Assembly (NCBI GenBank): GCA_016839845.1
Contig: JAEOTL010000345.1
Coordinates: 1-64,000 of the forward strand
DNA length: 64,000 nt
Reading direction: 5' to 3'
Source: Promethearchaeota archaeon
GTDB lineage: Archaea > Asgardarchaeota > Lokiarchaeia > Sigynarchaeales > SOKP01
The position numbers were made by a program, and so were the translations under genes. The stretch's first letter is position 1. Every line of letters starts with the position of its first letter. Shown here piece after piece: positions 1 to 64,000 of this stretch. Under the pieces are notes generated by a model. The model had not been told where the DNA came from, made no database searches, and saw nothing but the letters and a program-made list of their open reading frames with translations.

Positions 1-166
1 ATTGGTCAAACATTATACCACCGCTACATTTGGTCACTTTGAGATTTCTTAAATTTTGTCTAATAATCTCATGAGCAGCTGAAAACGTCATCCCGTTCCC
101 AAAACCACCAAAGAATACAAAATCATCATTATTAACAAGCTTATTTATTGCTTCTTTCATTGACAT
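1..166 (-). CDS. family I CoA-transferase, alpha subunit (partial, runs off the left edge)
   Basis: The minus strand opens with MSMKEAINKL at base 166 and stays open for 55 codons to the window edge, so only the N-terminus is visible. Seen: a short helix, then a glycine-rich segment FFGGFGNG (about residues 19-26), then AAHEIIRQ and CSGGIMFD. Family knowledge: glutaconate/acetate-type CoA-transferase alpha subunits begin with the same order, a helix leading to a GGF loop and then a HEIIRQ-like helix. These enzymes move CoA between acyl groups. The substrate cannot be told from this fragment; a beta subunit would be expected further left, outside the window. This gene is divergent from the radical SAM gene at 362. 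Confidence 0.7.
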   Translation of the reverse strand, partial: MSMKEAINKLVNNDDFVFFGGFGNGMTFSAAHEIIRQNLRNLKVTKCSGGIMFDQ

Positions 167-328
167 AACTTTATTGGAAATGTTAATCACCTTTACTTAA
201 ATGTGTGCACTATCTCATAATTTGATAATATGTACTTTACTTTTAGACCATTTAAAAATTTATACATTTAGATAAGATGCTTAAAATTCCACTTCTTGAA
301 TAAATAAATTAAAATGAAAAAGTTAAAG

Positions 329-338
329 TTTATAAAAA
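329..338 (+). promoter_or_regulatory. TATA box for the radical SAM gene
   Basis: TTTATAAAAA is centred about 29 bp before the ATG at 362. This is the spacing of an archaeal TATA element with a transcript that starts at or next to the start codon, so a leaderless mRNA is inferred. No Shine-Dalgarno sequence is needed with this arrangement. The surrounding sequence is also AT-rich, which limits certainty. Confidence 0.45.
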
Positions 339-361
339 TTATAATATAATGTGAAGAGTTT

Positions 362-1276
362 ATGAATTATGTTGTTGGAAATTTGGTTGATCCCGTCTTT
401 AGGCCCCCTTCTGAGTGGGATGCGTTATTGATCGCAATAACGAATGGATGTACCCGCAAATGCACATTCTGTTCGATGTATAGATCAAAACAGTTCTCGA
501 TTCGTAAAGATCTCAAGGAAATCAAGCAGGATATTAAAAGAGCGGGAGCTAATTATGGAAACCGAATTAGGAAGATCTTTTTCGAAGATGGAAATGCTTT
601 TGTTGTTAAACCAGAAATTCTAACTGAATTAACCGAATACGCTTATAAAATTCATCCAAATCTCAAGAAAGTTAGCTCATATGCCCATGCCAGAGATATT
701 ATAAGTAAATCTGATGAAGATTTAAAGAAACTAGCAGATGCTGGATTTACTATGGTTTATGTTGGTATAGAGAGTGGAGATGATGATGTTCTAAAAGCTT
801 GTAATAAAGGAGCAACACAAGAAGATTACGTTCTTGCGGCTCAAAAATGTTATAAAGCAGGAATTGCTTGGTCTGGTATTTTTTTATTAGGGCTTGCGGG
901 TAATGATCCTGAAAAAAGCAAAAAACATGCAATTGAATCTGCTAAATTAATTAATAGAATGGCTCCACCATCTCCAATCGAATGGTATATTTCTCCTTTA
1001 ACTTTGGGTGTGACTCCTGGAACTGAATTATGGACACAAAAATCAACAGGAGAATTCAAACCTTGTACCAGTACTGAAATACTGCAAGAATTATATATTA
1101 TGATAGAGCATACATCTGATGATTTACAGAGATGTGTCTTTAATTCAAATCATGCGTCGAATTATGTAAACTTAAAGGGAGAATTAGCAAAAGATAAAGA
1201 GCAATTCCTCCAGGTCGTTGAAGCTGCTATTAAATATCCAAAATTTCGTCGACCGGATTATCTTCGTGGATTATAG
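362..1276 (+). CDS. radical SAM protein
   Basis: A 304-residue protein. The Cx3Cx2C cluster motif CTRKCTFC (C30, C34, C37) binds the 4Fe-4S cluster that cleaves S-adenosylmethionine. A following acidic stretch FFEDGNAF and YVGIESGDDDVL fit the later strands of the radical SAM barrel, where the GIESG segment contacts SAM. No cobalamin-binding domain precedes the barrel and no Cys-rich SPASM tail follows it. The protein resembles the large COG1032-like group, whose substrates are mostly unknown. The ATG sits behind a well-spaced TATA box. Two methyltransferase genes follow on the same strand (gaps of 84 and 67 bp), so the three may act in one modification pathway; that is an inference from order only. 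Confidence 0.85.
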   Translation: MNYVVGNLVDPVFRPPSEWDALLIAITNGCTRKCTFCSMYRSKQFSIRKDLKEIKQDIKRAGANYGNRIRKIFFEDGNAFVVKPEILTELTEYAYKIHPNLKKVSSYAHARDIISKSDEDLKKLADAGFTMVYVGIESGDDDVLKACNKGATQEDYVLAAQKCYKAGIAWSGIFLLGLAGNDPEKSKKHAIESAKLINRMAPPSPIEWYISPLTLGVTPGTELWTQKSTGEFKPCTSTEILQELYIMIEHTSDDLQRCVFNSNHASNYVNLKGELAKDKEQFLQVVEAAIKYPKFRRPDYLRGL

Positions 1277-1360
1277 AATTTCTTTTTATTTTAATACGTA
1301 AACATTAATGATAAAAAGAGATACTATTTAGATCTAATAAATACATGAAAATGATGATAT

Positions 1361-2392
1361 ATGAAGGAAGTTACCTTTGAGAGCCAAGTGGCTAAGGTTG
1401 ATAATTTTTATAGAGGGTTTGCTGCAACCCATTTGATTAATCTAGGAGATAAGTTGGGACTACTTGAGCTTCTGAGTAATGAAAATAAAGGTTTAACCAT
1501 TTCAGATTTGGCTTCAGAATTAGGGCTACATGAACCATACTTAAAAATCTGGTGCCATACAGCGCTGTATTTGGGCATCCTAGATTGTGATAAAGCAGAA
1601 AGGTTCACATTCCAACCATATATGAACGAGATTTTGGGTGATAAATCTAATTTCAGAAATATGCTAGGAAGGTTTGATTCACTCGTTAATGTTTCTGGGG
1701 AAAGATTTAAAGTAGGTCCTGAATATTATAGAACTGGAGAAGTTTTAGAAGGATATAGCTCTCAACATTCAAAAATAGTAGCAAACGCAACAAAACCTTT
1801 CCACAATTATTTAAATTTCTATTTCAAGCAATTACCAAATACTAATCCAGTAAAACAAATGTTGGAAAAAGGAAGTAATTTTCTAGATGTTGGGTGTGGG
1901 AATGGAAGACTTATTATACAATTAGCGGGTATTTTTACAAATAGTCGATTTACTGGAGTTGATCCTAGTTTATTTGAAATTAATGATGTTAGAAAACATA
2001 TAGAGCAGCTAGGGTTGAAGAATCGAGTTTTTGTTGAGAATCTCGGTGGGGAAGAAATTGAATATGAGGAGGAGTTCGAAATTGCATGTATGACAATAGT
2101 TTTTCATGAAATTCATCCTAGCGTCCGTTTTAAAGCATTAGAGAATATATATAAGGCTTTAAAAAAAGGCGGATATCTTATTATCTTCGATTTTTCTTAT
2201 CCAGAGCGTATTGATGATTTCAAAAACCCAAATTATGGTTCAGCAATAATTCATCAATTTAACGAGACTATCCTAGGAGTAGAGTTTCTCACTCTTAAGG
2301 AACAGAATGAAATGATCTCAAAAGTTGGATTTGAGAATATTCAGAGGGTGAAAATGGGGCAAATTGAAATAATTAATGCGATGAAATTATAG
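1361..2392 (+). CDS. class I SAM-dependent methyltransferase with N-terminal winged helix
   Basis: A 343-residue protein with the layout of O-methyltransferases of the AdoMet_MTases/dimerisation-domain type. Residues about 20-80 form a helix-turn-helix-like region (SDLASELGL) as in the dimerisation domain of hydroxyneurobiosynthesis-type methyltransferases. Motif I is LDVGCGNGRL at about 175-184, followed by the acidic end of strand 2 (FTGVDPS). VFHEIHPSVR is in the usual place of motif IV. SAM binding is well supported; the acceptor is unknown. It follows the radical SAM gene and precedes a second methyltransferase. Confidence 0.85.
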   Translation: MKEVTFESQVAKVDNFYRGFAATHLINLGDKLGLLELLSNENKGLTISDLASELGLHEPYLKIWCHTALYLGILDCDKAERFTFQPYMNEILGDKSNFRNMLGRFDSLVNVSGERFKVGPEYYRTGEVLEGYSSQHSKIVANATKPFHNYLNFYFKQLPNTNPVKQMLEKGSNFLDVGCGNGRLIIQLAGIFTNSRFTGVDPSLFEINDVRKHIEQLGLKNRVFVENLGGEEIEYEEEFEIACMTIVFHEIHPSVRFKALENIYKALKKGGYLIIFDFSYPERIDDFKNPNYGSAIIHQFNETILGVEFLTLKEQNEMISKVGFENIQRVKMGQIEIINAMKL

Positions 2393-2459
2393 AAAAAAAT
2401 AATATTTGAAGGGAATAATATTACTTTAAAAAATTTCTTAATTTTGATGATACCCAAAA

Positions 2460-3197
2460 ATGCCACTTTATGAGCCAAATGAATATTATAAGGTTTTGAG
2501 TAAATATTGGGATAAGATTTATAAAGATAAAACTCCTTACCAGCAAGCCTTCAATTTCATTGAAACCATCAGACAAAAAGAAGGATTACCTAAAGAAATT
2601 GCTGATGTTGCATGTGGGACAGGTATTCTTCTCAAAATTTTTGAACAGGCTGGATATGAGATAATTGGGTCCGACCTAAGTTCAGAAATGCTTAATCAAG
2701 CCAAACTAAAAATTTCGGGCAAAAAACTCCTTCAAGAGTCATATGAAGAAGTTTGTCTCCCTAAACAATTCTCCATGATTGTGAGTTTTTTCAACTCTTT
2801 TGCTTATTGTCAAGACCGAATAGCACTTTCTGAGGTTTTAAATCATCTTAGAAGTCAACTAACACCAGATGGTTTGGTTTTTTTCGATTTATTTACAACA
2901 GATAAATCAAAAGAAATTTTTCATGCCAATTCATTCAGCATTGATAACAACATTCATCTATCCCGAACTTTTTTAGGTTATCCCAAAGAAAACAATACCT
3001 TTCACTCTTATTATGTTTTTACTGTTTTTGAGAATCGTCAACCTCAAACCTTTACAACTGAAAGTATAAGAGGTATCTTCACCGAGGGAGATGTAAGGTG
3101 GGCAATTGATACAGCAGGATTCGATTTATACTATACTGGATCAGGGCTAGGATTTTCTGATACAAGAACTTTCGTGGGAAAAAAAATAACTGAATAA
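2460..3197 (+). CDS. class I SAM-dependent methyltransferase
   Basis: A 245-residue compact methyltransferase. Motif I is ADVACGTGIL (about 48-57), then the strand-2 acidic residue in IIGSDLSSEML, and FNSFAY in the motif IV position. There is no extra N-terminal domain. This is the common small-molecule methyltransferase fold (Methyltransf_25-like); the substrate is not predictable. It is the third gene of a same-strand run starting at 362 and is convergent with the 3-hydroxyacyl-CoA dehydrogenase gene. Confidence 0.8.
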   Translation: MPLYEPNEYYKVLSKYWDKIYKDKTPYQQAFNFIETIRQKEGLPKEIADVACGTGILLKIFEQAGYEIIGSDLSSEMLNQAKLKISGKKLLQESYEEVCLPKQFSMIVSFFNSFAYCQDRIALSEVLNHLRSQLTPDGLVFFDLFTTDKSKEIFHANSFSIDNNIHLSRTFLGYPKENNTFHSYYVFTVFENRQPQTFTTESIRGIFTEGDVRWAIDTAGFDLYYTGSGLGFSDTRTFVGKKITE

Positions 3198-3246
3198 TTC
3201 AATGATTTTAAAAAAAATTAGAGGTATTTGAATAAAAAAATATATT

Positions 3247-4152
3247 TTATTTTAAAAAATCTGGATCTTTATACTCCGGATTTGGGTATTTATAGAATCC
3301 TTGACCGGTTTTTCTACCAAGATGTCCCTTATCAATAAAATTAGTTTTAAGATACTGATATATTGCCATTGCTTGTTTATCTCCAGAGGATAGTGCATAC
3401 TTCTCTCGCATCTCCCATCCTACATCTAAACCATTGCTATCCATAATTCCAAAAATCCCGATTCCAATTTTCATGTTTTTCATCCAACATTTATCAACTT
3501 GGTGAGGTGTAGCGACTCCATTTGCAACTAATTCAAGTGCTCTACCCATTAATCCTCCTAACAATGAATTTATTATATATCCAGGCTGCTCCTTCTCGAG
3601 TATGATAGGTACTAATCCAATATTCCTGCAAAATTCAATTGATACTTCGAGTATCTCTTTTGATGTTCCAGGATGTCCCATTACATCTACCGTTTCAGTA
3701 ATAAACACCGGGTTATTAAAGTGTAAAGCCAAAAACTTTTCAGGACGCCCTGTGCTTTCAGCTAACAATGATGGTAAAAGAGTTGAGGTATTCGTAGTAA
3801 AAATTGTTCGTTCAGGGCACAATTGATTAAATTTCTCGTATAATTCCTTTTTTAAAGAAGGGACTTCGGGAACTGATTCTGAAAGTATATCAGCATCCTT
3901 TGCAGCATCTGCAGGATCGTTCGTCGTATAGATTCTTTTCAGTGTTTCATCGGCTTCTTGTCTAGTCAATACTTCACGTCTCACAATCCAATCAACTCGT
4001 TTATTAATATCTTCCCAAACTATATCGTTTTTCGCTGGATTTCTAACAAAGATACTGACTTGATATCCGTGCATTGCCGATTGTATACCTATCTGTACGC
4101 CCATCGTCCCTGATCCTAATATCATAACGCGTTTTATATCATCTATTTTCAT
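3247..4152 (-). CDS. 3-hydroxyacyl-CoA dehydrogenase (3-hydroxybutyryl-CoA dehydrogenase-like)
   Basis: A 301-residue protein, close to the usual length of single-function 3-hydroxybutyryl-CoA dehydrogenase. The N-terminal Rossmann fold shows GSGTMG (13-18) for NAD. LHFNNPVFITETVDV holds the conserved His-Asn-Pro of the active site. The C-terminal helical dimerisation domain includes DVGWEMREKY and ends with GRKTGQGFYKY, the family's terminal signature. It oxidises the 3-hydroxyl of an acyl-CoA in beta-oxidation, or reduces it in the reverse direction. The start ATG at 4152 leaves a 213-bp divergent spacer to the VOC gene at 4366. With the crotonase, MaoC and CoA-transferase genes in this window it supports acyl-CoA metabolism. 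Confidence 0.9.
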   Translation of the reverse strand: MKIDDIKRVMILGSGTMGVQIGIQSAMHGYQVSIFVRNPAKNDIVWEDINKRVDWIVRREVLTRQEADETLKRIYTTNDPADAAKDADILSESVPEVPSLKKELYEKFNQLCPERTIFTTNTSTLLPSLLAESTGRPEKFLALHFNNPVFITETVDVMGHPGTSKEILEVSIEFCRNIGLVPIILEKEQPGYIINSLLGGLMGRALELVANGVATPHQVDKCWMKNMKIGIGIFGIMDSNGLDVGWEMREKYALSSGDKQAMAIYQYLKTNFIDKGHLGRKTGQGFYKYPNPEYKDPDFLK

Positions 4153-4365
4153 TTTTTCATCAAATTCATTTTATTTAATAATAATAAAGAAATTAAATTC
4201 CTATTCTGTAAAAATATTCTTATTACATAATTTAAGAATTCACCCATAATATCACTCTAAGAATCCAAATAGTTTAGATGTAATTAATTGAATATTTTAA
4301 AAAGATTAAAAAATAGCTAGATATTTAACTGTTTAATTTTAAAAATTAGTTAGATTGATATACAC

Positions 4366-5379
4366 ATGACTGTCGATTTTTTAGATTTAGTTCATATTGA
4401 AATATCTGTTCCTGATGCCGAAGAAGCATATCAGATACTTCATAATGTGTTTGGAGCTGAGAAGGTACAAGAAGAATTTGCAGGTTTCCTAGATGGTGAA
4501 TATAATAAAGTTATTCACGTCGGTCTTGGTGATGTAGTCTTACAATTTATTGAACCATTAGCTGAAGGGAGTTCATGGGACATCCAGTTGAAGACTAAAG
4601 GTCCTGGGGTTCATAATTTGACATTTGGGGTAGAAAGTGCTGAAGAGGTCGCGAAAGAGATGGAAAGATTAGGCGGTATAAAACCTCTCTTTACTTTTAA
4701 TCTAGATTGGGGTAGTATGATACCTGCTGAGCTTCTAAATTCTGAAGCAGGAAAAGTCTTCATGATGGATTCAATGGGACAGCTGGGATTTCATCTGGAA
4801 TTCGGTGATAACCCTTTTAAGGGAGATCTTAATGCTTTACCTCGACCCCGTTATGCAACGGGTCATGATGAATTAATCGGGACTGTTTCCCCAATGATGC
4901 ATATTGAATTAGTAACACTTGATCTTGAGAAAACTTATCATTTATTAAATAAAGTCTTTGGATCCGAAAAAGTGGAAGTTGAGTTTGCAAACTTTTTAAG
5001 CACTCCTTTCATGCCAATCATCCATATAAATTTAAGTAATGTTGTGCTCCAATATTGTCAACCTAAGGTAAAATTAGATAAATCCCCTATGGGAAGTTGG
5101 TTTAATCTCTTGGAGAAAAATGGACCCTACGTTCACAACATTACATGGGTGGCAAATGATATTGATGATGTCGTTAACAAGTTCAAGGACGAGGATATAG
5201 AACCTCTGTTTACATTCAGCCCACTATGGAACAAACTTAGTGAAGATATGAGGTCTGATGTAAAACCAGTTCATATGATGAATACTATGGATAAATTGGG
5301 ATTTTATATGGAACTTGGAGAAATCCCCTCTGAAAAAGAGCGTAGAGCATTTTCGGAATTATTGTATATAGATTTATAA
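4366..5379 (+). CDS. double VOC-domain protein (glyoxalase / methylmalonyl-CoA epimerase-like)
   Basis: A 337-residue protein made of two vicinal-oxygen-chelate modules. Module 1 (about 8-145) starts DLVHIEISVPDAEEAYQIL and module 2 (about 182-325) starts MMHIELVTLDLEKTYHLL. Each has a His near its first strand, GPGVHNLTF or GPYVHNITW in the middle, and a Glu in the last strand (GFHLEFGD, GFYMELGE), the metal-ligand pattern of this superfamily. Methylmalonyl-CoA epimerases are usually one module; a fused pair fits other VOC enzymes too. The function is therefore open, but the neighbouring hydroxyacyl-CoA dehydrogenase makes a CoA-ester role reasonable. A TATA-like TTTTAAAA lies about 28 bp before the ATG. 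Confidence 0.75.
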   Translation: MTVDFLDLVHIEISVPDAEEAYQILHNVFGAEKVQEEFAGFLDGEYNKVIHVGLGDVVLQFIEPLAEGSSWDIQLKTKGPGVHNLTFGVESAEEVAKEMERLGGIKPLFTFNLDWGSMIPAELLNSEAGKVFMMDSMGQLGFHLEFGDNPFKGDLNALPRPRYATGHDELIGTVSPMMHIELVTLDLEKTYHLLNKVFGSEKVEVEFANFLSTPFMPIIHINLSNVVLQYCQPKVKLDKSPMGSWFNLLEKNGPYVHNITWVANDIDDVVNKFKDEDIEPLFTFSPLWNKLSEDMRSDVKPVHMMNTMDKLGFYMELGEIPSEKERRAFSELLYIDL

Positions 5380-5410
5380 AAAGAGATATAAAGAGGAGAA
5401 AAGAATAAAA

Positions 5411-5812
5411 ATGATATTCCAAATATTTAATGAAGATTGGCTTCAATCTCTCGATAGTATCGAAGAGGTTATGTGGTTTTTAATTCTTTACCTTATTTTA
5501 CTTATAGTAATGGCGATCTTCTTGAAAATAGCTTTAAGTTTCTTCGGAAAAGCGACACATACGATGTTTGGACAAGTGATTTTTACCTCGTTTCTAATAA
5601 CAGTGATTTTTGCCGTGGTGTTCCTCTTTTTAGGAGACTGGCTAGCATGGGTGGTTATATTAGTTCTAACATGGATTATCATTAGCATCCGTCATAACAC
5701 TGGGTTTGGATACGCAATCTTGGTTACTGTTGTAGCATTTGTTCTTTATGTTATAGTCGCATTAATAATTGGCTGGATCTTCAACATAACTTTAATCGTA
5801 TTGCCCTTCTAA
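5411..5812 (+). CDS. small membrane protein, four transmembrane segments
   Basis: A 133-residue protein not recognised as a named family. Four hydrophobic segments lie at about 20-40, 52-72, 75-92 and 99-125. There is no signal peptide cleavage motif and no Cys or His cluster. It starts 31 bp after the VOC gene, with GAGGAGA about 10 bp before its ATG, so it is probably co-transcribed. The polar N-terminus (NEDWLQSLDSIEEV) would be outside the membrane. No function is proposed. Confidence 0.6.
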   Translation: MIFQIFNEDWLQSLDSIEEVMWFLILYLILLIVMAIFLKIALSFFGKATHTMFGQVIFTSFLITVIFAVVFLFLGDWLAWVVILVLTWIIISIRHNTGFGYAILVTVVAFVLYVIVALIIGWIFNITLIVLPF

Positions 5813-5916
5813 TCTATTTTTTCTTATTTTTTTAAATCTTTTCCATTAGACAATTTAATTTATCAATATCTTTTACTTTATTAGTTAATAATAACAAATT
5901 ATATAGAATCTTTATT

Positions 5917-6324
5917 GTGATCCAAACTAAAACCTGGCTGAACTTTCTTGCCACAATAAATGTAATCATCTTTTCCTCAATTTGGATATGGACAATCATT
6001 AACGATGAATTTTTGGCTATTCTTCCCACAAGGTATTACCATTATATCTTTCTTATTTCATCCTTGTTAATTTATATTGGTCGAATAGGTGTGGCGACCG
6101 CGTTACAAAGTTTAGGATGTTTTATTCACGGAATAACTGCTTTTATGCAAATCGGTATAGGAATGGCTTTTTCCAGCCAAAATTTCTGGGAAAATTTAGT
6201 AAATTCTCCCTTTACCACCTTGGAGCTTTTTTCATTTTTAGGATATATGGTTGTTGCTGCTGGACTTCTTATAATAGAGTATTTAAGATACAATGCTAAA
6301 AAAAACCCAGAACCCATTTCCTGA
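5917..6324 (+). CDS. small membrane protein, four transmembrane segments
   Basis: A 135-residue protein of unknown family. It has four hydrophobic stretches (about 5-27, 38-60, 65-85 and 100-120) and ends with a Lys/Asn-rich cytosolic tail. The start is a GTG at 5917; no ATG lies before the first membrane segment. It is preceded by an AT-rich 104-bp spacer and followed by the sulfatase gene 72 bp later. Transmembrane content makes it likely real, but the start is uncertain. Confidence 0.5.
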   Translation: MIQTKTWLNFLATINVIIFSSIWIWTIINDEFLAILPTRYYHYIFLISSLLIYIGRIGVATALQSLGCFIHGITAFMQIGIGMAFSSQNFWENLVNSPFTTLELFSFLGYMVVAAGLLIIEYLRYNAKKNPEPIS

Positions 6325-6396
6325 TTAATATAGAAGAAGGTATTTTTAGATTTTTGAATAAAGAATTTTTAAATCCTTTTAGGAGTTTATTATATT

Positions 6397-7923
6397 ATGG
6401 ATAACAAACCGCATATTATCATTTTTAACGTTGATCAATGGCGTTCTGATGTATTAGGACATCTGGGGAACACCGCAGCAAAAACTCCCAATCTCGATAA
6501 ACTTGTTGAGGAAGATGCTGTTTCTTTTCGTAATGCTTTTTGCCAAAATCCCGTTTGTACCCCAAGCCGATGCAGTTTTATGACCGGGTGGTATCCTCAT
6601 GTCAGGGGACATCGAACGATGTACCATATGCTGCATTTGGATCATAACGAACCAAATTTACTTGAAGTTCTTAGGGATAATGGTTATTTCACGTGGTGGG
6701 GTGGTAGAAACGATCTAATTCCTGCTCAAGAAAACTTAAGGGATCATTGTGATATTTATTTTTGGCCTTCAAGAGAAGACCTTAAGCGTTGGGGTCATAG
6801 ATGGCAACCTAATTTACATATTTCGAATCAATGGCGAGGTAGTCCTGATGGTGATAATTATTATAGTTTTTTTGCAGGTAAGTTAGATACAAAGGGTGAT
6901 GATATCTATTTTGATTTTGATTGGGCCATTATGTTAGGCGCAATCGATTTTATCAAGACATATGAAGGAGAGAAACCTCTTTGCATGTACATTGCTCTTG
7001 CTCATCCACATCCGCCATATGGCATTGAAGAGCCATGGTACAGCATGATCGATCGCAAAAAATTACCACCACGAATCCAAGCTCCAAAAGATTGGTCAAA
7101 AAAACCTTCTCTCTTAAAGGGTATCTACGATAAGCAGAACTTAAAAAAATGGACTGAAGATCGTTGGAATGAGCTTCGAGCAACGTATTATGGAATGTGT
7201 GCTCGTCTTGACCACCAAATTGGCTTGGTACTTGAAGAGCTTAAAAAAAGAGATTTCTATAACGACAGTGGAATTTTTCTATTCTCGGATCATGGTGATT
7301 TTACCGGAGATTATGGTTTGGTTGAGAAGACCCAAAACACATTTGAAGATTGTCTTTCCAGAGTACCTTTTATTATTAAACCTCCTATAAGTATTAAAGC
7401 TAAACCGCGAGTTTCTGATGCATTGGTTGAATTAGTTGACTTTTCTGAAACAGTTTATGCTTTGACAGATATAACTCCAAATTATTCCCGATTTGGTCGA
7501 AGTTTAATCCCATTACTCCAGGGTGAAACTGAAAGTCATCGAGATGCTGTATTCTGTGAAGGAGGGAGACTCTACGGTGAAAGACATGCGATGGAGCTCG
7601 AATCTACATCCACATTAACTCCTGAAGGTCTTTATTGGCCTCGAGTGGGGCTTCAAATAACTGATGATGGTCCCTATCATAGCAAAGCTACTATGTGCCG
7701 AACAAAAAATTTCAAATATGTTCGACGTTTGTATGAGATTGATGAACTTTACGATTTAAAAAATGATCCCAGTGAAATAGATAACCTCATCGACGATCCA
7801 AAATATAAAGATACTCTTATCACACTGAGAGAGAGAATGCTAGAATGGTATCAGGCTACTTGTGATGTGGTTCCTTATGAGATTGATTGGAGATTCAGAC
7901 AAAGAGTAGAAAAAAAAGATTAA
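6397..7923 (+). CDS. type I sulfatase family hydrolase
   Basis: A 508-residue alkaline-phosphatase-superfamily sulfatase. The active-site signature CTPSR (54-58), inside PVCTPSRCSFMTG, places a Cys that must be oxidised to formylglycine. Metal ligands are visible as NVDQWRSD near the N-terminus and FSDHGDFTGDYG near residue 310. It should cleave sulfate esters; choline sulfatase-like and sugar sulfatases share this layout. There is no signal peptide, so the enzyme looks cytosolic. Cys-type sulfatases in anaerobes need the radical SAM maturase anSME; neither radical SAM protein in this window has the SPASM tail of that enzyme. The gene is convergent with the haloalkane dehalogenase, 9 bp away. 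A phosphonate monoester hydrolase activity is an alternative in this family. Confidence 0.88.
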   Translation: MDNKPHIIIFNVDQWRSDVLGHLGNTAAKTPNLDKLVEEDAVSFRNAFCQNPVCTPSRCSFMTGWYPHVRGHRTMYHMLHLDHNEPNLLEVLRDNGYFTWWGGRNDLIPAQENLRDHCDIYFWPSREDLKRWGHRWQPNLHISNQWRGSPDGDNYYSFFAGKLDTKGDDIYFDFDWAIMLGAIDFIKTYEGEKPLCMYIALAHPHPPYGIEEPWYSMIDRKKLPPRIQAPKDWSKKPSLLKGIYDKQNLKKWTEDRWNELRATYYGMCARLDHQIGLVLEELKKRDFYNDSGIFLFSDHGDFTGDYGLVEKTQNTFEDCLSRVPFIIKPPISIKAKPRVSDALVELVDFSETVYALTDITPNYSRFGRSLIPLLQGETESHRDAVFCEGGRLYGERHAMELESTSTLTPEGLYWPRVGLQITDDGPYHSKATMCRTKNFKYVRRLYEIDELYDLKNDPSEIDNLIDDPKYKDTLITLRERMLEWYQATCDVVPYEIDWRFRQRVEKKD

Positions 7924-7932
7924 AAAAATAAT

Positions 7933-8838
7933 TCATAAAGGATTATTTTTAATGAATTCTATCATGAGATTAGCTAGTTCTGGTCCTTTGTCTTCTTGTA
8001 CAAAATGGGCTGCATTTTTTATTGTAGTATGATTTTGATCCTTCGCTCCAGGAATATTCTTCTGCCAAAATCTATCTCCTCCACGGGTCACTGGATCGGA
8101 GTCAGCAAAAGCAGTAAGAAATGGTTTTTCCCATTTCAGAAATTCCTCACTTGCTTTTTTATTAGCTTCATGCTCAGGATCATCTGTACTGATTGGCACC
8201 AATGATGGTAAAATTCTTGCTCCTGCTTTGTAACTATCATCAGGAAAGGGAGCATCATAACCAGCCATTACCTCCTTTGTTAGATTTGTGGTGGTCACGC
8301 CTTGAATCAACCGACCAACGTCAAAAGCAGGTGATTCTCTGGAAAACTTTCTCCATGTCAAAAAAGCATCAGTCATTCCTTGTTCTCCTGTAGGTAATCC
8401 TCCGTTTGACAAGACAATTCGACTAAATCGATCTTGGTTTTCTATAGCAACCCTAAGTCCGATTAATGACCCCCAATCTTGACAGAACAAGGTTATCCTT
8501 TTAAGATCGAGTTCCTTCACAAGGGAGTTCATCCATTTTACATGTTTAGCATAAGTATGATCTTCCTTTAGAGTAGGCTTATCGGAACGTCCAAAACCAA
8601 CCAAATCAGGTGCAACAGTTCTGAATCCTGCTTTTACGAGAATGGGAATCATATGGCGATAGAGAAAACTCCATGAGGGTTCACCATGCATAAGCAACAT
8701 AACTTCCGCATCCTTGGGACCTTCATCAATATAATGAATTCTAATCTTATCAACCTCAAAATAATTAGGTTCAAAAGGAAAATCGGGGAGATTTTCAAAC
8801 CTTTCATCCGGTGTACGCAATAATTCCATTTTTTCCAT
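7933..8838 (-). CDS. haloalkane dehalogenase (HLD-I type alpha/beta hydrolase)
   Basis: A 301-residue protein with the HLD-I pattern. The oxyanion motif is HGEPSW (51-56). The nucleophile is an Asp in FCQDWGS (D121), followed by the halide-binding Trp W122. The second acid is D248 in FADSDPV, and the base is H278 in AAHFVQED. Ser-type esterases would have Ser at 121. The cap region contains APFPDDSYKAG, also typical of this group. The enzyme would convert halogenated alkanes to alcohols plus halide. The position of the second halide-stabilising residue in the cap is not obvious, so the substrate may differ from classical ones. It is convergent with the sulfatase and codirectional with the MBL gene upstream. 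Confidence 0.85.
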   Translation of the reverse strand: MEKMELLRTPDERFENLPDFPFEPNYFEVDKIRIHYIDEGPKDAEVMLLMHGEPSWSFLYRHMIPILVKAGFRTVAPDLVGFGRSDKPTLKEDHTYAKHVKWMNSLVKELDLKRITLFCQDWGSLIGLRVAIENQDRFSRIVLSNGGLPTGEQGMTDAFLTWRKFSRESPAFDVGRLIQGVTTTNLTKEVMAGYDAPFPDDSYKAGARILPSLVPISTDDPEHEANKKASEEFLKWEKPFLTAFADSDPVTRGGDRFWQKNIPGAKDQNHTTIKNAAHFVQEDKGPELANLMIEFIKNNPL

Positions 8839-8895
8839 CCTTTTACTTATATATTTTTAATATTATTTACAATTAAGAGTTAGATATAGATTTTA

Positions 8896-9756
8896 TTATA
8901 ACTTAAGACCATCAATCATCCATTCAATAAGCACCTTCATCAACTGAGCATTCCATACTTTGGAGTTTGGCATGAATTTCTCTACGTATTTATTTGCTAT
9001 TTCATCAATTGATAAGTGTGCATCATGCCATTCAATTATAGAGTTCTTTACTTTAAAGTAGAGATCTTCCATAGTGTTTATTATTCCTTCAAAATCTTCT
9101 CCTGTCCAAACTCCAAAATGTGCCAATGCAATTGAGTTAATTCCACTTTTTATATCTCTGAGTTTATTAAAAGTTTTTAAAAGCTCGTTCTCAGAAAAAT
9201 CAGAGGGCATAGGTGGTATGAAAAATGCATCATAATCTAATTTATCTATTATCGCATCCCCAACAAAAATATTGTTATTCCTTCGGTCAATAATTCCAAT
9301 GGAATCCTGAGTATGACCGTATAAGTTTACAATTTCCAATTCTAATCCATTTACATCAATTTTATCGCCATCTTTTAAAGGGACGACATTCTCTACTTTT
9401 TCCATATTAAAATCGTAATACTCGTTTACGATTTGGGGATTTTTCAAATTTTCCACTCCCCTTTCAGATGCTAAGATTTCCATGTCCGTTTCCTTCATTA
9501 GCTGTTGTAGTTTTGCTACTCCTTGAGCATGATCCCAATGAGAATGAGTCAGTACAACCTTATGTATCGGGTAAAGCCCATAGTCTTTAATCTTTTTAAC
9601 AATCTTCCTCGACTTTATAGCATCCCCAGCATCAATCATAAGTCTCATACCATCATGTTCAACAATATAGATTGCCGTGAACTTAGGTAAGTTCATAGTC
9701 ATGGCTTCGATTAAATAACTATTATCGTTAAATTTTCCTTCAGTATTGATATGCAA
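8896..9756 (-). CDS. metallo-beta-lactamase fold hydrolase
   Basis: A 286-residue protein. The metal motif HSHWDH (HxHxDH) lies at about residue 85, followed by a Gly-His segment (YGHTQDSIG) and FVGDAI with the bridging Asp. LAHFGVW supplies a late His. This is the glyoxalase II-like group of hydrolases; thioester or lactone hydrolysis is possible. A 17-bp perfect palindrome lies 19 bp before its ATG and may be its operator. Downstream on the same strand is the haloalkane dehalogenase, 57 bp away, so the two may form a transcription unit. Confidence 0.82.
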   Translation of the reverse strand: MHINTEGKFNDNSYLIEAMTMNLPKFTAIYIVEHDGMRLMIDAGDAIKSRKIVKKIKDYGLYPIHKVVLTHSHWDHAQGVAKLQQLMKETDMEILASERGVENLKNPQIVNEYYDFNMEKVENVVPLKDGDKIDVNGLELEIVNLYGHTQDSIGIIDRRNNNIFVGDAIIDKLDYDAFFIPPMPSDFSENELLKTFNKLRDIKSGINSIALAHFGVWTGEDFEGIINTMEDLYFKVKNSIIEWHDAHLSIDEIANKYVEKFMPNSKVWNAQLMKVLIEWMIDGLKL

Positions 9757-9774
9757 TATTAGAACACCAAAAAC

Positions 9775-9791
9775 TTCAATTAGTAATTGAA
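9775..9791. repeat. 17-bp perfect palindrome in a divergent promoter region
   Basis: TTCAATTA, a central G, then TAATTGAA: two exact 8-bp half-sites. It sits 19 bp upstream of the MBL hydrolase start and about 70 bp upstream of a small plus-strand ORF. This is the geometry of an operator for a dimeric regulator. AT-rich sequence raises the chance of coincidence. Confidence 0.45.
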
Positions 9792-9859
9792 AGTATGTAT
9801 TCCCCTACTTATTTCTTACTAAGAATCTATTTATAAGTAAAAAAGACATAATTATCATT

Positions 9860-10015
9860 ATGATGGACTCTGAAGGTAACGATTTAGCAAAACGATCATC
9901 TAAAAATACCTTATATTGGGTTATAGGAATATCAGCTACCGCAGCAATAATTACTTTCATTATCATCTCTACTAGTTTAAATTTATTTAATGTACCGAGT
10001 AATGGTGGATCATGA
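9860..10015 (+). CDS. small single-pass membrane protein (51 aa)
   Basis: ATGATG at 9860 begins a 51-codon frame ending in TGA. The protein has a polar N-terminus (MMDSEGNDLAKRSSKN), a positively charged flank, one hydrophobic segment at about 18-41, and a short Asn/Gly-rich tail. This is a sound topology for a small membrane protein. It is not recognised as a family. The overlapping minus-strand frame lacks such structure. It is divergent from the MBL gene. It could be chance; a promoter-like TTTATAA stretch at about 9830 gives some support. Confidence 0.45.
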   Translation: MMDSEGNDLAKRSSKNTLYWVIGISATAAIITFIIISTSLNLFNVPSNGGS

Positions 10016-10226
10016 GGATGCTTTATCGGATTCCCACTAATAAATATACCCACTTACCAAATACAGGAGAGTTTAATTTCAAAAACAATAATTAACATTA
10101 TTTAAAACCGTATTGAATGATGCTTTCAAAAAAAAAAGAGTTGGAAGAGGACAAACCACGCAATGGTTACGGTTGATTAGGTAATAATTTTTTCTTAAAA
10201 AGTAAGGAAAACCATAAAAAATCAAA

Positions 10227-10394
10227 ATGGTTAGAAAAAAAATGCCAGAAGCAAAATTAGAAGTTAACGAAAAAAAGATTCCTTTAAAGGAATTCATGCA
10301 GGAAATGCTAACGAATATTATTCTTGGTTATTTAAAATCAACTAAAGCGGTTCCTGAAAATATAGAACATATTAATATTCAAATTACAGTATAA
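10227..10394 (+). CDS. small conserved-looking protein (55 aa)
   Basis: A 55-codon frame beginning MVRKKMPEAK. It reads as a beta-hairpin start (LEVNEKKIPLKEF), a helix (MQEMLTNIILGYLKS), then VPENIEHINIQITV. From memory, small archaeal proteins with a V-N-x-K-x-I-P-L-x-x-F pattern followed by an N-I-I-L-G helix occur next to unrelated genes, and I believe this is one of them, but I cannot confirm it here. It would fold as beta-alpha-beta. The minus-strand frame over this region looks like a shadow. Confidence 0.55.
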   Translation: MVRKKMPEAKLEVNEKKIPLKEFMQEMLTNIILGYLKSTKAVPENIEHINIQITV

Positions 10395-10455
10395 ACTTCT
10401 CCACTTTCCTTTTTTTATTTATGACCTAAGAAAAATTAAAAAAAAATAAAAAATA

Positions 10456-11766
10456 TTAAAGTTCTTGGATTGCTTCCTTTTTCGCTCTTTCTTCTTCTTC
10501 AGTCAGTTCTGCTTCTCCTCTTCTTACTAGAAACATGAATACTAATGCTGCTATAAAGAAGAAAGAACATACAAGGAATAGGAATGTATTCCCAAGAGCA
10601 TCTGTTAATGAACCTACCATGAATGGTCCTAAGATAGCTGCCATAAAACTGAAAAAGTAGTAAACTCCAGTGTAAGTACCGATTTTCTTACTTGTTGGGG
10701 CCATTTCCCATACGATGACGATTGAATTTATATTAATAAATCCCCATCCAATTCCTGCTACAATAAGTATTATTGTAATAACCATCTCAGTCTGAATCGC
10801 AAATCCAATTATGAGGGCAGCAATAAACAGAATTAAACCAATTTTAATGGTTAATCTCCGACCAATTTTTGAACCTAATATCCCTGCGGGGAGAGCTGAG
10901 GCAAGAAAAGCAAGAGCAACGTAAAGTAGCATGAATCCCGCATCTCCACGTGATAAACCGAGAACATCCATCCCATAAACTGTAAAAAGTGCTTCCAATG
11001 CTTGATAGCCCACAAACCATGAAAAAATGGCTAAGAGCATGAACAACGTAGACTTATCATCCTCCGAAAGGATGTCTTTAATACTTTCAATCAGATTCGG
11101 TTTGTCTTTACTATCCCCTACTTTTTCCCCTTCCCTTCCTTCTACTTCAAGAATTAATTGATAACTAAATGATTCTTTTTCCTTGATCGTTACGAGCAGA
11201 ACAACGAGTGCTAGAACCATGATAATAGCAACGGCTACAAATGCTAAAAAGAGACTTATCGGTACAAGAAATTTGTTGAATATATAAGCCACTAATGCTC
11301 CTATACCTCCCATGAAGTTAATAACTGCATTTCCTTTACTTCTATTCACGGGTTGGACAAAATCAGGCATTAATGCTACAGCTTGAGATCGATAAGATGC
11401 CATACTGATATTAAAGAAAAACATCCATAAAAGTAATAACCAAAGGGGGTCATTTGCGGGATTAATGGTAGAGATCATAATAAAGAAGATTGCTGAGAGG
11501 GGAATACCAATAAGTAAGTAAGGCATTCTCCGTCCGAGTTTTGTACGTGTATTATCTGAGAAAGTTCCCATTATTGGCTGAAGGATTACACCAATAATGT
11601 TATCCATTGCCATCCATGCTCCGACAAGTGCATATGAGCCGAGGTATTGAAATAGAGTAATATTTACTTGAGTATTGAACATTGACCAAGCGATACTCGT
11701 GGTAAAGAAAGCTAAACCAATCAGGGCTGTTTGCTTTAAACTAAATTTTGTTGTTGATTCTGACAT
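10456..11766 (-). CDS. MFS transporter, GPH/SLC45-like
   Basis: A 436-residue protein with 12 hydrophobic segments. The loop after segment 2 carries SDNTRTKLGRRMPY (about 70-83), the K-x-G-R-R-x-P signature of the glycoside-pentoside-hexuronide/sugar-cation symporter branch. A long hydrophilic loop at about 205-235 separates the two halves. The C-terminus is charged (EEEERAKKEAIQEL) and cytosolic. It is expected to move a sugar or other small solute with a cation. It stands alone on the minus strand. A related protein is encoded at 47576-48928. Confidence 0.82.
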   Translation of the reverse strand: MSESTTKFSLKQTALIGLAFFTTSIAWSMFNTQVNITLFQYLGSYALVGAWMAMDNIIGVILQPIMGTFSDNTRTKLGRRMPYLLIGIPLSAIFFIMISTINPANDPLWLLLLWMFFFNISMASYRSQAVALMPDFVQPVNRSKGNAVINFMGGIGALVAYIFNKFLVPISLFLAFVAVAIIMVLALVVLLVTIKEKESFSYQLILEVEGREGEKVGDSKDKPNLIESIKDILSEDDKSTLFMLLAIFSWFVGYQALEALFTVYGMDVLGLSRGDAGFMLLYVALAFLASALPAGILGSKIGRRLTIKIGLILFIAALIIGFAIQTEMVITIILIVAGIGWGFININSIVIVWEMAPTSKKIGTYTGVYYFFSFMAAILGPFMVGSLTDALGNTFLFLVCSFFFIAALVFMFLVRRGEAELTEEEERAKKEAIQEL

Positions 11767-11921
11767 TTATCATCAAATTTTTTTAGATTATTGATTAATT
11801 ATTAATTTTCAAAGTATATATAAGATCTTTCTAAAAAGCGTAATCGAGTAGAATTACACATGAATGTAAATCTTCAATATCTTAGGCTCTAAATGCTTAA
11901 TTACTAGATTTAAAATTATTT

Positions 11922-12437
11922 TCAGTTTGATCGTAGTTTCTTTATTGCCTCTGTAAAAAAACCGAAATCACCGATTTCTGCATCTTCACCGGAATTTTTC
12001 AATTTTCGGAAGTATTCTTCGATTTGGGTGGATAAAACGTTCTTAAATGATTCAAATTGACTTATCTCAATGTTACTACTATTAATTTCGGTTCGATAGA
12101 GGGTATAAAACATATCCAACGCCTTTTCAGCCTCCACTCGAATATTATGCTTAATAAAATCTTTATCAAGAATCGCAACGAGGATTAAATTGTACTTATA
12201 CACAATTATCATTTCTACATCGAGGCCTTTTATTATAATTTCCTCTATTTCCCCCAAATTGCTTCCAAATAGTTTCAGTGCTCCAACAAAAGAAGACAAT
12301 AAAAGGGGGTTAATATTAGAGTCAAGAATAAGATCAAGCAAATATTCTCCCGATTCCTTACATATAACAATACCTTTGAGTAGTTTTTGTTCTTCAAAAA
12401 GAATGGTAATCCCCATTTCTGTATCTTCTATTTCCAA
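11922..12437 (-). CDS. roadblock/longin-like domain protein
   Basis: A 171-residue protein. Residues about 8-115 alternate as two strands (KGIVICKESGEYLLDLIL), a helix (LLLSSFVGALKLFGSN), two or three strands (EEIIIKGLDVEMIIVYKYN, LILVAILD) and a helix (EAEKALDMFYTLYR). This is the order of roadblock/longin modules, which bind small GTPases. A second part (about 120-171) is helical. Such domains are plentiful in Asgard archaea, which is why the call matters for the host. The start is TTG at 12437; ATG at 12416 is an alternative that keeps the whole fold. The assignment rests on predicted fold, not on a motif. It lies 134 bp downstream of mrp on the same strand. Confidence 0.55.
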   Translation of the reverse strand: MEIEDTEMGITILFEEQKLLKGIVICKESGEYLLDLILDSNINPLLLSSFVGALKLFGSNLGEIEEIIIKGLDVEMIIVYKYNLILVAILDKDFIKHNIRVEAEKALDMFYTLYRTEINSSNIEISQFESFKNVLSTQIEEYFRKLKNSGEDAEIGDFGFFTEAIKKLRSN

Positions 12438-12571
12438 TAAAACTTATATATTTGAACTTTAATAAAATCTTTTATAATCGTATTTTTAACAAAAAAGTAA
12501 AATCTATCTCCAGATTATAGCTCTAATCTCTCAATAAAGAAAAAATAAAAAGGAAGATTAAGAATATACGA

Positions 12572-13423
12572 TTACTTCTCTAATATCTCCCTTATTTTCA
12601 TGACGACTTGCTTGAAAGCCTTAGTTGATTTGTTCTCAGGATATTTTAATACAAAAGGTAACCCTTGGTCTCCTTGCTGCCCTATTTCAATTTCGAAGGG
12701 TACTGCTCCGAGCAATGGTATATTGAAATCTGTTGCTGCTTTTTCAGCGCCTCCAGAAGGATAAAGATCGATATATTGTTCGCAATGAGGACAATTAAAA
12801 CCAGATTGGTTTTCAATGATACCAAGAATCTTTCTTTCCATTACCATCGCCATTTTTATAGTCTTTCTTGCATCCATTAACGCCACCTGCTGCGGAGTTG
12901 TAACAATCACAACGTTTTCATCAGGAATTAACTGTAATATATCAAGTGTTTCATCGGAAGTACCTGGGGGTAAATCACAGATTAAATAGTCGAGTTCACC
13001 CCATACAGCATCCCCAAGAAATTGCCTGACAGCACTCATTTTCATTGGTCCTCTCCAAATGACAGGATCATCAGAATTTAACGTTAAGAATGCCATACTC
13101 ATTACTTTAAGATTTAATGGACCGTTTACAGGATAAAACCTTTTTGCTTCAGAATCTACTCGAGGTTTAAGTTCGGGGTCGACTCCTAACATTTTAAGAA
13201 CATTCGGACCGGTTATATCAACATCTAGGATCCCAACTCTTAATCCTACACTGGCTAGAGTCATCGCTAGATTAACTGCTACAGTTGTCTTTCCCACTCC
13301 ACCTTTTCCAGAAATAATTACAATTTTATTTTTAATTTTAGCCATGTTCTCATTGATATTCTTCGTACGATCATCCATCATCATTTCTTTTAAGTCTATA
13401 TCGGGAATTTCTTCATCTGACAT
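12572..13423 (-). CDS. mrp: Mrp/NBP35-family P-loop ATPase, Fe-S cluster carrier
   Basis: A 283-residue protein. It has the deviant Walker A motif GKGGVGKT (40-47 region), switch segment DVDITGPN, Walker B-like LICDLPPGTSDE, and the CPHC pair (C211, C214) that bridges a 4Fe-4S cluster in the dimer. These proteins load Fe-S clusters onto targets. It is divergent from an Fe-S protein gene and the fwdBDA set (222 bp between starts), so a role in maturing that complex is a natural inference. A short acidic N-terminal tail precedes the ATPase domain. Confidence 0.93.
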   Translation of the reverse strand: MSDEEIPDIDLKEMMMDDRTKNINENMAKIKNKIVIISGKGGVGKTTVAVNLAMTLASVGLRVGILDVDITGPNVLKMLGVDPELKPRVDSEAKRFYPVNGPLNLKVMSMAFLTLNSDDPVIWRGPMKMSAVRQFLGDAVWGELDYLICDLPPGTSDETLDILQLIPDENVVIVTTPQQVALMDARKTIKMAMVMERKILGIIENQSGFNCPHCEQYIDLYPSGGAEKAATDFNIPLLGAVPFEIEIGQQGDQGLPFVLKYPENKSTKAFKQVVMKIREILEK

Positions 13424-13645
13424 TTAATTTATTCACTTCCTCGTATTTTATTATAGGAAACTTAGGACGAGTTTTAATGTTATCGTTAATTTTTTATGAA
13501 TCTTCCCTAATTTTTCCTTATAATTGGATTTTAGAAATGATAGTTTTTATATCGTATAAACTAAAGAAATTAATAAATTTCCACGTATTATTCAATACTG
13601 AAAAGATTAGATAAAAGGTGTTAATGGATCCCCGTTACAAATTTT

Positions 13646-14113
13646 ATGGAATTGTACAAATTCTTACCAAAAACAAACTGCAAAAAATGTGGGAAACCAA
13701 CCTGCATGGCATTTGCTTTAGATTTATTACAGGGAAAAGTTAAGATTGATGATTGCACACCACTTTTAGAACCCAAGTATAAAAAGAATTATGATACTTT
13801 AAAAGAACTGATAGGATCAGAGGAAGGGAAAGAAAAAGAATTAAGAATAGATGTTGATGAGGATCTTTGTGACGGATGTGGGATTTGTGTGACGATCTGT
13901 CCCGTAAATGCTAGGTATTGCCCACCATCTTTAAGTGGAAAAGCACCAGACTATCCTCCAGAAAAACATCAACTTTTTCAAGTAAAAAATGGGAAGTGTG
14001 AATTATTAAATCTAAAGTATTGTAGGAGAATAGAGGGAGAAGGTCAAGCAAGGGAATGTCGTGTCTGCGAATCCTATTGTCCCCGGGAAGCCGTGAAAAT
14101 AGATTATATCTGA
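13646..14113 (+). CDS. 4Fe-4S protein with Acs-gamma-type Fe-S domain, beside fwdBDA
   Basis: A 155-residue protein with three cluster sites. Residues 12-37 show Cx2Cx4Cx16C, the Fe-S domain found at the N-terminus of the CO dehydrogenase/acetyl-CoA synthase corrinoid Fe-S subunit. A ferredoxin motif CDGCGICVTICP follows at about 76, and a second set lies near the C-terminus (CRRIEGEGQ... CRVCESYCP). It is expected to pass electrons. The gene ends 47 bp before fwdB on the same strand, so it probably supplies electrons to the dehydrogenase in place of FwdF/FwdG-type polyferredoxins. That role is inferred from context. Confidence 0.8.
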   Translation: MELYKFLPKTNCKKCGKPTCMAFALDLLQGKVKIDDCTPLLEPKYKKNYDTLKELIGSEEGKEKELRIDVDEDLCDGCGICVTICPVNARYCPPSLSGKAPDYPPEKHQLFQVKNGKCELLNLKYCRRIEGEGQARECRVCESYCPREAVKIDYI

Positions 14114-14160
14114 AAATTAATTATTAAATATTATTTAAATAAAGAAAAAGTGTAAAAATC

Positions 14161-15459
14161 TTGGCTAGTAAACGTGTTACGTGTACAGGCTGTTCACTTT
14201 TATGTGATGACATTATTATAAGAACTGATGGTTTATATATTGATGAAGTAGTGGGTGCTTGCCTAAAAGGTAAAGAAAAATTTGATTGTACTACAGGTAA
14301 AAATCGCATTATCTCCCCCATGATCCGTAATAATGGTGAATTAGAAAAGACTTCCCTTGAAAATGCCATAAAAAAGGCTATTGAAATCATAGCAAATTCA
14401 TCAAAACCATTATTATATGGATTTTCTACTGTAAATTGTCAAGCTCAACTGAAGGGAATCGAACTTGCGAAATGCGTAAACGGATTTATTGATTCTAATT
14501 CGATCATATGTCATGGAAAAGTCATGAACGCCGCGAAACAAACAGGAATAACCTTATCTACTCTCTCTGAAGTTATTAACAAGACAGATTTATTAATATT
14601 CTGGGGTGCCAATGTTGCAGAATCAATTCCAAGGTTATTAAATAAGGCACTTTTTTCCCGGGGTAAATTTAGAATGACGGGAAGAGAGATAAAAACTATG
14701 GTAATAATAGATCCCGTTAAAACTGCTTCCTTCAACGTAATGGGTGTGCGCGATATCGCACTTCAAGTAAAGCCGGGAAAAGACATAGAACTAATTAAAG
14801 CTTTAAAAGAAGAATGCTGCTCTCCAGATAGTATTCCTTCGAATGGGGTTGCTGGCGCTGATAAAGAAGATTTGAAGAGGTTATTAATTCAACTCACTAA
14901 TGCCGAAAATGGTGTTATTTTTATTGGTCAAGGAATTGTGGGGTCCTCAAGATCTTCTGAAGTTATCAAGGAACTACTTGAATTAATCCAAATGATTAAC
15001 GCTCAGCAACAAAAAGGCCGTATGTCATTAATGATGCTAGGTGGTCATTATAATATGGTTGGATTTGATCATGTTGCTCTTTCAACCTACGGAAAAAACC
15101 ATAGTTTACAATTTTCAGACAATAAACTTGTTCAAACATCAGACACGATAGTCTCTAAAATTAATAATGGTGATTTTGATTGCTCTATAATTGTAGGGTC
15201 AGATCCCATTTCACATTTACCTTGGACATTAAGTAAAAAATTAATTTCGAAACCCTTGATTCTTATAGATAACAAAAAGTCAGCAACCTTCAATTGTGCT
15301 CATGTAGTTATTCCTTCAACTATTACGGGAATTGAAAGTGGAGGGTTAGGATATCGTTTAGACCACGTCCCGGTTGAATTATATAAAATTGTAAATCCCC
15401 CTGAGCATATTATTTCTGATGAGGAAATTCTATTAAAATTAATTAACGGGTTAAAATGA
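14161..15459 (+). CDS. fwdB: formylmethanofuran dehydrogenase subunit B-like
   Basis: A 432-residue molybdopterin-enzyme catalytic subunit, near the usual FwdB length. C8, C11 and C15 (CTGCSLLCDD) plus C34 bind a 4Fe-4S cluster. C117 in ICHGKVMNAA matches the Cys that ligates tungsten or molybdenum (Cys118 in the Methanothermobacter enzyme), so this is a Cys-type, not selenocysteine-type, enzyme. ALSTYG and SDPISHLPW fit pterin contacts. It would reduce CO2 to formate. The start is TTG at 14161; in-frame stop TAA at 14140 leaves no ATG or GTG. The next gene, fwdD, begins 10 bp later. Confidence 0.9.
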   Translation: MASKRVTCTGCSLLCDDIIIRTDGLYIDEVVGACLKGKEKFDCTTGKNRIISPMIRNNGELEKTSLENAIKKAIEIIANSSKPLLYGFSTVNCQAQLKGIELAKCVNGFIDSNSIICHGKVMNAAKQTGITLSTLSEVINKTDLLIFWGANVAESIPRLLNKALFSRGKFRMTGREIKTMVIIDPVKTASFNVMGVRDIALQVKPGKDIELIKALKEECCSPDSIPSNGVAGADKEDLKRLLIQLTNAENGVIFIGQGIVGSSRSSEVIKELLELIQMINAQQQKGRMSLMMLGGHYNMVGFDHVALSTYGKNHSLQFSDNKLVQTSDTIVSKINNGDFDCSIIVGSDPISHLPWTLSKKLISKPLILIDNKKSATFNCAHVVIPSTITGIESGGLGYRLDHVPVELYKIVNPPEHIISDEEILLKLINGLK

Positions 15460-15469
15460 GGATTGAAAA

Positions 15470-15841
15470 ATGGATTTAGTGTTAAATACTGTAAGAATGG
15501 TCGATTATGATCAAGTAAAAGAATATTCGTGTGGTGATGAAAATTCTTTGAAAGAAAATCTGGCAATTTGTATCTTAAATCCAGAGGATATTAAAAAACT
15601 TAACCTAACTCCAAGTTTAAATTTAAAATTAGCAAACCAGTATGGGGAAGTAGTTGTTAAGGTAAAAGAAAACAAAAATATTCCTTCAGGGACAGTTTCA
15701 ATGCCTGTTTCAATTTGGGCAAATCTAATCACAGGCATTGACGATGAGCAATTAATATTTAAAAATATAAAAGTTTCAGCAGAGGCAACCAGAGATGCTG
15801 TTTTAAACATTAAAGAATTGTTGAATAAAATCATACCATAA
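15470..15841 (+). CDS. fwdD: formylmethanofuran dehydrogenase subunit D-like (molybdopterin dinucleotide-binding)
   Basis: A 123-residue protein matching the molybdopterin-dinucleotide-binding beta-barrel that forms a separate subunit in Fwd. It contains CILNPEDIKKLNL and the pattern N-Q-Y-G-E-V-V-V-K-V-K followed by GTVSMPVSIWAN, typical of this fold. It closes over the pterin cofactor of FwdB. It lies between fwdB (10 bp) and fwdA (16 bp), a tight operon. Confidence 0.85.
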   Translation: MDLVLNTVRMVDYDQVKEYSCGDENSLKENLAICILNPEDIKKLNLTPSLNLKLANQYGEVVVKVKENKNIPSGTVSMPVSIWANLITGIDDEQLIFKNIKVSAEATRDAVLNIKELLNKIIP

Positions 15842-15857
15842 TTTTTTTTGATTTACA

Positions 15858-17540
15858 ATGAGAGAAAACAAAGTCTTAATCAGAAATGGTCTTGTATATG
15901 ACCCAATTAATAACATCGAAGGAGAAATAAAAGATATCTTAATAGAATCAGGAAAAATAATAGATAAGTTCTCAAATAATAAAAACATTGATGAAATTGA
16001 TGCAAAGGGAAAAACTGTCATCCCCGCTGCTATTGATATTCATACCCACGTAGCTTCACAGCAAGTTAATTGGGCAAGGTTAATAGGTTCAAATAACGAG
16101 AAGTTTAAAGAAATTTGGCAGGGATTAACGTTAGAAAAAATAGCTCGAGATTATATTTCAATGGGTTATACTTTTATTTTAGAAGCTAATGTGTTTCCTT
16201 CTTTAGCAAAACAGACTATCTTCAATTTTCAGCAGATCCCTGTTTTAGATAAAGCTATGCTCTTAAACATCAGCAATTTTTGGCCTCTAGAGCTTGAATT
16301 TCAAAGAAGTAAAACTACTGATATGGCAGTGTTTCTCTCTGATCTATTAGAGAAAACCTATGGTTTCGGATTTAAAGTATATAATCCTTTTGAAAATGAG
16401 ATGTGGAACCTCAAAGAATTAAGAGAAGATTTATCAGCTCAAGGTAGATTATATAATTTTTCAGCTTTGGACGTTTATGAAAATGTAGTCAAATGCATAG
16501 AAACAATGGGATTACCCCATTCGGCTCATGTGCATATTGAAGGATATGAAAATGAAATTGGAAAGAAAAATCTTCTTACCGTTTTAGAAAAGGTTAATTC
16601 ATTGAATATACCACCCAGTCAAAAAACCAACTCAACAATAAAAAGAGAGCAAATCCTCCATATTGCGCATGCAAATACGTATGCCCCTGATGGAAACAAT
16701 GAGGAACTCATTCAATTCTTAAATACCAATCCTAATTTTAGTATTGATCTTTCCTTTGTTGGGTTTAATCCAATTAATCCTCTGATAACGTCAGATAGAC
16801 GAAGCATCAATCAATTAATTACTTTAGACTCACTCGATACTACAAATAAGCTGATCACTTCAGCCGTGGAATTTGAGGGGGACTCTTTTATATCTTTACG
16901 CCATATAAGTAAGAAAAATTTTAACGATTGTACATTATGGGCTAATGCTATTGATTTAGCATTGAATATGAGCAATAAATCTCAGATATGCTTCTCACTA
17001 AATTACCCTAATTATGGAAATATAACTGATATCCCAGAAATACTCACATGGCTAATAAGTGAAGAAGCTCGAAACGATTTTATGGAAGGGATGAATGAAA
17101 AGTTTCTGAAAGCTAGCATTGTGCAAAATATGAAGAACTCGTTAAATTTCTCAGAAGCTATATCTTTGACAAGAATCAGTCCCGCAAAATCTCTCGGGAT
17201 TGCGGATGTAAAAGGAAACCTAGGACTGGGTGCTGATGCTGATATAAATATAATAGATCTTAATGTTCAAGAAGTAGAAATCTCAAGGGATTACAATGAA
17301 CTCAAAAATGCATTCTCCAATATTGCCTATGTTATTAAATCAGGAGAAGTTGTGAAAAAACAAAATAAAGTTGATTTAGACATGCAAGGATCAATTTTTT
17401 GGGCACAAGGAAAGGTCGAGTCGTCTGAAAAAGGCTTGATTATGGCAAAAAAGAAAGAGTTCTATCAAAAATATTCCTCGTCTTTCTATGATTCTCTCCA
17501 AGTCTCAGTAGATCACAATTTATTGAGAAAAATAGAGTAG
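15858..17540 (+). CDS. fwdA: formylmethanofuran dehydrogenase subunit A-like amidohydrolase with altered metal site
   Basis: A 560-residue amidohydrolase of the FwdA type. Metal-site residues are H62 and H64 (DIHTH), K173 (GFKVYNP, the lysine that is carboxylated in the family), H224 or H226 and H268 or H271. In known FwdA the remaining ligand and catalytic residue is an Asp in a T-D-H-P-N segment (Asp385 in the Methanothermobacter enzyme). Here the aligned segment is LNYPNYGN, so Asn382 replaces that Asp and Tyr replaces the His. In the standard complex this subunit condenses formate with methanofuran. The substitution puts that activity in doubt. No fwdC follows; the next gene is an unrelated membrane protein. 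Confidence 0.88.
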   Translation: MRENKVLIRNGLVYDPINNIEGEIKDILIESGKIIDKFSNNKNIDEIDAKGKTVIPAAIDIHTHVASQQVNWARLIGSNNEKFKEIWQGLTLEKIARDYISMGYTFILEANVFPSLAKQTIFNFQQIPVLDKAMLLNISNFWPLELEFQRSKTTDMAVFLSDLLEKTYGFGFKVYNPFENEMWNLKELREDLSAQGRLYNFSALDVYENVVKCIETMGLPHSAHVHIEGYENEIGKKNLLTVLEKVNSLNIPPSQKTNSTIKREQILHIAHANTYAPDGNNEELIQFLNTNPNFSIDLSFVGFNPINPLITSDRRSINQLITLDSLDTTNKLITSAVEFEGDSFISLRHISKKNFNDCTLWANAIDLALNMSNKSQICFSLNYPNYGNITDIPEILTWLISEEARNDFMEGMNEKFLKASIVQNMKNSLNFSEAISLTRISPAKSLGIADVKGNLGLGADADINIIDLNVQEVEISRDYNELKNAFSNIAYVIKSGEVVKKQNKVDLDMQGSIFWAQGKVESSEKGLIMAKKKEFYQKYSSSFYDSLQVSVDHNLLRKIE

Positions 17541-17657
17541 TAAACCATCTACCCTTCTTTTCTTAAGGAGAAGAGATCGGGAATTATTATATACAACGAG
17601 ATTGAATATAATATATTAATTAATTTTGAATTTAAAAGAAACAGCAGTGTATCAAAA

Positions 17658-18746
17658 ATGCCAACTTTTGGACATATATTTTATGGACTTTGCTTAATAA
17701 TTCCGCTGATGTATTTTGCGAGGGACAAATTTAATTATAAGGTCGCGTTCATTTTTTTGTTAAACAATTTATGGGGTCCCGACATGGTAGCCCTTTTTTT
17801 TGGGTATGTCCCCTTCCATGGAATTTTGGGGTACATAATACTCGCACTCCCCTTTGCACTTGTGATGTCTTATGCATCTAGATTTTCGTTGGTAAGATCT
17901 GATAAAGGATTTCCCTTAAAATTTGAAGATAGTGGTATAAGCGAAGTAAGTTGGAAAAATGCGTTTTTCCTTTGCATTGCGGGAATGCTGTCGCACTTTT
18001 TTATTGATCAATTCTTTCATAATGAATGGAATATGGAACTATTTAACAGTGCTTGGTTCGATTTAAAAATTCCACATACTGCCATGCTCGAATGGAGTGG
18101 ATTACCCTATCATCAGATTAGCCCCTTAATGTTAATAGGGGATTCAATTGTAATTGCTACTATTTTTCTTTCATTGTACTTTTTCAAAAGGGGACACAAA
18201 GATACGTTTAAACTCTTCTTAATCGCAACTGGATTAGCTCTATTAGCGATGCTTCTCATTTCCCCGTTGACTTTTTTCGGTGAAAGAGAATACGCTGTAT
18301 TGATTCAGATCAGTCTTTACATATTTGCACCCTTATTTTTACTCATGTATGTCGTTCGGGATATTCAAGATAATCCAATTGAGACTCCTGATGTGCAAAA
18401 AATCGAAAGGAAAAAGTTATTAACTATTGTGACCGCTTTATCGACATTTTTTGGAGTGATTATGGTAGCATATGCGTCTATCGCGGTGTTTATTCCTGAT
18501 TTCGTGGGAGAATTATATGGAGATACCAGTCCTGAAGCGTTAGCTTCTGTTACCATATTCGGTGCGATTTATTTTGCTATAGCCCTAGTTCTAGTTATTG
18601 GGTCAATAGGGGTTTTCTTTAAAATAAAACTGTGCAGATATCTTGCAATCGTTTCGTCGGCGTATTTTATTATTTTCGGATTTCCATTAGTGATCGCCCT
18701 ATTCTTATGTGAGAAAGACATAAAGGCAATATTTAACAGAGAATAA
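17658..18746 (+). CDS. multi-pass membrane protein, YdjM/DUF457-like
   Basis: A 362-residue protein with about eight hydrophobic segments. The N-terminus MPTFGHIFYG and the later segment LSHFFIDQFFHNEW hold His and Asp residues spaced as in membrane-bound metal-dependent hydrolases of the YdjM/DUF457 type. A second hydrophobic half (about 255-355) extends beyond that family's usual length. The assignment is tentative. It starts 118 bp after fwdA and may or may not be in the same transcript. Confidence 0.5.
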   Translation: MPTFGHIFYGLCLIIPLMYFARDKFNYKVAFIFLLNNLWGPDMVALFFGYVPFHGILGYIILALPFALVMSYASRFSLVRSDKGFPLKFEDSGISEVSWKNAFFLCIAGMLSHFFIDQFFHNEWNMELFNSAWFDLKIPHTAMLEWSGLPYHQISPLMLIGDSIVIATIFLSLYFFKRGHKDTFKLFLIATGLALLAMLLISPLTFFGEREYAVLIQISLYIFAPLFLLMYVVRDIQDNPIETPDVQKIERKKLLTIVTALSTFFGVIMVAYASIAVFIPDFVGELYGDTSPEALASVTIFGAIYFAIALVLVIGSIGVFFKIKLCRYLAIVSSAYFIIFGFPLVIALFLCEKDIKAIFNRE

Positions 18747-18817
18747 ACAAAAAAATCAATAATTTTATTACAATTTTCTTTTTTTTTTAATTAATTACAC
18801 ATAAAAGTGGATTTTGG

Positions 18818-20017
18818 ATGATATCGAAATTACCATTAGAAGGTATAATTACTATTGATTTTTCCACTCTGATTGCAGCTCCCATTGTAGGGACGTTAAT
18901 GGCAGATTTTGGGGCAGAAGTTATTAAAGTAGAATTACCTAAAATTGGTGACCCTCAACGCGGTATCCAGTTTGGTGGAAAAGGAAGAAGTCATAATTGG
19001 TTAGTTGGAAGTCGAAATAAAAAGGCTATTACTTTAGATTTACATTCAAAAAAAGGACAGGAGTTAGCAAGAAAACTGTGTGAAAAAGCAGATGTTGTCT
19101 TGTTTAATTTTCGACCAGGAGTTTTAGATAAATGGAATCTCAGCCCAGAAATCTTACATCAAATTAACCCGAACCTTATAATATGTCTCGTTTCTGGTTA
19201 TGGTCAAACTGGACCTTATAAACATAAAGGCGGATTTGACCGAACGGTTAGTGCATTTGCAGGTTTAACTTATACCTCGGGTTATGCGGAACATCCTCCA
19301 GTACGCAGTGGGCATCCATTAATAGATTACCTTACAGGATACCTTGGAGCTTTTGCAGTAATGATGGCAATATATAACCGAGATGTTAACCAAAGTGGGG
19401 GTGAAGTAATTGATTTAAGTTTAGCAGAGGCAGCATTCAAGGCTACTGGAGGAAGTTTGACAGCTTACTCTTTAAACGGTTCTATCTACGAACGTTGCGG
19501 TAATAGAATTAGGTTTTTTGTTCCGGCTGAAAATTTCGAGACATCTAATGGTGAATTTATTGCTATTAATGCAGGAACGGAGAAATTATGGAAACAATTA
19601 GTAAGAGCAATGAACAGGGAAGAGTTACTTACAAGTAAAAAATTTGGTAAATATTTGGCACGATTCCGAAATCAAGACGAACTCTACAAGTTAATTGGGG
19701 AGTGGGTTAAAAATAAAACTACCCAAGAAGTAATGCACATTCTCGAAAGAGAAGGAGTGCCTTGCGATAAAGTTAACAATATTGCCGATTTAGCTACAGA
19801 TCTCCATATGCTTGAGAGAGATGCCATTTTACAATGGAATGATGCCGATTATGGGGATCTCTTAATTCCGGGTATTGTTCCTAAACTAAAAAATTTCCCG
19901 GGTAAAGTCAAATTTTTAGGGGCAGGACTAGGAGAGTACAATCAAGAGATATTTGAGCATTTCCTTGGGTTAACGCCTGAAGAAATAAAAGATCTAGAAG
20001 AAAAAGGGATAATCTAA
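18818..20017 (+). CDS. family III (CaiB/BaiF) CoA-transferase
   Basis: A 399-residue protein of normal family length. The N-terminal segment (LIAAPIVGTLMADFGAEVIK) leads to GDPQR, followed by NFRPGV and SGYGQTGPYKHKGGFD, all family signatures. D170 in HPLIDYLTG is in the place of the catalytic Asp that forms the acyl anhydride. It transfers CoA between carboxylic acids. The substrate is unknown. It ends 10 bp before the convergent methyltransferase gene at 20028. Confidence 0.9.
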   Translation: MISKLPLEGIITIDFSTLIAAPIVGTLMADFGAEVIKVELPKIGDPQRGIQFGGKGRSHNWLVGSRNKKAITLDLHSKKGQELARKLCEKADVVLFNFRPGVLDKWNLSPEILHQINPNLIICLVSGYGQTGPYKHKGGFDRTVSAFAGLTYTSGYAEHPPVRSGHPLIDYLTGYLGAFAVMMAIYNRDVNQSGGEVIDLSLAEAAFKATGGSLTAYSLNGSIYERCGNRIRFFVPAENFETSNGEFIAINAGTEKLWKQLVRAMNREELLTSKKFGKYLARFRNQDELYKLIGEWVKNKTTQEVMHILEREGVPCDKVNNIADLATDLHMLERDAILQWNDADYGDLLIPGIVPKLKNFPGKVKFLGAGLGEYNQEIFEHFLGLTPEEIKDLEEKGII

Positions 20018-20027
20018 GCAGCGAGAA

Positions 20028-21197
20028 TCATAAATTCAAAGGATATTCCCGATATTTTTCTATTGCCGCTCTAAAGGCTAAAATATTTTCCCAAGGAGCA
20101 TTTAATACGTTATGGCTTGGTCCCGCAAAATAACCACCTCCATATCCGGCAGCTCTGATGCATCTTTTTACTTCTTCTTCAACTTCCTGAGGTGTACCAA
20201 AACTTAATGCTCTAGTTACATCCATTCCCCCCATAAAGCTCAAACGATCTCCCAAAGTTTCCTTTAAATGCGCCAGATCAACACCCGCAGCAGGTTCTAG
20301 TGTTTGGATACAATCTAGTCCCGCATCTACCATGTCTGGTAGTAATTTATCAATATAGCCACACGAATGCTGAACTACAAACATTCCGTGCTTATGGCAT
20401 TCTGAAAACATTCTTTTATATTGAGGAATGAGAAATTTCCGGAAGTTTTCGAGGGAAAGTATAGAACGCCCTTTCATTCCTAAATCATCTAAATAAAACC
20501 AAATGTCGACGCCTGCTTCAGCATAACGTTTGATCATTTCTATGTTTGTATTCGCATATTCTGTTAAGACTTCATGCAAAAATTTGGGCTGTTTTCGCAT
20601 AAAATAGACGACTCTACTAGGTGTCATTCCTTCGTGCATAGCATCATTAAGAGCTATAACTGATCTAGCCATTGGATATAAATATGGAGAGAGACTCTCT
20701 ACATATTCATCCCATATTTTTGGTGAGTAATTTACTTCATCATTGATAAAATCCGATGGTTTTCCATACTCGTCCCAATAAGAACGCACTATTTCAGGGG
20801 TGTGGAAAACACCATCTATATACCACATAAAAGGTTTTCCTGTTTCGACTTGGTCTACCATCTTCCATATTCTTCCGGTAGGTGTGGCAATAAAGCTTCC
20901 AGGGTGTTCCGGGGGTCCTGGAGCCATTGAACCTTTCAATCTACGCCTCCAAGGATCCATGTGATGACAATCTACATTCCAAAATCGGAGTTCCGTTATA
21001 TTTCCAGGCCATCGAAAATCTTCCTTTGAAAAACTGTTTTCTACAAAAGTTTCATTTTCTTTATATTCATCCGATTCAAGAAATTCTTGATAAGAACTAT
21101 TTGTTCTTTCAAAACCTAAATATTGGATTGGAATTTTATCAGGTTCATCATCACGCTCTAATGCTCGAATTACTCTTTCTCGTTTTGATAGCGTCAT
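20028..21197 (-). CDS. uroporphyrinogen decarboxylase-fold methyltransferase (corrinoid-linked), copy 1
   Basis: A 389-residue protein of the UroD/MtaA superfamily. Typical points are LSKRERVIRALE at the N-terminus, GGMDVTRALSFGT, and QHSCGYIDKLLPDM, where H277 and C279 match the first two zinc ligands of MtaA/MtbA-type methylcobamide:thiol methyltransferases. The third ligand is normally a Cys near the C-terminus; here that segment is AGPSHN, so zinc binding would be atypical. True UroD is about 350 residues and lacks the HxC motif. It is a tandem copy of the next gene. Divergent from these two is a corrinoid protein, the probable methyl donor or acceptor. Confidence 0.85.
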   Translation of the reverse strand: MTLSKRERVIRALERDDEPDKIPIQYLGFERTNSSYQEFLESDEYKENETFVENSFSKEDFRWPGNITELRFWNVDCHHMDPWRRRLKGSMAPGPPEHPGSFIATPTGRIWKMVDQVETGKPFMWYIDGVFHTPEIVRSYWDEYGKPSDFINDEVNYSPKIWDEYVESLSPYLYPMARSVIALNDAMHEGMTPSRVVYFMRKQPKFLHEVLTEYANTNIEMIKRYAEAGVDIWFYLDDLGMKGRSILSLENFRKFLIPQYKRMFSECHKHGMFVVQHSCGYIDKLLPDMVDAGLDCIQTLEPAAGVDLAHLKETLGDRLSFMGGMDVTRALSFGTPQEVEEEVKRCIRAAGYGGGYFAGPSHNVLNAPWENILAFRAAIEKYREYPLNL

Positions 21198-21299
21198 AAT
21201 TAAACCTATACTTTGCTTATATAAAAAAATTATGAACTATCTTGAATAAATTGAGAGGGAATTTAGAGAGAGTTAAATATTAATAAATTAAGCAAATAC

Positions 21300-22469
21300 C
21301 TAAAATTGTAATGGATAACTGCGATATTTTTCTATTGCTGCTCTGAATGCGAGGACATTTTCCCACGGCACACTTAGGATATTATGACTTGGCCCAGCGA
21401 AATATCCACCGTCATATCCAGCAGCTTTAATACATCGCTTTACTTCTTCCTCAACATCTTGAGGAGTTCCAAAGCTCAAGACTCGAGTGGCATCCATTCC
21501 TCCCATAAAGCTTACTTTATCCCCTAAAGTCTCTTTTAGGTGTGCTAAATCTACTCCCGCAGCAGGTTCTAATGCTTGAATACCATCCAATCCCGCATCA
21601 ACCATATCAGGGAGAAGCTGATCAATGTATCCACAAGAGTGCTGGAGAACAAACATTCCATGCTTTTTACATTCTTGGTAGATTTTTTTGTAATAGGGCA
21701 ACATAAACTCACGAAAATTAGCAAGAGAAAACATTGAACGACCCTTATATCCTAAATCATCGTAATAAAACACAATGTCTATTCCTGCTTCGGCATAACG
21801 TTTGACGAATTCTAAATTGACTTTTGTATATTCAGTCATAACCTCATGAATAAATTGAGGATTTTTTCGCATATAATATATCACTTTTCCTACTGTCATC
21901 CCCTCAAATAGAGCCTCATTCATGGCAATCATTAATCTAGCCATCGGATATAGATATGGAGAAAGAGTATCTACAAATTTTTCCCAGATTTGTGGAGAAT
22001 AGTTAACATTGTCATTAATCTGTTCAGAAGGTTTTCCATATTCATCCCAATAAGAATGTAATATTTCTGGGGTGTGAAAAATTCCATCTACATACCAGGC
22101 ATATGTTAATCCAGTTTCAACTTGCTCTACACGTTGAAAAACCCTTCCACTCGTTGGAATTATGTAACTTCCCGGATATTCTGTGGGACCTTCTAAGATC
22201 CCAGATTTCATTCTATGTCTCCAAGGATCCATAGTGTGACAATCGACATTCCAGAATCGTAACTCTGTTATATTCCCCGGCCATCGATAATCCTCTTTTG
22301 AATAATCACCTTCAATAAAGATTTCATTTTTCTTAAACTCTTCTGATTCCAAATACCACTGATAAGACGTTCCCGTTCTTTCAAAACCGAGAGTGTGAAT
22401 TGGTATCATATCGGGTTCATCATCACGCTCTAAAGCTCGAATAACACGTTCACGCTTAGATAAAGCCAT
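21300..22469 (-). CDS. uroporphyrinogen decarboxylase-fold methyltransferase (corrinoid-linked), copy 2
   Basis: A 389-residue paralogue, exactly the same length as copy 1 and colinear throughout. It shares LSKRERVIRALERDDEPD, the NITELRFWNVDC block, LQHSCGYIDQLLPDM and AGPSHNIL. The two differ mainly in the N-terminal 120 residues, which shape the substrate pocket in this superfamily. This suggests duplication followed by change in the methyl donor. It starts 122 bp from the divergent corrinoid gene and is separated from copy 1 by 102 bp. Confidence 0.85.
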   Translation of the reverse strand: MALSKRERVIRALERDDEPDMIPIHTLGFERTGTSYQWYLESEEFKKNEIFIEGDYSKEDYRWPGNITELRFWNVDCHTMDPWRHRMKSGILEGPTEYPGSYIIPTSGRVFQRVEQVETGLTYAWYVDGIFHTPEILHSYWDEYGKPSEQINDNVNYSPQIWEKFVDTLSPYLYPMARLMIAMNEALFEGMTVGKVIYYMRKNPQFIHEVMTEYTKVNLEFVKRYAEAGIDIVFYYDDLGYKGRSMFSLANFREFMLPYYKKIYQECKKHGMFVLQHSCGYIDQLLPDMVDAGLDGIQALEPAAGVDLAHLKETLGDKVSFMGGMDATRVLSFGTPQDVEEEVKRCIKAAGYDGGYFAGPSHNILSVPWENVLAFRAAIEKYRSYPLQF

Positions 22470-22591
22470 AATAAATGGTAAATTTGATTATTTAAAAAAA
22501 TTTTTAATACAACTAAAGTAGTAATAATTATTATTCACTAAAATCAAATTAGGGAATATACAACTTTTGAACCAAAAAAAGGTTTTATACC

Positions 22592-23227
22592 ATGGAATTT
22601 GAAGAATTAACTGAACTTATTGTTGAATTGGAAGTTGATGATATTGCCGATGCTGTTAAAACTGCACTTGAAGATGATGAAAAAGATCCTTTTGAGATTT
22701 TAACAGCATTATCTAAGGGAATGGATGAAGTAAGTCGTCGATATGAGGAATTTGAATATTTTCTTGGAGAATTAGTACTGGCCGGAGATACTATGAAAGC
22801 GGGCCTTGAAGTATTAAAACCTGCATTAGCCGTCTCTGACAGTGCGAAGGAGAAAGCTAAGGTGGTTATTGCAACTGTAAAAGGTGATCAACATGATTTG
22901 GGAAAGAATTTACTCGGTATTTTATTATTAAGCGCAAACTTTGAAGTATTCGATTTAGGAAGAGATGTCGATGCTGAAACTATTGTAGACAAAGTGAAAG
23001 AAACCGGAGCATCAGTAGTAGCGTTAAGCTCTCTTTTATCTATGACCGTTGATCAAGTTGGGGTGGTCCATAAAGCTTTACAAGATGCAGGATTACGAGA
23101 TAAAGTAAAATTGATTGTGGGGGGTGCTCCGTTCAATTTGGAACTTGCCCAAAAATTTGGGGCTGACGGGTATGCCGACGATGCAATATATGGTATTGAA
23201 GAAATAAAAAAATTAATTGAGATTTAA
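22592..23227 (+). CDS. corrinoid (B12-binding) methyltransferase protein
   Basis: A 211-residue protein of standard MtmC/MtbC/MttC size. The N-terminal helical cap domain (about 1-85) is followed by the B12-binding Rossmann domain with GDQHDLGKN (D99-x-H101-x-x-G104), where H101 is the lower cobalt ligand. ALSSLLSMT and IVGGAPFN are the further B12 contacts. It carries the methyl group as methyl-Co(III). It is divergent from the two UroD-type methyltransferases. No MtaB/MttB/MtmB-type donor enzyme or RamA-type activator is in this window. Confidence 0.93.
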   Translation: MEFEELTELIVELEVDDIADAVKTALEDDEKDPFEILTALSKGMDEVSRRYEEFEYFLGELVLAGDTMKAGLEVLKPALAVSDSAKEKAKVVIATVKGDQHDLGKNLLGILLLSANFEVFDLGRDVDAETIVDKVKETGASVVALSSLLSMTVDQVGVVHKALQDAGLRDKVKLIVGGAPFNLELAQKFGADGYADDAIYGIEEIKKLIEI

Positions 23228-23428
23228 CGATCTTTTGTTATGGTAGAACCCATTTTAAAAGAATTAAATAACCCTAAAAACAGATCATAATATTCAGATC
23301 TATCTCTCTTCTCAACAGATTCACTTTCTTCTTTTTCCATTCAAATCTACCGAATATAATATAAAAGTTGTTATTATCTTATGACATTTAATATTAGATC
23401 TTTATTATAGTAATCCTAATGATTGTCC

Positions 23429-23464
23429 TTTACCGTCAATGGTAAATTTTGCACAAATTTTGCA
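23429..23464. promoter_or_regulatory. operator-like cluster: inverted repeat plus two tandem direct repeats
   Basis: TTTACC and GGTAAA form an inverted repeat with a 6-bp gap (23429-23446). Overlapping its right arm, AAATTTTGCA occurs twice in tandem (23444-23453 and 23455-23464), one base apart. The block lies just upstream of a TATA-like CTTAAAAA and the start of a winged-helix regulator at 23513. Autoregulation by that protein is a reasonable inference. The corrinoid gene upstream is on the same strand. Confidence 0.5.
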
Positions 23465-23512
23465 TGTAAAAAACTTAAAAAGGAACGTTACTGTTCATAT
23501 TAAGTAGGTCTA

Positions 23513-23815
23513 ATGAGTATCTCTGAGAAATTTATGGAAGATTGTATACGAGCTATAGAGCATATAACCAGAGATAATTATAATAACCTTATCAATGTAA
23601 AAAAAATTAGAGATTTTTTTAAAATTGACCCTTTAAATAACTCCAAAATTAGTTTCTATTGGAGATCTTTAGAAACTCTTGAACAGGAAGGAATTTTAAA
23701 AAGGATAGGCCCAAAAACTCCCAAACAATATCGGGTTCTTAATTTTTTCAAATTTTTTGAGCTCTTTCATGATTCTCATATTCATAGAATAATGATGGCT
23801 AACAAAATCAGCTAG
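23513..23815 (+). CDS. winged-helix DNA-binding protein
   Basis: A 100-residue basic protein. Residues about 25-75 form a helix (INVKKIRDFFKI), a helix with S-x-x-S-F-Y-W-R-S-L-E-T-L-E, then the wing-like strand pair ILKRIGPKTPKQYRVL. This is the order of a winged helix of archaeal regulators. The tail (about 80-100) is Phe/His-rich. No ligand domain is present. The operator-like cluster upstream suggests that it regulates itself and possibly the corrinoid gene. Confidence 0.6.
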   Translation: MSISEKFMEDCIRAIEHITRDNYNNLINVKKIRDFFKIDPLNNSKISFYWRSLETLEQEGILKRIGPKTPKQYRVLNFFKFFELFHDSHIHRIMMANKIS

Positions 23816-23889
23816 AATATGAAAAAGCTTATGTCGAAAATTGAATAATTTCAATAAGGATTATAAATGCTTTTCTCACGCCTATTATA

Positions 23890-25095
23890 CTAATCTATCT
23901 TCTTCTTAAGAATAATAACTATTATTCCTAGAAATATATACACTATGAATACAATAAATAACCCAGTGATAAGAGAAGTAAGATCTATAACTATCCCAAA
24001 TATCGGTAAAATTAGGAAAACAGCTAAAGAATTAAACATATTATTTACTGAGAGAAGTGTTGCTCTCTGATCTTCAGGAGCGTGATGAAGGATATATTTA
24101 TCCTTAATAACGTATGCATAACTCGCAGCTCCCATCCCAATCCCTACCAAAATCCCCATAATTATCATATTAATATAAAAAATTGATCCTATAATAGAAA
24201 TTATCCCTAAAATAATGATGAGAATTAACGATTTGAAATCTCCCAATTTTTGTTCTAATTTATTGGAAAAAAAAACAAAGAAAGCTTGAATTGGCACTAG
24301 GATAACAGATAACACTGCGATTAACTCGAGAGAAAATCCTAGTTGCTCTCTCCAAAAGGGCTGCAAAATAATATTGTTCATAACTGCTACTGTTAAAAAG
24401 AAAATAATTGTGAAGGTTGTGATGTGCCAAAAGCTCTGGCTATGATATGCGGTTTTCATACTTTTTTTCAATTGTTCATAACTAATCTTCCACAATCCTT
24501 TTCTATTCAATGGGATTGTTCTGCGGGGTTCATAAAAAAACAAGAAAATTACGAGTGATAAGGAATATCCAATAATACTTATATAGTAGGGAATTCTTAC
24601 AAATACCGCAAAGAGGAATGGTCCTACAAATCCCGATATAATATCTAAACTAATAAAAAGTGCGTCGATTCGTCCCATGTGTTTTACATATTCTTCTTCT
24701 CTTTTTAGTCCCTGCAAAGTGTCATAGAATAGTGCTGCTCCTGAACCAGAATAAAAAGCTCCTCCTATCCCCCATAAAATAAAACCTATGGCAAATGCCC
24801 AAAAAGTACTTGTTGTAGCTATTATTAAAGAAGACAGGACCAACGAAAATGACCCAATTACAAGAGCTTTTTTCTTTCCATACAAATCCCCGAATACTCC
24901 GGAGGGAATTTCAAAAATAAGCATTACTAAGGATATTAATCCAAATAACCAGCCAATCTGCTGAAAGTTTAATTCAAAATAACGATAATATAAAATTTCT
25001 ATTCCATTGTAAAAATATCCAATACCTCCCAAAAACGCTCCAAGGTAGTTTTTCCAGATGTTATTTCTTAGTTTGCGAATTTCTGATGGAAGCAT
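23890..25095 (-). CDS. MFS transporter
   Basis: A 401-residue protein with about 12 hydrophobic segments. FGDLYGKKKALVIGS (about 68-82) is the loop 2-3 motif of major facilitator transporters. The second half has a matching loop near NKLEQKLGDFKSL. It resembles drug- or metabolite-efflux MFS proteins; the substrate is unknown. Convergent with the winged-helix gene. Confidence 0.8.
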   Translation of the reverse strand: MLPSEIRKLRNNIWKNYLGAFLGGIGYFYNGIEILYYRYFELNFQQIGWLFGLISLVMLIFEIPSGVFGDLYGKKKALVIGSFSLVLSSLIIATTSTFWAFAIGFILWGIGGAFYSGSGAALFYDTLQGLKREEEYVKHMGRIDALFISLDIISGFVGPFLFAVFVRIPYYISIIGYSLSLVIFLFFYEPRRTIPLNRKGLWKISYEQLKKSMKTAYHSQSFWHITTFTIIFFLTVAVMNNIILQPFWREQLGFSLELIAVLSVILVPIQAFFVFFSNKLEQKLGDFKSLILIIILGIISIIGSIFYINMIIMGILVGIGMGAASYAYVIKDKYILHHAPEDQRATLLSVNNMFNSLAVFLILPIFGIVIDLTSLITGLFIVFIVYIFLGIIVIILKKKID

Positions 25096-25261
25096 ATGTA
25101 TTCTAATAAGTGTAAATAGAAAATAAATGTAAATGGTGAATTATCATTAATGACAAGAAAATTTATTCAGGTTTATATTTGAAGTTAGTTGAGAGTAGAT
25201 AGGAATAAATCCACTATTCTTTATTTGCAAAATACTTCATTTCTAGGATTTTTATTAAAAT

Positions 25262-25279
25262 AAAAAAAAAAAAAAAAAA
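25262..25279 (-). terminator. oligo-T terminator after the hexulose-phosphate synthase gene
   Basis: Eighteen consecutive A on the plus strand are 18 T on the minus strand, starting 4 bp after the TAA stop of the gene at 25284. Archaeal RNA polymerase stops at such T tracts without a hairpin. It is the longest homopolymer noticed in the window. Confidence 0.7.
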
Positions 25280-25283
25280 TGAA

Positions 25284-25961
25284 TTATTTTCCGACTTCTC
25301 GAAGGATGGAAGGAATCATTGCTCTGAAATTCATGGTGTCAACAATACCTTTATTCTGATCTGTCGTTTTAACAATATTTAATACAGCAATGTCTGCTCC
25401 GTTAAAATACGCTTTCCTAACAGAATTGTGAGTTAAACCCCCAGCAACTGATATTAAAACGTTATATTTTGAACGCACTTTATTAATGTCCTTATATCTA
25501 ATGATGTTTCTCGGATTTATTTCCTCGTCTCTTCCCTTATGAATCACTACAGCCTTAGGTTTTTGCTTTAAATTTAAAATTTTCTTTAAAGGATTTTCCT
25601 GTCCTAGCATATCAATCATAGATAAGATGCCAAAGCGTTCACAGATTTCATTGAAAGAATTTAATGTCTCATCTGGAGCATTTCCAGCTGCAGTGACAGC
25701 ATCAGCTCCTGCATTATTGGCAAAACTCACTTCTTCATAAGCGCCATCAATTACCTTTAAATCTGCTACAAGTAGACCATGCCAATTCCTTCGAATTAAC
25801 CGGATTCCGTTTATCCCTTCTTTTTTAATGTATGGGGTTCCTGCTTCTAAAATTATCCTTGGATCATATGGAATTTGAGGTAAGATCCTTGCTACATCAG
25901 ATGCTGAGTGATTAAATGCAATTTGTATGTATCGTTGATTAGAATTAAAGGTCCTACTCAT
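25284..25961 (-). CDS. 3-hexulose-6-phosphate synthase / OMP decarboxylase-fold enzyme
   Basis: A 225-residue protein. The superfamily signature D-x-K-x-x-D is present as DLKVID (D67, K69, D72). ILEAGTPYIKKEGI and VIHKGRDEE are characteristic of hexulose-6-phosphate synthase rather than OMP decarboxylase. The enzyme joins formaldehyde and ribulose 5-phosphate, or in archaea runs in reverse to make ribulose 5-phosphate. The isomerase partner (PHI) and formaldehyde-activating enzyme are not adjacent. It sits 17 bp downstream of a slipin gene. Closely related 3-keto-L-gulonate-6-phosphate decarboxylases are an alternative. Confidence 0.78.
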   Translation of the reverse strand: MSRTFNSNQRYIQIAFNHSASDVARILPQIPYDPRIILEAGTPYIKKEGINGIRLIRRNWHGLLVADLKVIDGAYEEVSFANNAGADAVTAAGNAPDETLNSFNEICERFGILSMIDMLGQENPLKKILNLKQKPKAVVIHKGRDEEINPRNIIRYKDINKVRSKYNVLISVAGGLTHNSVRKAYFNGADIAVLNIVKTTDQNKGIVDTMNFRAMIPSILREVGK

Positions 25962-25978
25962 CTCAATGTCTCCTATTG

Positions 25979-26755
25979 CTATGAAAGCTTTTTTAGAATA
26001 TTCCCAATTTCAGATGGCATAAAAATTACGATTTTTTCTGATGGATCTTGAGAAATATCTCTAATAGTTTGAAGGGTTCTAAGTTGAATAGCTCCAGGTT
26101 CTCCAGCCAATAAAGAAGCTGCATCTGCTAGATTTTTTGCTGAAGCAAGCTCACCTTCACTCGCAATAATTGCCGCTCTCTTTTCTCGTTCCGCTTCAGC
26201 TTGTTTTGCCATTGCGCGTTTCATTTCTGAGGGTAGTTCGATTTCTTGTATTTTTATGCTTTTAATGTCGATTCCCCATTCATTTGTTTCTTGATCTACT
26301 ATACTTCTTATATCAGCGGCTATTTTATCTCTTTCTGTTAAGACAGAATCAAGTTCCATGTTCCCCGCGACATCTCTTAGCGCGGCTTGTGTATATTGCC
26401 TTACTGCAAAGGCATAATTCTCGATTTTAATAACAGCATCTTCAGGCCTTTCAACCTTGTAATACACGACAGTATTTGCTAGAACGGGTATATTATCCCT
26501 TGTTATTACTTCTTGGCGTGGAATATCCGCTGTTACAATCCTTAGATCAACCTTTTGTTTTTTCTCAAAGAGGGGAATGATATACACAACTCCCGGTCCT
26601 ATTGTGCGCTTATACTTACCTAATCTGAATACAACCAGTCGCTCATATTCCAATATGACTTTAATCCCTGCTAACAACCAGATAATAATAAAAAAGAGGA
26701 TCATACCTATGGGTATTATTGGCCAAAAAAATGCACCAGGATTTTGATAAATCAT
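25979..26755 (-). CDS. slipin/stomatin-like SPFH membrane protein
   Basis: A 258-residue protein with one N-terminal hydrophobic hairpin or segment (about 8-30), then the SPFH domain: YERLVVFRLGKYKRTIGPGV, DLRIVTADIPRQEVITRDN and QAALRDVAGNMELDSVL are all family hallmarks. A coiled-coil region (MAKQAEAEREKRAAII) and a short C-terminal helix follow. It forms oligomeric scaffolds on the membrane. Prokaryotic slipins are usually encoded with an NfeD-family protein; none is next to this one, where the neighbour is the hexulose-phosphate synthase. Confidence 0.92.
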   Translation of the reverse strand: MIYQNPGAFFWPIIPIGMILFFIIIWLLAGIKVILEYERLVVFRLGKYKRTIGPGVVYIIPLFEKKQKVDLRIVTADIPRQEVITRDNIPVLANTVVYYKVERPEDAVIKIENYAFAVRQYTQAALRDVAGNMELDSVLTERDKIAADIRSIVDQETNEWGIDIKSIKIQEIELPSEMKRAMAKQAEAEREKRAAIIASEGELASAKNLADAASLLAGEPGAIQLRTLQTIRDISQDPSEKIVIFMPSEIGNILKKLS

Positions 26756-26976
26756 CTTTCATCATCTATTTTTTTTTTAATTGATTTCATTGTACAACAG
26801 CCTTAGGAGATATATAAATATTTTCAATATATGATAAATAGGTAGAATCTGAATTAAGCCCTTTTTTCATTAGAATATGCTAAATTCAAGGCTAAGTTAG
26901 CAAAAACCTAAAAAATACATAGCTTTTTTTATTAGAATTTTAATAAATAAAATGAGAAAGCAATTTTTTTTAATTG

Positions 26977-27291
26977 ATGAAAATGGTACAGATTGCAAAT
27001 TTATTCAATGTATTTGGATTTGTAAGAAATGTTTTAATCGTAATGTTTGTCATCATTTTCATCTTTTTTGTCATCGTAATTATCATCGTATACAAGCTTT
27101 TACATCGTAATGTTAACAAAGAAAAGAAAAGATCAGAAGATTTCTTCGAAAAATCAGTAGGTAAATCCCCAAATCCGTATATTAAACAAGAAGAGAATAA
27201 TGAAAAAAAGGGGATTAAATGCCAATATTGCGGAGAAGAAATCACAGATAAGGCTACTATGTGTCCTTTCTGCGGATCACATTTAAGTTAA
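26977..27291 (+). CDS. membrane-anchored zinc-ribbon protein
   Basis: About 104 residues. A hydrophobic segment (about 12-40) is followed by a charged linker and a C-terminal zinc ribbon CQYCGEEITDKATMCPFCG with two CxxC pairs. The ribbon would face the cytosol if the short N-terminus is outside. ATG at 26977 is chosen over the TTG three bases upstream; a TTTAATAAATAA stretch about 35 bp upstream can serve as TATA box. The function is unknown. Similar anchor-plus-ribbon proteins lie at 46497 and 57483. Confidence 0.65.
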   Translation: MKMVQIANLFNVFGFVRNVLIVMFVIIFIFFVIVIIIVYKLLHRNVNKEKKRSEDFFEKSVGKSPNPYIKQEENNEKKGIKCQYCGEEITDKATMCPFCGSHLS

Positions 27292-27318
27292 CAATTTAAG
27301 TGTGAAGCAGCCTTAGAC

Positions 27319-27333
27319 CTAGTTCTAAACTAG
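27319..27333. repeat. 15-bp perfect inverted repeat upstream of the B12-radical SAM gene
   Basis: CTAGTT, spacer CTA, then AACTAG. It lies 37 bp before the ATG at 27370 and directly upstream of a TATA-like AATTATATAT. The position fits an operator overlapping the TFB-recognition site. It is short enough that chance cannot be excluded. Confidence 0.35.
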
Positions 27334-27369
27334 TAAATTATATATCCAAAAATGTCTTAAATAGGTTAT

Positions 27370-28650
27370 ATGGGACTCACTATTTTACTGGTAAATCCTA
27401 ATACATTCCAGAGTCCTCCCGTAATACCTATAAGTTTGGAATATCTAGCTACAGCATTAGAAAAACACAACCATGATGTTGAAATATTAGACTTATGTTT
27501 TTCAAAAACACCAGAAAAAGATTTGGATAAAGCTATTAAAGCAAAATCATATGATTTAGTAGGATTTACCATTCGCAATATTGATTCTGCAATTTTTTTT
27601 AATAACCAATTTTTTTTACCTGAGTTCAAATCTTTGGTTCAGAACGTTAAAAGACAGAATATCCCAGTTATATTAGGAGGTTCAGGATTTTCTGTCATGC
27701 CTAATGAAATTTTAGATTACCTTGATGCGGATTATGGTATTATTGGACCAGGGGAGATCGTTTTTCCTAAGTTTTTAGAATTGTGGCAATCAAAGCAAAT
27801 AACTAAAAAAACATATGATGGTTGGGAACCAGGAGTGGATAAAGATTTAGTATATTTGAGGAGTAATAAAGTAGATTATTCACGATATTTAAAGGGGGAA
27901 GGCATCGTTGGATTTGAAACTCATGTTGGTTGTAATAATCAATGTCCATACTGTATAGAGGCTGACACCAAGGTATCTTTTAAGAAAATTCCCAATATTA
28001 TCATTGAATTATCTCATTTAGTTAACCAAGGCTACACTCATTTTCATACGTGTGATACTGAATTTAATACAGACTTACAATTTTCATTAGATTTTTGTTT
28101 AGCATTAATTGAAAGAGATTTGGATCTAAAATGGGCCCTTTATATGAAACCAACTCCGTTTAATGAACATCTTATTGAACTTCTACATAAATCAAAAGCT
28201 TATCTAATAACTCTTTCAGTTGATAGTGATGAAAGAATTCAGAAATCAAACAGATATACATATGATGATTTAACTCAAATTGTGAATTACTGTCAAAAGT
28301 ATCAGATTAAATTAGCTATTGATTTATTTATCGGTTATCCCAATGAAACTATAGAATCAGTGATAAAAATGATTAATTTCTTTAAAAATAATCGCCCATT
28401 TACGGTTGGAATAAGTTTTAACTATCGTGTTTATAACCATACTCCCCTGGCTAGTTTAATAAAGGAGAATCCTTCGCTAACAAAGAATTTAAATAAACCA
28501 TATACTAATAATGAAAATTTTTTGGAACCAATTTTTTACAGACAATTAACACTGGAAACAATAGAGGAATTGATTGGAGATGACGACTTGTTTAAAATTG
28601 CTGGAGTTTCCCCTGGAGTAAATTATCAAGAAATCAATAGAAGGATTTGA
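27370..28650 (+). CDS. B12-binding-domain radical SAM protein
   Basis: A 426-residue protein in two parts. Residues 1-140 have a B12-binding-like Rossmann fold (LLVNPN, YLATALEKHNHDVEILD, VILGGSGFSVMP, YGIIGPGE) without the D-x-H-x-x-G motif, so cobalamin, if bound, would be base-off or lacking a protein His ligand, as in most of this group. The radical SAM cluster motif is GCNNQCPYC (C188, C192, C195). IDLFIGYPNET is the later SAM-binding strand. Members include methylthiotransferases and P- or C-methylases; the substrate is unknown. It follows the zinc-ribbon gene by 78 bp. Confidence 0.87.
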   Translation: MGLTILLVNPNTFQSPPVIPISLEYLATALEKHNHDVEILDLCFSKTPEKDLDKAIKAKSYDLVGFTIRNIDSAIFFNNQFFLPEFKSLVQNVKRQNIPVILGGSGFSVMPNEILDYLDADYGIIGPGEIVFPKFLELWQSKQITKKTYDGWEPGVDKDLVYLRSNKVDYSRYLKGEGIVGFETHVGCNNQCPYCIEADTKVSFKKIPNIIIELSHLVNQGYTHFHTCDTEFNTDLQFSLDFCLALIERDLDLKWALYMKPTPFNEHLIELLHKSKAYLITLSVDSDERIQKSNRYTYDDLTQIVNYCQKYQIKLAIDLFIGYPNETIESVIKMINFFKNNRPFTVGISFNYRVYNHTPLASLIKENPSLTKNLNKPYTNNENFLEPIFYRQLTLETIEELIGDDDLFKIAGVSPGVNYQEINRRI

Positions 28651-28657
28651 GTTCCAT

Positions 28658-30094
28658 TCAGTAATTTAATCCTTTAAAATATTGGACTGTCGTATACATA
28701 TGTTTTCCTTTTTTTCGTAAATAATCCATTGCTTCTTCAATTCCCTCAATAGTTAGGTCAAACATTGGGATAATACTTGAGATTATCTTTCGCGTCCATG
28801 GAGACCACTCTGGTCGAATAAGTTCCGGATTTAACCACACTACATTATCCTTGAAATGTTCAGCGAGTTCTCTAATATAGTAGATACCTGGCATTTCATT
28901 TCTGTGATAATAGTAAATGCTTCCATATTTCTCGGTCAATTCCCAACTTGCCATTGCAGCATCACCAACGCAGACCACTTTATAAGAACTGTCGTATTTT
29001 TGCAAAAATTCATTAAAGTCTATTGATTCGTCAGGATTCCTTCTAGCATTGTTGTAAAGGCTCTCGTAAATGCAATTGTGATAATAATAGTATTTAAAGT
29101 CCTTGAAGTGTGACATCTTATTTGCGGCGGAAAAAAGAAGGTTCACAAGGCGAGCATAAGGCGTCATACTCCCCCCAACATCCATTAAAAGAATAAGTTT
29201 TATTTCGTTTTTTCTCCGTTTGTCAAATACTATCTCGAGGTCCCCCGCGTTTTTCGCAGTTTTATCAATCGTTTGATCTAAATCAAGTTCATCCCGCTTT
29301 CCTATTTCTTCAAGTTTTTTCAGTCGTTTAAGAGCAACCTTTATCTGTCGGGTGTCAAGAACGATATCCTTCCGATAATCTTTAAAAATTCGCTTTTCAG
29401 CAATTTGGACAGCAGTTCGCATACCAGCTCCACCCCCGATTCTCATACCCATCGGATTTTCCCCAGAATGCCCGAAAGGGGAGGTTCCTCTGGTACCTAT
29501 CCATCGATTCCCAAAGTTATGCTCTTCATCCTGTTGTTGCATCAATTCTTCTAGCCGTTTTTGCAATTCTTCAAGGTTTGTGAACTGATCGCCCATTTCT
29601 TGCATAGCACCAATCTCAGCCAGAGCGTTGAGGTTGTCTTGAAGCCATTGCATTATTTCATTCTTGATATCCTCGGGAGCGTTTGCCATGAGCATACCTT
29701 CTAGCTTATCACCATATTTTTCAAGAAGTTCCTCAAGCAACTCCTTGATATCAACATCCGAGAGATATTGTTGATATTCTTTTATGAGAAGTTCGAGCCC
29801 CTCCATGAGTTCAGGAAGAGAAATAGGTTTTTGTAACCAATCCCAGATTTCCTGCTTAAAATCTTCGGGGAACTGTACCATAGCATTTTTAAAGAAGTTT
29901 GCAAAGGAAATATCGAAGATATCAAAGTGGTGCTCGTTCTTACAGAGGATTGAGCGGGAAGTATAGTAAAATTCAACCATGTTGTGGATGAGTCCCTTAC
30001 TAAGGGCTTCAAGCAAGGTCATATATTCGGTGATACTTACAGGCAACCTTTCTTTCAAATAATAGAAAAATTCGACAAACATGTCTTTCCTCAT
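28658..30094 (-). CDS. CoxE-like VWA-domain protein (COG3825 type)
   Basis: A 478-residue protein. The N-terminal half is helical and Glu-rich (about 10-195). The segment GTSPFGHSGENPMGMRIGG (about 203-221) is a hallmark of the CoxE-like VWA group. The C-terminal VWA domain shows the metal-ion-dependent adhesion site DVGGSM (305-310), with further metal contacts expected near the later VCVGDAAM. In bacteria the gene is paired with a MoxR-type AAA ATPase, the two forming a chaperone for metal centres. No MoxR gene is present in this window. It is convergent with the B12-radical SAM gene, 7 bp apart. Confidence 0.85.
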   Translation of the reverse strand: MRKDMFVEFFYYLKERLPVSITEYMTLLEALSKGLIHNMVEFYYTSRSILCKNEHHFDIFDISFANFFKNAMVQFPEDFKQEIWDWLQKPISLPELMEGLELLIKEYQQYLSDVDIKELLEELLEKYGDKLEGMLMANAPEDIKNEIMQWLQDNLNALAEIGAMQEMGDQFTNLEELQKRLEELMQQQDEEHNFGNRWIGTRGTSPFGHSGENPMGMRIGGGAGMRTAVQIAEKRIFKDYRKDIVLDTRQIKVALKRLKKLEEIGKRDELDLDQTIDKTAKNAGDLEIVFDKRRKNEIKLILLMDVGGSMTPYARLVNLLFSAANKMSHFKDFKYYYYHNCIYESLYNNARRNPDESIDFNEFLQKYDSSYKVVCVGDAAMASWELTEKYGSIYYYHRNEMPGIYYIRELAEHFKDNVVWLNPELIRPEWSPWTRKIISSIIPMFDLTIEGIEEAMDYLRKKGKHMYTTVQYFKGLNY

Positions 30095-30176
30095 TCATAC
30101 ATATAATTTTCTTTTGACTGTGTAACTGTAATAATTGTATTAATTTAGGTTTTTGTCATTAGGTTTAAAAGTAAAT

Positions 30177-30184
30177 CTTATAAA
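30177..30184 (+). promoter_or_regulatory. TATA box for the small zinc-finger gene
   Basis: CTTATAAA lies about 30 bp before the ATG at 30211. The spacing fits a leaderless archaeal transcript and supports the ATG at 30211 over the one at 30232. Confidence 0.4.
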
Positions 30185-30210
30185 TTAATGCCCCCGTCAT
30201 GTTAAAATAG

Positions 30211-30753
30211 ATGATTACAATACGAATTATTATGAAAAATCACGTAGATATTTGCCCAATATGTGAGACTCAGGGCATTTTTAATCGTACAAATACAAAA
30301 AATAGTCGTGTTCATCTTCGAACTATTGGATATTCGGGAAGATTCATTACAAAACTCTGTAATACATGTTTAAACAAAATTGATTCAGATTTAATGAAGG
30401 GAATTCAACCGAAATTATACGGTCGCGGATTTGAAGTAATCGTGTATTGTCTCCCTATTCATTTTTATGAAATTAGAGATCAATTGCCAAACATAGATGA
30501 TTATATGCGTAATGCATTGCGTTTTATTAATAATATATATATGGGATTCATAAAAATACCAGCTAAATTCAAAGTTTTTTATGACTTCGCAGCATTAATT
30601 AACCTCCTCGATGCTAGAAATTTGATAAATGAGAAGGAAGATCTTATACGTATCTTACATATTAAATATCCGGATCACATAGATGAAATTCATGAGAAAT
30701 GTGCAGAAATCTTAAATTGGGAGAAAAAAATGAATTATTCAATATCTAACTAA
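30211..30753 (+). CDS. zinc-finger-like protein of unknown function
   Basis: A 180-residue protein. C15 and C18 (CPICE) with C49 and C52 (CNTC) make a likely four-Cys zinc site in an N-terminal module containing basic residues (RTNTKNSRVHLRTIGYSGRF). The rest (about 60-180) is mostly helical. I do not recognise the family. The ATG at 30211 is favoured by the TATA spacing; ATG at 30232 would drop seven residues. It is divergent from the VWA gene. The region just downstream holds the GC-rich structured island. Confidence 0.6.
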   Translation: MITIRIIMKNHVDICPICETQGIFNRTNTKNSRVHLRTIGYSGRFITKLCNTCLNKIDSDLMKGIQPKLYGRGFEVIVYCLPIHFYEIRDQLPNIDDYMRNALRFINNIYMGFIKIPAKFKVFYDFAALINLLDARNLINEKEDLIRILHIKYPDHIDEIHEKCAEILNWEKKMNYSISN

Positions 30754-30775
30754 CATATTAATATAAAAAATTAGT

Positions 30776-30959
30776 TCAATAGCACACACTCGTGCTATTG
30801 AGAGTGACAGGCTAAATTGGTCGCCCGAAAGCACCCCACGTACACCCCCCACCTCACCCACCCCGTCTTTTACGGGTTCCACTCACGAAATAAGATTGGA
30901 TTAATCTGAGATGATCATGCATCTTTCAATACACAATTTGTTTGCTAGCGATTGCCTGT
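30776..30959 (-). ncRNA. candidate structured RNA in a GC-rich island
   Basis: In a very AT-rich genome this gap is strikingly GC-rich between about 30780 and 30890. It holds a perfect 10-bp stem TCAATAGCAC/GTGCTATTGA with a 6-base loop (30776-30801), a 5-bp stem CCCGT/ACGGG (30862-30876), complementary pairs GAGTG/CACTC (30802-30806 with 30880-30884), and a long-range pair ACAGGC/GCCTGT (30807-30812 with 30954-30959). On the minus strand the 10-bp hairpin is followed by a T6 run, like a terminator, and a TATA-like element lies at about 31013-31020. A minus-strand RNA of about 200 nt is therefore inferred. It does not match RNase P RNA, SRP RNA, tRNA or C/D-box RNA by eye. Confidence 0.4.
30834..30864 (-). 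other. canonical G-quadruplex motif
   Basis: The minus strand has four G runs of 4, 3, 6 and 4 with loops of 1, 6 and 7 bases. This satisfies the standard G3+N1-7 rule. Such a motif is unexpected in sequence this poor in G and C, and it lies inside the candidate structured RNA. Confidence 0.75.
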
Positions 30960-31095
30960 TCAATTATAGTCGACGATCCATTTATTAAGTGAAGTAGTAA
31001 TGATTAGAAACAACTTATATAAGGAGAATTCACCTATATTAAGATTGTATATTTTCTATTTTTAAATTCAAGAAAAAAATATCAGCCTATATATC

Positions 31096-32073
31096 ATGCC
31101 AGATGGGCAACTTACAACAGATACGGTCAAGAAGTTAATAAATTCTAGAAAAAAGAAGAATCTTGTCAAGGACATATTCTTAAAACTAAAGCATTCAGGG
31201 AATGATCTTCAAGATTTTAATGAATTCTTGGGGGAATTGATGAAGGTAGATAGTTCTTATATCATAAATGAAATCTACTATGAAATCCGCGAGAAAGCTT
31301 CAAAAATTCTTAGTTTTAATAATATATTAAAAATGGATGAAATTATTTTAGGAAATTATATACATAGTGAACGGGAACAGTTTATAACATCATTTAAGGG
31401 AAGCCTTGAGATAATTGGTGCGCGTATCGAAGGATATTTAGTGCTAACGAATTTAAGAATAGCAGGTGTAGGAATTGTAAAACGTAATCTTTCGGATGAA
31501 ATCTATTATTGGAATGCAGCTGTACTAGGGGGTTTGCTCGGAGCGACAGTGGCTAAAAAAGTTATCAAAGAAAGGGTGAAAAGAGGGGATTCAGTTCAAT
31601 GGGCATTTAATAGAGATATGAGGAACATATTTTCCGATGAAGAACTTCATAAATTTAATTATAATTTTCCAATAATAAGAGTTTATGATATTAAAACTAC
31701 GTTCGAAAGTTTGTCATATTATATCAAACTTAAATATGAGCATGAATTTGGATTAAAAGCAGTACGCATTCGAATCACACCCCAGCGAGAAAAAGTTGAA
31801 ACCAAAAGAATGTTTGCAACTAGAAGAAATGAAGTGTTAGAAAGGATTGAGGAGGTTTTACTCAGGACTCAATTATTAGATGATTATAAATTTGAGAAAC
31901 CTCCTAACACACTGTTTTTAATGCGAACCTCAAAAGAGATAAATAATAAGGGGGAGGAAATTATCAATAAAATATGCGCACATTGTGGGGATATGAATAA
32001 TTTCACCAAGCCAGAAGTTAATATCTTTAAATGTTTGAGATGTGGAGCTAAACACCATATGCGAGATTATTAA
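31096..32073 (+). CDS. GRAM/PH-like protein with C-terminal zinc ribbon
   Basis: A 325-residue protein. The N-terminal 85 residues are helical and basic. The middle (about 86-250) reads as a beta-rich module with GYLVLTNLRIAGVGI, the pattern of GRAM/bacterial PH domains, interrupted by a short Gly/Ala-rich hydrophobic stretch (AAVLGGLLGATVAKK). C294, C297, C313 and C316 form a C-terminal zinc ribbon. Lipid or protein binding is possible; the function is unknown. A palindromic TTATATAA lies about 80 bp upstream. It follows the GC-rich island. Confidence 0.6.
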   Translation: MPDGQLTTDTVKKLINSRKKKNLVKDIFLKLKHSGNDLQDFNEFLGELMKVDSSYIINEIYYEIREKASKILSFNNILKMDEIILGNYIHSEREQFITSFKGSLEIIGARIEGYLVLTNLRIAGVGIVKRNLSDEIYYWNAAVLGGLLGATVAKKVIKERVKRGDSVQWAFNRDMRNIFSDEELHKFNYNFPIIRVYDIKTTFESLSYYIKLKYEHEFGLKAVRIRITPQREKVETKRMFATRRNEVLERIEEVLLRTQLLDDYKFEKPPNTLFLMRTSKEINNKGEEIINKICAHCGDMNNFTKPEVNIFKCLRCGAKHHMRDY

Positions 32074-32215
32074 ATAGATAGAATTAGGTATAATTATAGT
32101 TACTAAAAAAAACAGCGGGAACTCGTCTAATCCTCAATTTTTTGCTCAATATAGAAGTCAATAAATACTAGCTGATTTTATATCCTATTAACAACAACAA
32201 CTAATTTTTAATCCA

Positions 32216-33349
32216 ATGAAATCCACACCAAAAAGAAAACTAATTCTATTACTTATTTTAGGATTCGTTTTTGGATATTCACAATCAATTAGGGATGTAT
32301 GTGATAGAAGATCCTCATACAAAGAATGTGATGATGCTTTTATTACTAAGTTAAATCTATCTAAAGTTTCGCGTAGAATCCACATTGTTAATAATTGGTC
32401 TGATACGAAGGCTGCAGGACTCTGCACTGGTTCCGGAAGCTATGTCGACCCTTATGTTATTGAAAATTTGATGATCGATGGGGGAGTATCAGAATCTTGT
32501 ATTTTGATTGAAAATTCAACCGTCTATTTTAAGATTGAAAATTGTACTGTGTATAATTCAACTGAAAACAACATGGTGGGTATCCTCTTATCTCATGTCA
32601 ATAACTCCTTGTTGATTAACAATAATAGTTCCTCAAACGAAGGGGGAATTATCTTACGTTATTGTAGTAATAATACCATTGTAAATAATATAGTCACTAA
32701 CAATTCTTTTGGGATAATTTTGTTTAGGAGTAGTAATAACAGGATTTCGGAAAATTATGTGAATGAGAATTACAATGGAGAGGGAAGTATTGGACTGATA
32801 AAAAGTCATAACAATACCATTTCGGGAAATTATGCTAGTGATAATCGTGAAGGAATAGATTTATGGGAAAGTCATGATAATCTCATTACAGAGAATACTC
32901 TGGAGAATAATAACGCGGGAATTAGAATAAGTGAAAGTGATAACAACATAATTAGCCAAAATAACCTCACGAGTATTCCCAGATTTAATGGGATTCTATT
33001 GGGATCTGGAAATTTCAACTTAATTTACCTTAACTGCCTCACTACTTTCATTAATGCCAAGGATTACGGTTTTAATAATTCGTGGGACAATGGCATAAAA
33101 GGAAATTATTGGGACGATTATAGAGGTTCAGATGATGATAACAATAGAATTGGTGACGTTCCATATGAAATCTTTTTTAGCAATGGAAGCCAAGACAACT
33201 TCCCTTTGATGAATTGTCCACTCCCTCTAACTGAAGGGGATGAAGGAATTATGTGGTATGATATACTCACCCTAATTGGCAGTTTAGCTCTTGTTATAGT
33301 TATCACGGGATTTATAATTCAAAAACAGAGGAAAACTAGAGTAAAATAA
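32216..33349 (+). CDS. NosD-like right-handed beta-helix surface protein
   Basis: A 377-residue exported protein. A signal sequence (KRKLILLLILGFVFGYS, about 6-23) precedes an N-terminal module with AAGLCTGSGSYVDPYVIEN. Residues about 95-300 contain PbH1-type repeats with the pattern N-N-x-I-x-x-N, typical of NosD/CASH beta-helices. C-terminal GNYWDDYRGSD is also common in NosD proteins. A final transmembrane segment (about 348-368) with a basic tail anchors it, so the helix faces outside. Many N-x-S/T sites suit glycosylation. It is paralogous to the genes at 33490 and 52605. Carbohydrate or surface-layer functions are possible. Confidence 0.85.
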   Translation: MKSTPKRKLILLLILGFVFGYSQSIRDVCDRRSSYKECDDAFITKLNLSKVSRRIHIVNNWSDTKAAGLCTGSGSYVDPYVIENLMIDGGVSESCILIENSTVYFKIENCTVYNSTENNMVGILLSHVNNSLLINNNSSSNEGGIILRYCSNNTIVNNIVTNNSFGIILFRSSNNRISENYVNENYNGEGSIGLIKSHNNTISGNYASDNREGIDLWESHDNLITENTLENNNAGIRISESDNNIISQNNLTSIPRFNGILLGSGNFNLIYLNCLTTFINAKDYGFNNSWDNGIKGNYWDDYRGSDDDNNRIGDVPYEIFFSNGSQDNFPLMNCPLPLTEGDEGIMWYDILTLIGSLALVIVITGFIIQKQRKTRVK

Positions 33350-33360
33350 CAAAAAACTCT

Positions 33361-33399
33361 AGCTTATAAGCATACTCCTTCTTGTCCTACTCATAAGCT
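33361..33399. repeat. inverted repeat between two NosD-like genes
   Basis: AGCTTAT (33361-33367) pairs with ATAAGCT (33393-33399); the left arm is itself within the palindrome GCTTATAAGC. It starts 12 bp after the stop of the first NosD-like gene, so it may act as a terminator hairpin. No strong T run follows. Confidence 0.35.
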
Positions 33400-33489
33400 T
33401 GAATAGTAACGCTCTAGGAAATCTGATATCATACATAAATAAGACTGTATCTTATAGTATAATAACAATCGCACCTTTGATTTAATTAA

Positions 33490-34266
33490 ATGAAATTCAC
33501 TCTAAAAAGAAAACTAACATTTTTACTTATTTTAGGGTTCAGTTTTGGAGTCTCAGGTATAATTAATGATACCAACTATATAGGTTCGGTATATAGAGGT
33601 AATGATACCTTAAACTTTGAATATTTAGAAATCTCAACAATATCGGGGAAGATTCATATAATCGGTAATTCAGGTTGGGTTGATTTTAGAAATGCAGGAA
33701 ATTGTACGGGCTCAGGTACTTATTCTGATCCTTATGTCATAGAAAATTTAGTAACAAATGGTATCTTGATTGAAAATTCAAGCGTCTATTTTAAGATTGA
33801 AAATTGTGTTGTCCATAACTCCTATTGGCGTTATGGAGGAATCCTTTTAGTTGATGTTAATAATTCCCAATTGATTAATAACGATAGTTCATCTCATCAC
33901 AAAGGAATATCCTTGCTCCTTAGTAATAATAATACTATTTCGGGAAACTTCTTAAATAATAATTATCAAGGGATAGATTTGTGGTATAGTAATAATAACG
34001 TCGTTTCAGGAAACTCTGCAAACAACAATAGTTACGGGATCTTTTTAGAAAGAAGCAATTGCAGTATAATATCAGGAAACAATTTTATTGGAAATGATGT
34101 TTGTATCAAAGAAACTGATTGCGAAGGTAATATTTTTGAGAATAACATTTGTAGGGGGGAATCACGAATTCCTGGATATAATTTACTCTTTCTATTTACT
34201 ATCCTAATTGGTGTAATAATGTTGATTAAAAAAAAGGCTATGAAGCATGCCCTAAAAAGAAAATAG
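33490..34266 (+). CDS. NosD-like beta-helix surface protein, shorter paralogue
   Basis: A 258-residue paralogue of the preceding gene. Its signal sequence KRKLTFLLILGFSFG and the module AGNCTGSGTYSDPYVIENL are close to the first copy even at DNA level. The PbH1 repeat region (about 110-215) is shorter. Residues about 226-246 form a C-terminal transmembrane anchor with a basic tail. A tandem duplication followed by loss of repeats is inferred. Confidence 0.82.
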   Translation: MKFTLKRKLTFLLILGFSFGVSGIINDTNYIGSVYRGNDTLNFEYLEISTISGKIHIIGNSGWVDFRNAGNCTGSGTYSDPYVIENLVTNGILIENSSVYFKIENCVVHNSYWRYGGILLVDVNNSQLINNDSSSHHKGISLLLSNNNTISGNFLNNNYQGIDLWYSNNNVVSGNSANNNSYGIFLERSNCSIISGNNFIGNDVCIKETDCEGNIFENNICRGESRIPGYNLLFLFTILIGVIMLIKKKAMKHALKRK

Positions 34267-34296
34267 CTTGCAATTAGAAATTTAAAATTTTAACTT

Positions 34297-34311
34297 ACGG
34301 AGTCACTCCGT
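34297..34311. repeat. perfect palindrome after the second NosD-like gene
   Basis: ACGGAGT, central C, ACTCCGT: two exact 7-bp arms, GC-richer than the surroundings. It lies 31 bp after the stop of the gene at 33490 and in the convergent gap to the membrane protein at 34418. A transcription terminator or protein site are both possible; a pyrimidine-rich stretch follows. Confidence 0.4.
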
Positions 34312-34417
34312 CTACTTACTCAGCTTTCAATTTCCTCCAATCTAAGGCTCGTTCTTGAGTTATGCACCTGGACTTACTAGGGGATTATTATCAGAAGTCC
34401 TGAAAGCAATTACTTAA

Positions 34418-34708
34418 CTAACTCCCAAGAAAGGGCAAGAATGGAATGAACTGTATAAGAATCCTGAGAGTAATCCCTATGATCCCTAGAATAATACCGG
34501 ATATCGCCTTTCCTTTGGAGTCACATACCACAGCACCGGTTAAGCCGAACCCTATAGCAAGGATAGGCACAATCCAGCCAATTACCGCAATAATAATAAT
34601 ATAAGTATCAGTTAAAAAGCGGTAGATTATAAAGCCTCCTGCTAGTAAGCTAACTGGTATACTAATGATACCGAGTACAAATGCAGTTATTCCATATGAC
34701 TTTTCCAT
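34418..34708 (-). CDS. small membrane protein, DUF4190/DUF4064-like
   Basis: A 96-residue protein with three hydrophobic segments (about 8-30, 36-58 and 68-92). The pattern GITAFVLGIISIP at the N-terminus and GKAISGIILGIIGI near the C-terminus is the repeated A/G-x-x-x-G-I-x-x-x-P arrangement seen in DUF4190-type proteins. Their role is unknown. It is convergent with the NosD-like pair. Confidence 0.6.
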   Translation of the reverse strand: MEKSYGITAFVLGIISIPVSLLAGGFIIYRFLTDTYIIIIAVIGWIVPILAIGFGLTGAVVCDSKGKAISGIILGIIGITLRILIQFIPFLPFLGS

Positions 34709-35024
34709 ATTTTTGGTATTTCTGTTTTAAAGTTAAGTTTCGAGATGGATATACTAGTATTTAAACTAATTTGTAAAAAAAGCTAACAATCAGAAAAATA
34801 TAAAAAATAAAATTTCTCTCTTATCTAAGATTAATAGGTTTAACCATCAGAGTTAATATATCAAATATCTTAATAATTAGTAAAATAACCGCATCAAGAA
34901 TAGATTAAATTTGAAAATGAAATTGAGTATTCTCAAAATTTATTTAAAAGGGATTTTATTTAAATTTCTGATGATTTATTTTTAATCGTAAAATTGAATA
35001 AACTTAAGTTTCTGCTAATTAAAA
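34709..35024. other. AT-rich intergenic region without a recognised gene
   Basis: No credible ORF or structured element is seen. A TATA-like TTTATTTAAA stands at about 34940, and TTTATTTTTAATCG nearer the solute-binding protein start; one of these is probably its promoter. The rest looks like spacer. Confidence 0.4.
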
Positions 35025-36824
35025 ATGGCACATACGAGAAAAGAAATAACTATAATAGTTCTATTGTCAGGCATATTAATCTCAGGGATTTCAAATGTTT
35101 TCTTGATGATAAATCTAAATTTATTTGTAGAAAATAAGCAAGATCAATCTGATAAAGAAATCCTAGTAGTGGGCACTTTTGCTGAACCCATTGATATCGA
35201 TCCAGTTGAAGCTTGGGACACAACAGCAATAGATGTTATCAGACAAGTTGCAGAGTGCTTGTTTTTCTATAATTTGAGTGATCCTGAGCTCCCACTTACA
35301 CCTTTACTCGCAAGCAATTATACCTGGATAAATGATACCTTGTTAGAAATTAATCTAAGAGAGGGAATAAAATTTCATGATGGGACAAAATTTGACTCTG
35401 ATGCGGTTATATGGAATTTTGAAAGACTGTTACACTTTATGAACCATTCCAGGACTTTACCAAGTGGTTTGAGTCCAACTCCGTCTCGTAGATTGTATGA
35501 ATTCGTGGATGGGACACCCATTTTCAAGGATTTCTCAAAGATAGGAGATTACTCAATGAGGATAGAGCTCAACAGGCCGTTTACACCGATATTGGGTGCG
35601 ATGTCTCATGTGGCATGCAGCATGTTATCCCCTACTTATCATTTTGCGAATGGCCATCTAGACCGTTATATATCATTTTCAGAGGCGGATAAAATTGAGG
35701 GGACCGGTCCTTTTAAATATCAAGATTATGAAGAAAATTCCATAAAAATGGTACGAAATGAGAGATACTGGATGGATCCAACTATTTTTGATGAGTTGAT
35801 TTTTAAGATTATTGATGATTCTAATGCGAGATATCAAGCAATGTTAGCTCAAGATATTGATTGGTTGAAGGGTTCAAGTTTAGTATTTTTTGAAACTTTT
35901 ATTGATAATCCGTATATTATAGTAATAGAAAATGAAAATCCTGGAATTACTTACCATTATCTTGAAATGAATAATGCACTTATTAATGTAACATGGAGAA
36001 AAGCTATTTCTTATGCAATTAACTACACGTATATCCTCCTCGATATGCAACATAATATGTTTCATAAATCTATTGGTCCAATATCCCCTGGTTTCACAAA
36101 CTATTTCGATTATGATCTTTTAGACAAAGCTCCTTATTATAACTTAACTGTGGCTAGGCAAACATTAATTAATGATTTAGGGATCAATACCACAGGTCTA
36201 GTTGCTTCAGACGATCCTGATGACATATCCTGGCATGCTTCAAGTCTCAAAACATTAAAATATTTCTATTGTACGGATAGATGGTTTGAAGCAGATTTAT
36301 ATCTTATACTAAAAGAGTGGTTAAAGGATATAGGGATTATATTACTGGATTATGGTATAGATTGGGCTATGTGGCCATGCTTTGGTTACTTTTATGTTTC
36401 ACCAGATGATGCTGCACTTTATTGGAATAAAATGGGGCCGTTAAATTATGATGTTATGGATACAGGCAATAATGCGTACGCTGATTGGCGAGGATTTAAT
36501 CTCCCATTTTATCTTGATCCAATTAGTATGATCCAACCATTATTTTCAAATGTTTCAGCTTTAAATATCGCACAAGTAAATGATCCGTATATAGAGCAAT
36601 ATCTGGGAGATTATATATCTGAACCTCTTGAAAGTGTAAGGATAGAGATTATGACAAATATTTCTGATTACCTTGCGACGCAGTTGTACCCCCATGCATT
36701 CGGATATCATCCCAAAGTATATACAGTTCATTCTGCAGACTTATATAATGTTCCCTATAATGTTGCTGGAGAATTTTGGGCTTATCCTATCAAGCGAAAT
36801 TTGACATGGGATCCTTCAAAGTAG
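35025..36824 (+). CDS. ABC-type peptide/nickel solute-binding protein (SBP family 5)
   Basis: A 599-residue protein. An N-terminal hydrophobic segment (about 9-32) without a lipobox Cys acts as an uncleaved anchor or signal. The family 5 layout follows: VVGTFAEPIDIDPVEAWD, LLASNYTWINDTLLEINLREGIKFHDGTKF (split over about 85-115), EGTGPFKYQDY, and LINVTWRKAISYAINY. Such proteins capture oligopeptides, nickel or sugars outside the cell and hand them to a DppBC/OppBC-type permease. No permease genes are adjacent. It is a lone gene. Confidence 0.88.
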   Translation: MAHTRKEITIIVLLSGILISGISNVFLMINLNLFVENKQDQSDKEILVVGTFAEPIDIDPVEAWDTTAIDVIRQVAECLFFYNLSDPELPLTPLLASNYTWINDTLLEINLREGIKFHDGTKFDSDAVIWNFERLLHFMNHSRTLPSGLSPTPSRRLYEFVDGTPIFKDFSKIGDYSMRIELNRPFTPILGAMSHVACSMLSPTYHFANGHLDRYISFSEADKIEGTGPFKYQDYEENSIKMVRNERYWMDPTIFDELIFKIIDDSNARYQAMLAQDIDWLKGSSLVFFETFIDNPYIIVIENENPGITYHYLEMNNALINVTWRKAISYAINYTYILLDMQHNMFHKSIGPISPGFTNYFDYDLLDKAPYYNLTVARQTLINDLGINTTGLVASDDPDDISWHASSLKTLKYFYCTDRWFEADLYLILKEWLKDIGIILLDYGIDWAMWPCFGYFYVSPDDAALYWNKMGPLNYDVMDTGNNAYADWRGFNLPFYLDPISMIQPLFSNVSALNIAQVNDPYIEQYLGDYISEPLESVRIEIMTNISDYLATQLYPHAFGYHPKVYTVHSADLYNVPYNVAGEFWAYPIKRNLTWDPSK

Positions 36825-36924
36825 CGTAACTAGAATAAGTTGATAAATATTTTTTTAACTAGTCTGACCGCATGTTGATTCTAAATTAAGATAAAAAAAA
36901 AGAAATGTCCCATAGGAACAATTA

Positions 36925-37650
36925 TTAGAGTATTGCGGTTTTTCTTTGGAAAAGAAGTATACCTAGCAAAATTAAGCCTACTCCCCAAATAGCAATCAAG
37001 ATCAAATTTAATCCAACGGGAATAAATGATATACTACCATAAATCATTACAGCACCCAAAGCTTCCGCTCCTAGACTTGTAGGAATATAGGGTACTAGCG
37101 GAACAGTGGCTAATCCCCCTAAAAACTGGAGCGGCAAAATGATAAACCAGGCCAGACCTCCAGCAGAACTAGCAGTTTTCACAACAGAGGCAAGTAATAA
37201 GCCAAATCCTAGAGATGTAAATGCAACTAAAAATGGGATGAAAAACAATAAAAAGATATTCGTATTAGAATTGAAAGTTGCTCCGGATATAAAAACCAGG
37301 ATTAGCATGACTACAATTTGTATTGCTGCTACTATTAATTGTGATAGCAAGCCTGATAATAATATAGTAGAGCGAGAGACAGGGGTAGTTATTAACCGTT
37401 GTAAAGTCCCAGATTCCTTTTCTTCGGCAAAATGGCCTGCTAATTGCGAGATTAATACAATTGGGGCCAATATCACAAGACCTGGTGCAAAGAGTTTATA
37501 CACCTCCAAACCATATCCAAACCGTAGAAGTAGAATAAAGACTAAGGGATAGCCAAAAATCCAAATTAGTTGTGATCTTTCTCGGATCATTGATTTAAAG
37601 TTTTTCAAGGTTAAATACCAGAGTTGTTTCGTAATATTAGATTCCCTCAT
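36925..37650 (-). CDS. ABC-2 type exporter permease
   Basis: A 241-residue protein with six hydrophobic segments. The cytosolic N-terminus (LWYLTLKNFKSMIRERSQLIWIFGYPL) and the EKESGTLQRLITTPVSRSTILLSGL stretch at about 76-100 are typical of ABC-2 permeases of the drug/lipid exporter type. Its ATG overlaps the stop of the ATPase gene by one base (TAATG), which is strong evidence for translational coupling. Confidence 0.9.
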   Translation of the reverse strand: MRESNITKQLWYLTLKNFKSMIRERSQLIWIFGYPLVFILLLRFGYGLEVYKLFAPGLVILAPIVLISQLAGHFAEEKESGTLQRLITTPVSRSTILLSGLLSQLIVAAIQIVVMLILVFISGATFNSNTNIFLLFFIPFLVAFTSLGFGLLLASVVKTASSAGGLAWFIILPLQFLGGLATVPLVPYIPTSLGAEALGAVMIYGSISFIPVGLNLILIAIWGVGLILLGILLFQRKTAIL

Positions 37651-38588
37651 TAATCTCTCAACCTCCTTCCTGTTAAATCAATAAATACATCCTCTAACGT
37701 ATTTTTACGAACAGCTATATCTTCCATCCTAACTTTAATAGTGTCCATAATTTCAGAAACGCGTCTTAATCCATCAAGAGCATTAATAACTATTCTATGT
37801 TTACCAACGGATTTGCCCCATTGTACAAAATCTAATTTAATAGCTCGTTCGATGATTTCATCTCTTTGATCTATCTCTTTAACCTTGAATTCTAATATAT
37901 CTCCTTCTCCTAATCTTCCTTTCAGTTCGTCTGGAGTACCTTGAGCAATAATTTTTCCATGATCAATTATGATAAGTTCATCTGAGAGATCATCTGCTTC
38001 TTCCATATTATGAGTTGTTAAAATTATAGTTGATCCCTTTTCTTGAAAATCCTTGATGAAATCCCATACTACACGTCGTGATTGAGGGTCAAGACCAGCT
38101 GTTGGTTCATCAAAGAATAATAACTCAGGTTCATGAATTACTGCCATTAAAACATTTACTCTTCTCTGCATTCCTCCAGAAAAACCTTTAACTAAAGAAT
38201 TTGCACGATCCATTAAATTCATTTTACCTAAGAGATCATCAGTTTTTTCTTTATAATCTTTTTTCGTCAATCCATGCATTTGAGCAATTAAGTGTATATT
38301 TTCTCTTGCTGTTAAACGCGGATAAAGCACAAGCTCTTGAGGACAAACACCTATACGTTTTCTAATCTCATGAGCTTCTTTTTTTATATCAAAACCTAAT
38401 ACTGTAGCATCTCCACTTGTAGGGTGTAAAACAGTCGATAACATTCTTATTGTAGTCGTTTTTCCTGCTCCATTAGGACCAAGAACTCCATATAATGAGC
38501 CCTTTGGGATTTGTATGTCTATTCCATCAACCGCATGGATTTCATTAAAAAATTTCTTCAAATTTTGAGTTTCAATTGCGCTTTCCAA
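37650..38588 (-). CDS. ABC transporter ATP-binding protein, DrrA/CcmA-like
   Basis: A 312-residue ATPase. Walker A is GPNGAGKTT (about 34-42). The signature is FSGGMQRR (about 138-145), Walker B LLFFDEPTAGLDP, and the H-loop TTHNMEEAD. The C-terminal 90 residues form the extra domain of the daunorubicin-resistance type. With the permease at 36925 it forms a complete half-transporter pair, which would dimerise and export an unknown hydrophobic substrate. Confidence 0.93.
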   Translation of the reverse strand: MESAIETQNLKKFFNEIHAVDGIDIQIPKGSLYGVLGPNGAGKTTTIRMLSTVLHPTSGDATVLGFDIKKEAHEIRKRIGVCPQELVLYPRLTARENIHLIAQMHGLTKKDYKEKTDDLLGKMNLMDRANSLVKGFSGGMQRRVNVLMAVIHEPELLFFDEPTAGLDPQSRRVVWDFIKDFQEKGSTIILTTHNMEEADDLSDELIIIDHGKIIAQGTPDELKGRLGEGDILEFKVKEIDQRDEIIERAIKLDFVQWGKSVGKHRIVINALDGLRRVSEIMDTIKVRMEDIAVRKNTLEDVFIDLTGRRLRD

Positions 38589-38973
38589 CTTAGTACACCA
38601 ATTTTTTTTAAGATTTTAGTTTATTACAAAATGATATTTTCTAAAATTGGAGTTTTCACCAAAAAATTGAAAACATTAGTTATTTAGTTTTTTTCCTATT
38701 TAATATTTATATTAAATCATTAAAAAAAAATAAAAAAATAAAATTAAAAGAATTTCTAATAATAAGATTTCTAGTCCCATTTCTGTTTCTCATAATACTT
38801 CGGAAATAATTAGGTTTTTTAGAATGCTTCTATTCATTTACTTTTTCTGTTTAAGAAATTTTACAAGTGATAGAATTTTTTCTATGATAACAAGTGAGGT
38901 ATAAGTTTTCATTAGGATATTAAGAAAAGGAGGAATGACACTAGAACTTCCATAGAAAGTAGAGGTAAATTGT
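38589..38973. other. long AT-rich divergent promoter region
   Basis: No gene is seen. Homopolymeric A and T stretches dominate. Near the right end AAGGAGG (38927-38933) stands directly before a 6-codon frame ATG...TAG (38935-38955), which is in frame with the LivF-like start at 38974. A second, better spaced purine stretch (AGAGG) lies 8 bp before that start. Confidence 0.4.
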
Positions 38974-39678
38974 ATGCTTGAATTAAAAAGAATATATCAC
39001 TATTACGGGAATGCAAAAGTACATGAAGAATTAAACCTAAAAATCGAACAAAAATCTCTTAATGCTGTTATTGGACCAAATGGTGCTGGAAAATCAACAC
39101 TCCTAAAATTGATTATTGGTTTAGAAAAACCTCAAAGAGGAAATATAGAATTCCTAGGAGAAAGAATAGATGGCTTAAAAACACACATTATCACCAAAAA
39201 AGGAATATCACTTTGTCCAGAACGTCGTAGATTATTCTGTGATATGAATGTCTTGGAAAACCTTAAAGTAGGTGGGAAAATGCTAAAGAGTAAGGAGATC
39301 TATAAAGATCGATTGAAATTTGTATATGAAACATTCCCTCGACTTAAGGAAAGAAAAAACCAACGAGCAGGAACATTAAGCGGGGGTGAACAACAAATGA
39401 TTGCGATGGGTCGTGCATTAATGTCAAATCCAAAACTACTCTTGTTAGATGATCCTATACTAGGATTAGCACCAATTGTAAAAAAAAAGATATTTGAAGC
39501 CATCAAAAAAATAAGGCAAGAAGGAACAACCACCTTATTGGTTACACAGGATATATCTTTTGCAATGCATATTGCAGATATGATTCATGTACTTGAAGAG
39601 GGAAAAATTAAAATAAGAGGTACAAGAGAAGAATTAGAAAATGAACCTCGAATAAGAAAAGTGTACTTGGGAATTTAA
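38974..39678 (+). CDS. orphan LivF-like ABC ATP-binding protein with Asp for the catalytic Glu
   Basis: A 234-residue ATPase of the branched-chain amino acid (LivF) type. Walker A is GPNGAGKS (34-41), followed by PERRRLF, the LivF-type loop, and signature LSGGEQQ (135-141). Walker B reads LLLLDDP (154-161 region), so D160 replaces the Glu that activates water for ATP hydrolysis. GLAP follows as in LivF. No LivG, LivH, LivM or LivK gene is adjacent. The Glu-to-Asp change would be expected to slow hydrolysis. ATG at 38974 matches the usual family start. Confidence 0.85.
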   Translation: MLELKRIYHYYGNAKVHEELNLKIEQKSLNAVIGPNGAGKSTLLKLIIGLEKPQRGNIEFLGERIDGLKTHIITKKGISLCPERRRLFCDMNVLENLKVGGKMLKSKEIYKDRLKFVYETFPRLKERKNQRAGTLSGGEQQMIAMGRALMSNPKLLLLDDPILGLAPIVKKKIFEAIKKIRQEGTTTLLVTQDISFAMHIADMIHVLEEGKIKIRGTREELENEPRIRKVYLGI

Positions 39679-39810
39679 GTGATTTAAAATTTGAAATTAG
39701 TTTCTAAACTTTTCAATTATAACTACTGATATAGTGTTCCGGATTCTAATCTTCTAGGAAAAAACAATAAGAGAAAAAAAAGAAAATTAATAATTACGTT
39801 CCAAAGCACA

Positions 39811-40404
39811 CTAGTCTTTTTTATATTCATTTCCTATGCGCCATGCTACACCAATTTCCTCCCCAAGCTTATAATAGCGAGATAGGCTTCTTGAACCTGT
39901 GAGGATCAAAGGATTAATTTTTTCTGCGTCCGGCTGATTGTTTGTTAAGTACTTTTCTTCAGTGTAAACTTGTACTATTTCACCGATAAAGATATCATGA
40001 CCCATTGAAGCATTAAAAAGTTTAGCCGTATCGACTACGTGGACTACTTTACATTCAAGATTTAAAGGCGATTCTTTAATCATTGGAGCCGTTTTTAGGT
40101 CCCCATAAAAAACATCGAATAGTTTGGATTTATCTACATCCCTTCCTGATTTAATTCCACAGTAATCGGTAACTTTTACCATATCTTCGCTTGCTGTATT
40201 GACGCTAAAAGTTTGGTTTTCCTTTATTCCAATATTATTATGATGACGCTGGTTTGAAGTTATGGAAACTAAAGGGGGGCGAAATTCATGTCCGCCACAC
40301 CATCCAATCGCATTAAAATTTGGCTTACCATTCACATTAGCTCCTACAAGAACAGTAGGTGCAGGAAAAACATAAGGACCAGGACGTATTTTTATTTTTG
40401 CCAT
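39811..40404 (-). CDS. flavin reductase-like (FMN-binding) protein
   Basis: About 197 residues. The family core is seen as YVFPAPTVLVGANVNGKPNF, then IGWCGGHEFRPPLVSITSN and ENQTFSVNTAS, the order of the FMN-binding split barrel. These proteins reduce flavin with NAD(P)H or act as electron carriers. ATG at 40404 is preferred to the TTG at 40413. It lies 37 bp downstream of the MaoC gene on the same strand, and probably shares its transcript. Confidence 0.85.
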   Translation of the reverse strand: MAKIKIRPGPYVFPAPTVLVGANVNGKPNFNAIGWCGGHEFRPPLVSITSNQRHHNNIGIKENQTFSVNTASEDMVKVTDYCGIKSGRDVDKSKLFDVFYGDLKTAPMIKESPLNLECKVVHVVDTAKLFNASMGHDIFIGEIVQVYTEEKYLTNNQPDAEKINPLILTGSRSLSRYYKLGEEIGVAWRIGNEYKKD

Positions 40405-40441
40405 GTTAATCAATTTTTTGATGTTTATGAAATCTATTTAT

Positions 40442-41269
40442 TTACTCTATGATTGCATAAGCATTCCCTAAGACTACGGTGTTTTCCTTTCGGGTCTGAA
40501 TGATATAACGTCCATTATCCTTCCAACCTTCGGTCACGAGAGCTTCTCCGGGGAATACGACGCCTTTAAATCTGGCACTGAATTCTTTAAAGCGAGACAC
40601 ATCCCCATCACATAACCCATACACAATAGCACGTGTAGCAATACCATAAGTACATAAACCATGAAGGATTGGTTTTGGCTGGCCTGCCATTTTAGCAAAA
40701 TCCGGATCTATATGTAGCGGATTGGTATCCCCATTGAGTCTATAGAATGCTGCTTGATTTGGACTCGTCTGATAAGAAATACTAAAATCAGGTTCTACTC
40801 CTTCAGGAGGATTTATGGGCACGGTTTTTGGTCCGGGGTCTCCACCGAAGCCTCCACCGCCACCAACGAAAAACCCATACCTGGCATCAAATATATGTTC
40901 ACCGTCAGGTGAATGTCCCGATACTTGTGTTACTATAACCGCAGCTTTTCCTTTATCATATATATGTTCTATAACACCTTTAGTTTTTATCTCTGCACTT
41001 GGTTGAAAAGGCACATAAAGGCGGATTAATTGCTCACCATGTAATAATCTGACAAAATTTGTTCCTGGGGGGAAAAGCAGTCCGCTCCCGGCAACTATCG
41101 TGGCAAAACTAGGAAATACTTTCAAACCCCCTTTCACGCTTTCATAAACAAATTCTAAATCTTCTGCTTGTGCACCAATTCCCAAATTATACAAGGCACT
41201 CATTTTCCAATCATACTTAAATGTTCCCTCTCTTGATTTCCCTATTGAATTTACATCCATTTTTGACAT
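40442..41269 (-). CDS. MaoC-family enoyl-CoA hydratase 2
   Basis: About 275 residues in two hot-dog halves, as in eukaryotic hydratase 2. The C-terminal half carries the hydratase motif YRLNGDTNPLHIDPDFA, with Asp and His (D184 and H189 in the numbering from the upstream TTG) as catalytic residues. A Gly-rich stretch (FVGGGGGFGGDPG) links the halves, and the first half is YESVKGGLKVFPSFAT-like, as in the peroxisomal enzyme. It would hydrate trans-2-enoyl-CoA to the R-3-hydroxy form. ATG at 41269 is chosen over TTG at 41278. Confidence 0.9.
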   Translation of the reverse strand: MSKMDVNSIGKSREGTFKYDWKMSALYNLGIGAQAEDLEFVYESVKGGLKVFPSFATIVAGSGLLFPPGTNFVRLLHGEQLIRLYVPFQPSAEIKTKGVIEHIYDKGKAAVIVTQVSGHSPDGEHIFDARYGFFVGGGGGFGGDPGPKTVPINPPEGVEPDFSISYQTSPNQAAFYRLNGDTNPLHIDPDFAKMAGQPKPILHGLCTYGIATRAIVYGLCDGDVSRFKEFSARFKGVVFPGEALVTEGWKDNGRYIIQTRKENTVVLGNAYAIIE

Positions 41270-41466
41270 AATAACCAACTCAGTTTTTTCTTTTTTTGCA
41301 AAAAATAAGGTAAAGCAATTTATTTTCTATTATAATTTTACCATGATATTATTCTATTTGAAAGTATCTAATTAATGGTTTCTATCGTAAAATTTTTCTT
41401 TAAAACATCTTTTTAAAATCTATGTATCGAATATCTTGGAAAACCGAAAGGTGAACCAAAATAGAA

Positions 41467-43011
41467 GTGAAAAGCACTCCATTTTCAAGAGAAAATATAC
41501 CATTTGAACGACTTTTTAATCCTCGGGCGATAGTTATAATTGGTGTTTCAAAATTTAATCCTTCTGGGGCAACTCAGTATGTTTTTGCATTGAAATCTTC
41601 TCAATTTCCCAACCCAATTTACCTCGTAAACCCGAAATATACTGATGAGGATTTGATGGGATACAAGTTTTATGATTCTATTTCTTCAATACCAGACGAA
41701 ACACCAGTTGATCTTGCCATCATAGCTGTTCCAGCAAAGATAACTCCGTCGATTATTGAGGAACTAGGGAAAAAAGGAGTTTCTTTCGCACACATATTTA
41801 GCAGTGGATTTTCTGAATTAGACACTGAATCTGATAAAATGGGTAAAAGATTAGAGGAAGATCTAAATAGGACTGCCTCAAAATATGGATTACGTATCCT
41901 CGGTCCCAATTGTATGGGTATAATCTCACCAAAATCAAAACTCACTTTTTTAATGCCTATGAGTGCGATGAGATATGCAAATAATAATAAAAATGGGAAA
42001 TCAGAAAATATAGAACATTTTGAAGATCCCCGAAATTTAATAGACCACGGACAAGTTGGTTTCATATCACAGAGTGGGGGGATTGCTTTCTCTCATGGAA
42101 TGCTTTCACCATCATTAGGTTATAATTTTTCTAAAGTAGTCTCCCTTGGAAACCAAATTGATTTGGATTTACTTGATTTTCTTCAGTATTTTAAAGAGGA
42201 TCCTGACACAAAAGTAATTGCGATGTATATCGAAAACATTAAAAGAGACGGAAATGAATTTGTACGATTACTAAAAGAGACAACAGCAAAAAAGCCTGTT
42301 ATTATTTGGAAAGGTGGTATATTTCAAACTGGTCATCAAGCAGTTATGAGTCATACGGGGGGATTAGCAGGGAATTATAAAATGTGGGAATCAATGGCAA
42401 GTCAAACTGGTGTAATTCTAGTAAATAATTTTTTAGAATTAACAGATATGATCCAGACAAGTCTTACTTATCCATTTCCACAAACCTTAGGAGCAGCTGT
42501 ACTATCGATGAGTGGAGGTACAGCGGTAGAAAGTACTGACGAAGTTGAACGGAATGGTTTAATTATGCCTCTTTTATCGCAAGAGGTGACACAAAAAATC
42601 CAAAAATTTATCCCAGAAATTAACTCTAACTTAAAAAATCCGTTAGAATTTGGCGGTAAAGCCAGTATGGAACATACCATTAAAATTATAAAGATGTTAG
42701 GAGAGGAACCTCAATTTTCTTCAGTAATTATGGCAAGTTCTCCAGAATATCTTGTTTATGGAAGAGGAAATAGTTTAGATGATTATATTGAAGGAATCTC
42801 TAATGCTTTATCCCCTAATTCGGGTAAATTATTAATGTGTGTTTCCAGCGGAATGAATATGTTTGAGCAAGGGATAAAATTAAACCTTGAATTTCGTTCT
42901 AAATCTCTATCTAATGGATTTGTTGCTTATCGATCCACAGCAGCAGCAGCAAAATCTTGTTATCGCTGGTGGAAATACGGAAAGTATTTAGAAAAAAGGA
43001 AGTTAACTTAA
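41467..43011 (+). CDS. ADP-forming acyl-CoA synthetase alpha-subunit-like protein
   Basis: A 514-residue protein with the CoA-binding domain first (FNPRAIVIIGVSKFNPSGA), then FISQSGGIAFSHGM, and SHTGGLAG with H296 in the position of the phospho-His. It lacks the ATP-grasp beta domain, so a separate beta subunit is needed; none is in this window. It is longer than typical alpha subunits, partly because of a 20-residue Asn-rich insertion at about 168-192. The start is GTG at 41467. In archaea this enzyme makes ATP from acyl-CoA. It is followed by the UxaA-like gene 49 bp later. Confidence 0.85.
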   Translation: MKSTPFSRENIPFERLFNPRAIVIIGVSKFNPSGATQYVFALKSSQFPNPIYLVNPKYTDEDLMGYKFYDSISSIPDETPVDLAIIAVPAKITPSIIEELGKKGVSFAHIFSSGFSELDTESDKMGKRLEEDLNRTASKYGLRILGPNCMGIISPKSKLTFLMPMSAMRYANNNKNGKSENIEHFEDPRNLIDHGQVGFISQSGGIAFSHGMLSPSLGYNFSKVVSLGNQIDLDLLDFLQYFKEDPDTKVIAMYIENIKRDGNEFVRLLKETTAKKPVIIWKGGIFQTGHQAVMSHTGGLAGNYKMWESMASQTGVILVNNFLELTDMIQTSLTYPFPQTLGAAVLSMSGGTAVESTDEVERNGLIMPLLSQEVTQKIQKFIPEINSNLKNPLEFGGKASMEHTIKIIKMLGEEPQFSSVIMASSPEYLVYGRGNSLDDYIEGISNALSPNSGKLLMCVSSGMNMFEQGIKLNLEFRSKSLSNGFVAYRSTAAAAKSCYRWWKYGKYLEKRKLT

Positions 43012-43060
43012 TAATAATTAGAAGTTAATACCAAAACTTCTTGTTTCATGGTGAAAAATA

Positions 43061-44188
43061 ATGGATGAGGGCTTTTTAGGTTATTCTCGTTCTAATGGTG
43101 AGGTTGGTATTCGTAATAAAATTGCTGTCATATCTTCAGTGGTGTGTGCGAATACTGTAGCTCGAAGAGTCGCTGAAAAGATAGATGATGGGGTTGCGAT
43201 CACACATCCTCACGGATGTGGCCAATTTGGGAGTAATTTCTCGAATACATTTAATATTTTGGCAGGTCTTGGAAGCAATCCAAATGTATATGGTGTTCTT
43301 GTTATAGGACTTGGATGTGAAAATCTTTTTAGCAATGATATAGCTGAAAAAATCAGAGAATCAAAAAAACCAGTGGAATCGTTTGATATACAGAATGTAA
43401 GGGGAGGTACTATTGGTGCAATTGAAAAAGGAATAGCCATCTGCAAAGAATTTGATAAAGAAGCAAAGAAATTGAAAAGAGAATTTTTTGATTTTTCGCA
43501 CCTTACATTAGGCTTAGAATGTGGTGGATCTGACGCAACATCAGGACTTACGGCAAATCCGGCTCTTGGTATTGTATCTGATAAGTTGGTAAATTTAGGA
43601 GGAACCTCTATTCTCCCAGAATTTCTAGAATGGGGAGGGGCGGTACATTTATTAAGTAAAAGGGCCGTAAATGAAGAAGTTGCCAAACAGATTGAGAAAC
43701 CTTTCAAAGTATTTTCGGGTGAAAACCGATCTCCTGGAAATATAGCAGGAGGACTAAGTACACCAGAAGAAAAATCTTTAGGAAATATTGCGAAAGCTGG
43801 AAAATCTCCTATACAAGGTGTTATTAAATATACAGAAAAACCGGGAGAAAAAAGGGGATTATGGTTGATGGTTGAACCCGGATTAGACGTTGTGTCCGTA
43901 ACTGCTCTTGCTGCCGCTGGAGCTAATATTATCGTTTTTACAACCGGTCGAGGAACGCCATTTGGTAACCCAGTAGCTCCAGTAATTAAAATCTGCGGAA
44001 ATCCTAAAACTTGTGAATATATGGGTAACAATTTCGATATAGATGCAAGTAAAATCATAACCGACAACAAAACATTAGAAGATATTTCTGAATTACTTTG
44101 GAAAAAGCTAAAGGAAGTTTGTAACGGAGAAAAAACCATTTCTGAAAGCTTAGGGTTTGAAGAAGATATAGGATTTTGGGGTGCTTAG
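43061..44188 (+). CDS. UxaA/SuyB-family lyase large subunit
   Basis: A 375-residue protein matching the large domain of altronate dehydratase or sulfolactate lyase. Signatures are GYSRSNGEVGIRNKIAVIS at the N-terminus, THPHGCGQFG, VLVIGLGCEN, LGLECGGSDATSGLTANPALG, and VFTTGRGTPFGNPVAPV. The conserved Cys residues bind iron or an Fe-S cluster. Full-length UxaA also has an N-terminal SAF domain of about 90 residues, or a separate small subunit; neither is seen next to this gene. It would dehydrate or cleave a hydroxy acid. The substrate is unknown. Confidence 0.87.
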   Translation: MDEGFLGYSRSNGEVGIRNKIAVISSVVCANTVARRVAEKIDDGVAITHPHGCGQFGSNFSNTFNILAGLGSNPNVYGVLVIGLGCENLFSNDIAEKIRESKKPVESFDIQNVRGGTIGAIEKGIAICKEFDKEAKKLKREFFDFSHLTLGLECGGSDATSGLTANPALGIVSDKLVNLGGTSILPEFLEWGGAVHLLSKRAVNEEVAKQIEKPFKVFSGENRSPGNIAGGLSTPEEKSLGNIAKAGKSPIQGVIKYTEKPGEKRGLWLMVEPGLDVVSVTALAAAGANIIVFTTGRGTPFGNPVAPVIKICGNPKTCEYMGNNFDIDASKIITDNKTLEDISELLWKKLKEVCNGEKTISESLGFEEDIGFWGA

Positions 44189-44259
44189 TTTTTTCAATGG
44201 GACTTTATTTCCTATTAAAAGAAAAAAAAGAAAAAGATTTGTTTAAACTTACCATTAAC

Positions 44260-45156
44260 TTATTGATCTTCATAAACTGGTGACCCAGCTTTCATATATC
44301 GGTTCATATGGAGCATAGATGCTATTAATTTACCTGTTTCTTTATCTTCGAGGGTAGCATCGAGCCAATAATACTCAGTTTTTCGGGAAACACCTGCGGA
44401 AGCGATTGTTCCCTTAGCGATATATGACACATCCACAAGCACCGGCCCGTTTATATATTTTACCTCTGTAGCGCCAAAAAAAGGAACTCCCTTGTCCCAA
44501 GATTTATTATATGATGTTGTTCCCATTGTCATAGCTCCGAACGAAGCAGTCGGAGATAGAATTGAGTTTCCCCATGGAGAACCTTTCTTATAATATTCCA
44601 GTCTATCAGTTATCCCAGGTAATCCCTTTATCGCAGCTTCTTGAGTAATTATTACTTCTTCGGGACCATATTCATCCCCTACTTTCATTCCTTCTAAGAT
44701 GCGCAATTCTTCAGGGGGACTGTTTTTTAGTTCAAGTGATTGTAAATACGAAGGTTTTTTTGGATTTCCAATAGAAACAGTTCCAGTCATAATTTGTTGT
44801 CCGCTTCTCAATTCACCCCAAGCTTTATATTGAACATCATCTGCTGTGATAGGGAGGGAATCTTCTGTTGTACCTTCGGGTAATTCTATAAATGCTCTAA
44901 CCTCCTCTTTATCTATAGTTGCATAAGTATAGTACATACTTACTGTTCCTTTCTCAAACCATCTATCTCCAAATATTTTTTGTGCTAAAGGTGCAAATAA
45001 ACTTAAATGTATCGTACCAGGGATGGTTCCCCCACGCATTCCAACTTTTTTTGCAACACCATCATCATGAATAGAGGTTTTTAAGCCCCTGTATAGGTTT
45101 TCGGGCGCTCGCCAACCGCCAATCATTTTACCATCTTTAATTTCAATATCATCCAT
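44260..45156 (-). CDS. hot-dog fold protein, MaoC/thioesterase-like
   Basis: About 298 residues. It reads as two hot-dog-like halves: GTIPGTIHLSLFAPLAQKIFG with a following beta sheet, and KYINGPVLVDVSYIAKG with a following sheet and helix. The usual hydratase motif D-x-N-P-x-H is absent, so function as a dehydratase is uncertain. ATG at 45156 is preferred because AAGGAG lies 12 bp before it, while the TTG at 45183 precedes that site. It belongs with the CoA-ester genes around it but its substrate is unknown. Confidence 0.6.
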   Translation of the reverse strand: MDDIEIKDGKMIGGWRAPENLYRGLKTSIHDDGVAKKVGMRGGTIPGTIHLSLFAPLAQKIFGDRWFEKGTVSMYYTYATIDKEEVRAFIELPEGTTEDSLPITADDVQYKAWGELRSGQQIMTGTVSIGNPKKPSYLQSLELKNSPPEELRILEGMKVGDEYGPEEVIITQEAAIKGLPGITDRLEYYKKGSPWGNSILSPTASFGAMTMGTTSYNKSWDKGVPFFGATEVKYINGPVLVDVSYIAKGTIASAGVSRKTEYYWLDATLEDKETGKLIASMLHMNRYMKAGSPVYEDQ

Positions 45157-45265
45157 TACACTAATCATCTCCTTTTGTATCAAACTAAATAGTTATTATT
45201 TATCGACATTTCAATAGTAAACTAAAATCATTAAAAAAGTTTAATGAAATAAAACTAGGATCTTC

Positions 45266-45703
45266 CTAATCAAGTGTTTCTACAAATTCTTCGAAATTTT
45301 TAATGGTTGAATCATATCTTCTTAAACTACAACCGAAATTTCCAACATGGTTCATTTCAGGAAAACTATTTTTAATTATATTACAAGTCTCTTTCCACCA
45401 TTTTTGACCTCCCGAACTTGAAAAACACACGAGAGATTTGCCTTTCAAATCATAATCTTTAATTATGTAAATAAATTTCTTGAATGTAATCGCTGGTTGG
45501 AAGCCATGTGTACAGGAACCCAGACATACTAAAGTATAAGAATCAAAAAAGTGAGGATTAGACTTAATCTCATTCTGAATCTCTTTATCCCTATAAATAT
45601 CACATTCATGATTATGCTTTTCCAGTACTTCTTTCATTTTATTTGCAATTGCTCTTGTATTGCCAGTGGCGGTATTATATATGATAATAGTTTTCATATG
45701 CAT
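45266..45703 (-). CDS. flavodoxin-like protein
   Basis: A 145-residue protein. The FMN phosphate-binding loop YNTATGNTRAIA is at about 9-20, followed by LVCLGSCTHGF and LVCFSSSGGQKWW, the second and third FMN loops. It carries electrons between redox enzymes. It is divergent from the MBL gene at 45898, with a 10-bp-stem inverted repeat in the 194-bp gap. Confidence 0.87.
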   Translation of the reverse strand: MHMKTIIIYNTATGNTRAIANKMKEVLEKHNHECDIYRDKEIQNEIKSNPHFFDSYTLVCLGSCTHGFQPAITFKKFIYIIKDYDLKGKSLVCFSSSGGQKWWKETCNIIKNSFPEMNHVGNFGCSLRRYDSTIKNFEEFVETLD

Positions 45704-45799
45704 TGTAATTTATCTTTAAATTTAAGGTCTTTACGAAAAATTCCTACTAGTTTCATCAGTAAAACCTTTTTGTAAACTACTATATTGGACTGCATTTTG

Positions 45800-45827
45800 A
45801 ATAGTTTTTAATTGCGAAAAAACTATT
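45800..45827. repeat. 10-bp-arm inverted repeat between flavodoxin and MBL genes
   Basis: AATAGTTTTT (45800-45809) pairs exactly with AAAAACTATT (45818-45827) across an 8-base loop. It lies between two divergent starts, about 70 bp before the MBL start. A shared operator or RNA hairpin is possible. Confidence 0.4.
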
Positions 45828-45897
45828 TGTTTTAGGATAAGTTACTTAAGCTTATTAATAATGAATGAATCGGTGAACAACTATTCTCTTAGACCAG

Positions 45898-46443
45898 TTG
45901 AAAGTGAGTGGAAGATTCAGAACTAATTGTTATCTTTTTGGGGATGAAAATACAAAAGAGATCGGAATTATTGATCCAGGGATAGATTCAAATGCAGTTA
46001 AAAACCTAATAAATAGAGAAGAATATAAACCGGTTTATTTAATAGGAACTCATCCTCACCACGACCATATACAATGTGCTTTTGATATCATGGATTATTA
46101 TAATATTCCTTTATTAATCAATAATTTTAGGAGAGCGCAAGATGATGATATAAAAATTATCAAAGAAAATGATATAATCGAAATAGGAGCAGAACGTCTT
46201 CATGTAATTGAGACACCGGGTCACACGCAAAATGATATAATGCTGATAGATTATAATAACAAACTAATTTTTACTGGAGATACACTGCTGCGGGGCAGAA
46301 TCCCGAGACAACTTATTAATTATAGTGTCTTGATTGAAAGTAGTAGGAAAATTTTATATTATCAAAATATTTCAGATGAGTTTAAGATATATCCAGGTCA
46401 CGGAGGACCCTCTACAATAGGGAAAGAAAAATTGAGATTCTAA
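45898..46443 (+). CDS. metallo-beta-lactamase fold protein, glyoxalase II-like
   Basis: A 181-residue MBL protein. NCYLF opens the fold, then IGIIDPG, GTHPHHDHIQC (HxHxDH-like with HPHHDH), ETPGHTQNDIML, FTGDTLL with the bridging Asp, and YPGHGGPST at the end. All metal-ligand His and Asp positions of glyoxalase II are present except for a long C-terminal domain, so it is a short hydrolase. The start is TTG at 45898, with GTG at 45904 as an alternative; no ATG is in frame upstream. Confidence 0.82.
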   Translation: MKVSGRFRTNCYLFGDENTKEIGIIDPGIDSNAVKNLINREEYKPVYLIGTHPHHDHIQCAFDIMDYYNIPLLINNFRRAQDDDIKIIKENDIIEIGAERLHVIETPGHTQNDIMLIDYNNKLIFTGDTLLRGRIPRQLINYSVLIESSRKILYYQNISDEFKIYPGHGGPSTIGKEKLRF

Positions 46444-46496
46444 GATTTGTATATTTTCTAATACCTGAGAGAAGTTCATGAGCTATCCATGGTTTA

Positions 46497-46739
46497 TTAA
46501 AAAATTATAAATATCACGACTATAATCACGATAACCCCAAAACATGATAACAACCAGATTAAAGCATCATGTTCATCTAATTGAACTTTTTTATCAAAAG
46601 TTATTTGTTTACCACATCTTGGACAATGTGAGGGAATGTCTCTCCAAATAGATTTCCTAAACGGGCTATAAATTCGATAGATTCGGTTTCCACAACTCTC
46701 ACATCTAGGTCTTGATAATTTTTTATTACCCAATCTCAT
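46497..46739 (-). CDS. zinc-ribbon protein with C-terminal membrane anchor
   Basis: An 80-residue protein. C13, C16, C39 and C42 (CESC and CPRC) form a zinc ribbon. A hydrophobic segment at about 60-80 ends the protein, so it is tail-anchored with the ribbon in the cytosol. The start ATG is preceded by a purine-rich stretch AAATGAGATTTGGAGGAAA. Function unknown. Confidence 0.65.
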   Translation of the reverse strand: MRLGNKKLSRPRCESCGNRIYRIYSPFRKSIWRDIPSHCPRCGKQITFDKKVQLDEHDALIWLLSCFGVIVIIVVIFIIF

Positions 46740-46868
46740 TTTCCTCCAAATCTCATTTTAATCGTGGTATAAATACTTGAGATCATTATATTAATCCCTC
46801 ACTATCTATATTGAATCATCATAATTTAAAGATATAATTAAAATTCTAAATCTGATTCCATAGGATTT

Positions 46869-47522
46869 TTATTGAAAATTTGAATACCATTTTTTAATAA
46901 AATTATGTCTTTTAATGTATCTCAGAAAGTAAAGAGATATAAATACACCCATGAGAGTCTCAATAATCCATAAGAGGTTATATAGTTTTAGGTTTGCTTC
47001 AAAAGTTAAAGAGCCAAATGAGACCGTCCCATAATTCACGATTGAATAAAACAAAACATCGAAATTCAACCAGTTAATCCAAGGATGCAAAAGGTACACC
47101 ATTGCATGCGACGGCCAATCTAATAATATATGAAATAGACCCCCGATAAAAGCAGAATAAACGGTGATTATCCAAAATCTGTAATTGAATCTCTTTTTTT
47201 TAAGATATTTCCATTCATTTACACCAAAATATCTGAGGGGTTCAAAAAGTTTCCCTCTTTGGCTTGTAATTCTTGCTAAAAATGGAGCTATGAATCTGGA
47301 AAAAATAGGAGCTAATATAATAACTAAAGGTACAGTCCAAAAAATCTGACCAATGAGGCTATGAGTAAACCCATAAAAATTGACGGAGTAGAAAAAGTCA
47401 ATAATAAAATTGAAATCAGGTAAGATTGTACCTAAACATAACGCAGTTCCGTCAAACCATTGAGGAAACTTTACTTTTAGTGCTAGCGCTGGGGCTTGAT
47501 GGGAAAAGATTGTACTGGGCAT
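46869..47522 (-). CDS. DUF4184 family membrane protein
   Basis: A 217-residue membrane protein. MPSTIFSHQAPALALK at the N-terminus, LCLGTILPDFNF, and GFTHSLIG followed by GGLFHILLDWPSH are the family's pattern, with the His and Asp residues that resemble metal ligands of membrane phospholipase or hydrolase families. Function is unknown. It lies 54 bp downstream of the MFS transporter gene. Confidence 0.8.
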   Translation of the reverse strand: MPSTIFSHQAPALALKVKFPQWFDGTALCLGTILPDFNFIIDFFYSVNFYGFTHSLIGQIFWTVPLVIILAPIFSRFIAPFLARITSQRGKLFEPLRYFGVNEWKYLKKKRFNYRFWIITVYSAFIGGLFHILLDWPSHAMVYLLHPWINWLNFDVLFYSIVNYGTVSFGSLTFEANLKLYNLLWIIETLMGVFISLYFLRYIKRHNFIKKWYSNFQ

Positions 47523-47575
47523 GATAAATTTAGGCGAGTCTTTTTTATTAAGTAGTATTGTTTATTCAATTATAT

Positions 47576-48928
47576 TTAAATTGAACCTTTTATATCAAGT
47601 ATGATTTGACCTTCTGTCTTTCGAATAAATAATATTGGGATCACTGAGAATAACGAGATTAATCCCCCAATAATGAAGATCTCGGGAGTTGGGATAAATC
47701 CATCAGCTATAGGGATTCCAAATGTGCTTATAATAGCCGATCCAATCGGAGGTCCGAAAACCATGGGTAATAAAACCATGAAAATCATCCTTATGCCTTG
47801 AAATTTTCCGACATCTCCTTCCGGATATTTATCAAGAAGCCACCCACCGTGGGCAACTTGAGACATCAAGGCTGGTATGGTTGCTATCAAATAAAGAAGA
47901 AATATTACTACTGCTAATGAACTGTTTCCTAAAATAAGAAACGCTGAAAATCCTAATATAATTGTAAATATGCCCCCTAAAATCGAACCTATTAAAACTA
48001 AAGTCTTGCGGTTAAACTTATGACTAACAATACCCACAAAAACCAAAACAACTATCGTGAGAAGCAAGAAAATAGCCATAAATAGACTTAATTCAATTTT
48101 AGAGAAACCAACATAATTTTCCATGAATATGAACAGATAAGGCATATAAATCTGTGTCCCAATCCCTGTTAAAGCCATGCTTAAAAAAAGCAAGAAGAGG
48201 GTTCGATTCTCTTTTAGGATTTTTGGATTTGTCAGTTCAGCAAATTCTTTGAAAAAGTATTTTTCTCCACTAATCTCATCTCGCTTTACGGGACTAGATT
48301 TGATTAAAACTGCAGAAATCACACCAGTGAGAGTTACTAATCCGCCTAGAACGTAGAAAAACACAAAGTACCCAAAAATATCGATCATTACTCCCGCAGC
48401 CACAAATGCAATCATTGCCGCAAGATAAACTGTGATATTGTTAATGCTTTGTATTCGATTACGATTACTTGAATGTCCTATATCCGTTAACCATGCATTA
48501 TAGGCAGCATCGTTTGCCGTTGAACCAAAAAAGGTCATGACAGCATCGGTAATAATAACCATTAAAATAGAAATCCCAATTGCTTGAATCCATTGTACCA
48601 TTGGATAGACTGCGGTTATGACACCCCAGAGAATATATCCAAAGACGATGTAGGGTTTTCTTTTGCCCCATTTCCCCGCGGTTCGATCGCTAAGCACACC
48701 CATAATGATTGTGGTGAGAGTAGCAGTTATTGCACTTACGATAACCATCCAAGCCACTGGGGCTGGATTGGTCGTAATTCTGTCATACACAAACGTATTG
48801 AACCAGCTATTTTCAACAGTCCAGGCGATTTGTCCTGCGGTTCCTAAGAAAAGAATTGATATAATATTACGTTTCCCAATCCGTCTTACTTTACTGGTTC
48901 CATGCTTATAGTTGTTTTCTTCAGTCAT
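47576..48928 (-). CDS. MFS transporter, GPH-like
   Basis: A 450-residue protein with 12 hydrophobic segments. The loop motif SDRTAGKWGKRKPYI (about 80-94) matches the GPH-type K-x-G-K/R-R-x-P-Y signature seen in the transporter at 10456. A long middle loop (about 210-240) and a short charged tail complete the layout. The substrate is unknown. It is divergent from the crotonase gene (123 bp between starts). Confidence 0.82.
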   Translation of the reverse strand: MTEENNYKHGTSKVRRIGKRNIISILFLGTAGQIAWTVENSWFNTFVYDRITTNPAPVAWMVIVSAITATLTTIIMGVLSDRTAGKWGKRKPYIVFGYILWGVITAVYPMVQWIQAIGISILMVIITDAVMTFFGSTANDAAYNAWLTDIGHSSNRNRIQSINNITVYLAAMIAFVAAGVMIDIFGYFVFFYVLGGLVTLTGVISAVLIKSSPVKRDEISGEKYFFKEFAELTNPKILKENRTLFLLFLSMALTGIGTQIYMPYLFIFMENYVGFSKIELSLFMAIFLLLTIVVLVFVGIVSHKFNRKTLVLIGSILGGIFTIILGFSAFLILGNSSLAVVIFLLYLIATIPALMSQVAHGGWLLDKYPEGDVGKFQGIRMIFMVLLPMVFGPPIGSAIISTFGIPIADGFIPTPEIFIIGGLISLFSVIPILFIRKTEGQIILDIKGSI

Positions 48929-49051
48929 CGATATTATTGTTAGAAATCGTTAACTTAATTCTTTTTCTTAAAAATAATCATTGGTTTTTGTTAGATTTGA
49001 TTCCCAAATATTATTATAGAAAGAAGTAGAATAAGTATTGGTGATTAAAAT

Positions 49052-49804
49052 ATGAGTTTTAAGACAATTCTTTATGAATCGAAAAATAAAATCGGTTATA
49101 TCACCTTAAACAGACCTGAAAGACACAACGCGTTGGATTACCAGATGCTTGATGATTTAGATGCGGTTTTGGATCATGCTGAAGCAGATAAATCGGTAAG
49201 TGCAATTGTAATAAAAGGGAGTGGCAAAAGTTTTTGTTCGGGATATGATTTAAACGGTTCCTACTATATTACACCACCTGAAGGGGGATGGACATATCGA
49301 AAGATGTATGAAATCTTAGAAAAAAAAATATATGCCAAATACTTGCGTATTTGGAAATTTCCAAAACCAACAGTTGCCCAAATCCATGGACATTGTCTTG
49401 CTGGGGGCTGTTATTTACAACTTTTGTGCGACATCTCAATTGCAGCAAATGATGCAAATCTAGGGCATCCAGCTACTCGTGGTGGTTTCTCGACAAGCAT
49501 GCCGTTGTGGCAAGTGTATTTGGGAATTAAAAAAGCAAGGTATCTTTTGATGACAGGGCTAACTATTGATGGTGTTGAGGCAGAGAGAATAGGTTTGGTA
49601 AGTCTAAGTGTGCCCCGAGAACAACTTGAGGAGAAGGTCAATGAAATTGCTGCCAGATTAGCTGATGTCCCCTTCAATGGGGCTTTACATGGAAAAACCA
49701 CTCTCAATACAGCTTTGGAAATTATGGGGGTCAATACATTATTCACTTATCATGGTCAAAGGAATAAGAACACGAGGTTAATGTTTAGGCGGAGTACAAA
49801 TTAA
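49052..49804 (+). CDS. enoyl-CoA hydratase/isomerase family protein, active-site glutamates replaced
   Basis: A 250-residue crotonase. Family features are TLNRPERHNALD, SFCSGYDLNG for the oxyanion hole, and HGHCLAGGCYLQLLCDISI. In classical enoyl-CoA hydratase the two catalytic Glu stand in GGCE and QPE; here they are Tyr (Y121, GGCY) and Ala (A141, GHPA). It is therefore unlikely to be a standard hydratase. Isomerase, dehalogenase or thioester hydrolase activities are known for crotonases with other residues. It stands alone on the plus strand. Confidence 0.85.
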   Translation: MSFKTILYESKNKIGYITLNRPERHNALDYQMLDDLDAVLDHAEADKSVSAIVIKGSGKSFCSGYDLNGSYYITPPEGGWTYRKMYEILEKKIYAKYLRIWKFPKPTVAQIHGHCLAGGCYLQLLCDISIAANDANLGHPATRGGFSTSMPLWQVYLGIKKARYLLMTGLTIDGVEAERIGLVSLSVPREQLEEKVNEIAARLADVPFNGALHGKTTLNTALEIMGVNTLFTYHGQRNKNTRLMFRRSTN

Positions 49805-49912
49805 AGCTTAGAACCATTTATGGGTATTTGTATCGATTACAAATCTTTACTATGGTTCTTTTCATTTTCTTTTTTTTTAGTCATTAATAGTATGAATGTG
49901 TTTTGTTTATAA

Positions 49913-50527
49913 TTAGATAGATCTATTTTGAAAAATATAACATCTCCAGTTCATATCAAGTAATTGTTTATCTAAATATCCCTCTCGGCAGAAAAGAAAT
50001 GAAAATTGACTTAAAATCAGTTTTAATTGTTCAAGAGCGAAGAAATATACAATCCTTTCAGTTTTCTCATTTTTAATTATTCGCTCAAAAACCCTGTGTC
50101 CTTTTCCTTTCTGAATAATTAATTCTAAGAATCCGTTTTCTTTTACAAGAGGGGTTAATATTTCAAATAATTTTGGAAGTTTTTCGGGCGAAATGTGGAT
50201 TATTGAACCGCTTGAAAAAATTCCATCGAATAAACCTATTTTTTTATCGAGTTCAAAATAATCCTTAATTAAAAAAGTGCAATTAGGATTTCTTTTTCGA
50301 GCAATTTTAATTGATTCTGCGCTAAAATCTACTCCCACAACCTCAACACCCAAAGAATGTAGTCTCATACTTTCATATCCTGCACCGCATCCCAAATCTA
50401 ATATTCTTGGTTTAGACTTAAAATTTGATAAAAAGTCTTTAATGGTGGGCATTAGAATTTCATTATGATACCACTTCTCTGCTGTTTCTTCAGCCACTAA
50501 ATCATAGAATTTTCTTATCTGATCCAT
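49913..50527 (-). CDS. class I SAM-dependent methyltransferase
   Basis: A 204-residue protein. Motif I is LDLGCGAGYE, strand 2 ends with VVGVDFSAESI, and the later FSSGSIIHI occupies motif IV. YNEILMPT and YDLVAEET at the N-terminus contain no further domain. Acceptor unknown. The polyferredoxin gene (50571) lies directly upstream on the same strand, 43 bp apart. Confidence 0.82.
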   Translation of the reverse strand: MDQIRKFYDLVAEETAEKWYHNEILMPTIKDFLSNFKSKPRILDLGCGAGYESMRLHSLGVEVVGVDFSAESIKIARKRNPNCTFLIKDYFELDKKIGLFDGIFSSGSIIHISPEKLPKLFEILTPLVKENGFLELIIQKGKGHRVFERIIKNEKTERIVYFFALEQLKLILSQFSFLFCREGYLDKQLLDMNWRCYIFQNRSI

Positions 50528-50570
50528 TTAAGCTCTTTTCTCTGCAAATTTAGAGCATGATTAATACATT

Positions 50571-51740
50571 TTATTTATGACGAGGGGGCATGATACGAAC
50601 AATTCTCAAGGGAGTTTTAACCATTGAGATAGCATTCTCGGGACAAAAGTATGCACACACACCGCATCCTATGCAACTTTCCTGATCAGGTTCTGCGACA
50701 CCATCATCATTGAGCTCAATTATCAATTCATGACATTTCTCCACACAAGTACCACAGCCACTACACAATTCTGGATTAACTTGTGCTCGATAATTTGTAT
50801 AATTCGCAGTTGGTTGTGCCATAAATCCTCCCCCTTGAGGACAACAATCAGGGCAACAATTACATATTGCATCTTCTCGAAGTTCTGGATTTGCCCGTAA
50901 ATGCATAACTTTATGAACTAATCCATCATCTCTGATCTTTTCCAATAAATCCAATGCCTCTTCTTTGGATATAAGTCGTGAAAATCCATGTTTTGCGGTA
51001 TGTCTTGCACTTTTTCCAAAGGTAAAACAACTATCCTTGATATTCGTATATTCACAGGGATGTCCAAGAACTCTTGTGTGATTCCTACAATAACAACTCC
51101 CGACTGCAATATCATCGTATTTATCAACAATTTCTTTAACTGTTTGGGTGGGTAATATTTGCTCTTCTGGAACTTCAATAGTTTCATCAACTACAATTTC
51201 TATTTCTTCGCCTGTTGGTTGATTAGTATAACTACTGATTATAGTTCTATCAATTGGAAAGACTTTATCAATTGCGGATTTATAACTATCATATTTTTCC
51301 TGAACACTTCTTTTTCGTTTTTCATGTAAATTATGCTGCAAACGAGCGAGCTCTTTAATATCTGGATCCTCTATATCAATATCTCTCATAAAGAGATAAT
51401 CAAATATTCTCCCATATGGGAGGATACGGTAAATCATAATGCCATTCCCTGTCGGTTGATCCATCATTACTCCATTTTTCGCAAGTTCATCAACCTTCTC
51501 CAATATTTCATCTTCAGTTAATTCAATTCCTTTACCTTTTAAACTTTCTTTCAATTCTTCCATAGTTTGCGAGCTTTTTTCTTCAAAGACGGTTATAAAT
51601 TCAGCATTTTCTTCCCCAACAGCAATATTTATGATTCCCACTATTTCTTCTGGTAGCTCTGTACCTGGTTTTGCTCTTAATATAATTTCAGCAGCCTTCG
51701 CAACTTTTTGATCATATTTCTTTTTTACACTTTCTGACAT
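50571..51740 (-). CDS. multi-cluster 4Fe-4S protein with N-terminal helical region
   Basis: A 389-residue protein. Residues 1-125 contain helices resembling a winged-helix module (ELTEDEILEKVDELAKNGVM). A Cys-rich middle (GSCYCRNHTRVLGHPC, KDSCFTF and CNCCPDCC) is followed by two standard ferredoxin motifs, CSGCGTCVEKCH and CIGCGVCAYFCP. Proteins of this layout are common in anaerobic archaea and deltaproteobacteria near methyl-transfer or CoA enzymes; I do not know the exact function. Electron transfer is likely. Confidence 0.72.
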   Translation of the reverse strand: MSESVKKKYDQKVAKAAEIILRAKPGTELPEEIVGIINIAVGEENAEFITVFEEKSSQTMEELKESLKGKGIELTEDEILEKVDELAKNGVMMDQPTGNGIMIYRILPYGRIFDYLFMRDIDIEDPDIKELARLQHNLHEKRKRSVQEKYDSYKSAIDKVFPIDRTIISSYTNQPTGEEIEIVVDETIEVPEEQILPTQTVKEIVDKYDDIAVGSCYCRNHTRVLGHPCEYTNIKDSCFTFGKSARHTAKHGFSRLISKEEALDLLEKIRDDGLVHKVMHLRANPELREDAICNCCPDCCPQGGGFMAQPTANYTNYRAQVNPELCSGCGTCVEKCHELIIELNDDGVAEPDQESCIGCGVCAYFCPENAISMVKTPLRIVRIMPPRHK

Positions 51741-51800
51741 TTATAATCAAATCTTCTAATAGTAAAGTTGTATAAAAATTTTGGCGTAGAAAAAAGTAGG

Positions 51801-52463
51801 TCAATACACAATCTCTACTTCGAACCCTTCTTTTTTCTGCATATATAACTCCCAATAGTTCTCTGCAATCGCATCGGGATTATATTTCTCATCTTCGGGG
51901 TTAATAATTCCACTTATAATAACTGATGCTACATGGATATTCTGCGGGTGTAATTCCTCTGCTAAAGTTTTCACTAAGTTAATAAGAGCGCCTTTTCCAA
52001 TAGAAAGAGAAGCCAAATCCTTATGAGGTTCAATCCCTAGATGTCCACCAGTTACTAGAATCATACCCTCTTTTCTTATTTGCATCCCGGGAAGAACTGC
52101 TTGAACTGCTGTTAATAATCCGGCAACGTTAACCTTAAAATCAGTGACCAAAGAGTCGAATCGTTCTTCAAGAATATTTCTCATTTTTAATCGAGCGGCG
52201 TTATAGGCCAACACGTCTGTGTCCCCTAAATTTTCTGCTATTTGTTGAAACGCATTCTTCAGAGACTCCTCTCTACTTGCATCTCCTACGAAATAATGCG
52301 CGTCAATCCCCTCTACTTTTAACTTACTTTGGAGCGCTATTAGATTTTCTTCAGTACGGGAAATCATCGCTATAGTAAAATTTTCTTTCCCAAATCGTCT
52401 TGCAATACCCATCCCGTTACCGGGACCCATACCTACAATGGTTAATATTTTTTTGTTTCCCAT
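51801..52463 (-). CDS. short-chain dehydrogenase/reductase family protein lacking the catalytic Tyr
   Basis: A 220-residue SDR. The nucleotide loop is GMGPGNGMG (11-19), then the NAA of the central strand (88-90), and SRTEENL shows NADP-type Arg. The Y-x-x-x-K pair is expected at about 153-157; K157 is present but residue 153 is Leu. Most SDRs need the Tyr for hydride transfer, so this protein may bind nucleotide without the usual activity. The gene lies 60 bp upstream of the polyferredoxin gene on the same strand. Confidence 0.75.
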   Translation of the reverse strand: MGNKKILTIVGMGPGNGMGIARRFGKENFTIAMISRTEENLIALQSKLKVEGIDAHYFVGDASREESLKNAFQQIAENLGDTDVLAYNAARLKMRNILEERFDSLVTDFKVNVAGLLTAVQAVLPGMQIRKEGMILVTGGHLGIEPHKDLASLSIGKGALINLVKTLAEELHPQNIHVASVIISGIINPEDEKYNPDAIAENYWELYMQKKEGFEVEIVY

Positions 52464-52604
52464 ATAATCTCACGTTTCTATAATATTATTATTTTCATTG
52501 ATTTTACCACATCGATTGTACCACATTGAGAAATTTTCTTTCTTATTCAATATATCGTTAATTGTATAATTTAAAACATATGAAAAAAGTAAAAATAAAG
52601 AGTT

Positions 52605-54092
52605 CTAATTTAGTTTTTTTCTTTTATGTCTAATTATCATTATGGTTGTTATGCCTATTAACCCTATCCCTCCCACAATTGAGATTACAATAACCAATTC
52701 GAGACGAAATATATCTATACAAGTGTTATTTATGAAGATATTTCCTTCACTATTTTCTTCTTTAATGCATTTACCATTTTCAATTAAATAGTTTCCCGAA
52801 ATTGTGTTGTCATCACTTGTATGTAAATGTATTCCACTTAAGAGATTTTTAATTATGGTGTTTCCAGAAATTAAATTGTAATTACTAGCGTGTAAAAATA
52901 CCCCACTAAACTGGTTTTTATTTAGTATGTTATTAGTTATATTGTTGTATTCACTATCATGCAAATACACTCCATACCCTCGATTATTGTTAAAATTATT
53001 TCCCGAAATATTATTACTATCACAGATCCAGGAGGAGATCCCGTTAAAATTATCGGAGGCATTGTTTTTTGAGATTGCATTATAATGGCTAAATTCTAAA
53101 TCAATCCCCGATTCCAAGTTGCCATCTAAATTATTCTCCTTTAAAATATTATTATAACTTTCACTTAAACAAATCCCATCATTTTTATTTTTATTTGCGA
53201 CATTTCCCCTGATGCTAATATTCGTACAGGACGATAATGCAATTCCTATTGACCCATAAGAAGTATTCAAGTTTTCAACTGACGATTCATGACAATCATA
53301 TAGTATAACTTGTCCAGCATTCGTGAAATTATCTGGTCCAAGGTGTATTTCATTATTATAATAGAAAATTGGTTTTCCGTTTACTAAATTTGTAGTATCT
53401 GCTTTTATACTATTTGATGATAAGTCTCCATACAATATCATTCCACAGTCATTCATTTTATTATCCGTGATAGTGATATTTCTACAAATAAATATATGTA
53501 TCCCATCTCGCCCCCAATACAAGCTATTGTTAACAACTGTATTATTGTTACTGAAGTATAAGAATATGCCACTCTCAATGCTAGAAGTTGCAGTATTTTC
53601 TGAAATAGTATTATTATTACTATAGCTTAATCTTATCCCAATATAATTAGATGAGCAATTATTTCTAATTAATTGGGAATTGTTAGTATTATCCAACTTG
53701 ATTCCGGCATCTGACCCCATTGATCCAGAATTATAAATAGTACAATTTTCTATTTTGAAAAAAGCATTGGAATTCTCAATTAGGATGCAACTTCCTGACC
53801 CTTCGCCGTTAATTACTAAGTCTTCTATAATAAAAGGTTCAGAAGACGTTCCATTCCCTGTGCAGATTCCCGCAGTCTTTGCAGCAGTCCAATTATTATT
53901 AATATGGATTTTCCCCGAAACTAATGATATCTTCAGTTTAGTATCATCTGACGTGAGAGCATCCTTGAATTCTTGATTATTGTTGTTAATATCTGTAATA
54001 AAACAAAGCTTAAAGCTAACTATTGGAAATGAAGCAAAATTGATTCCTAAAATTAAAAGAACTATTACTTTTGATTTTTGATTTGACTTCAT
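52605..54092 (-). CDS. NosD-like beta-helix surface protein, long paralogue
   Basis: A 495-residue protein. A signal sequence (about 8-26) leads into the shared N-terminal module TAGICTGNGTSSEPFIIEDL. The beta-helix (about 120-450) has many coils of the form N-x-I-S-x-N-x-x-x-x-N with Asn ladders. The C-terminal segment at about 465-487 is a membrane anchor with a basic tail. This is the third member of the family represented at 32216 and 33490, with the longest helix. It probably sits on the cell surface. Confidence 0.85.
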   Translation of the reverse strand: MKSNQKSKVIVLLILGINFASFPIVSFKLCFITDINNNNQEFKDALTSDDTKLKISLVSGKIHINNNWTAAKTAGICTGNGTSSEPFIIEDLVINGEGSGSCILIENSNAFFKIENCTIYNSGSMGSDAGIKLDNTNNSQLIRNNCSSNYIGIRLSYSNNNTISENTATSSIESGIFLYFSNNNTVVNNSLYWGRDGIHIFICRNITITDNKMNDCGMILYGDLSSNSIKADTTNLVNGKPIFYYNNEIHLGPDNFTNAGQVILYDCHESSVENLNTSYGSIGIALSSCTNISIRGNVANKNKNDGICLSESYNNILKENNLDGNLESGIDLEFSHYNAISKNNASDNFNGISSWICDSNNISGNNFNNNRGYGVYLHDSEYNNITNNILNKNQFSGVFLHASNYNLISGNTIIKNLLSGIHLHTSDDNTISGNYLIENGKCIKEENSEGNIFINNTCIDIFRLELVIVISIVGGIGLIGITTIMIIRHKRKKLN

Positions 54093-54242
54093 TTTGAATT
54101 TAATAAAATTTAATAGAGTACTGCTAGCAAATTAAGAAAATAAATTATTTAATGATAGACTTTTCATTTACCAGATTATTGATTATTCCAAAAATAAAAT
54201 AAAAAAAAGAATAATGATATTTTTTTGGGAAGAGTAGTTAAA

Positions 54243-55322
54243 TTATACTACATAAGTGATGGCTTTTCTTAAAGCTTTTTCTGCATCCCTAATTACATTT
54301 TCAATGATGTCTGAAACACTCTCTATTTGGTTTATTGCTCCAATACTCTGCCCTAATAACACATACCCGTTCTCCATATCACCCTCGTAGGCTGCAAAAC
54401 CTGCAATCGCATCTTTTCTTAGCTCTTCGGCAAGCTCTTCTTGTGAAATAGCGGTTCGATGGTCTCTTATCGCTGCTTCCTCAGCTATTTTTTCCTCTTT
54501 AGTTTTTACGAGGCCCTTCGCCATCGAAAATTTGTTCTTCCACAGTCGAATGGTTCCTAAACCCCCAGTTCTCACAATGGTATCTTGAGCTTTTGCTGGG
54601 GGGATAACGTTCTTGTAGTTTTCATGAAATTCGGCATCCTTTGACGCAATGAACCTGGATCCCATTGCAACACCTCCAGCACCAATGGCTAAGGCTGCCG
54701 CCATACCATCACCAGTAGCATAACCTCCGCATGCAATTTTCGGAATATCTGGATGCTGCTGCTGTACTTGTTGCAGCAAAACCATACCGCCAACTTTTTC
54801 ATAGGATTGATGCCCTCCTCCTTCAAAACCGGTTACTACTAGCCCGTCACACCCCGCAGCCACACATTTATCTGCTAACCAAAGTGCAGGGGCTACATGG
54901 AAGTGTTTGACCTGTGAATTTTCCCTTAATTTCTGAAAATCTTTGTTTTTAGGCATACGCGCGGCTGAACCTGCACTCGTTAGCGCGTAAAGGCACTGTT
55001 CTCTTAATTTTGGATTAGCCATTATATGCTTTGAGGTTTCGGATATCAAATTGTCGCAATTTATAGTTAATCGTGAGGTTCTAATATTAAACCCAAAAAT
55101 TCCGTTAGTGTGTTCTACAACGTAATCGAGATTTTTCTTCATGGCAACTATTGCATCTAACTCTCTCCCGTCCATAGATTGGTTAGCATGAGAGATCATA
55201 CCAAGTCCACCAGCCTCTGAGACTGCTATTGCCATTTCAGTGGTTCTGAAAGGACCCATAGCCGCATTTGCAATTGGGTGCTTAATTCCAAACATTTCGG
55301 TAATATTTGTTTTTAATGTCAA
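54243..55322 (-). CDS. nitronate monooxygenase family (2-nitropropane dioxygenase-like) flavoprotein
   Basis: A 359-residue FMN-dependent TIM-barrel protein. Family markers are IKHPIANAAMGPF at the N-terminus, GGLGMISHA, GFEGGGHQSYEK with the catalytic His, and IACGGYATGDGMAAALAIGAGGVAMGSRF. These enzymes oxidise nitronates, and related ones act as enoyl-ACP reductases or CoA-linked oxidoreductases. In an anaerobe the latter types are also possible. No partner gene is adjacent. Confidence 0.87.
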   Translation of the reverse strand: MTLKTNITEMFGIKHPIANAAMGPFRTTEMAIAVSEAGGLGMISHANQSMDGRELDAIVAMKKNLDYVVEHTNGIFGFNIRTSRLTINCDNLISETSKHIMANPKLREQCLYALTSAGSAARMPKNKDFQKLRENSQVKHFHVAPALWLADKCVAAGCDGLVVTGFEGGGHQSYEKVGGMVLLQQVQQQHPDIPKIACGGYATGDGMAAALAIGAGGVAMGSRFIASKDAEFHENYKNVIPPAKAQDTIVRTGGLGTIRLWKNKFSMAKGLVKTKEEKIAEEAAIRDHRTAISQEELAEELRKDAIAGFAAYEGDMENGYVLLGQSIGAINQIESVSDIIENVIRDAEKALRKAITYVV

Positions 55323-55397
55323 AATATTTCACCTTCTATTCTAATTGAATTGGCAACTAAATAAAAGTATTCTTTTATGTTATTTGTTTCCGGGATC

Positions 55398-57260
55398 TTA
55401 TTTTCTCTCAATTAATTCCTTAAACTCATCTAAGTCCTTAATATTATCAAACATTTCATCAGATAGTATTCTCTCGGTAAGATTCTTATCGATCTCAATT
55501 AACGTCTTGAGTAATTCCAAAGCCTTTGTTTGATTTTTTTTTAACGATTCAAGACTCGCAATATTATATAATATATTAATACTTGATGGATCCTTCTTTA
55601 GAGCCTTAGTTAAATAATGCTCTGCCTGTTCTAAATCTCTCTGTGTCAAGAATAACTGGCCCAAATTATTTTGGACATCAGCAACGTTGTATTTATAAGT
55701 TTTAGGATCATTTTTTGCAAAGATCTTAAAATTTTTTAATGCCTCAAGTAACAAATTCTCCGCTTCTTCAAAATTCTCTAATCTAGTATAGATTGTCCCC
55801 AGAGAGTTTTGTATAATAGCAATATTGTGTAAATATATATCTGGACTCTGTTCTGCTAATTTTTTATATACTCCCAAGGCGCTTTTGAACATTGGCTCTG
55901 CGTCTTCAAATCTGTCTAAGCTAGCATATAAATCTCCGAGGTCTAAGAAAGTTAGAGCTAGCTCGGGTAAAACTTGATCGGGATAATTCTCCGCTATTTT
56001 TCTTTTTATTTTTAATGCCTCAAGGTGCATCTGTTCCGCTTCCTCTAACTTCATTTGTTCACTATATGTTAATCCAAGATTAGTCAAAGTTTTAGCAATG
56101 CTAGCTAAATACATATCGTAGCCCATTTTTGCCATCTTCTTATAATTTTCTATAGAATCAATTGATCCATCCTTAATGTCCTCTAAAAAGTCTGGATCAA
56201 TGAGTAAATTCCCAAAATGACTCTTAGTTACGGGTTCATATGGTAAATATATATCATAATGCTGTTTTAAAATATCGTTATATGCTTCTAATTCATCAAT
56301 ATTTGATTTTTCAGGAACGTTATACGTTTTAATATCAAAACTAGGAGAATGAACATCATAAAACTGCCTTTCTATTTCACGATATGAACTAAGTGCATTA
56401 CTATATATTTTTTCTGCCTCTTCGAAACGTTTTAAATCGATATATACGTTTCCAAGATGTTTTTGAATCGCCGCAATATAGGGTAGATAAATTCTATAAT
56501 ACTTCTTTGCTAAATTCTTGTAAACTTCTATCGCACCAAGGTACATTTTTTCAGCATCCTCTGGATTTCCGATCATAGAGATAATATTACCAAGTGCGAA
56601 TAAAATTGGTCCTCTGTATTTTTCCTCAAGTCCAAGTAATTCTAAGGCTATATCTATTAATCTCACATGGCGATGATCAATTTCACCAATTTCTTCTGCT
56701 AATACAAAAAATTCATTAACTAATTCATGAGTAGGGTCTACCTTTACTTTATGGAAAAGAACCTCAATAGCATCTTGATAATTACCTCTGAATTTTTTGG
56801 TCTTTATTTCATAATATTTGAGTGCATATATGTGGGATTCCTTCTCAGCTTGAGATTCTAAAACTTCCTTAATCTGAGGGACTGTAAATTCATAAATCTC
56901 TTTCTCTTCAACTTTTTTTCTCAGAAATCTCATTTCTAGTAATACATTGAAAATTTCCTCTATAAAAAATGATTCGTACGATATTTCAAGAGATTGTCTA
57001 TCAATATTGCTAGCTATTACTAGATTTATAACAGATAAATTCTTTAGCAACTCAATCGCACCTGGATCTAATGAGAGGATCTCCTTAATAAGGGTTATAT
57101 AAAAATCTGTTGCTTTTTTTTCATCTTTTACAAGTTCATCGGGATTTAATTTATCAAAATCAATTTTTTTATAATTTCTTTTAATCAACTTCTTTAATCC
57201 AGATTGCCCTTCAGGGAGCTTGTTTATGAATTCTATGACTTTATTTGGGTATCTTGGCAT
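55398..57260 (-). CDS. TPR-repeat protein
   Basis: A 620-residue soluble protein. The N-terminal part (1-190) is helical. From about 200 on, tetratricopeptide repeats of about 34-42 residues recur: for example YLGAIEVYKNLAKKYYRIYL, YSNALSSYREIERQFY and MHLEALKIKRKIAENY. TPRs are protein-binding scaffolds. The repeat array resembles that of Asgard and methanogen TPR proteins, whose partners are unknown. It is divergent from the zinc-ribbon membrane protein. Confidence 0.88.
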   Translation of the reverse strand: MPRYPNKVIEFINKLPEGQSGLKKLIKRNYKKIDFDKLNPDELVKDEKKATDFYITLIKEILSLDPGAIELLKNLSVINLVIASNIDRQSLEISYESFFIEEIFNVLLEMRFLRKKVEEKEIYEFTVPQIKEVLESQAEKESHIYALKYYEIKTKKFRGNYQDAIEVLFHKVKVDPTHELVNEFFVLAEEIGEIDHRHVRLIDIALELLGLEEKYRGPILFALGNIISMIGNPEDAEKMYLGAIEVYKNLAKKYYRIYLPYIAAIQKHLGNVYIDLKRFEEAEKIYSNALSSYREIERQFYDVHSPSFDIKTYNVPEKSNIDELEAYNDILKQHYDIYLPYEPVTKSHFGNLLIDPDFLEDIKDGSIDSIENYKKMAKMGYDMYLASIAKTLTNLGLTYSEQMKLEEAEQMHLEALKIKRKIAENYPDQVLPELALTFLDLGDLYASLDRFEDAEPMFKSALGVYKKLAEQSPDIYLHNIAIIQNSLGTIYTRLENFEEAENLLLEALKNFKIFAKNDPKTYKYNVADVQNNLGQLFLTQRDLEQAEHYLTKALKKDPSSINILYNIASLESLKKNQTKALELLKTLIEIDKNLTERILSDEMFDNIKDLDEFKELIERK

Positions 57261-57482
57261 AATTCACTTCTTTCTTTTCTAAGTGTAAATGTTGAATCTC
57301 ATACTTTAATATTTAATGCTTTTATTAATCGGATTGCCTCTCTTTATAAAATTAATAAAGTTTTTATTATAATGCCCTAAAATACAATATTAAGATCCAA
57401 AGGAATGACATTTTTAGTATCTAACAATTTTAGAAATCATTCTTGTTATGTTGATCTAAAAAGATTTTGAACTGGGATTAAA

Positions 57483-58769
57483 ATGTCAACTTACAATTAT
57501 TGTGGCGAATGTGGTAATCCCCTTACCCCTGAGGATACAAGTTCTTGTCCGAAATGTGGTGAATTGATTGACTTCAAGCCCGTATCACCTAGGATGAAAA
57601 AGTTAAAAACAAAAAAAAGACCATGGCGTAATTTTGCTTGGATTCTATTACTTATGGGTAGTGGTCTTAGTTTATTCGGTTTAACTACTCCAGCAGCAAG
57701 TTTCAATCTTGATGGGTTATATTCTTGGGATATGTGGATGTTTGGATATAATATAATGTTTGATTGGGAAGTTGGCACAGATATTTTTTGGACAAGGAAT
57801 TTAGAACTTCTAGGAATTTCAGTAGGAGCAATGATTTTTGTTATTATAGGGAATATCTTAGCTATAATTGGTTCTATTTCAATATTAAGAAAGAAAGATT
57901 ACGGTCCAATCTTAGCTATGATAAGTCCTATAATATTATGTGGTACAGCCATATTTTTTTTAATAGCATATGAATTATATTTCCAATACTATCTTGGAGA
58001 ATCATTTTGGAGTTTACTATCACCAGGATTCGCGGTCTATGGACAATTTCTTGTAGCACTCATAATGTTCCCCGGATTCCTAATTGCACGCAAAGCATTA
58101 AAATATACTCTCCCAAAAAAACGAGATGACCATGAAGAAAAGGTCTATCAGATGGTAAAAAAGCTTATCGAATCAGAAGATATCTCAGACTCTCGAAAGG
58201 AAGAATTAAAGAATAAGTTGGAAATCATCTCCTTGCGTTTTATGGGGATAGATATTTTATATAGAAAGCTAGAGTATTTAGCATCCGAAAAACAAGATTT
58301 TGGGTTTTCCAACGAGGATGAGTATCATAAAGCGTTAGGATACTTTCAACAAGTTGTAGACTTGACCACCAATCAAATTATAAATTTTTCTAAAATTGAC
58401 TTGGAATTAGCTACAAAAATAATTTTAGAATCAGATTTGATAAAAGCGATCGAGTATTTTAAGGATATTTCGCATCACACATCTCGCCTCATAAGTGAGT
58501 TACTTGTAAAGTCTAGTTATGCTAGATTTTCAAGTGAAATAGGTCCACAAAGATCCACACCACCAAAAATTACTACTACCTTAACCGGTTCAGAAAGCGC
58601 TGAAAAGAACCTGGAGCAGCCTTCTAAGGGAGGATCAGGAAATTTCCCATCGATTTCAGAATTGATGAAACGCACCTCATCTTCACCATCTATTAGAGAT
58701 GAAGAGCCTGTAGATGAAGATAAAGGAAATAGCGATAACAATAGAAAAGCTGATGGATCAGAAGATTAA
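57483..58769 (+). CDS. multi-pass membrane protein with N-terminal zinc ribbon
   Basis: A 428-residue protein. A zinc ribbon lies at C7, C10, C22 and C25 (YCGECGN, SCPKCGE). Four hydrophobic segments follow at about 50-72, 112-134, 142-165 and 180-202. A cytosolic helical region (about 215-345) and a Ser/Glu-rich disordered tail (about 345-428) follow. The family is unknown. It resembles the other zinc-ribbon membrane proteins here only in general plan. Confidence 0.7.
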   Translation: MSTYNYCGECGNPLTPEDTSSCPKCGELIDFKPVSPRMKKLKTKKRPWRNFAWILLLMGSGLSLFGLTTPAASFNLDGLYSWDMWMFGYNIMFDWEVGTDIFWTRNLELLGISVGAMIFVIIGNILAIIGSISILRKKDYGPILAMISPIILCGTAIFFLIAYELYFQYYLGESFWSLLSPGFAVYGQFLVALIMFPGFLIARKALKYTLPKKRDDHEEKVYQMVKKLIESEDISDSRKEELKNKLEIISLRFMGIDILYRKLEYLASEKQDFGFSNEDEYHKALGYFQQVVDLTTNQIINFSKIDLELATKIILESDLIKAIEYFKDISHHTSRLISELLVKSSYARFSSEIGPQRSTPPKITTTLTGSESAEKNLEQPSKGGSGNFPSISELMKRTSSSPSIRDEEPVDEDKGNSDNNRKADGSED

Positions 58770-58827
58770 GAAGTTAATAAAATTAAATTGTGATAGGAAA
58801 CAACTAAAATAACACCTTACATCTAAT

Positions 58828-59001
58828 ATGAGGAAATTCAAACTCATTCAAGCTGTATCTTTGGTCTTTTGCTGCATATCAATGAACTTTTCGTTGCTTA
58901 TACCTTCATCATACGCCGCGGAAGCATCGTTAACTGACCCAGAGAATGAATGTGGATCGTTCATGAAAAGAAGAAAAAGAGTGGTAAAACATGAAGATTA
59001 A
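58828..59001 (+). CDS. small secreted protein or 5-prime remnant (57 aa)
   Basis: A 57-codon frame whose first 30 residues form a textbook signal peptide: basic start MRKFK, a hydrophobic core, and SSYAAEA, with cleavage likely after SYA. The mature part is only 27 residues. Its last 11 bases overlap the ATG of the next frame (58991). The signal suggests a real protein or the beginning of a secreted gene that has lost its remainder. Confidence 0.4.
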   Translation: MRKFKLIQAVSLVFCCISMNFSLLIPSSYAAEASLTDPENECGSFMKRRKRVVKHED

Positions 59002-59299
59002 AGCTAAAAATGATGAAATTGAAGTTTCTGAGGATTTGCTTAAATTATCAAACCTGAAAAGCTTTCATGATTTGTATTTGAATAAATTCAACCTGATAAA
59101 TAAAAATTATGTGGCAAATCGATTTATGAAGGATGTCTTAAATATCGATTCTAGAATTCTCAGGATGAAATCAAAAAATAAAGAATTAAAGGATTTCATA
59201 AAATATATTAGAGATGAATTTGGTAGCATTATTCGGAGCGAAGTTAGAAAAAAACATATCAAGAAGATTGAATATTCATCGGCGTATGAACGTTGCTAA
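58991..59299 (+). CDS. hypothetical protein (102 aa)
   Basis: A 102-residue, highly charged, Lys-rich helical protein beginning MKIKAKNDEIEVS. It overlaps the preceding small frame by 11 bp, which hints at coupling. There is no membrane segment or metal motif. It is not recognised. Its stop codon overlaps the stop of an AbrB-like frame on the other strand. Confidence 0.4.
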   Translation: MKIKAKNDEIEVSEDLLKLSNLKSFHDLYLNKFNLINKNYVANRFMKDVLNIDSRILRMKSKNKELKDFIKYIRDEFGSIIRSEVRKKHIKKIEYSSAYERC

Positions 59300-59436
59300 A
59301 TTCCATTATCCATTTTTTCGATAAATACACGAACCCTATTATTTTCGTTGATTTTAAGATGTTTAGCTATTTTTTGTGGAATTGTAACAGCTAAACTATT
59401 TCCTATCTTAAAACTCTTTCCGATGTATTCGAAAGC
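59296..59436 (-). pseudogene. AbrB/SpoVT (MazE-like) DNA-binding domain without a start codon
   Basis: On the minus strand 46 codons read through a clear AbrB-type swapped-hairpin domain: FKIGNSLAVTIPQKIAKHL then VRVFIEKMDNG and a stop. The frame has a stop (TAA) immediately upstream at 59437-59439 and contains no ATG, GTG or TTG before the conserved domain. It is therefore a probable remnant, or uses a rare start such as ATC or ATA. AbrB proteins of this size are often antitoxins. No toxin is recognised next to it. Confidence 0.7.
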
Positions 59437-59480
59437 TTAAATCGTTTTTTTTAAAATATTTTCGGTGTTTTCTTCTTATC

Positions 59481-59684
59481 TTGATGATGATCCCTTTATC
59501 TTTTTTGAGTGTTTTTACACTTCGTTTAGAAGTTAGCCCGAATGAATCTATCGATGTTGAACTTTCCTACTCAGATTTAGATTTGAATATGCCTAACGAT
59601 CTTGAAGGAATTTCCGTAGAACTTTGGGAAAACGGTATTTACTTAACTGACTTAATCGTTGATTCCAGTAATTTTGTTAACTAA
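59481..59684 (+). CDS. hypothetical short protein, probably remnant (67 aa)
   Basis: A 67-codon frame starting TTGATGATG. It has a hydrophobic start, then an acidic beta-rich stretch (ESIDVELSYSDLDL). It is not recognised. Its position in a gene-poor stretch beside the AbrB remnant suggests debris. Confidence is low. Confidence 0.2.
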   Translation: MMMIPLSFLSVFTLRLEVSPNESIDVELSYSDLDLNMPNDLEGISVELWENGIYLTDLIVDSSNFVN

Positions 59685-59833
59685 TCTCCGGAAAAACTAG
59701 ATGATATAAAAATTCATATAAAAGTAAAAATAAATTTTGAACGTAGAATTGTTTTGATAATTCTGTAAATTTCTATTATTCTTTTTAAAAAATTAGATTC
59801 CTTTTTGGACACCCCATTATTGATGGTTCTGGC

Positions 59834-60508
59834 GTGGATCACGTTTTAATATCATTGACAATTACCCCAATCAAAAATAATTACTATAATCAGAAAATTA
59901 TGATCATTTTTCAAATATTAGCAATTTTTGGAATGTTAAGCCCAATTGTATACACGGCATTATGGGTTTATTGCGGTAGTATACATCCGGATTATAGCCA
60001 TGTTCGAGATGATATCAGTTCATTATTTGCAGTTGGTGCTCCTAACAGGCGTCTGGCGCAATCGTTTATTATCATTTCTAGTATTCTTTTATTTATTTTT
60101 TATCTTGGATTACACGGAGGGTTAAACGATGGAGGAGGTCCAATATTAGGACCAGTCTTATTTATTATCAGTTCCATCTTAGGAGTATTAGTTGCTTTCT
60201 TTTTCCCACTTGATGAGGGGGGCGAATTTACAACTCTCAGAGGAAAAATGCACTTAATTCTTGTCGCTGGGTCAGGAATATTAACAGTTTTAGGGATGAT
60301 AGCATTGTGGTTTAGATTACAATCAGTCTCAGCGTGGAGTGCTTTTGCATTATTTTCAATTATCTCTGCCATTGTTTCATTAATTCTTATAATTATTTCA
60401 GGTATATTCGCGGCAGGTAAGTATAGAGGAATTCTTGAAAGAATAGGTGTTTCTCCCTATCAAATCTATTACTTTGTGATTAGTTTAATGGTGTTTCTGA
60501 ATAATTAA
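59834..60508 (+). CDS. DUF998 family membrane protein
   Basis: A 224-residue protein with six hydrophobic segments. HPDYSHVRDDISSLFAVGAPN and FPLDEGGEFTTLRGKMH are the two family signatures between segments. DUF998 proteins resemble parts of small-molecule transporters or cyclases but have no proven role. The start is GTG at 59834; an ATG at 59900 at the edge of the first membrane segment is an equally good choice. Confidence 0.82.
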   Translation: MDHVLISLTITPIKNNYYNQKIMIIFQILAIFGMLSPIVYTALWVYCGSIHPDYSHVRDDISSLFAVGAPNRRLAQSFIIISSILLFIFYLGLHGGLNDGGGPILGPVLFIISSILGVLVAFFFPLDEGGEFTTLRGKMHLILVAGSGILTVLGMIALWFRLQSVSAWSAFALFSIISAIVSLILIIISGIFAAGKYRGILERIGVSPYQIYYFVISLMVFLNN

Positions 60509-60523
60509 ATAATCAGAAATCCT

Positions 60524-60862
60524 CTATGAACTAATAGCAATTATGAACAAGCAAATAGTTAAGATAAGAGAAATAGGGGTCATCACATACTTCTCAGGTT
60601 TGCTTTTAGACATTAAATTTGCCAAGGTATTAAATGCTAAGTAGAAAGCTAGAAGCCAAACAACAACTAAAAACACCAGAGAATTCGGTATAATTAAGAA
60701 GAGTTCAGCTTGAACTAATACAGAAATTGACCCAAATATAAAGATTCCAACCGCGATAATGCTCATAATCCTTAAATTATTTGGGAGGGTTTCGTGCTTG
60801 CCACCGTAAGCAAATCGACCAAGAGGTAATCCAACAGCGAGTAAAATTTGGAAAATACTCAA
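60524..60862 (-). CDS. small membrane protein, three to four transmembrane segments
   Basis: At least 112 residues with hydrophobic segments at about 1-13, 35-55, 58-80 and 95-112. The only accepted start in frame is TTG at 60862, but the frame stays open for about 30 codons upstream, and those codons read as a further hydrophobic stretch (KILIIIVAIISVVIFIVL). The true start may be a rare codon near 60950. Family unknown. Confidence 0.5.
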   Translation of the reverse strand: MSIFQILLAVGLPLGRFAYGGKHETLPNNLRIMSIIAVGIFIFGSISVLVQAELFLIIPNSLVFLVVVWLLAFYLAFNTLANLMSKSKPEKYVMTPISLILTICLFIIAISS

Positions 60863-60957
60863 TACAATAAAAATTACAACAGAAATTATAGCTACGATAA
60901 TAATAAGTATTTTATTCTCACCATACGTTAATAATTGGGATTATATATATTCAGTAA

Positions 60958-62148
60958 CTATGTTTCTTTTTTCAAACCATAAAATAGTTTATCAAGAGAT
61001 ATTGGTTCAACCTTATCTTTCCATCTAGACTCATTTTGCTCGATCCAATTTTTATAATTTGATATGTCGAATCGTTGTATCTCCTCTGGAAAAATCACTT
61101 GCAATCTTTTTACAATATTTTGAATAGCATCAAAAGACATGTCTTTTTTACCATTTAGGGCATGATTAAACTGCTCAAGCACATCGTTCCGTTTATACGG
61201 AATAAGTAATCGAATTATACTTTTGATAATTTGATCAAAGTATTTTTCTTTTGATGTAGACTCAATATCTAATGAGTATGTTGTAAGAAGCCTATTTATC
61301 TGAGAGATTTTATTATTATCGATAAACATTTCGTTAACGCAAAAGTCAATACAACGATTGCAATAATAGCATTCAGCTTTAGTACTGAATTTAAACCCTT
61401 CCAATGTTGGGCATATTTTTTCGCAAATACCACACTCGGTACATTGAGCAGTTCTCCTTATTTTTAGTGGACTATACTTTCCGAAGACATATGCCAAAGC
61501 ACCAAATGGGCAGAAAAACCTACAATACGGACGATATATGAAGACACCTATAACAACAGTTATAGTGAGCATGATAAATGCTAAAAATATTGATAGATCA
61601 AAAGTAGACCATAAAATAAGAAATCCATTTAAAGGATTCATAAAAAGCGTTATACTTAGCCCCCAAATCATTGAGGCGATTGCATATACTGCAAAAAAAG
61701 CCCAACGTAGATAGGTCTTCTTTTTCTTATACTCTCTCTTATAATCTATTTTTGGTTTGAAACGAATCATAGATGCCAGTTCTTGGGCTGCTCCTAAAGG
61801 ACATACATAACCGCAAAAAATTCTCCCAAAAACCAAAGTGAGTCCTAAAAAGATCACAATTCTTACTAGTAAAAAAGCCCAACGATATGGAAATAGAAAA
61901 TCAGCAAAAATGTGCTGAAAAACTAACACCACATTAGGCACTCCACCTAATATTATCCCCCCGAAGATTAATGAGATTGATAAGAGAACCAACTTAAGCT
62001 TATTGTCTAATTTTTGGCTCCGTAATAAAACAGTTGCGAGTAAACCAACACTAATTAAAATTACAAACGATAACACTAATAGTACAATGTTATCATTATG
62101 AGGAAAATACAAAGACCGTACCCAATCATCAAAATTTTGATTTATCAT
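60958..62148 (-). CDS. NapH/PceC-like membrane polyferredoxin
   Basis: A 396-residue membrane protein with five or six segments. Two Cx3CP motifs at the membrane (FCGYVCPLG with C112/C116, and YCRFFCPFG with C209/C213) are typical of the NapH/CcoG/NosR group. Two ferredoxin motifs follow (C236, C239, C242, C246 and C260, C263, C266, C270; the last site ends Cys-Val, not Cys-Pro). It would carry electrons between the quinone pool or cytosol and an extracellular enzyme. A cytosolic tail of about 120 residues ends the protein. GAGGAG precedes the ATG by 5 bp. It is 24 bp downstream of the SnoaL gene. Confidence 0.87.
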   Translation of the reverse strand: MINQNFDDWVRSLYFPHNDNIVLLVLSFVILISVGLLATVLLRSQKLDNKLKLVLLSISLIFGGIILGGVPNVVLVFQHIFADFLFPYRWAFLLVRIVIFLGLTLVFGRIFCGYVCPLGAAQELASMIRFKPKIDYKREYKKKKTYLRWAFFAVYAIASMIWGLSITLFMNPLNGFLILWSTFDLSIFLAFIMLTITVVIGVFIYRPYCRFFCPFGALAYVFGKYSPLKIRRTAQCTECGICEKICPTLEGFKFSTKAECYYCNRCIDFCVNEMFIDNNKISQINRLLTTYSLDIESTSKEKYFDQIIKSIIRLLIPYKRNDVLEQFNHALNGKKDMSFDAIQNIVKRLQVIFPEEIQRFDISNYKNWIEQNESRWKDKVEPISLDKLFYGLKKET

Positions 62149-62172
62149 GATGCTCCTCTTTATTCATATAAG

Positions 62173-63291
62173 TTAATGATGGTGATGACCCCCACCCATT
62201 TCTGGATTTAACTGGCGCATTATTCCCAGAGTGTTACGAGTGTCCCATATTTCTGCGATCTTTTCCTCCTCAATACGAAACATTGATACACCGGTATATT
62301 TGACGGTCTTACCTGTCGGAGGGAGCATCACAAATTGACCTTGTGAAGTCCCCTGTGCTGTCCAGCGTACTGCAACGATGTTCCTTTGAGCAACAGCATA
62401 ATAATCTATAATTGTGAGATCAGGGAATGATTTCCAGCTTTCTCCTAACCAATCTTCTACACCCTTAAAACCATAATAAATAGCTTCGCAAGGCATAGCC
62501 GTAGGATGAATAAGGATGTTGGAGGATATAATCTCAGTTAACACATCTGAATCATGTCTGATTAGCACATCTTCGAAGAACCGAGTGACGACTTTTTTAC
62601 TGAGTTCTTTATTGACAGACAAATCCCCAGAATATGACGGGGTCGTGGGGAATTCGTGCGAATGAATTAAAGATAAAGAATTTTCCTCCAATTTGTAGAT
62701 CTCGAGTTTTCTCGTCTTGACATCTTTAGCGTACTGGGGGGGACCTAGTGTAATCACAACATCGTTAAAGGCAGTCACGTTGTCATACTCTAAGCTGTTG
62801 GTATTGATTAGTTCCTGAAATAACTCGATATTCTCCTTTTCTGGGGTATTAAGTTGACGCGGTGGAGGTAGGGGTACAACACCCATCTGTTGCATTTCTG
62901 CCAATGGGTCCATACCGAACCATGCCTCTGCCAACTTGCCATCCTCAAATCGAACTATATTCACCATTCCATATTCCAACCATTTCCCGGTTGGGGGAAT
63001 TCCTTGATGGGCTTCACCTGTAAAGTTACCATATGTGGGCAATAAATTCGCAAGATAATCACCCTCTGTAATCATCACGGGGATAGGATGCCATGAGTCA
63101 GGTAGGGCGGCTTTGAAGTGAGACCATACACCGATCATACCTTGCGGTCCGAGTTGAACATCCCCACCAACAGGATGATGGAGAAAAAAGGTGGGGGTAA
63201 CCACTTCATGAACGGTATCCCAATCATCAGTATTGAAGGCTTCAATGAAACGAGTAGCTACCTTCTTGTTTTTTTCCATACTTTTATTCAT
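62173..63291 (-). CDS. double SnoaL-like (polyketide cyclase/NTF2-fold) protein
   Basis: A 372-residue protein with two NTF2-fold modules. Module 1 (about 8-135) includes ATRFIEAFNTDDW and GIPPTGKWLEY. Module 2 (about 222-365) includes VTRFFEDVLIRHD and LPPTGKTVKYTG. The shared P-P-T-G-K loop identifies SnoaL-like cyclases. The protein ends with GGGHHHH, a natural His cluster that could bind metal. A strong AAGGAGAG lies 8 bp before the ATG. Single-module relatives are enzymes or small-molecule binders. The pair is cotranscribed with the NapH-like gene. Confidence 0.82.
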   Translation of the reverse strand: MNKSMEKNKKVATRFIEAFNTDDWDTVHEVVTPTFFLHHPVGGDVQLGPQGMIGVWSHFKAALPDSWHPIPVMITEGDYLANLLPTYGNFTGEAHQGIPPTGKWLEYGMVNIVRFEDGKLAEAWFGMDPLAEMQQMGVVPLPPPRQLNTPEKENIELFQELINTNSLEYDNVTAFNDVVITLGPPQYAKDVKTRKLEIYKLEENSLSLIHSHEFPTTPSYSGDLSVNKELSKKVVTRFFEDVLIRHDSDVLTEIISSNILIHPTAMPCEAIYYGFKGVEDWLGESWKSFPDLTIIDYYAVAQRNIVAVRWTAQGTSQGQFVMLPPTGKTVKYTGVSMFRIEEEKIAEIWDTRNTLGIMRQLNPEMGGGHHHH

Positions 63292-63323
63292 AGTAGACTC
63301 TCCTTTTCATGTTTAAACTTTTA

Positions 63324-63346
63324 ATTTCAAAATAATATATTGAAAT
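63324..63346. repeat. inverted repeat in the promoter of the SnoaL gene
   Basis: ATTTCAA (63324-63330) and TTGAAAT (63340-63346) are exact 7-bp arms around 9 AT bases. It lies about 33 bp before the SnoaL start, overlapping the TATA-like CAATATATTATT on the minus strand. It shares TTCAA/TTGAA half-sites with the palindrome at 9775, but the spacing differs. An operator is possible. Confidence 0.35.
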
Positions 63347-63426
63347 ATAGAGTCATAAAAATAAATTGTGAATTTATTGGTTGTTATGATATTATGGGAA
63401 TTTAGTGGATTGGTTATTAAAAAGTG

Positions 63427-63981
63427 TTATCCCAAATTGATCACAAACCTACAATTTTTTCCCCCACTGACCACAGACTCAAGTAATTCCACCGTGAAAT
63501 TGTTACCCAGAAGCATATTGAATAAACTCTTCATCCATCCCAAAGAACAACTACAATATGTCTTTGAGATGGGTTCTACTGTTTTCCTAACCCCTACTTG
63601 ACAAAGACATTGATTGAATGTGGCGTACACCTTATTTTCCTCCAATTTGAAGTGTTCTCCTCCTGATGCGATATTAATATTTTGAATTATCTCTTCGATC
63701 CCATTTGACTTCTTTTTTACATCTTCGGCGATTTTAGAGAAAAAATTATGAAAACAGGTATTTCCCAGTTGTTCCATAACGGTATCTCTTTTTTCTTTAT
63801 CAGGTACAACTTGATCAAATTGAATCATTACTTCTTTTATACACTGAGCCATATCATCATCATTTGATATTTTCTGACACGAAATACATTGTTGCAACAC
63901 TTTTTCTTTTGTTTCTACGCCAAGTTGCTCATCAACAACATTTCCAAAACCTTCTATCCAACCTTGATACTTATTTTGCAT
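63427..63981 (-). CDS. Cys-rich protein, possibly DUF6144
   Basis: A 184-residue cytosolic protein. It has C32 and C35 (CISC), C47, a CFHNFF motif, and the C-terminal block YCSCSLGWMKSLF followed by ELLESVVSGGKNCRFVI. The C-terminal G-G-x-x-C-x-F-x-I end is a pattern I associate with DUF6144 and V4R-like domains, which bind small hydrophobic ligands. The assignment is tentative. It lies 135 bp upstream of the SnoaL gene on the same strand. Confidence 0.55.
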   Translation of the reverse strand: MQNKYQGWIEGFGNVVDEQLGVETKEKVLQQCISCQKISNDDDMAQCIKEVMIQFDQVVPDKEKRDTVMEQLGNTCFHNFFSKIAEDVKKKSNGIEEIIQNINIASGGEHFKLEENKVYATFNQCLCQVGVRKTVEPISKTYCSCSLGWMKSLFNMLLGNNFTVELLESVVSGGKNCRFVINLG

Positions 63982-64000
63982 TTTTTACATCACTATATCT

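Follow-up and report, generated by a model that had tools for sequence, protein, structure and literature searches.

A GC-rich intergenic island in a lokiarchaeal genome is a probable truncated copy of a 23S rRNA gene 3′ end

Introduction

Does a GC-rich, hairpin-bearing island between two protein-coding genes of an archaeon encode a new structured RNA, or is it a displaced part of something already known? The island lies between plus-strand open reading frames (ORFs) of 180 and 325 amino acids in a 64,000-nucleotide stretch of DNA (the window), and the initial annotation had read it as an undescribed RNA carrying a G-quadruplex. The host is a lokiarchaeon, as indicated by a VWA protein (28658–30094) whose best segment is 83% identical to its counterpart in a Lokiarchaeota metagenome-assembled genome. 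Unusual forms of 23S rRNA are described in two reports: in Pyrococcus furiosus, helix H98 is excised and a 129-nt piece comprising H99–H101 results (PMC7758197), and circular 23S rRNA occurs in archaea, Asgard members included (PMC12918454).

Sequence features and identity of the island

The GC-rich core, at approximately 30796–30882, occupies less than the whole intergenic gap (Table 1) and holds the highest 60-bp GC content of the window (0.65 at 30823, against a window mean of 0.338), beyond all maxima of 40 simulated windows (average 0.594, highest 0.633). The 10-bp perfect hairpin with its T6 tail, the second hairpin and the four G runs fitting the G-quadruplex rule were likewise found where they had been described, all on the minus strand. 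A hairpin scan recorded two perfect 10-bp hairpins in the 64 kb, with a T tail at the island hairpin only, and the island is the sole window match to the strict G-quadruplex rule (G3+, loops 1–7), although 7 of the 40 simulations contained a chance match to the rule as well. Folding z-scores were modest and similar between strands (−2.23 minus, −2.02 plus). The TATA-like site near 31016, TTATATAA, is present as described; no evidence was found that it is a dedicated promoter of a minus-strand RNA, and it may instead serve the plus-strand ORF that starts at 31096, ending 73 nt before its ATG.

Table 1. Features of the island and its immediate neighbours, in window coordinates
Feature	Position	Strand	Remarks
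Truncated copy of 23S rRNA 3′ end (H99–H101 and 23S 3′ terminus)	30777–30877	minus	Rfam and BLAST
Perfect 10-bp hairpin	30776–30801	minus	Loop of 6; corresponds to 23S 3′ terminus and flank
T6 run behind hairpin	30765–30770	minus	Begins 5 nt past stem
Second hairpin, CCCGTAAAAGACGGG	30862–30876	minus	Helix H99 of 23S rRNA, from structure line of Rfam alignment
G runs fitting G-quadruplex rule	30834–30864	minus	Pattern scan; strands of H99–H101 in aligned rRNA structure
Palindromic TTATATAA	31015–31022		Possible TATA box of plus-strand ORF at 31096, by inference
Neighbour ORF, 180 aa	30211–30753	plus	No Pfam match; convergent with copy
Neighbour ORF, 325 aa	31096–32073	plus	No Pfam match; divergent from copy

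A default Rfam scan and a tRNA scan of the window returned no match, with no rRNA match at gathering level. A permissive Rfam scan of 30700–31100 (401 bases) gave a significant covariance-model match to the archaeal large-subunit rRNA family RF02540 (LSU_rRNA_archaea), positions 2891–2969 of 2987 aligning with 30877–30796 on the minus strand (26.9 bits, E 3.7e-6); the default scan missed it because this score falls below the family cut-off (gathering score 50). In BLAST, 103 columns of the piece aligned with the 23S 3′ end of a related genome, G005 (87% identity, E 2e-29), and positions 21–120 of the 23S-end query H99end matched it at the same identity; detectable homology with the G005 end terminates at 30877. 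Queries for the 23S gene body, the sarcin–ricin exon and the trailer did not match the window, H99end alone doing so, and further copies of the island within the window amounted to weak, chance-level matches only.

The island thus shares with the archaeal 23S 3′ end both the sequence and the secondary structure of positions 2891–2969, whereas it holds only the last part of the molecule, scores below the family cut-off and has no detectable gene remainder in the window; being truncated, it is excluded as a 23S gene. The perfect hairpin before T6 has an imperfect version in intact 23S ends. Of the original proposal, derivation from a structured, stable RNA in the minus-strand sense stands; its novelty does not, since the island matches RF02540 and the 23S genes of related Lokiarchaeota, and agreement with a known RNA family was an outcome that the initial annotation had itself named as a refutation.

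Conservation of the window copy

At 52 letter positions invariant among 25 intact 23S ends, the window copy departs at four, two of them within 43 core columns. When each intact end is in turn withheld from the set, it shows zero to three departures at invariant positions. Of 24 model pairs the window copy can form 20 (20–23 in intact ends), and its extra G has a parallel in the intact end of G010, which also has an extra base there. Over the same stretch of the model, the intact end of G005 scores 59.0 bits, an isolated copy (L019) 33.2 and the window copy 26.9. The departures and the low score suggest that the window copy is drifting or decaying; the range among intact ends, the extra base of G010 and pairing within the intact range keep this short of proof. 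Isolated copies elsewhere range from six with no departure in the 43 core columns to one, in G007 (L118), with six; some copies are therefore recent or under constraint, the former six retaining every core position.

The genome bin G010 itself (L096, L097) contains a divergent-type 23S end together with an isolated one that is of G005 type, and may be mixed.

Truncated copies in related genomes

A 171-nt query for the 23S end found 71 places in 41 of 65 genomes of the same GTDB family, with more than one place in 13. Besides that of the window, truncated copies occur in 12 other genomes. In 25 related genomes H99–H101 stand in place behind the preceding exon, and a separately encoded copy is therefore not needed; a split 23S rRNA with H99–H101 encoded apart was accordingly set aside. 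Outside the family, in the same order, a mosaic copy from G067 used as query matched at 6 places in G067, 11 in G136 and 2 in G134, which may include real 23S ends. In a comparator class of 58 genomes, 38 had a match, at 39 places in total. Each of these starts from query position 1 or 5, and no 5′-truncated copy was seen, but identity outside G066 is only 69–84%, so that short copies could be missed.

Dispersal concerns the 3′ end: in 11 genomes searched the 23S gene body was not dispersed, its 14 places (in 10 genomes) starting at the gene 5′ end or reaching its 3′ end. The two shortest, one of 104 nt in G006 and one of 46 nt where a G029 contig begins, are both 5′ pieces. Measured against each genome's own or best 23S end, the 5′ ends of the copies scatter from −35 to about +223. 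Many 3′ ends fall near a T-run, at about +230 to +275, and several, that of the window copy included, are cut shorter. A trailer motif preceding the T-run was found, together with that run, in 8 of 12 genomes, whereas its reversed control occurred in none. Leader–trailer duplexes were predicted for six genomes, and in five of them the motif pairs with the 23S leader; G020 has a different trailer. The predicted pairing resembles a pre-rRNA processing stem, in which we would tentatively read a bulge–helix–bulge site.

Several loci have peculiarities of their own. The 104-nt 5′ piece in G006 (C1:2757814–2757917; 97% identity) occurs in a record titled chromosome in which no whole 23S gene was found, and may be an assembly join. 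The 23S gene of G005, to which L009 also belongs, is split close to the A-loop (L048:9352–9987, minus). The insert carries an ORF for a LAGLIDADG endonuclease (Pfam LAGLIDADG_3, E 3.1e-9), and the last exon, also in L048, runs from the sarcin–ricin loop through ES39 and H99–H101 to the trailer. Mosaic 23S ends occur in Sigynarchaeum G067 (L135:1490–1680, minus), where a sarcin–ricin word and a gap precede H99–H101, and apparently in G020 (L104:2335–2545, minus), where, judged by eye, sequence upstream of an isolated copy resembles short pieces of the A-loop, sarcin–ricin loop and ES39 with the rest missing. G034 has two 23S ends (L081:187–447 and L081:3628–3879), which match the G005 query at 100% identity throughout H99end but have clearly different trailers. 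In the window, two adjacent related genes (32216–33349 and 33490–34266), the first with a Pfam match to NosD/beta-helix, have relatives that also lie near 23S-end copies in L083, L092, L094 and L019.

Origin and placement of the copies

We regard the island as most likely a truncated lokiarchaeal 23S 3′ end, copied and set between unrelated genes by duplication or recombination and probably without a dedicated function. Its homology, the absence of a detectable 23S remainder in the window and the similar truncated copies in relatives are observed directly, as are the recurrence of the copies, their specificity for the 3′ end and their enrichment behind stop codons. DNA duplication or recombination around the 23S 3′ end and its downstream flank would have produced the copies, and rearrangement would have scattered them; the window copy would be unable to act as rRNA alone and probably serves no dedicated purpose.

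The position of the copies relative to genes was assessed for 48 copies compiled by hand from 12 genomes and the window. Left out of this set were self-matches; isolated copies of G010 and G033; matches outside the trailer or in unrelated sequence (L081 3432, L086 3446, L092 378, L100 6611, L019 7791 and 7826, L117 5038, L120 6156); extra pieces of counted copies (L104 2324, 2361 and 2592; L120 1462); and, for G029 and G040, the reference copies used in place of a 23S end that the stretches compared did not include. The upstream ORF is co-oriented for 30 of the 48 (p 0.11), a weak tendency overall. For 19 copies, of which 16 involve no overlap, a co-oriented ORF has its stop codon at most 32 nt ahead of the copy or runs into it. 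Random placement gave an average of 2.6 such cases and a maximum of 11 in 5000 trials; the expectation is rough, the null being drawn from the entire non-ORF space of these loci, with rRNA and copies included.

This enrichment bears on a more purposeful account, in which the 23S terminus and its trailer, with the 3′ strand of the processing stem and the T-run, are a portable 3′ end retained as a terminator or RNA-processing tag, the window copy being perhaps a worn member. Besides the 19 copies at or behind co-oriented stop codons, the account draws on the 3′ ends that mostly lie near the T-run, on the motif preceding that run and its empty reversed control, and on the presence of copies around ORFs of the Ras family (G005, G029) and TPR ORFs (G005, G040). 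Against it stand the weak overall co-orientation, the several copies that stop short of the trailer and the window copy itself, which lacks the trailer motif and is not linked to a gene: the ORF upstream of it points away, at a distance of 218 nt, so that it ends no minus-strand ORF. On balance we regard it as unlikely. In a more specific form, Lokiarchaeota would have copied the 23S 3′ end, up to the trailer strand and T-run, behind protein genes as a terminator or splicing-endonuclease tag, possibly pairing in trans with the 23S leader, with the window copy as one of them in shortened form; to this we give a low though appreciable probability. The chances of a portable 3′ end are raised slightly by the six isolated copies that show no departure at the 43 core positions.

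Integrative elements at tRNA genes offer a model for a different origin, by which elements recombined into the 23S end and restored it, leaving the displaced end as a direct repeat further along. In the mapped loci L048, L081, L083, L090, L107 and L117, copies close behind the 23S gene share its orientation, and several copies retain the 3′ part, as this would lead one to expect; their scattered 5′ ends, however, point to no single crossover, and phage and plasmid collections held no meaningful match, which leaves such a scar quite improbable. A phage or plasmid origin was rejected as well, the search giving 10 phage records at 20% of the query (E 4), no plasmid match and the shared pattern in none of the viral contigs.

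Animal genomes contain rRNA-derived SINEs, dispersed and truncated copies that spread by reverse transcription. Dispersal and truncation of rRNA-derived copies are common to both cases, and reverse transcription from the 3′ ends of pre-23S RNA would fit the dispersal of the 3′ terminus alone and the variable 5′ ends beside often common 3′ ends. The lokiarchaeal copies differ in that they cluster near the source gene and in that a reverse transcriptase domain (RVT_1) was found in only 2 of the 12 related genomes searched, which may be incomplete; these points weaken a SINE-like retroposon, which we rate as very improbable.

An expressed, stand-alone 23S 3′ piece, whether part of a split rRNA, a decoy or a small RNA, is just as improbable. 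The perfect hairpin and T6 could terminate a minus-strand RNA, the six isolated copies without core departures are compatible with a retained role, and the H99–H101 piece of P. furiosus, bounded by the excised H98, offers a precedent (PMC7758197). That piece corresponds to the same rRNA end, and the longest lokiarchaeal copies start near the base of ES39/H98. In P. furiosus, however, the piece is RNA made from an intact gene (PMC7758197), whereas the island is a separate stretch of DNA. H99–H101, moreover, are in place in the 23S gene of 25 related genomes, and no orthologous copy was found at the window site, because among 65 genomes the 180-aa neighbour is without relatives, and distant matches to the 325-aa one occur in just 10; neither ORF matched in 37 loci around the VWA gene.

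The undescribed G-quadruplex RNA first proposed has a negligible probability: the minus strand does contain four G runs that obey the sequence rule, but these are rRNA helix strands inherited from intact genes, chance matches to the rule occur in simulated windows as well, a known family matches and no supporting evidence for a functional quadruplex was found at the island.

Implications

With the preferred reading, a truncated 23S copy, one supposed new G-quadruplex RNA proves to be a false candidate. The case also shows that no GC-rich island should be named new until Rfam has been scanned permissively, below threshold. Stray 23S ends can also mislead rRNA annotation. In the titles and opening parts of abstracts of literature on fragmented Asgard 23S rRNA, archaeal rRNA pseudogenes, dispersed rRNA fragments, Asgard 23S pseudogenes or introns and integration into 23S genes, no such copies are described, most subscription papers and preprints lying outside this coverage. 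In Lokiarchaeota, by contrast with what that literature shows, the 23S 3′ end recurs in truncated copies that are enriched directly behind stop codons, and these bear on how transcripts end, how rRNA is processed and how the sequence behind the 23S gene is rearranged in these archaea.
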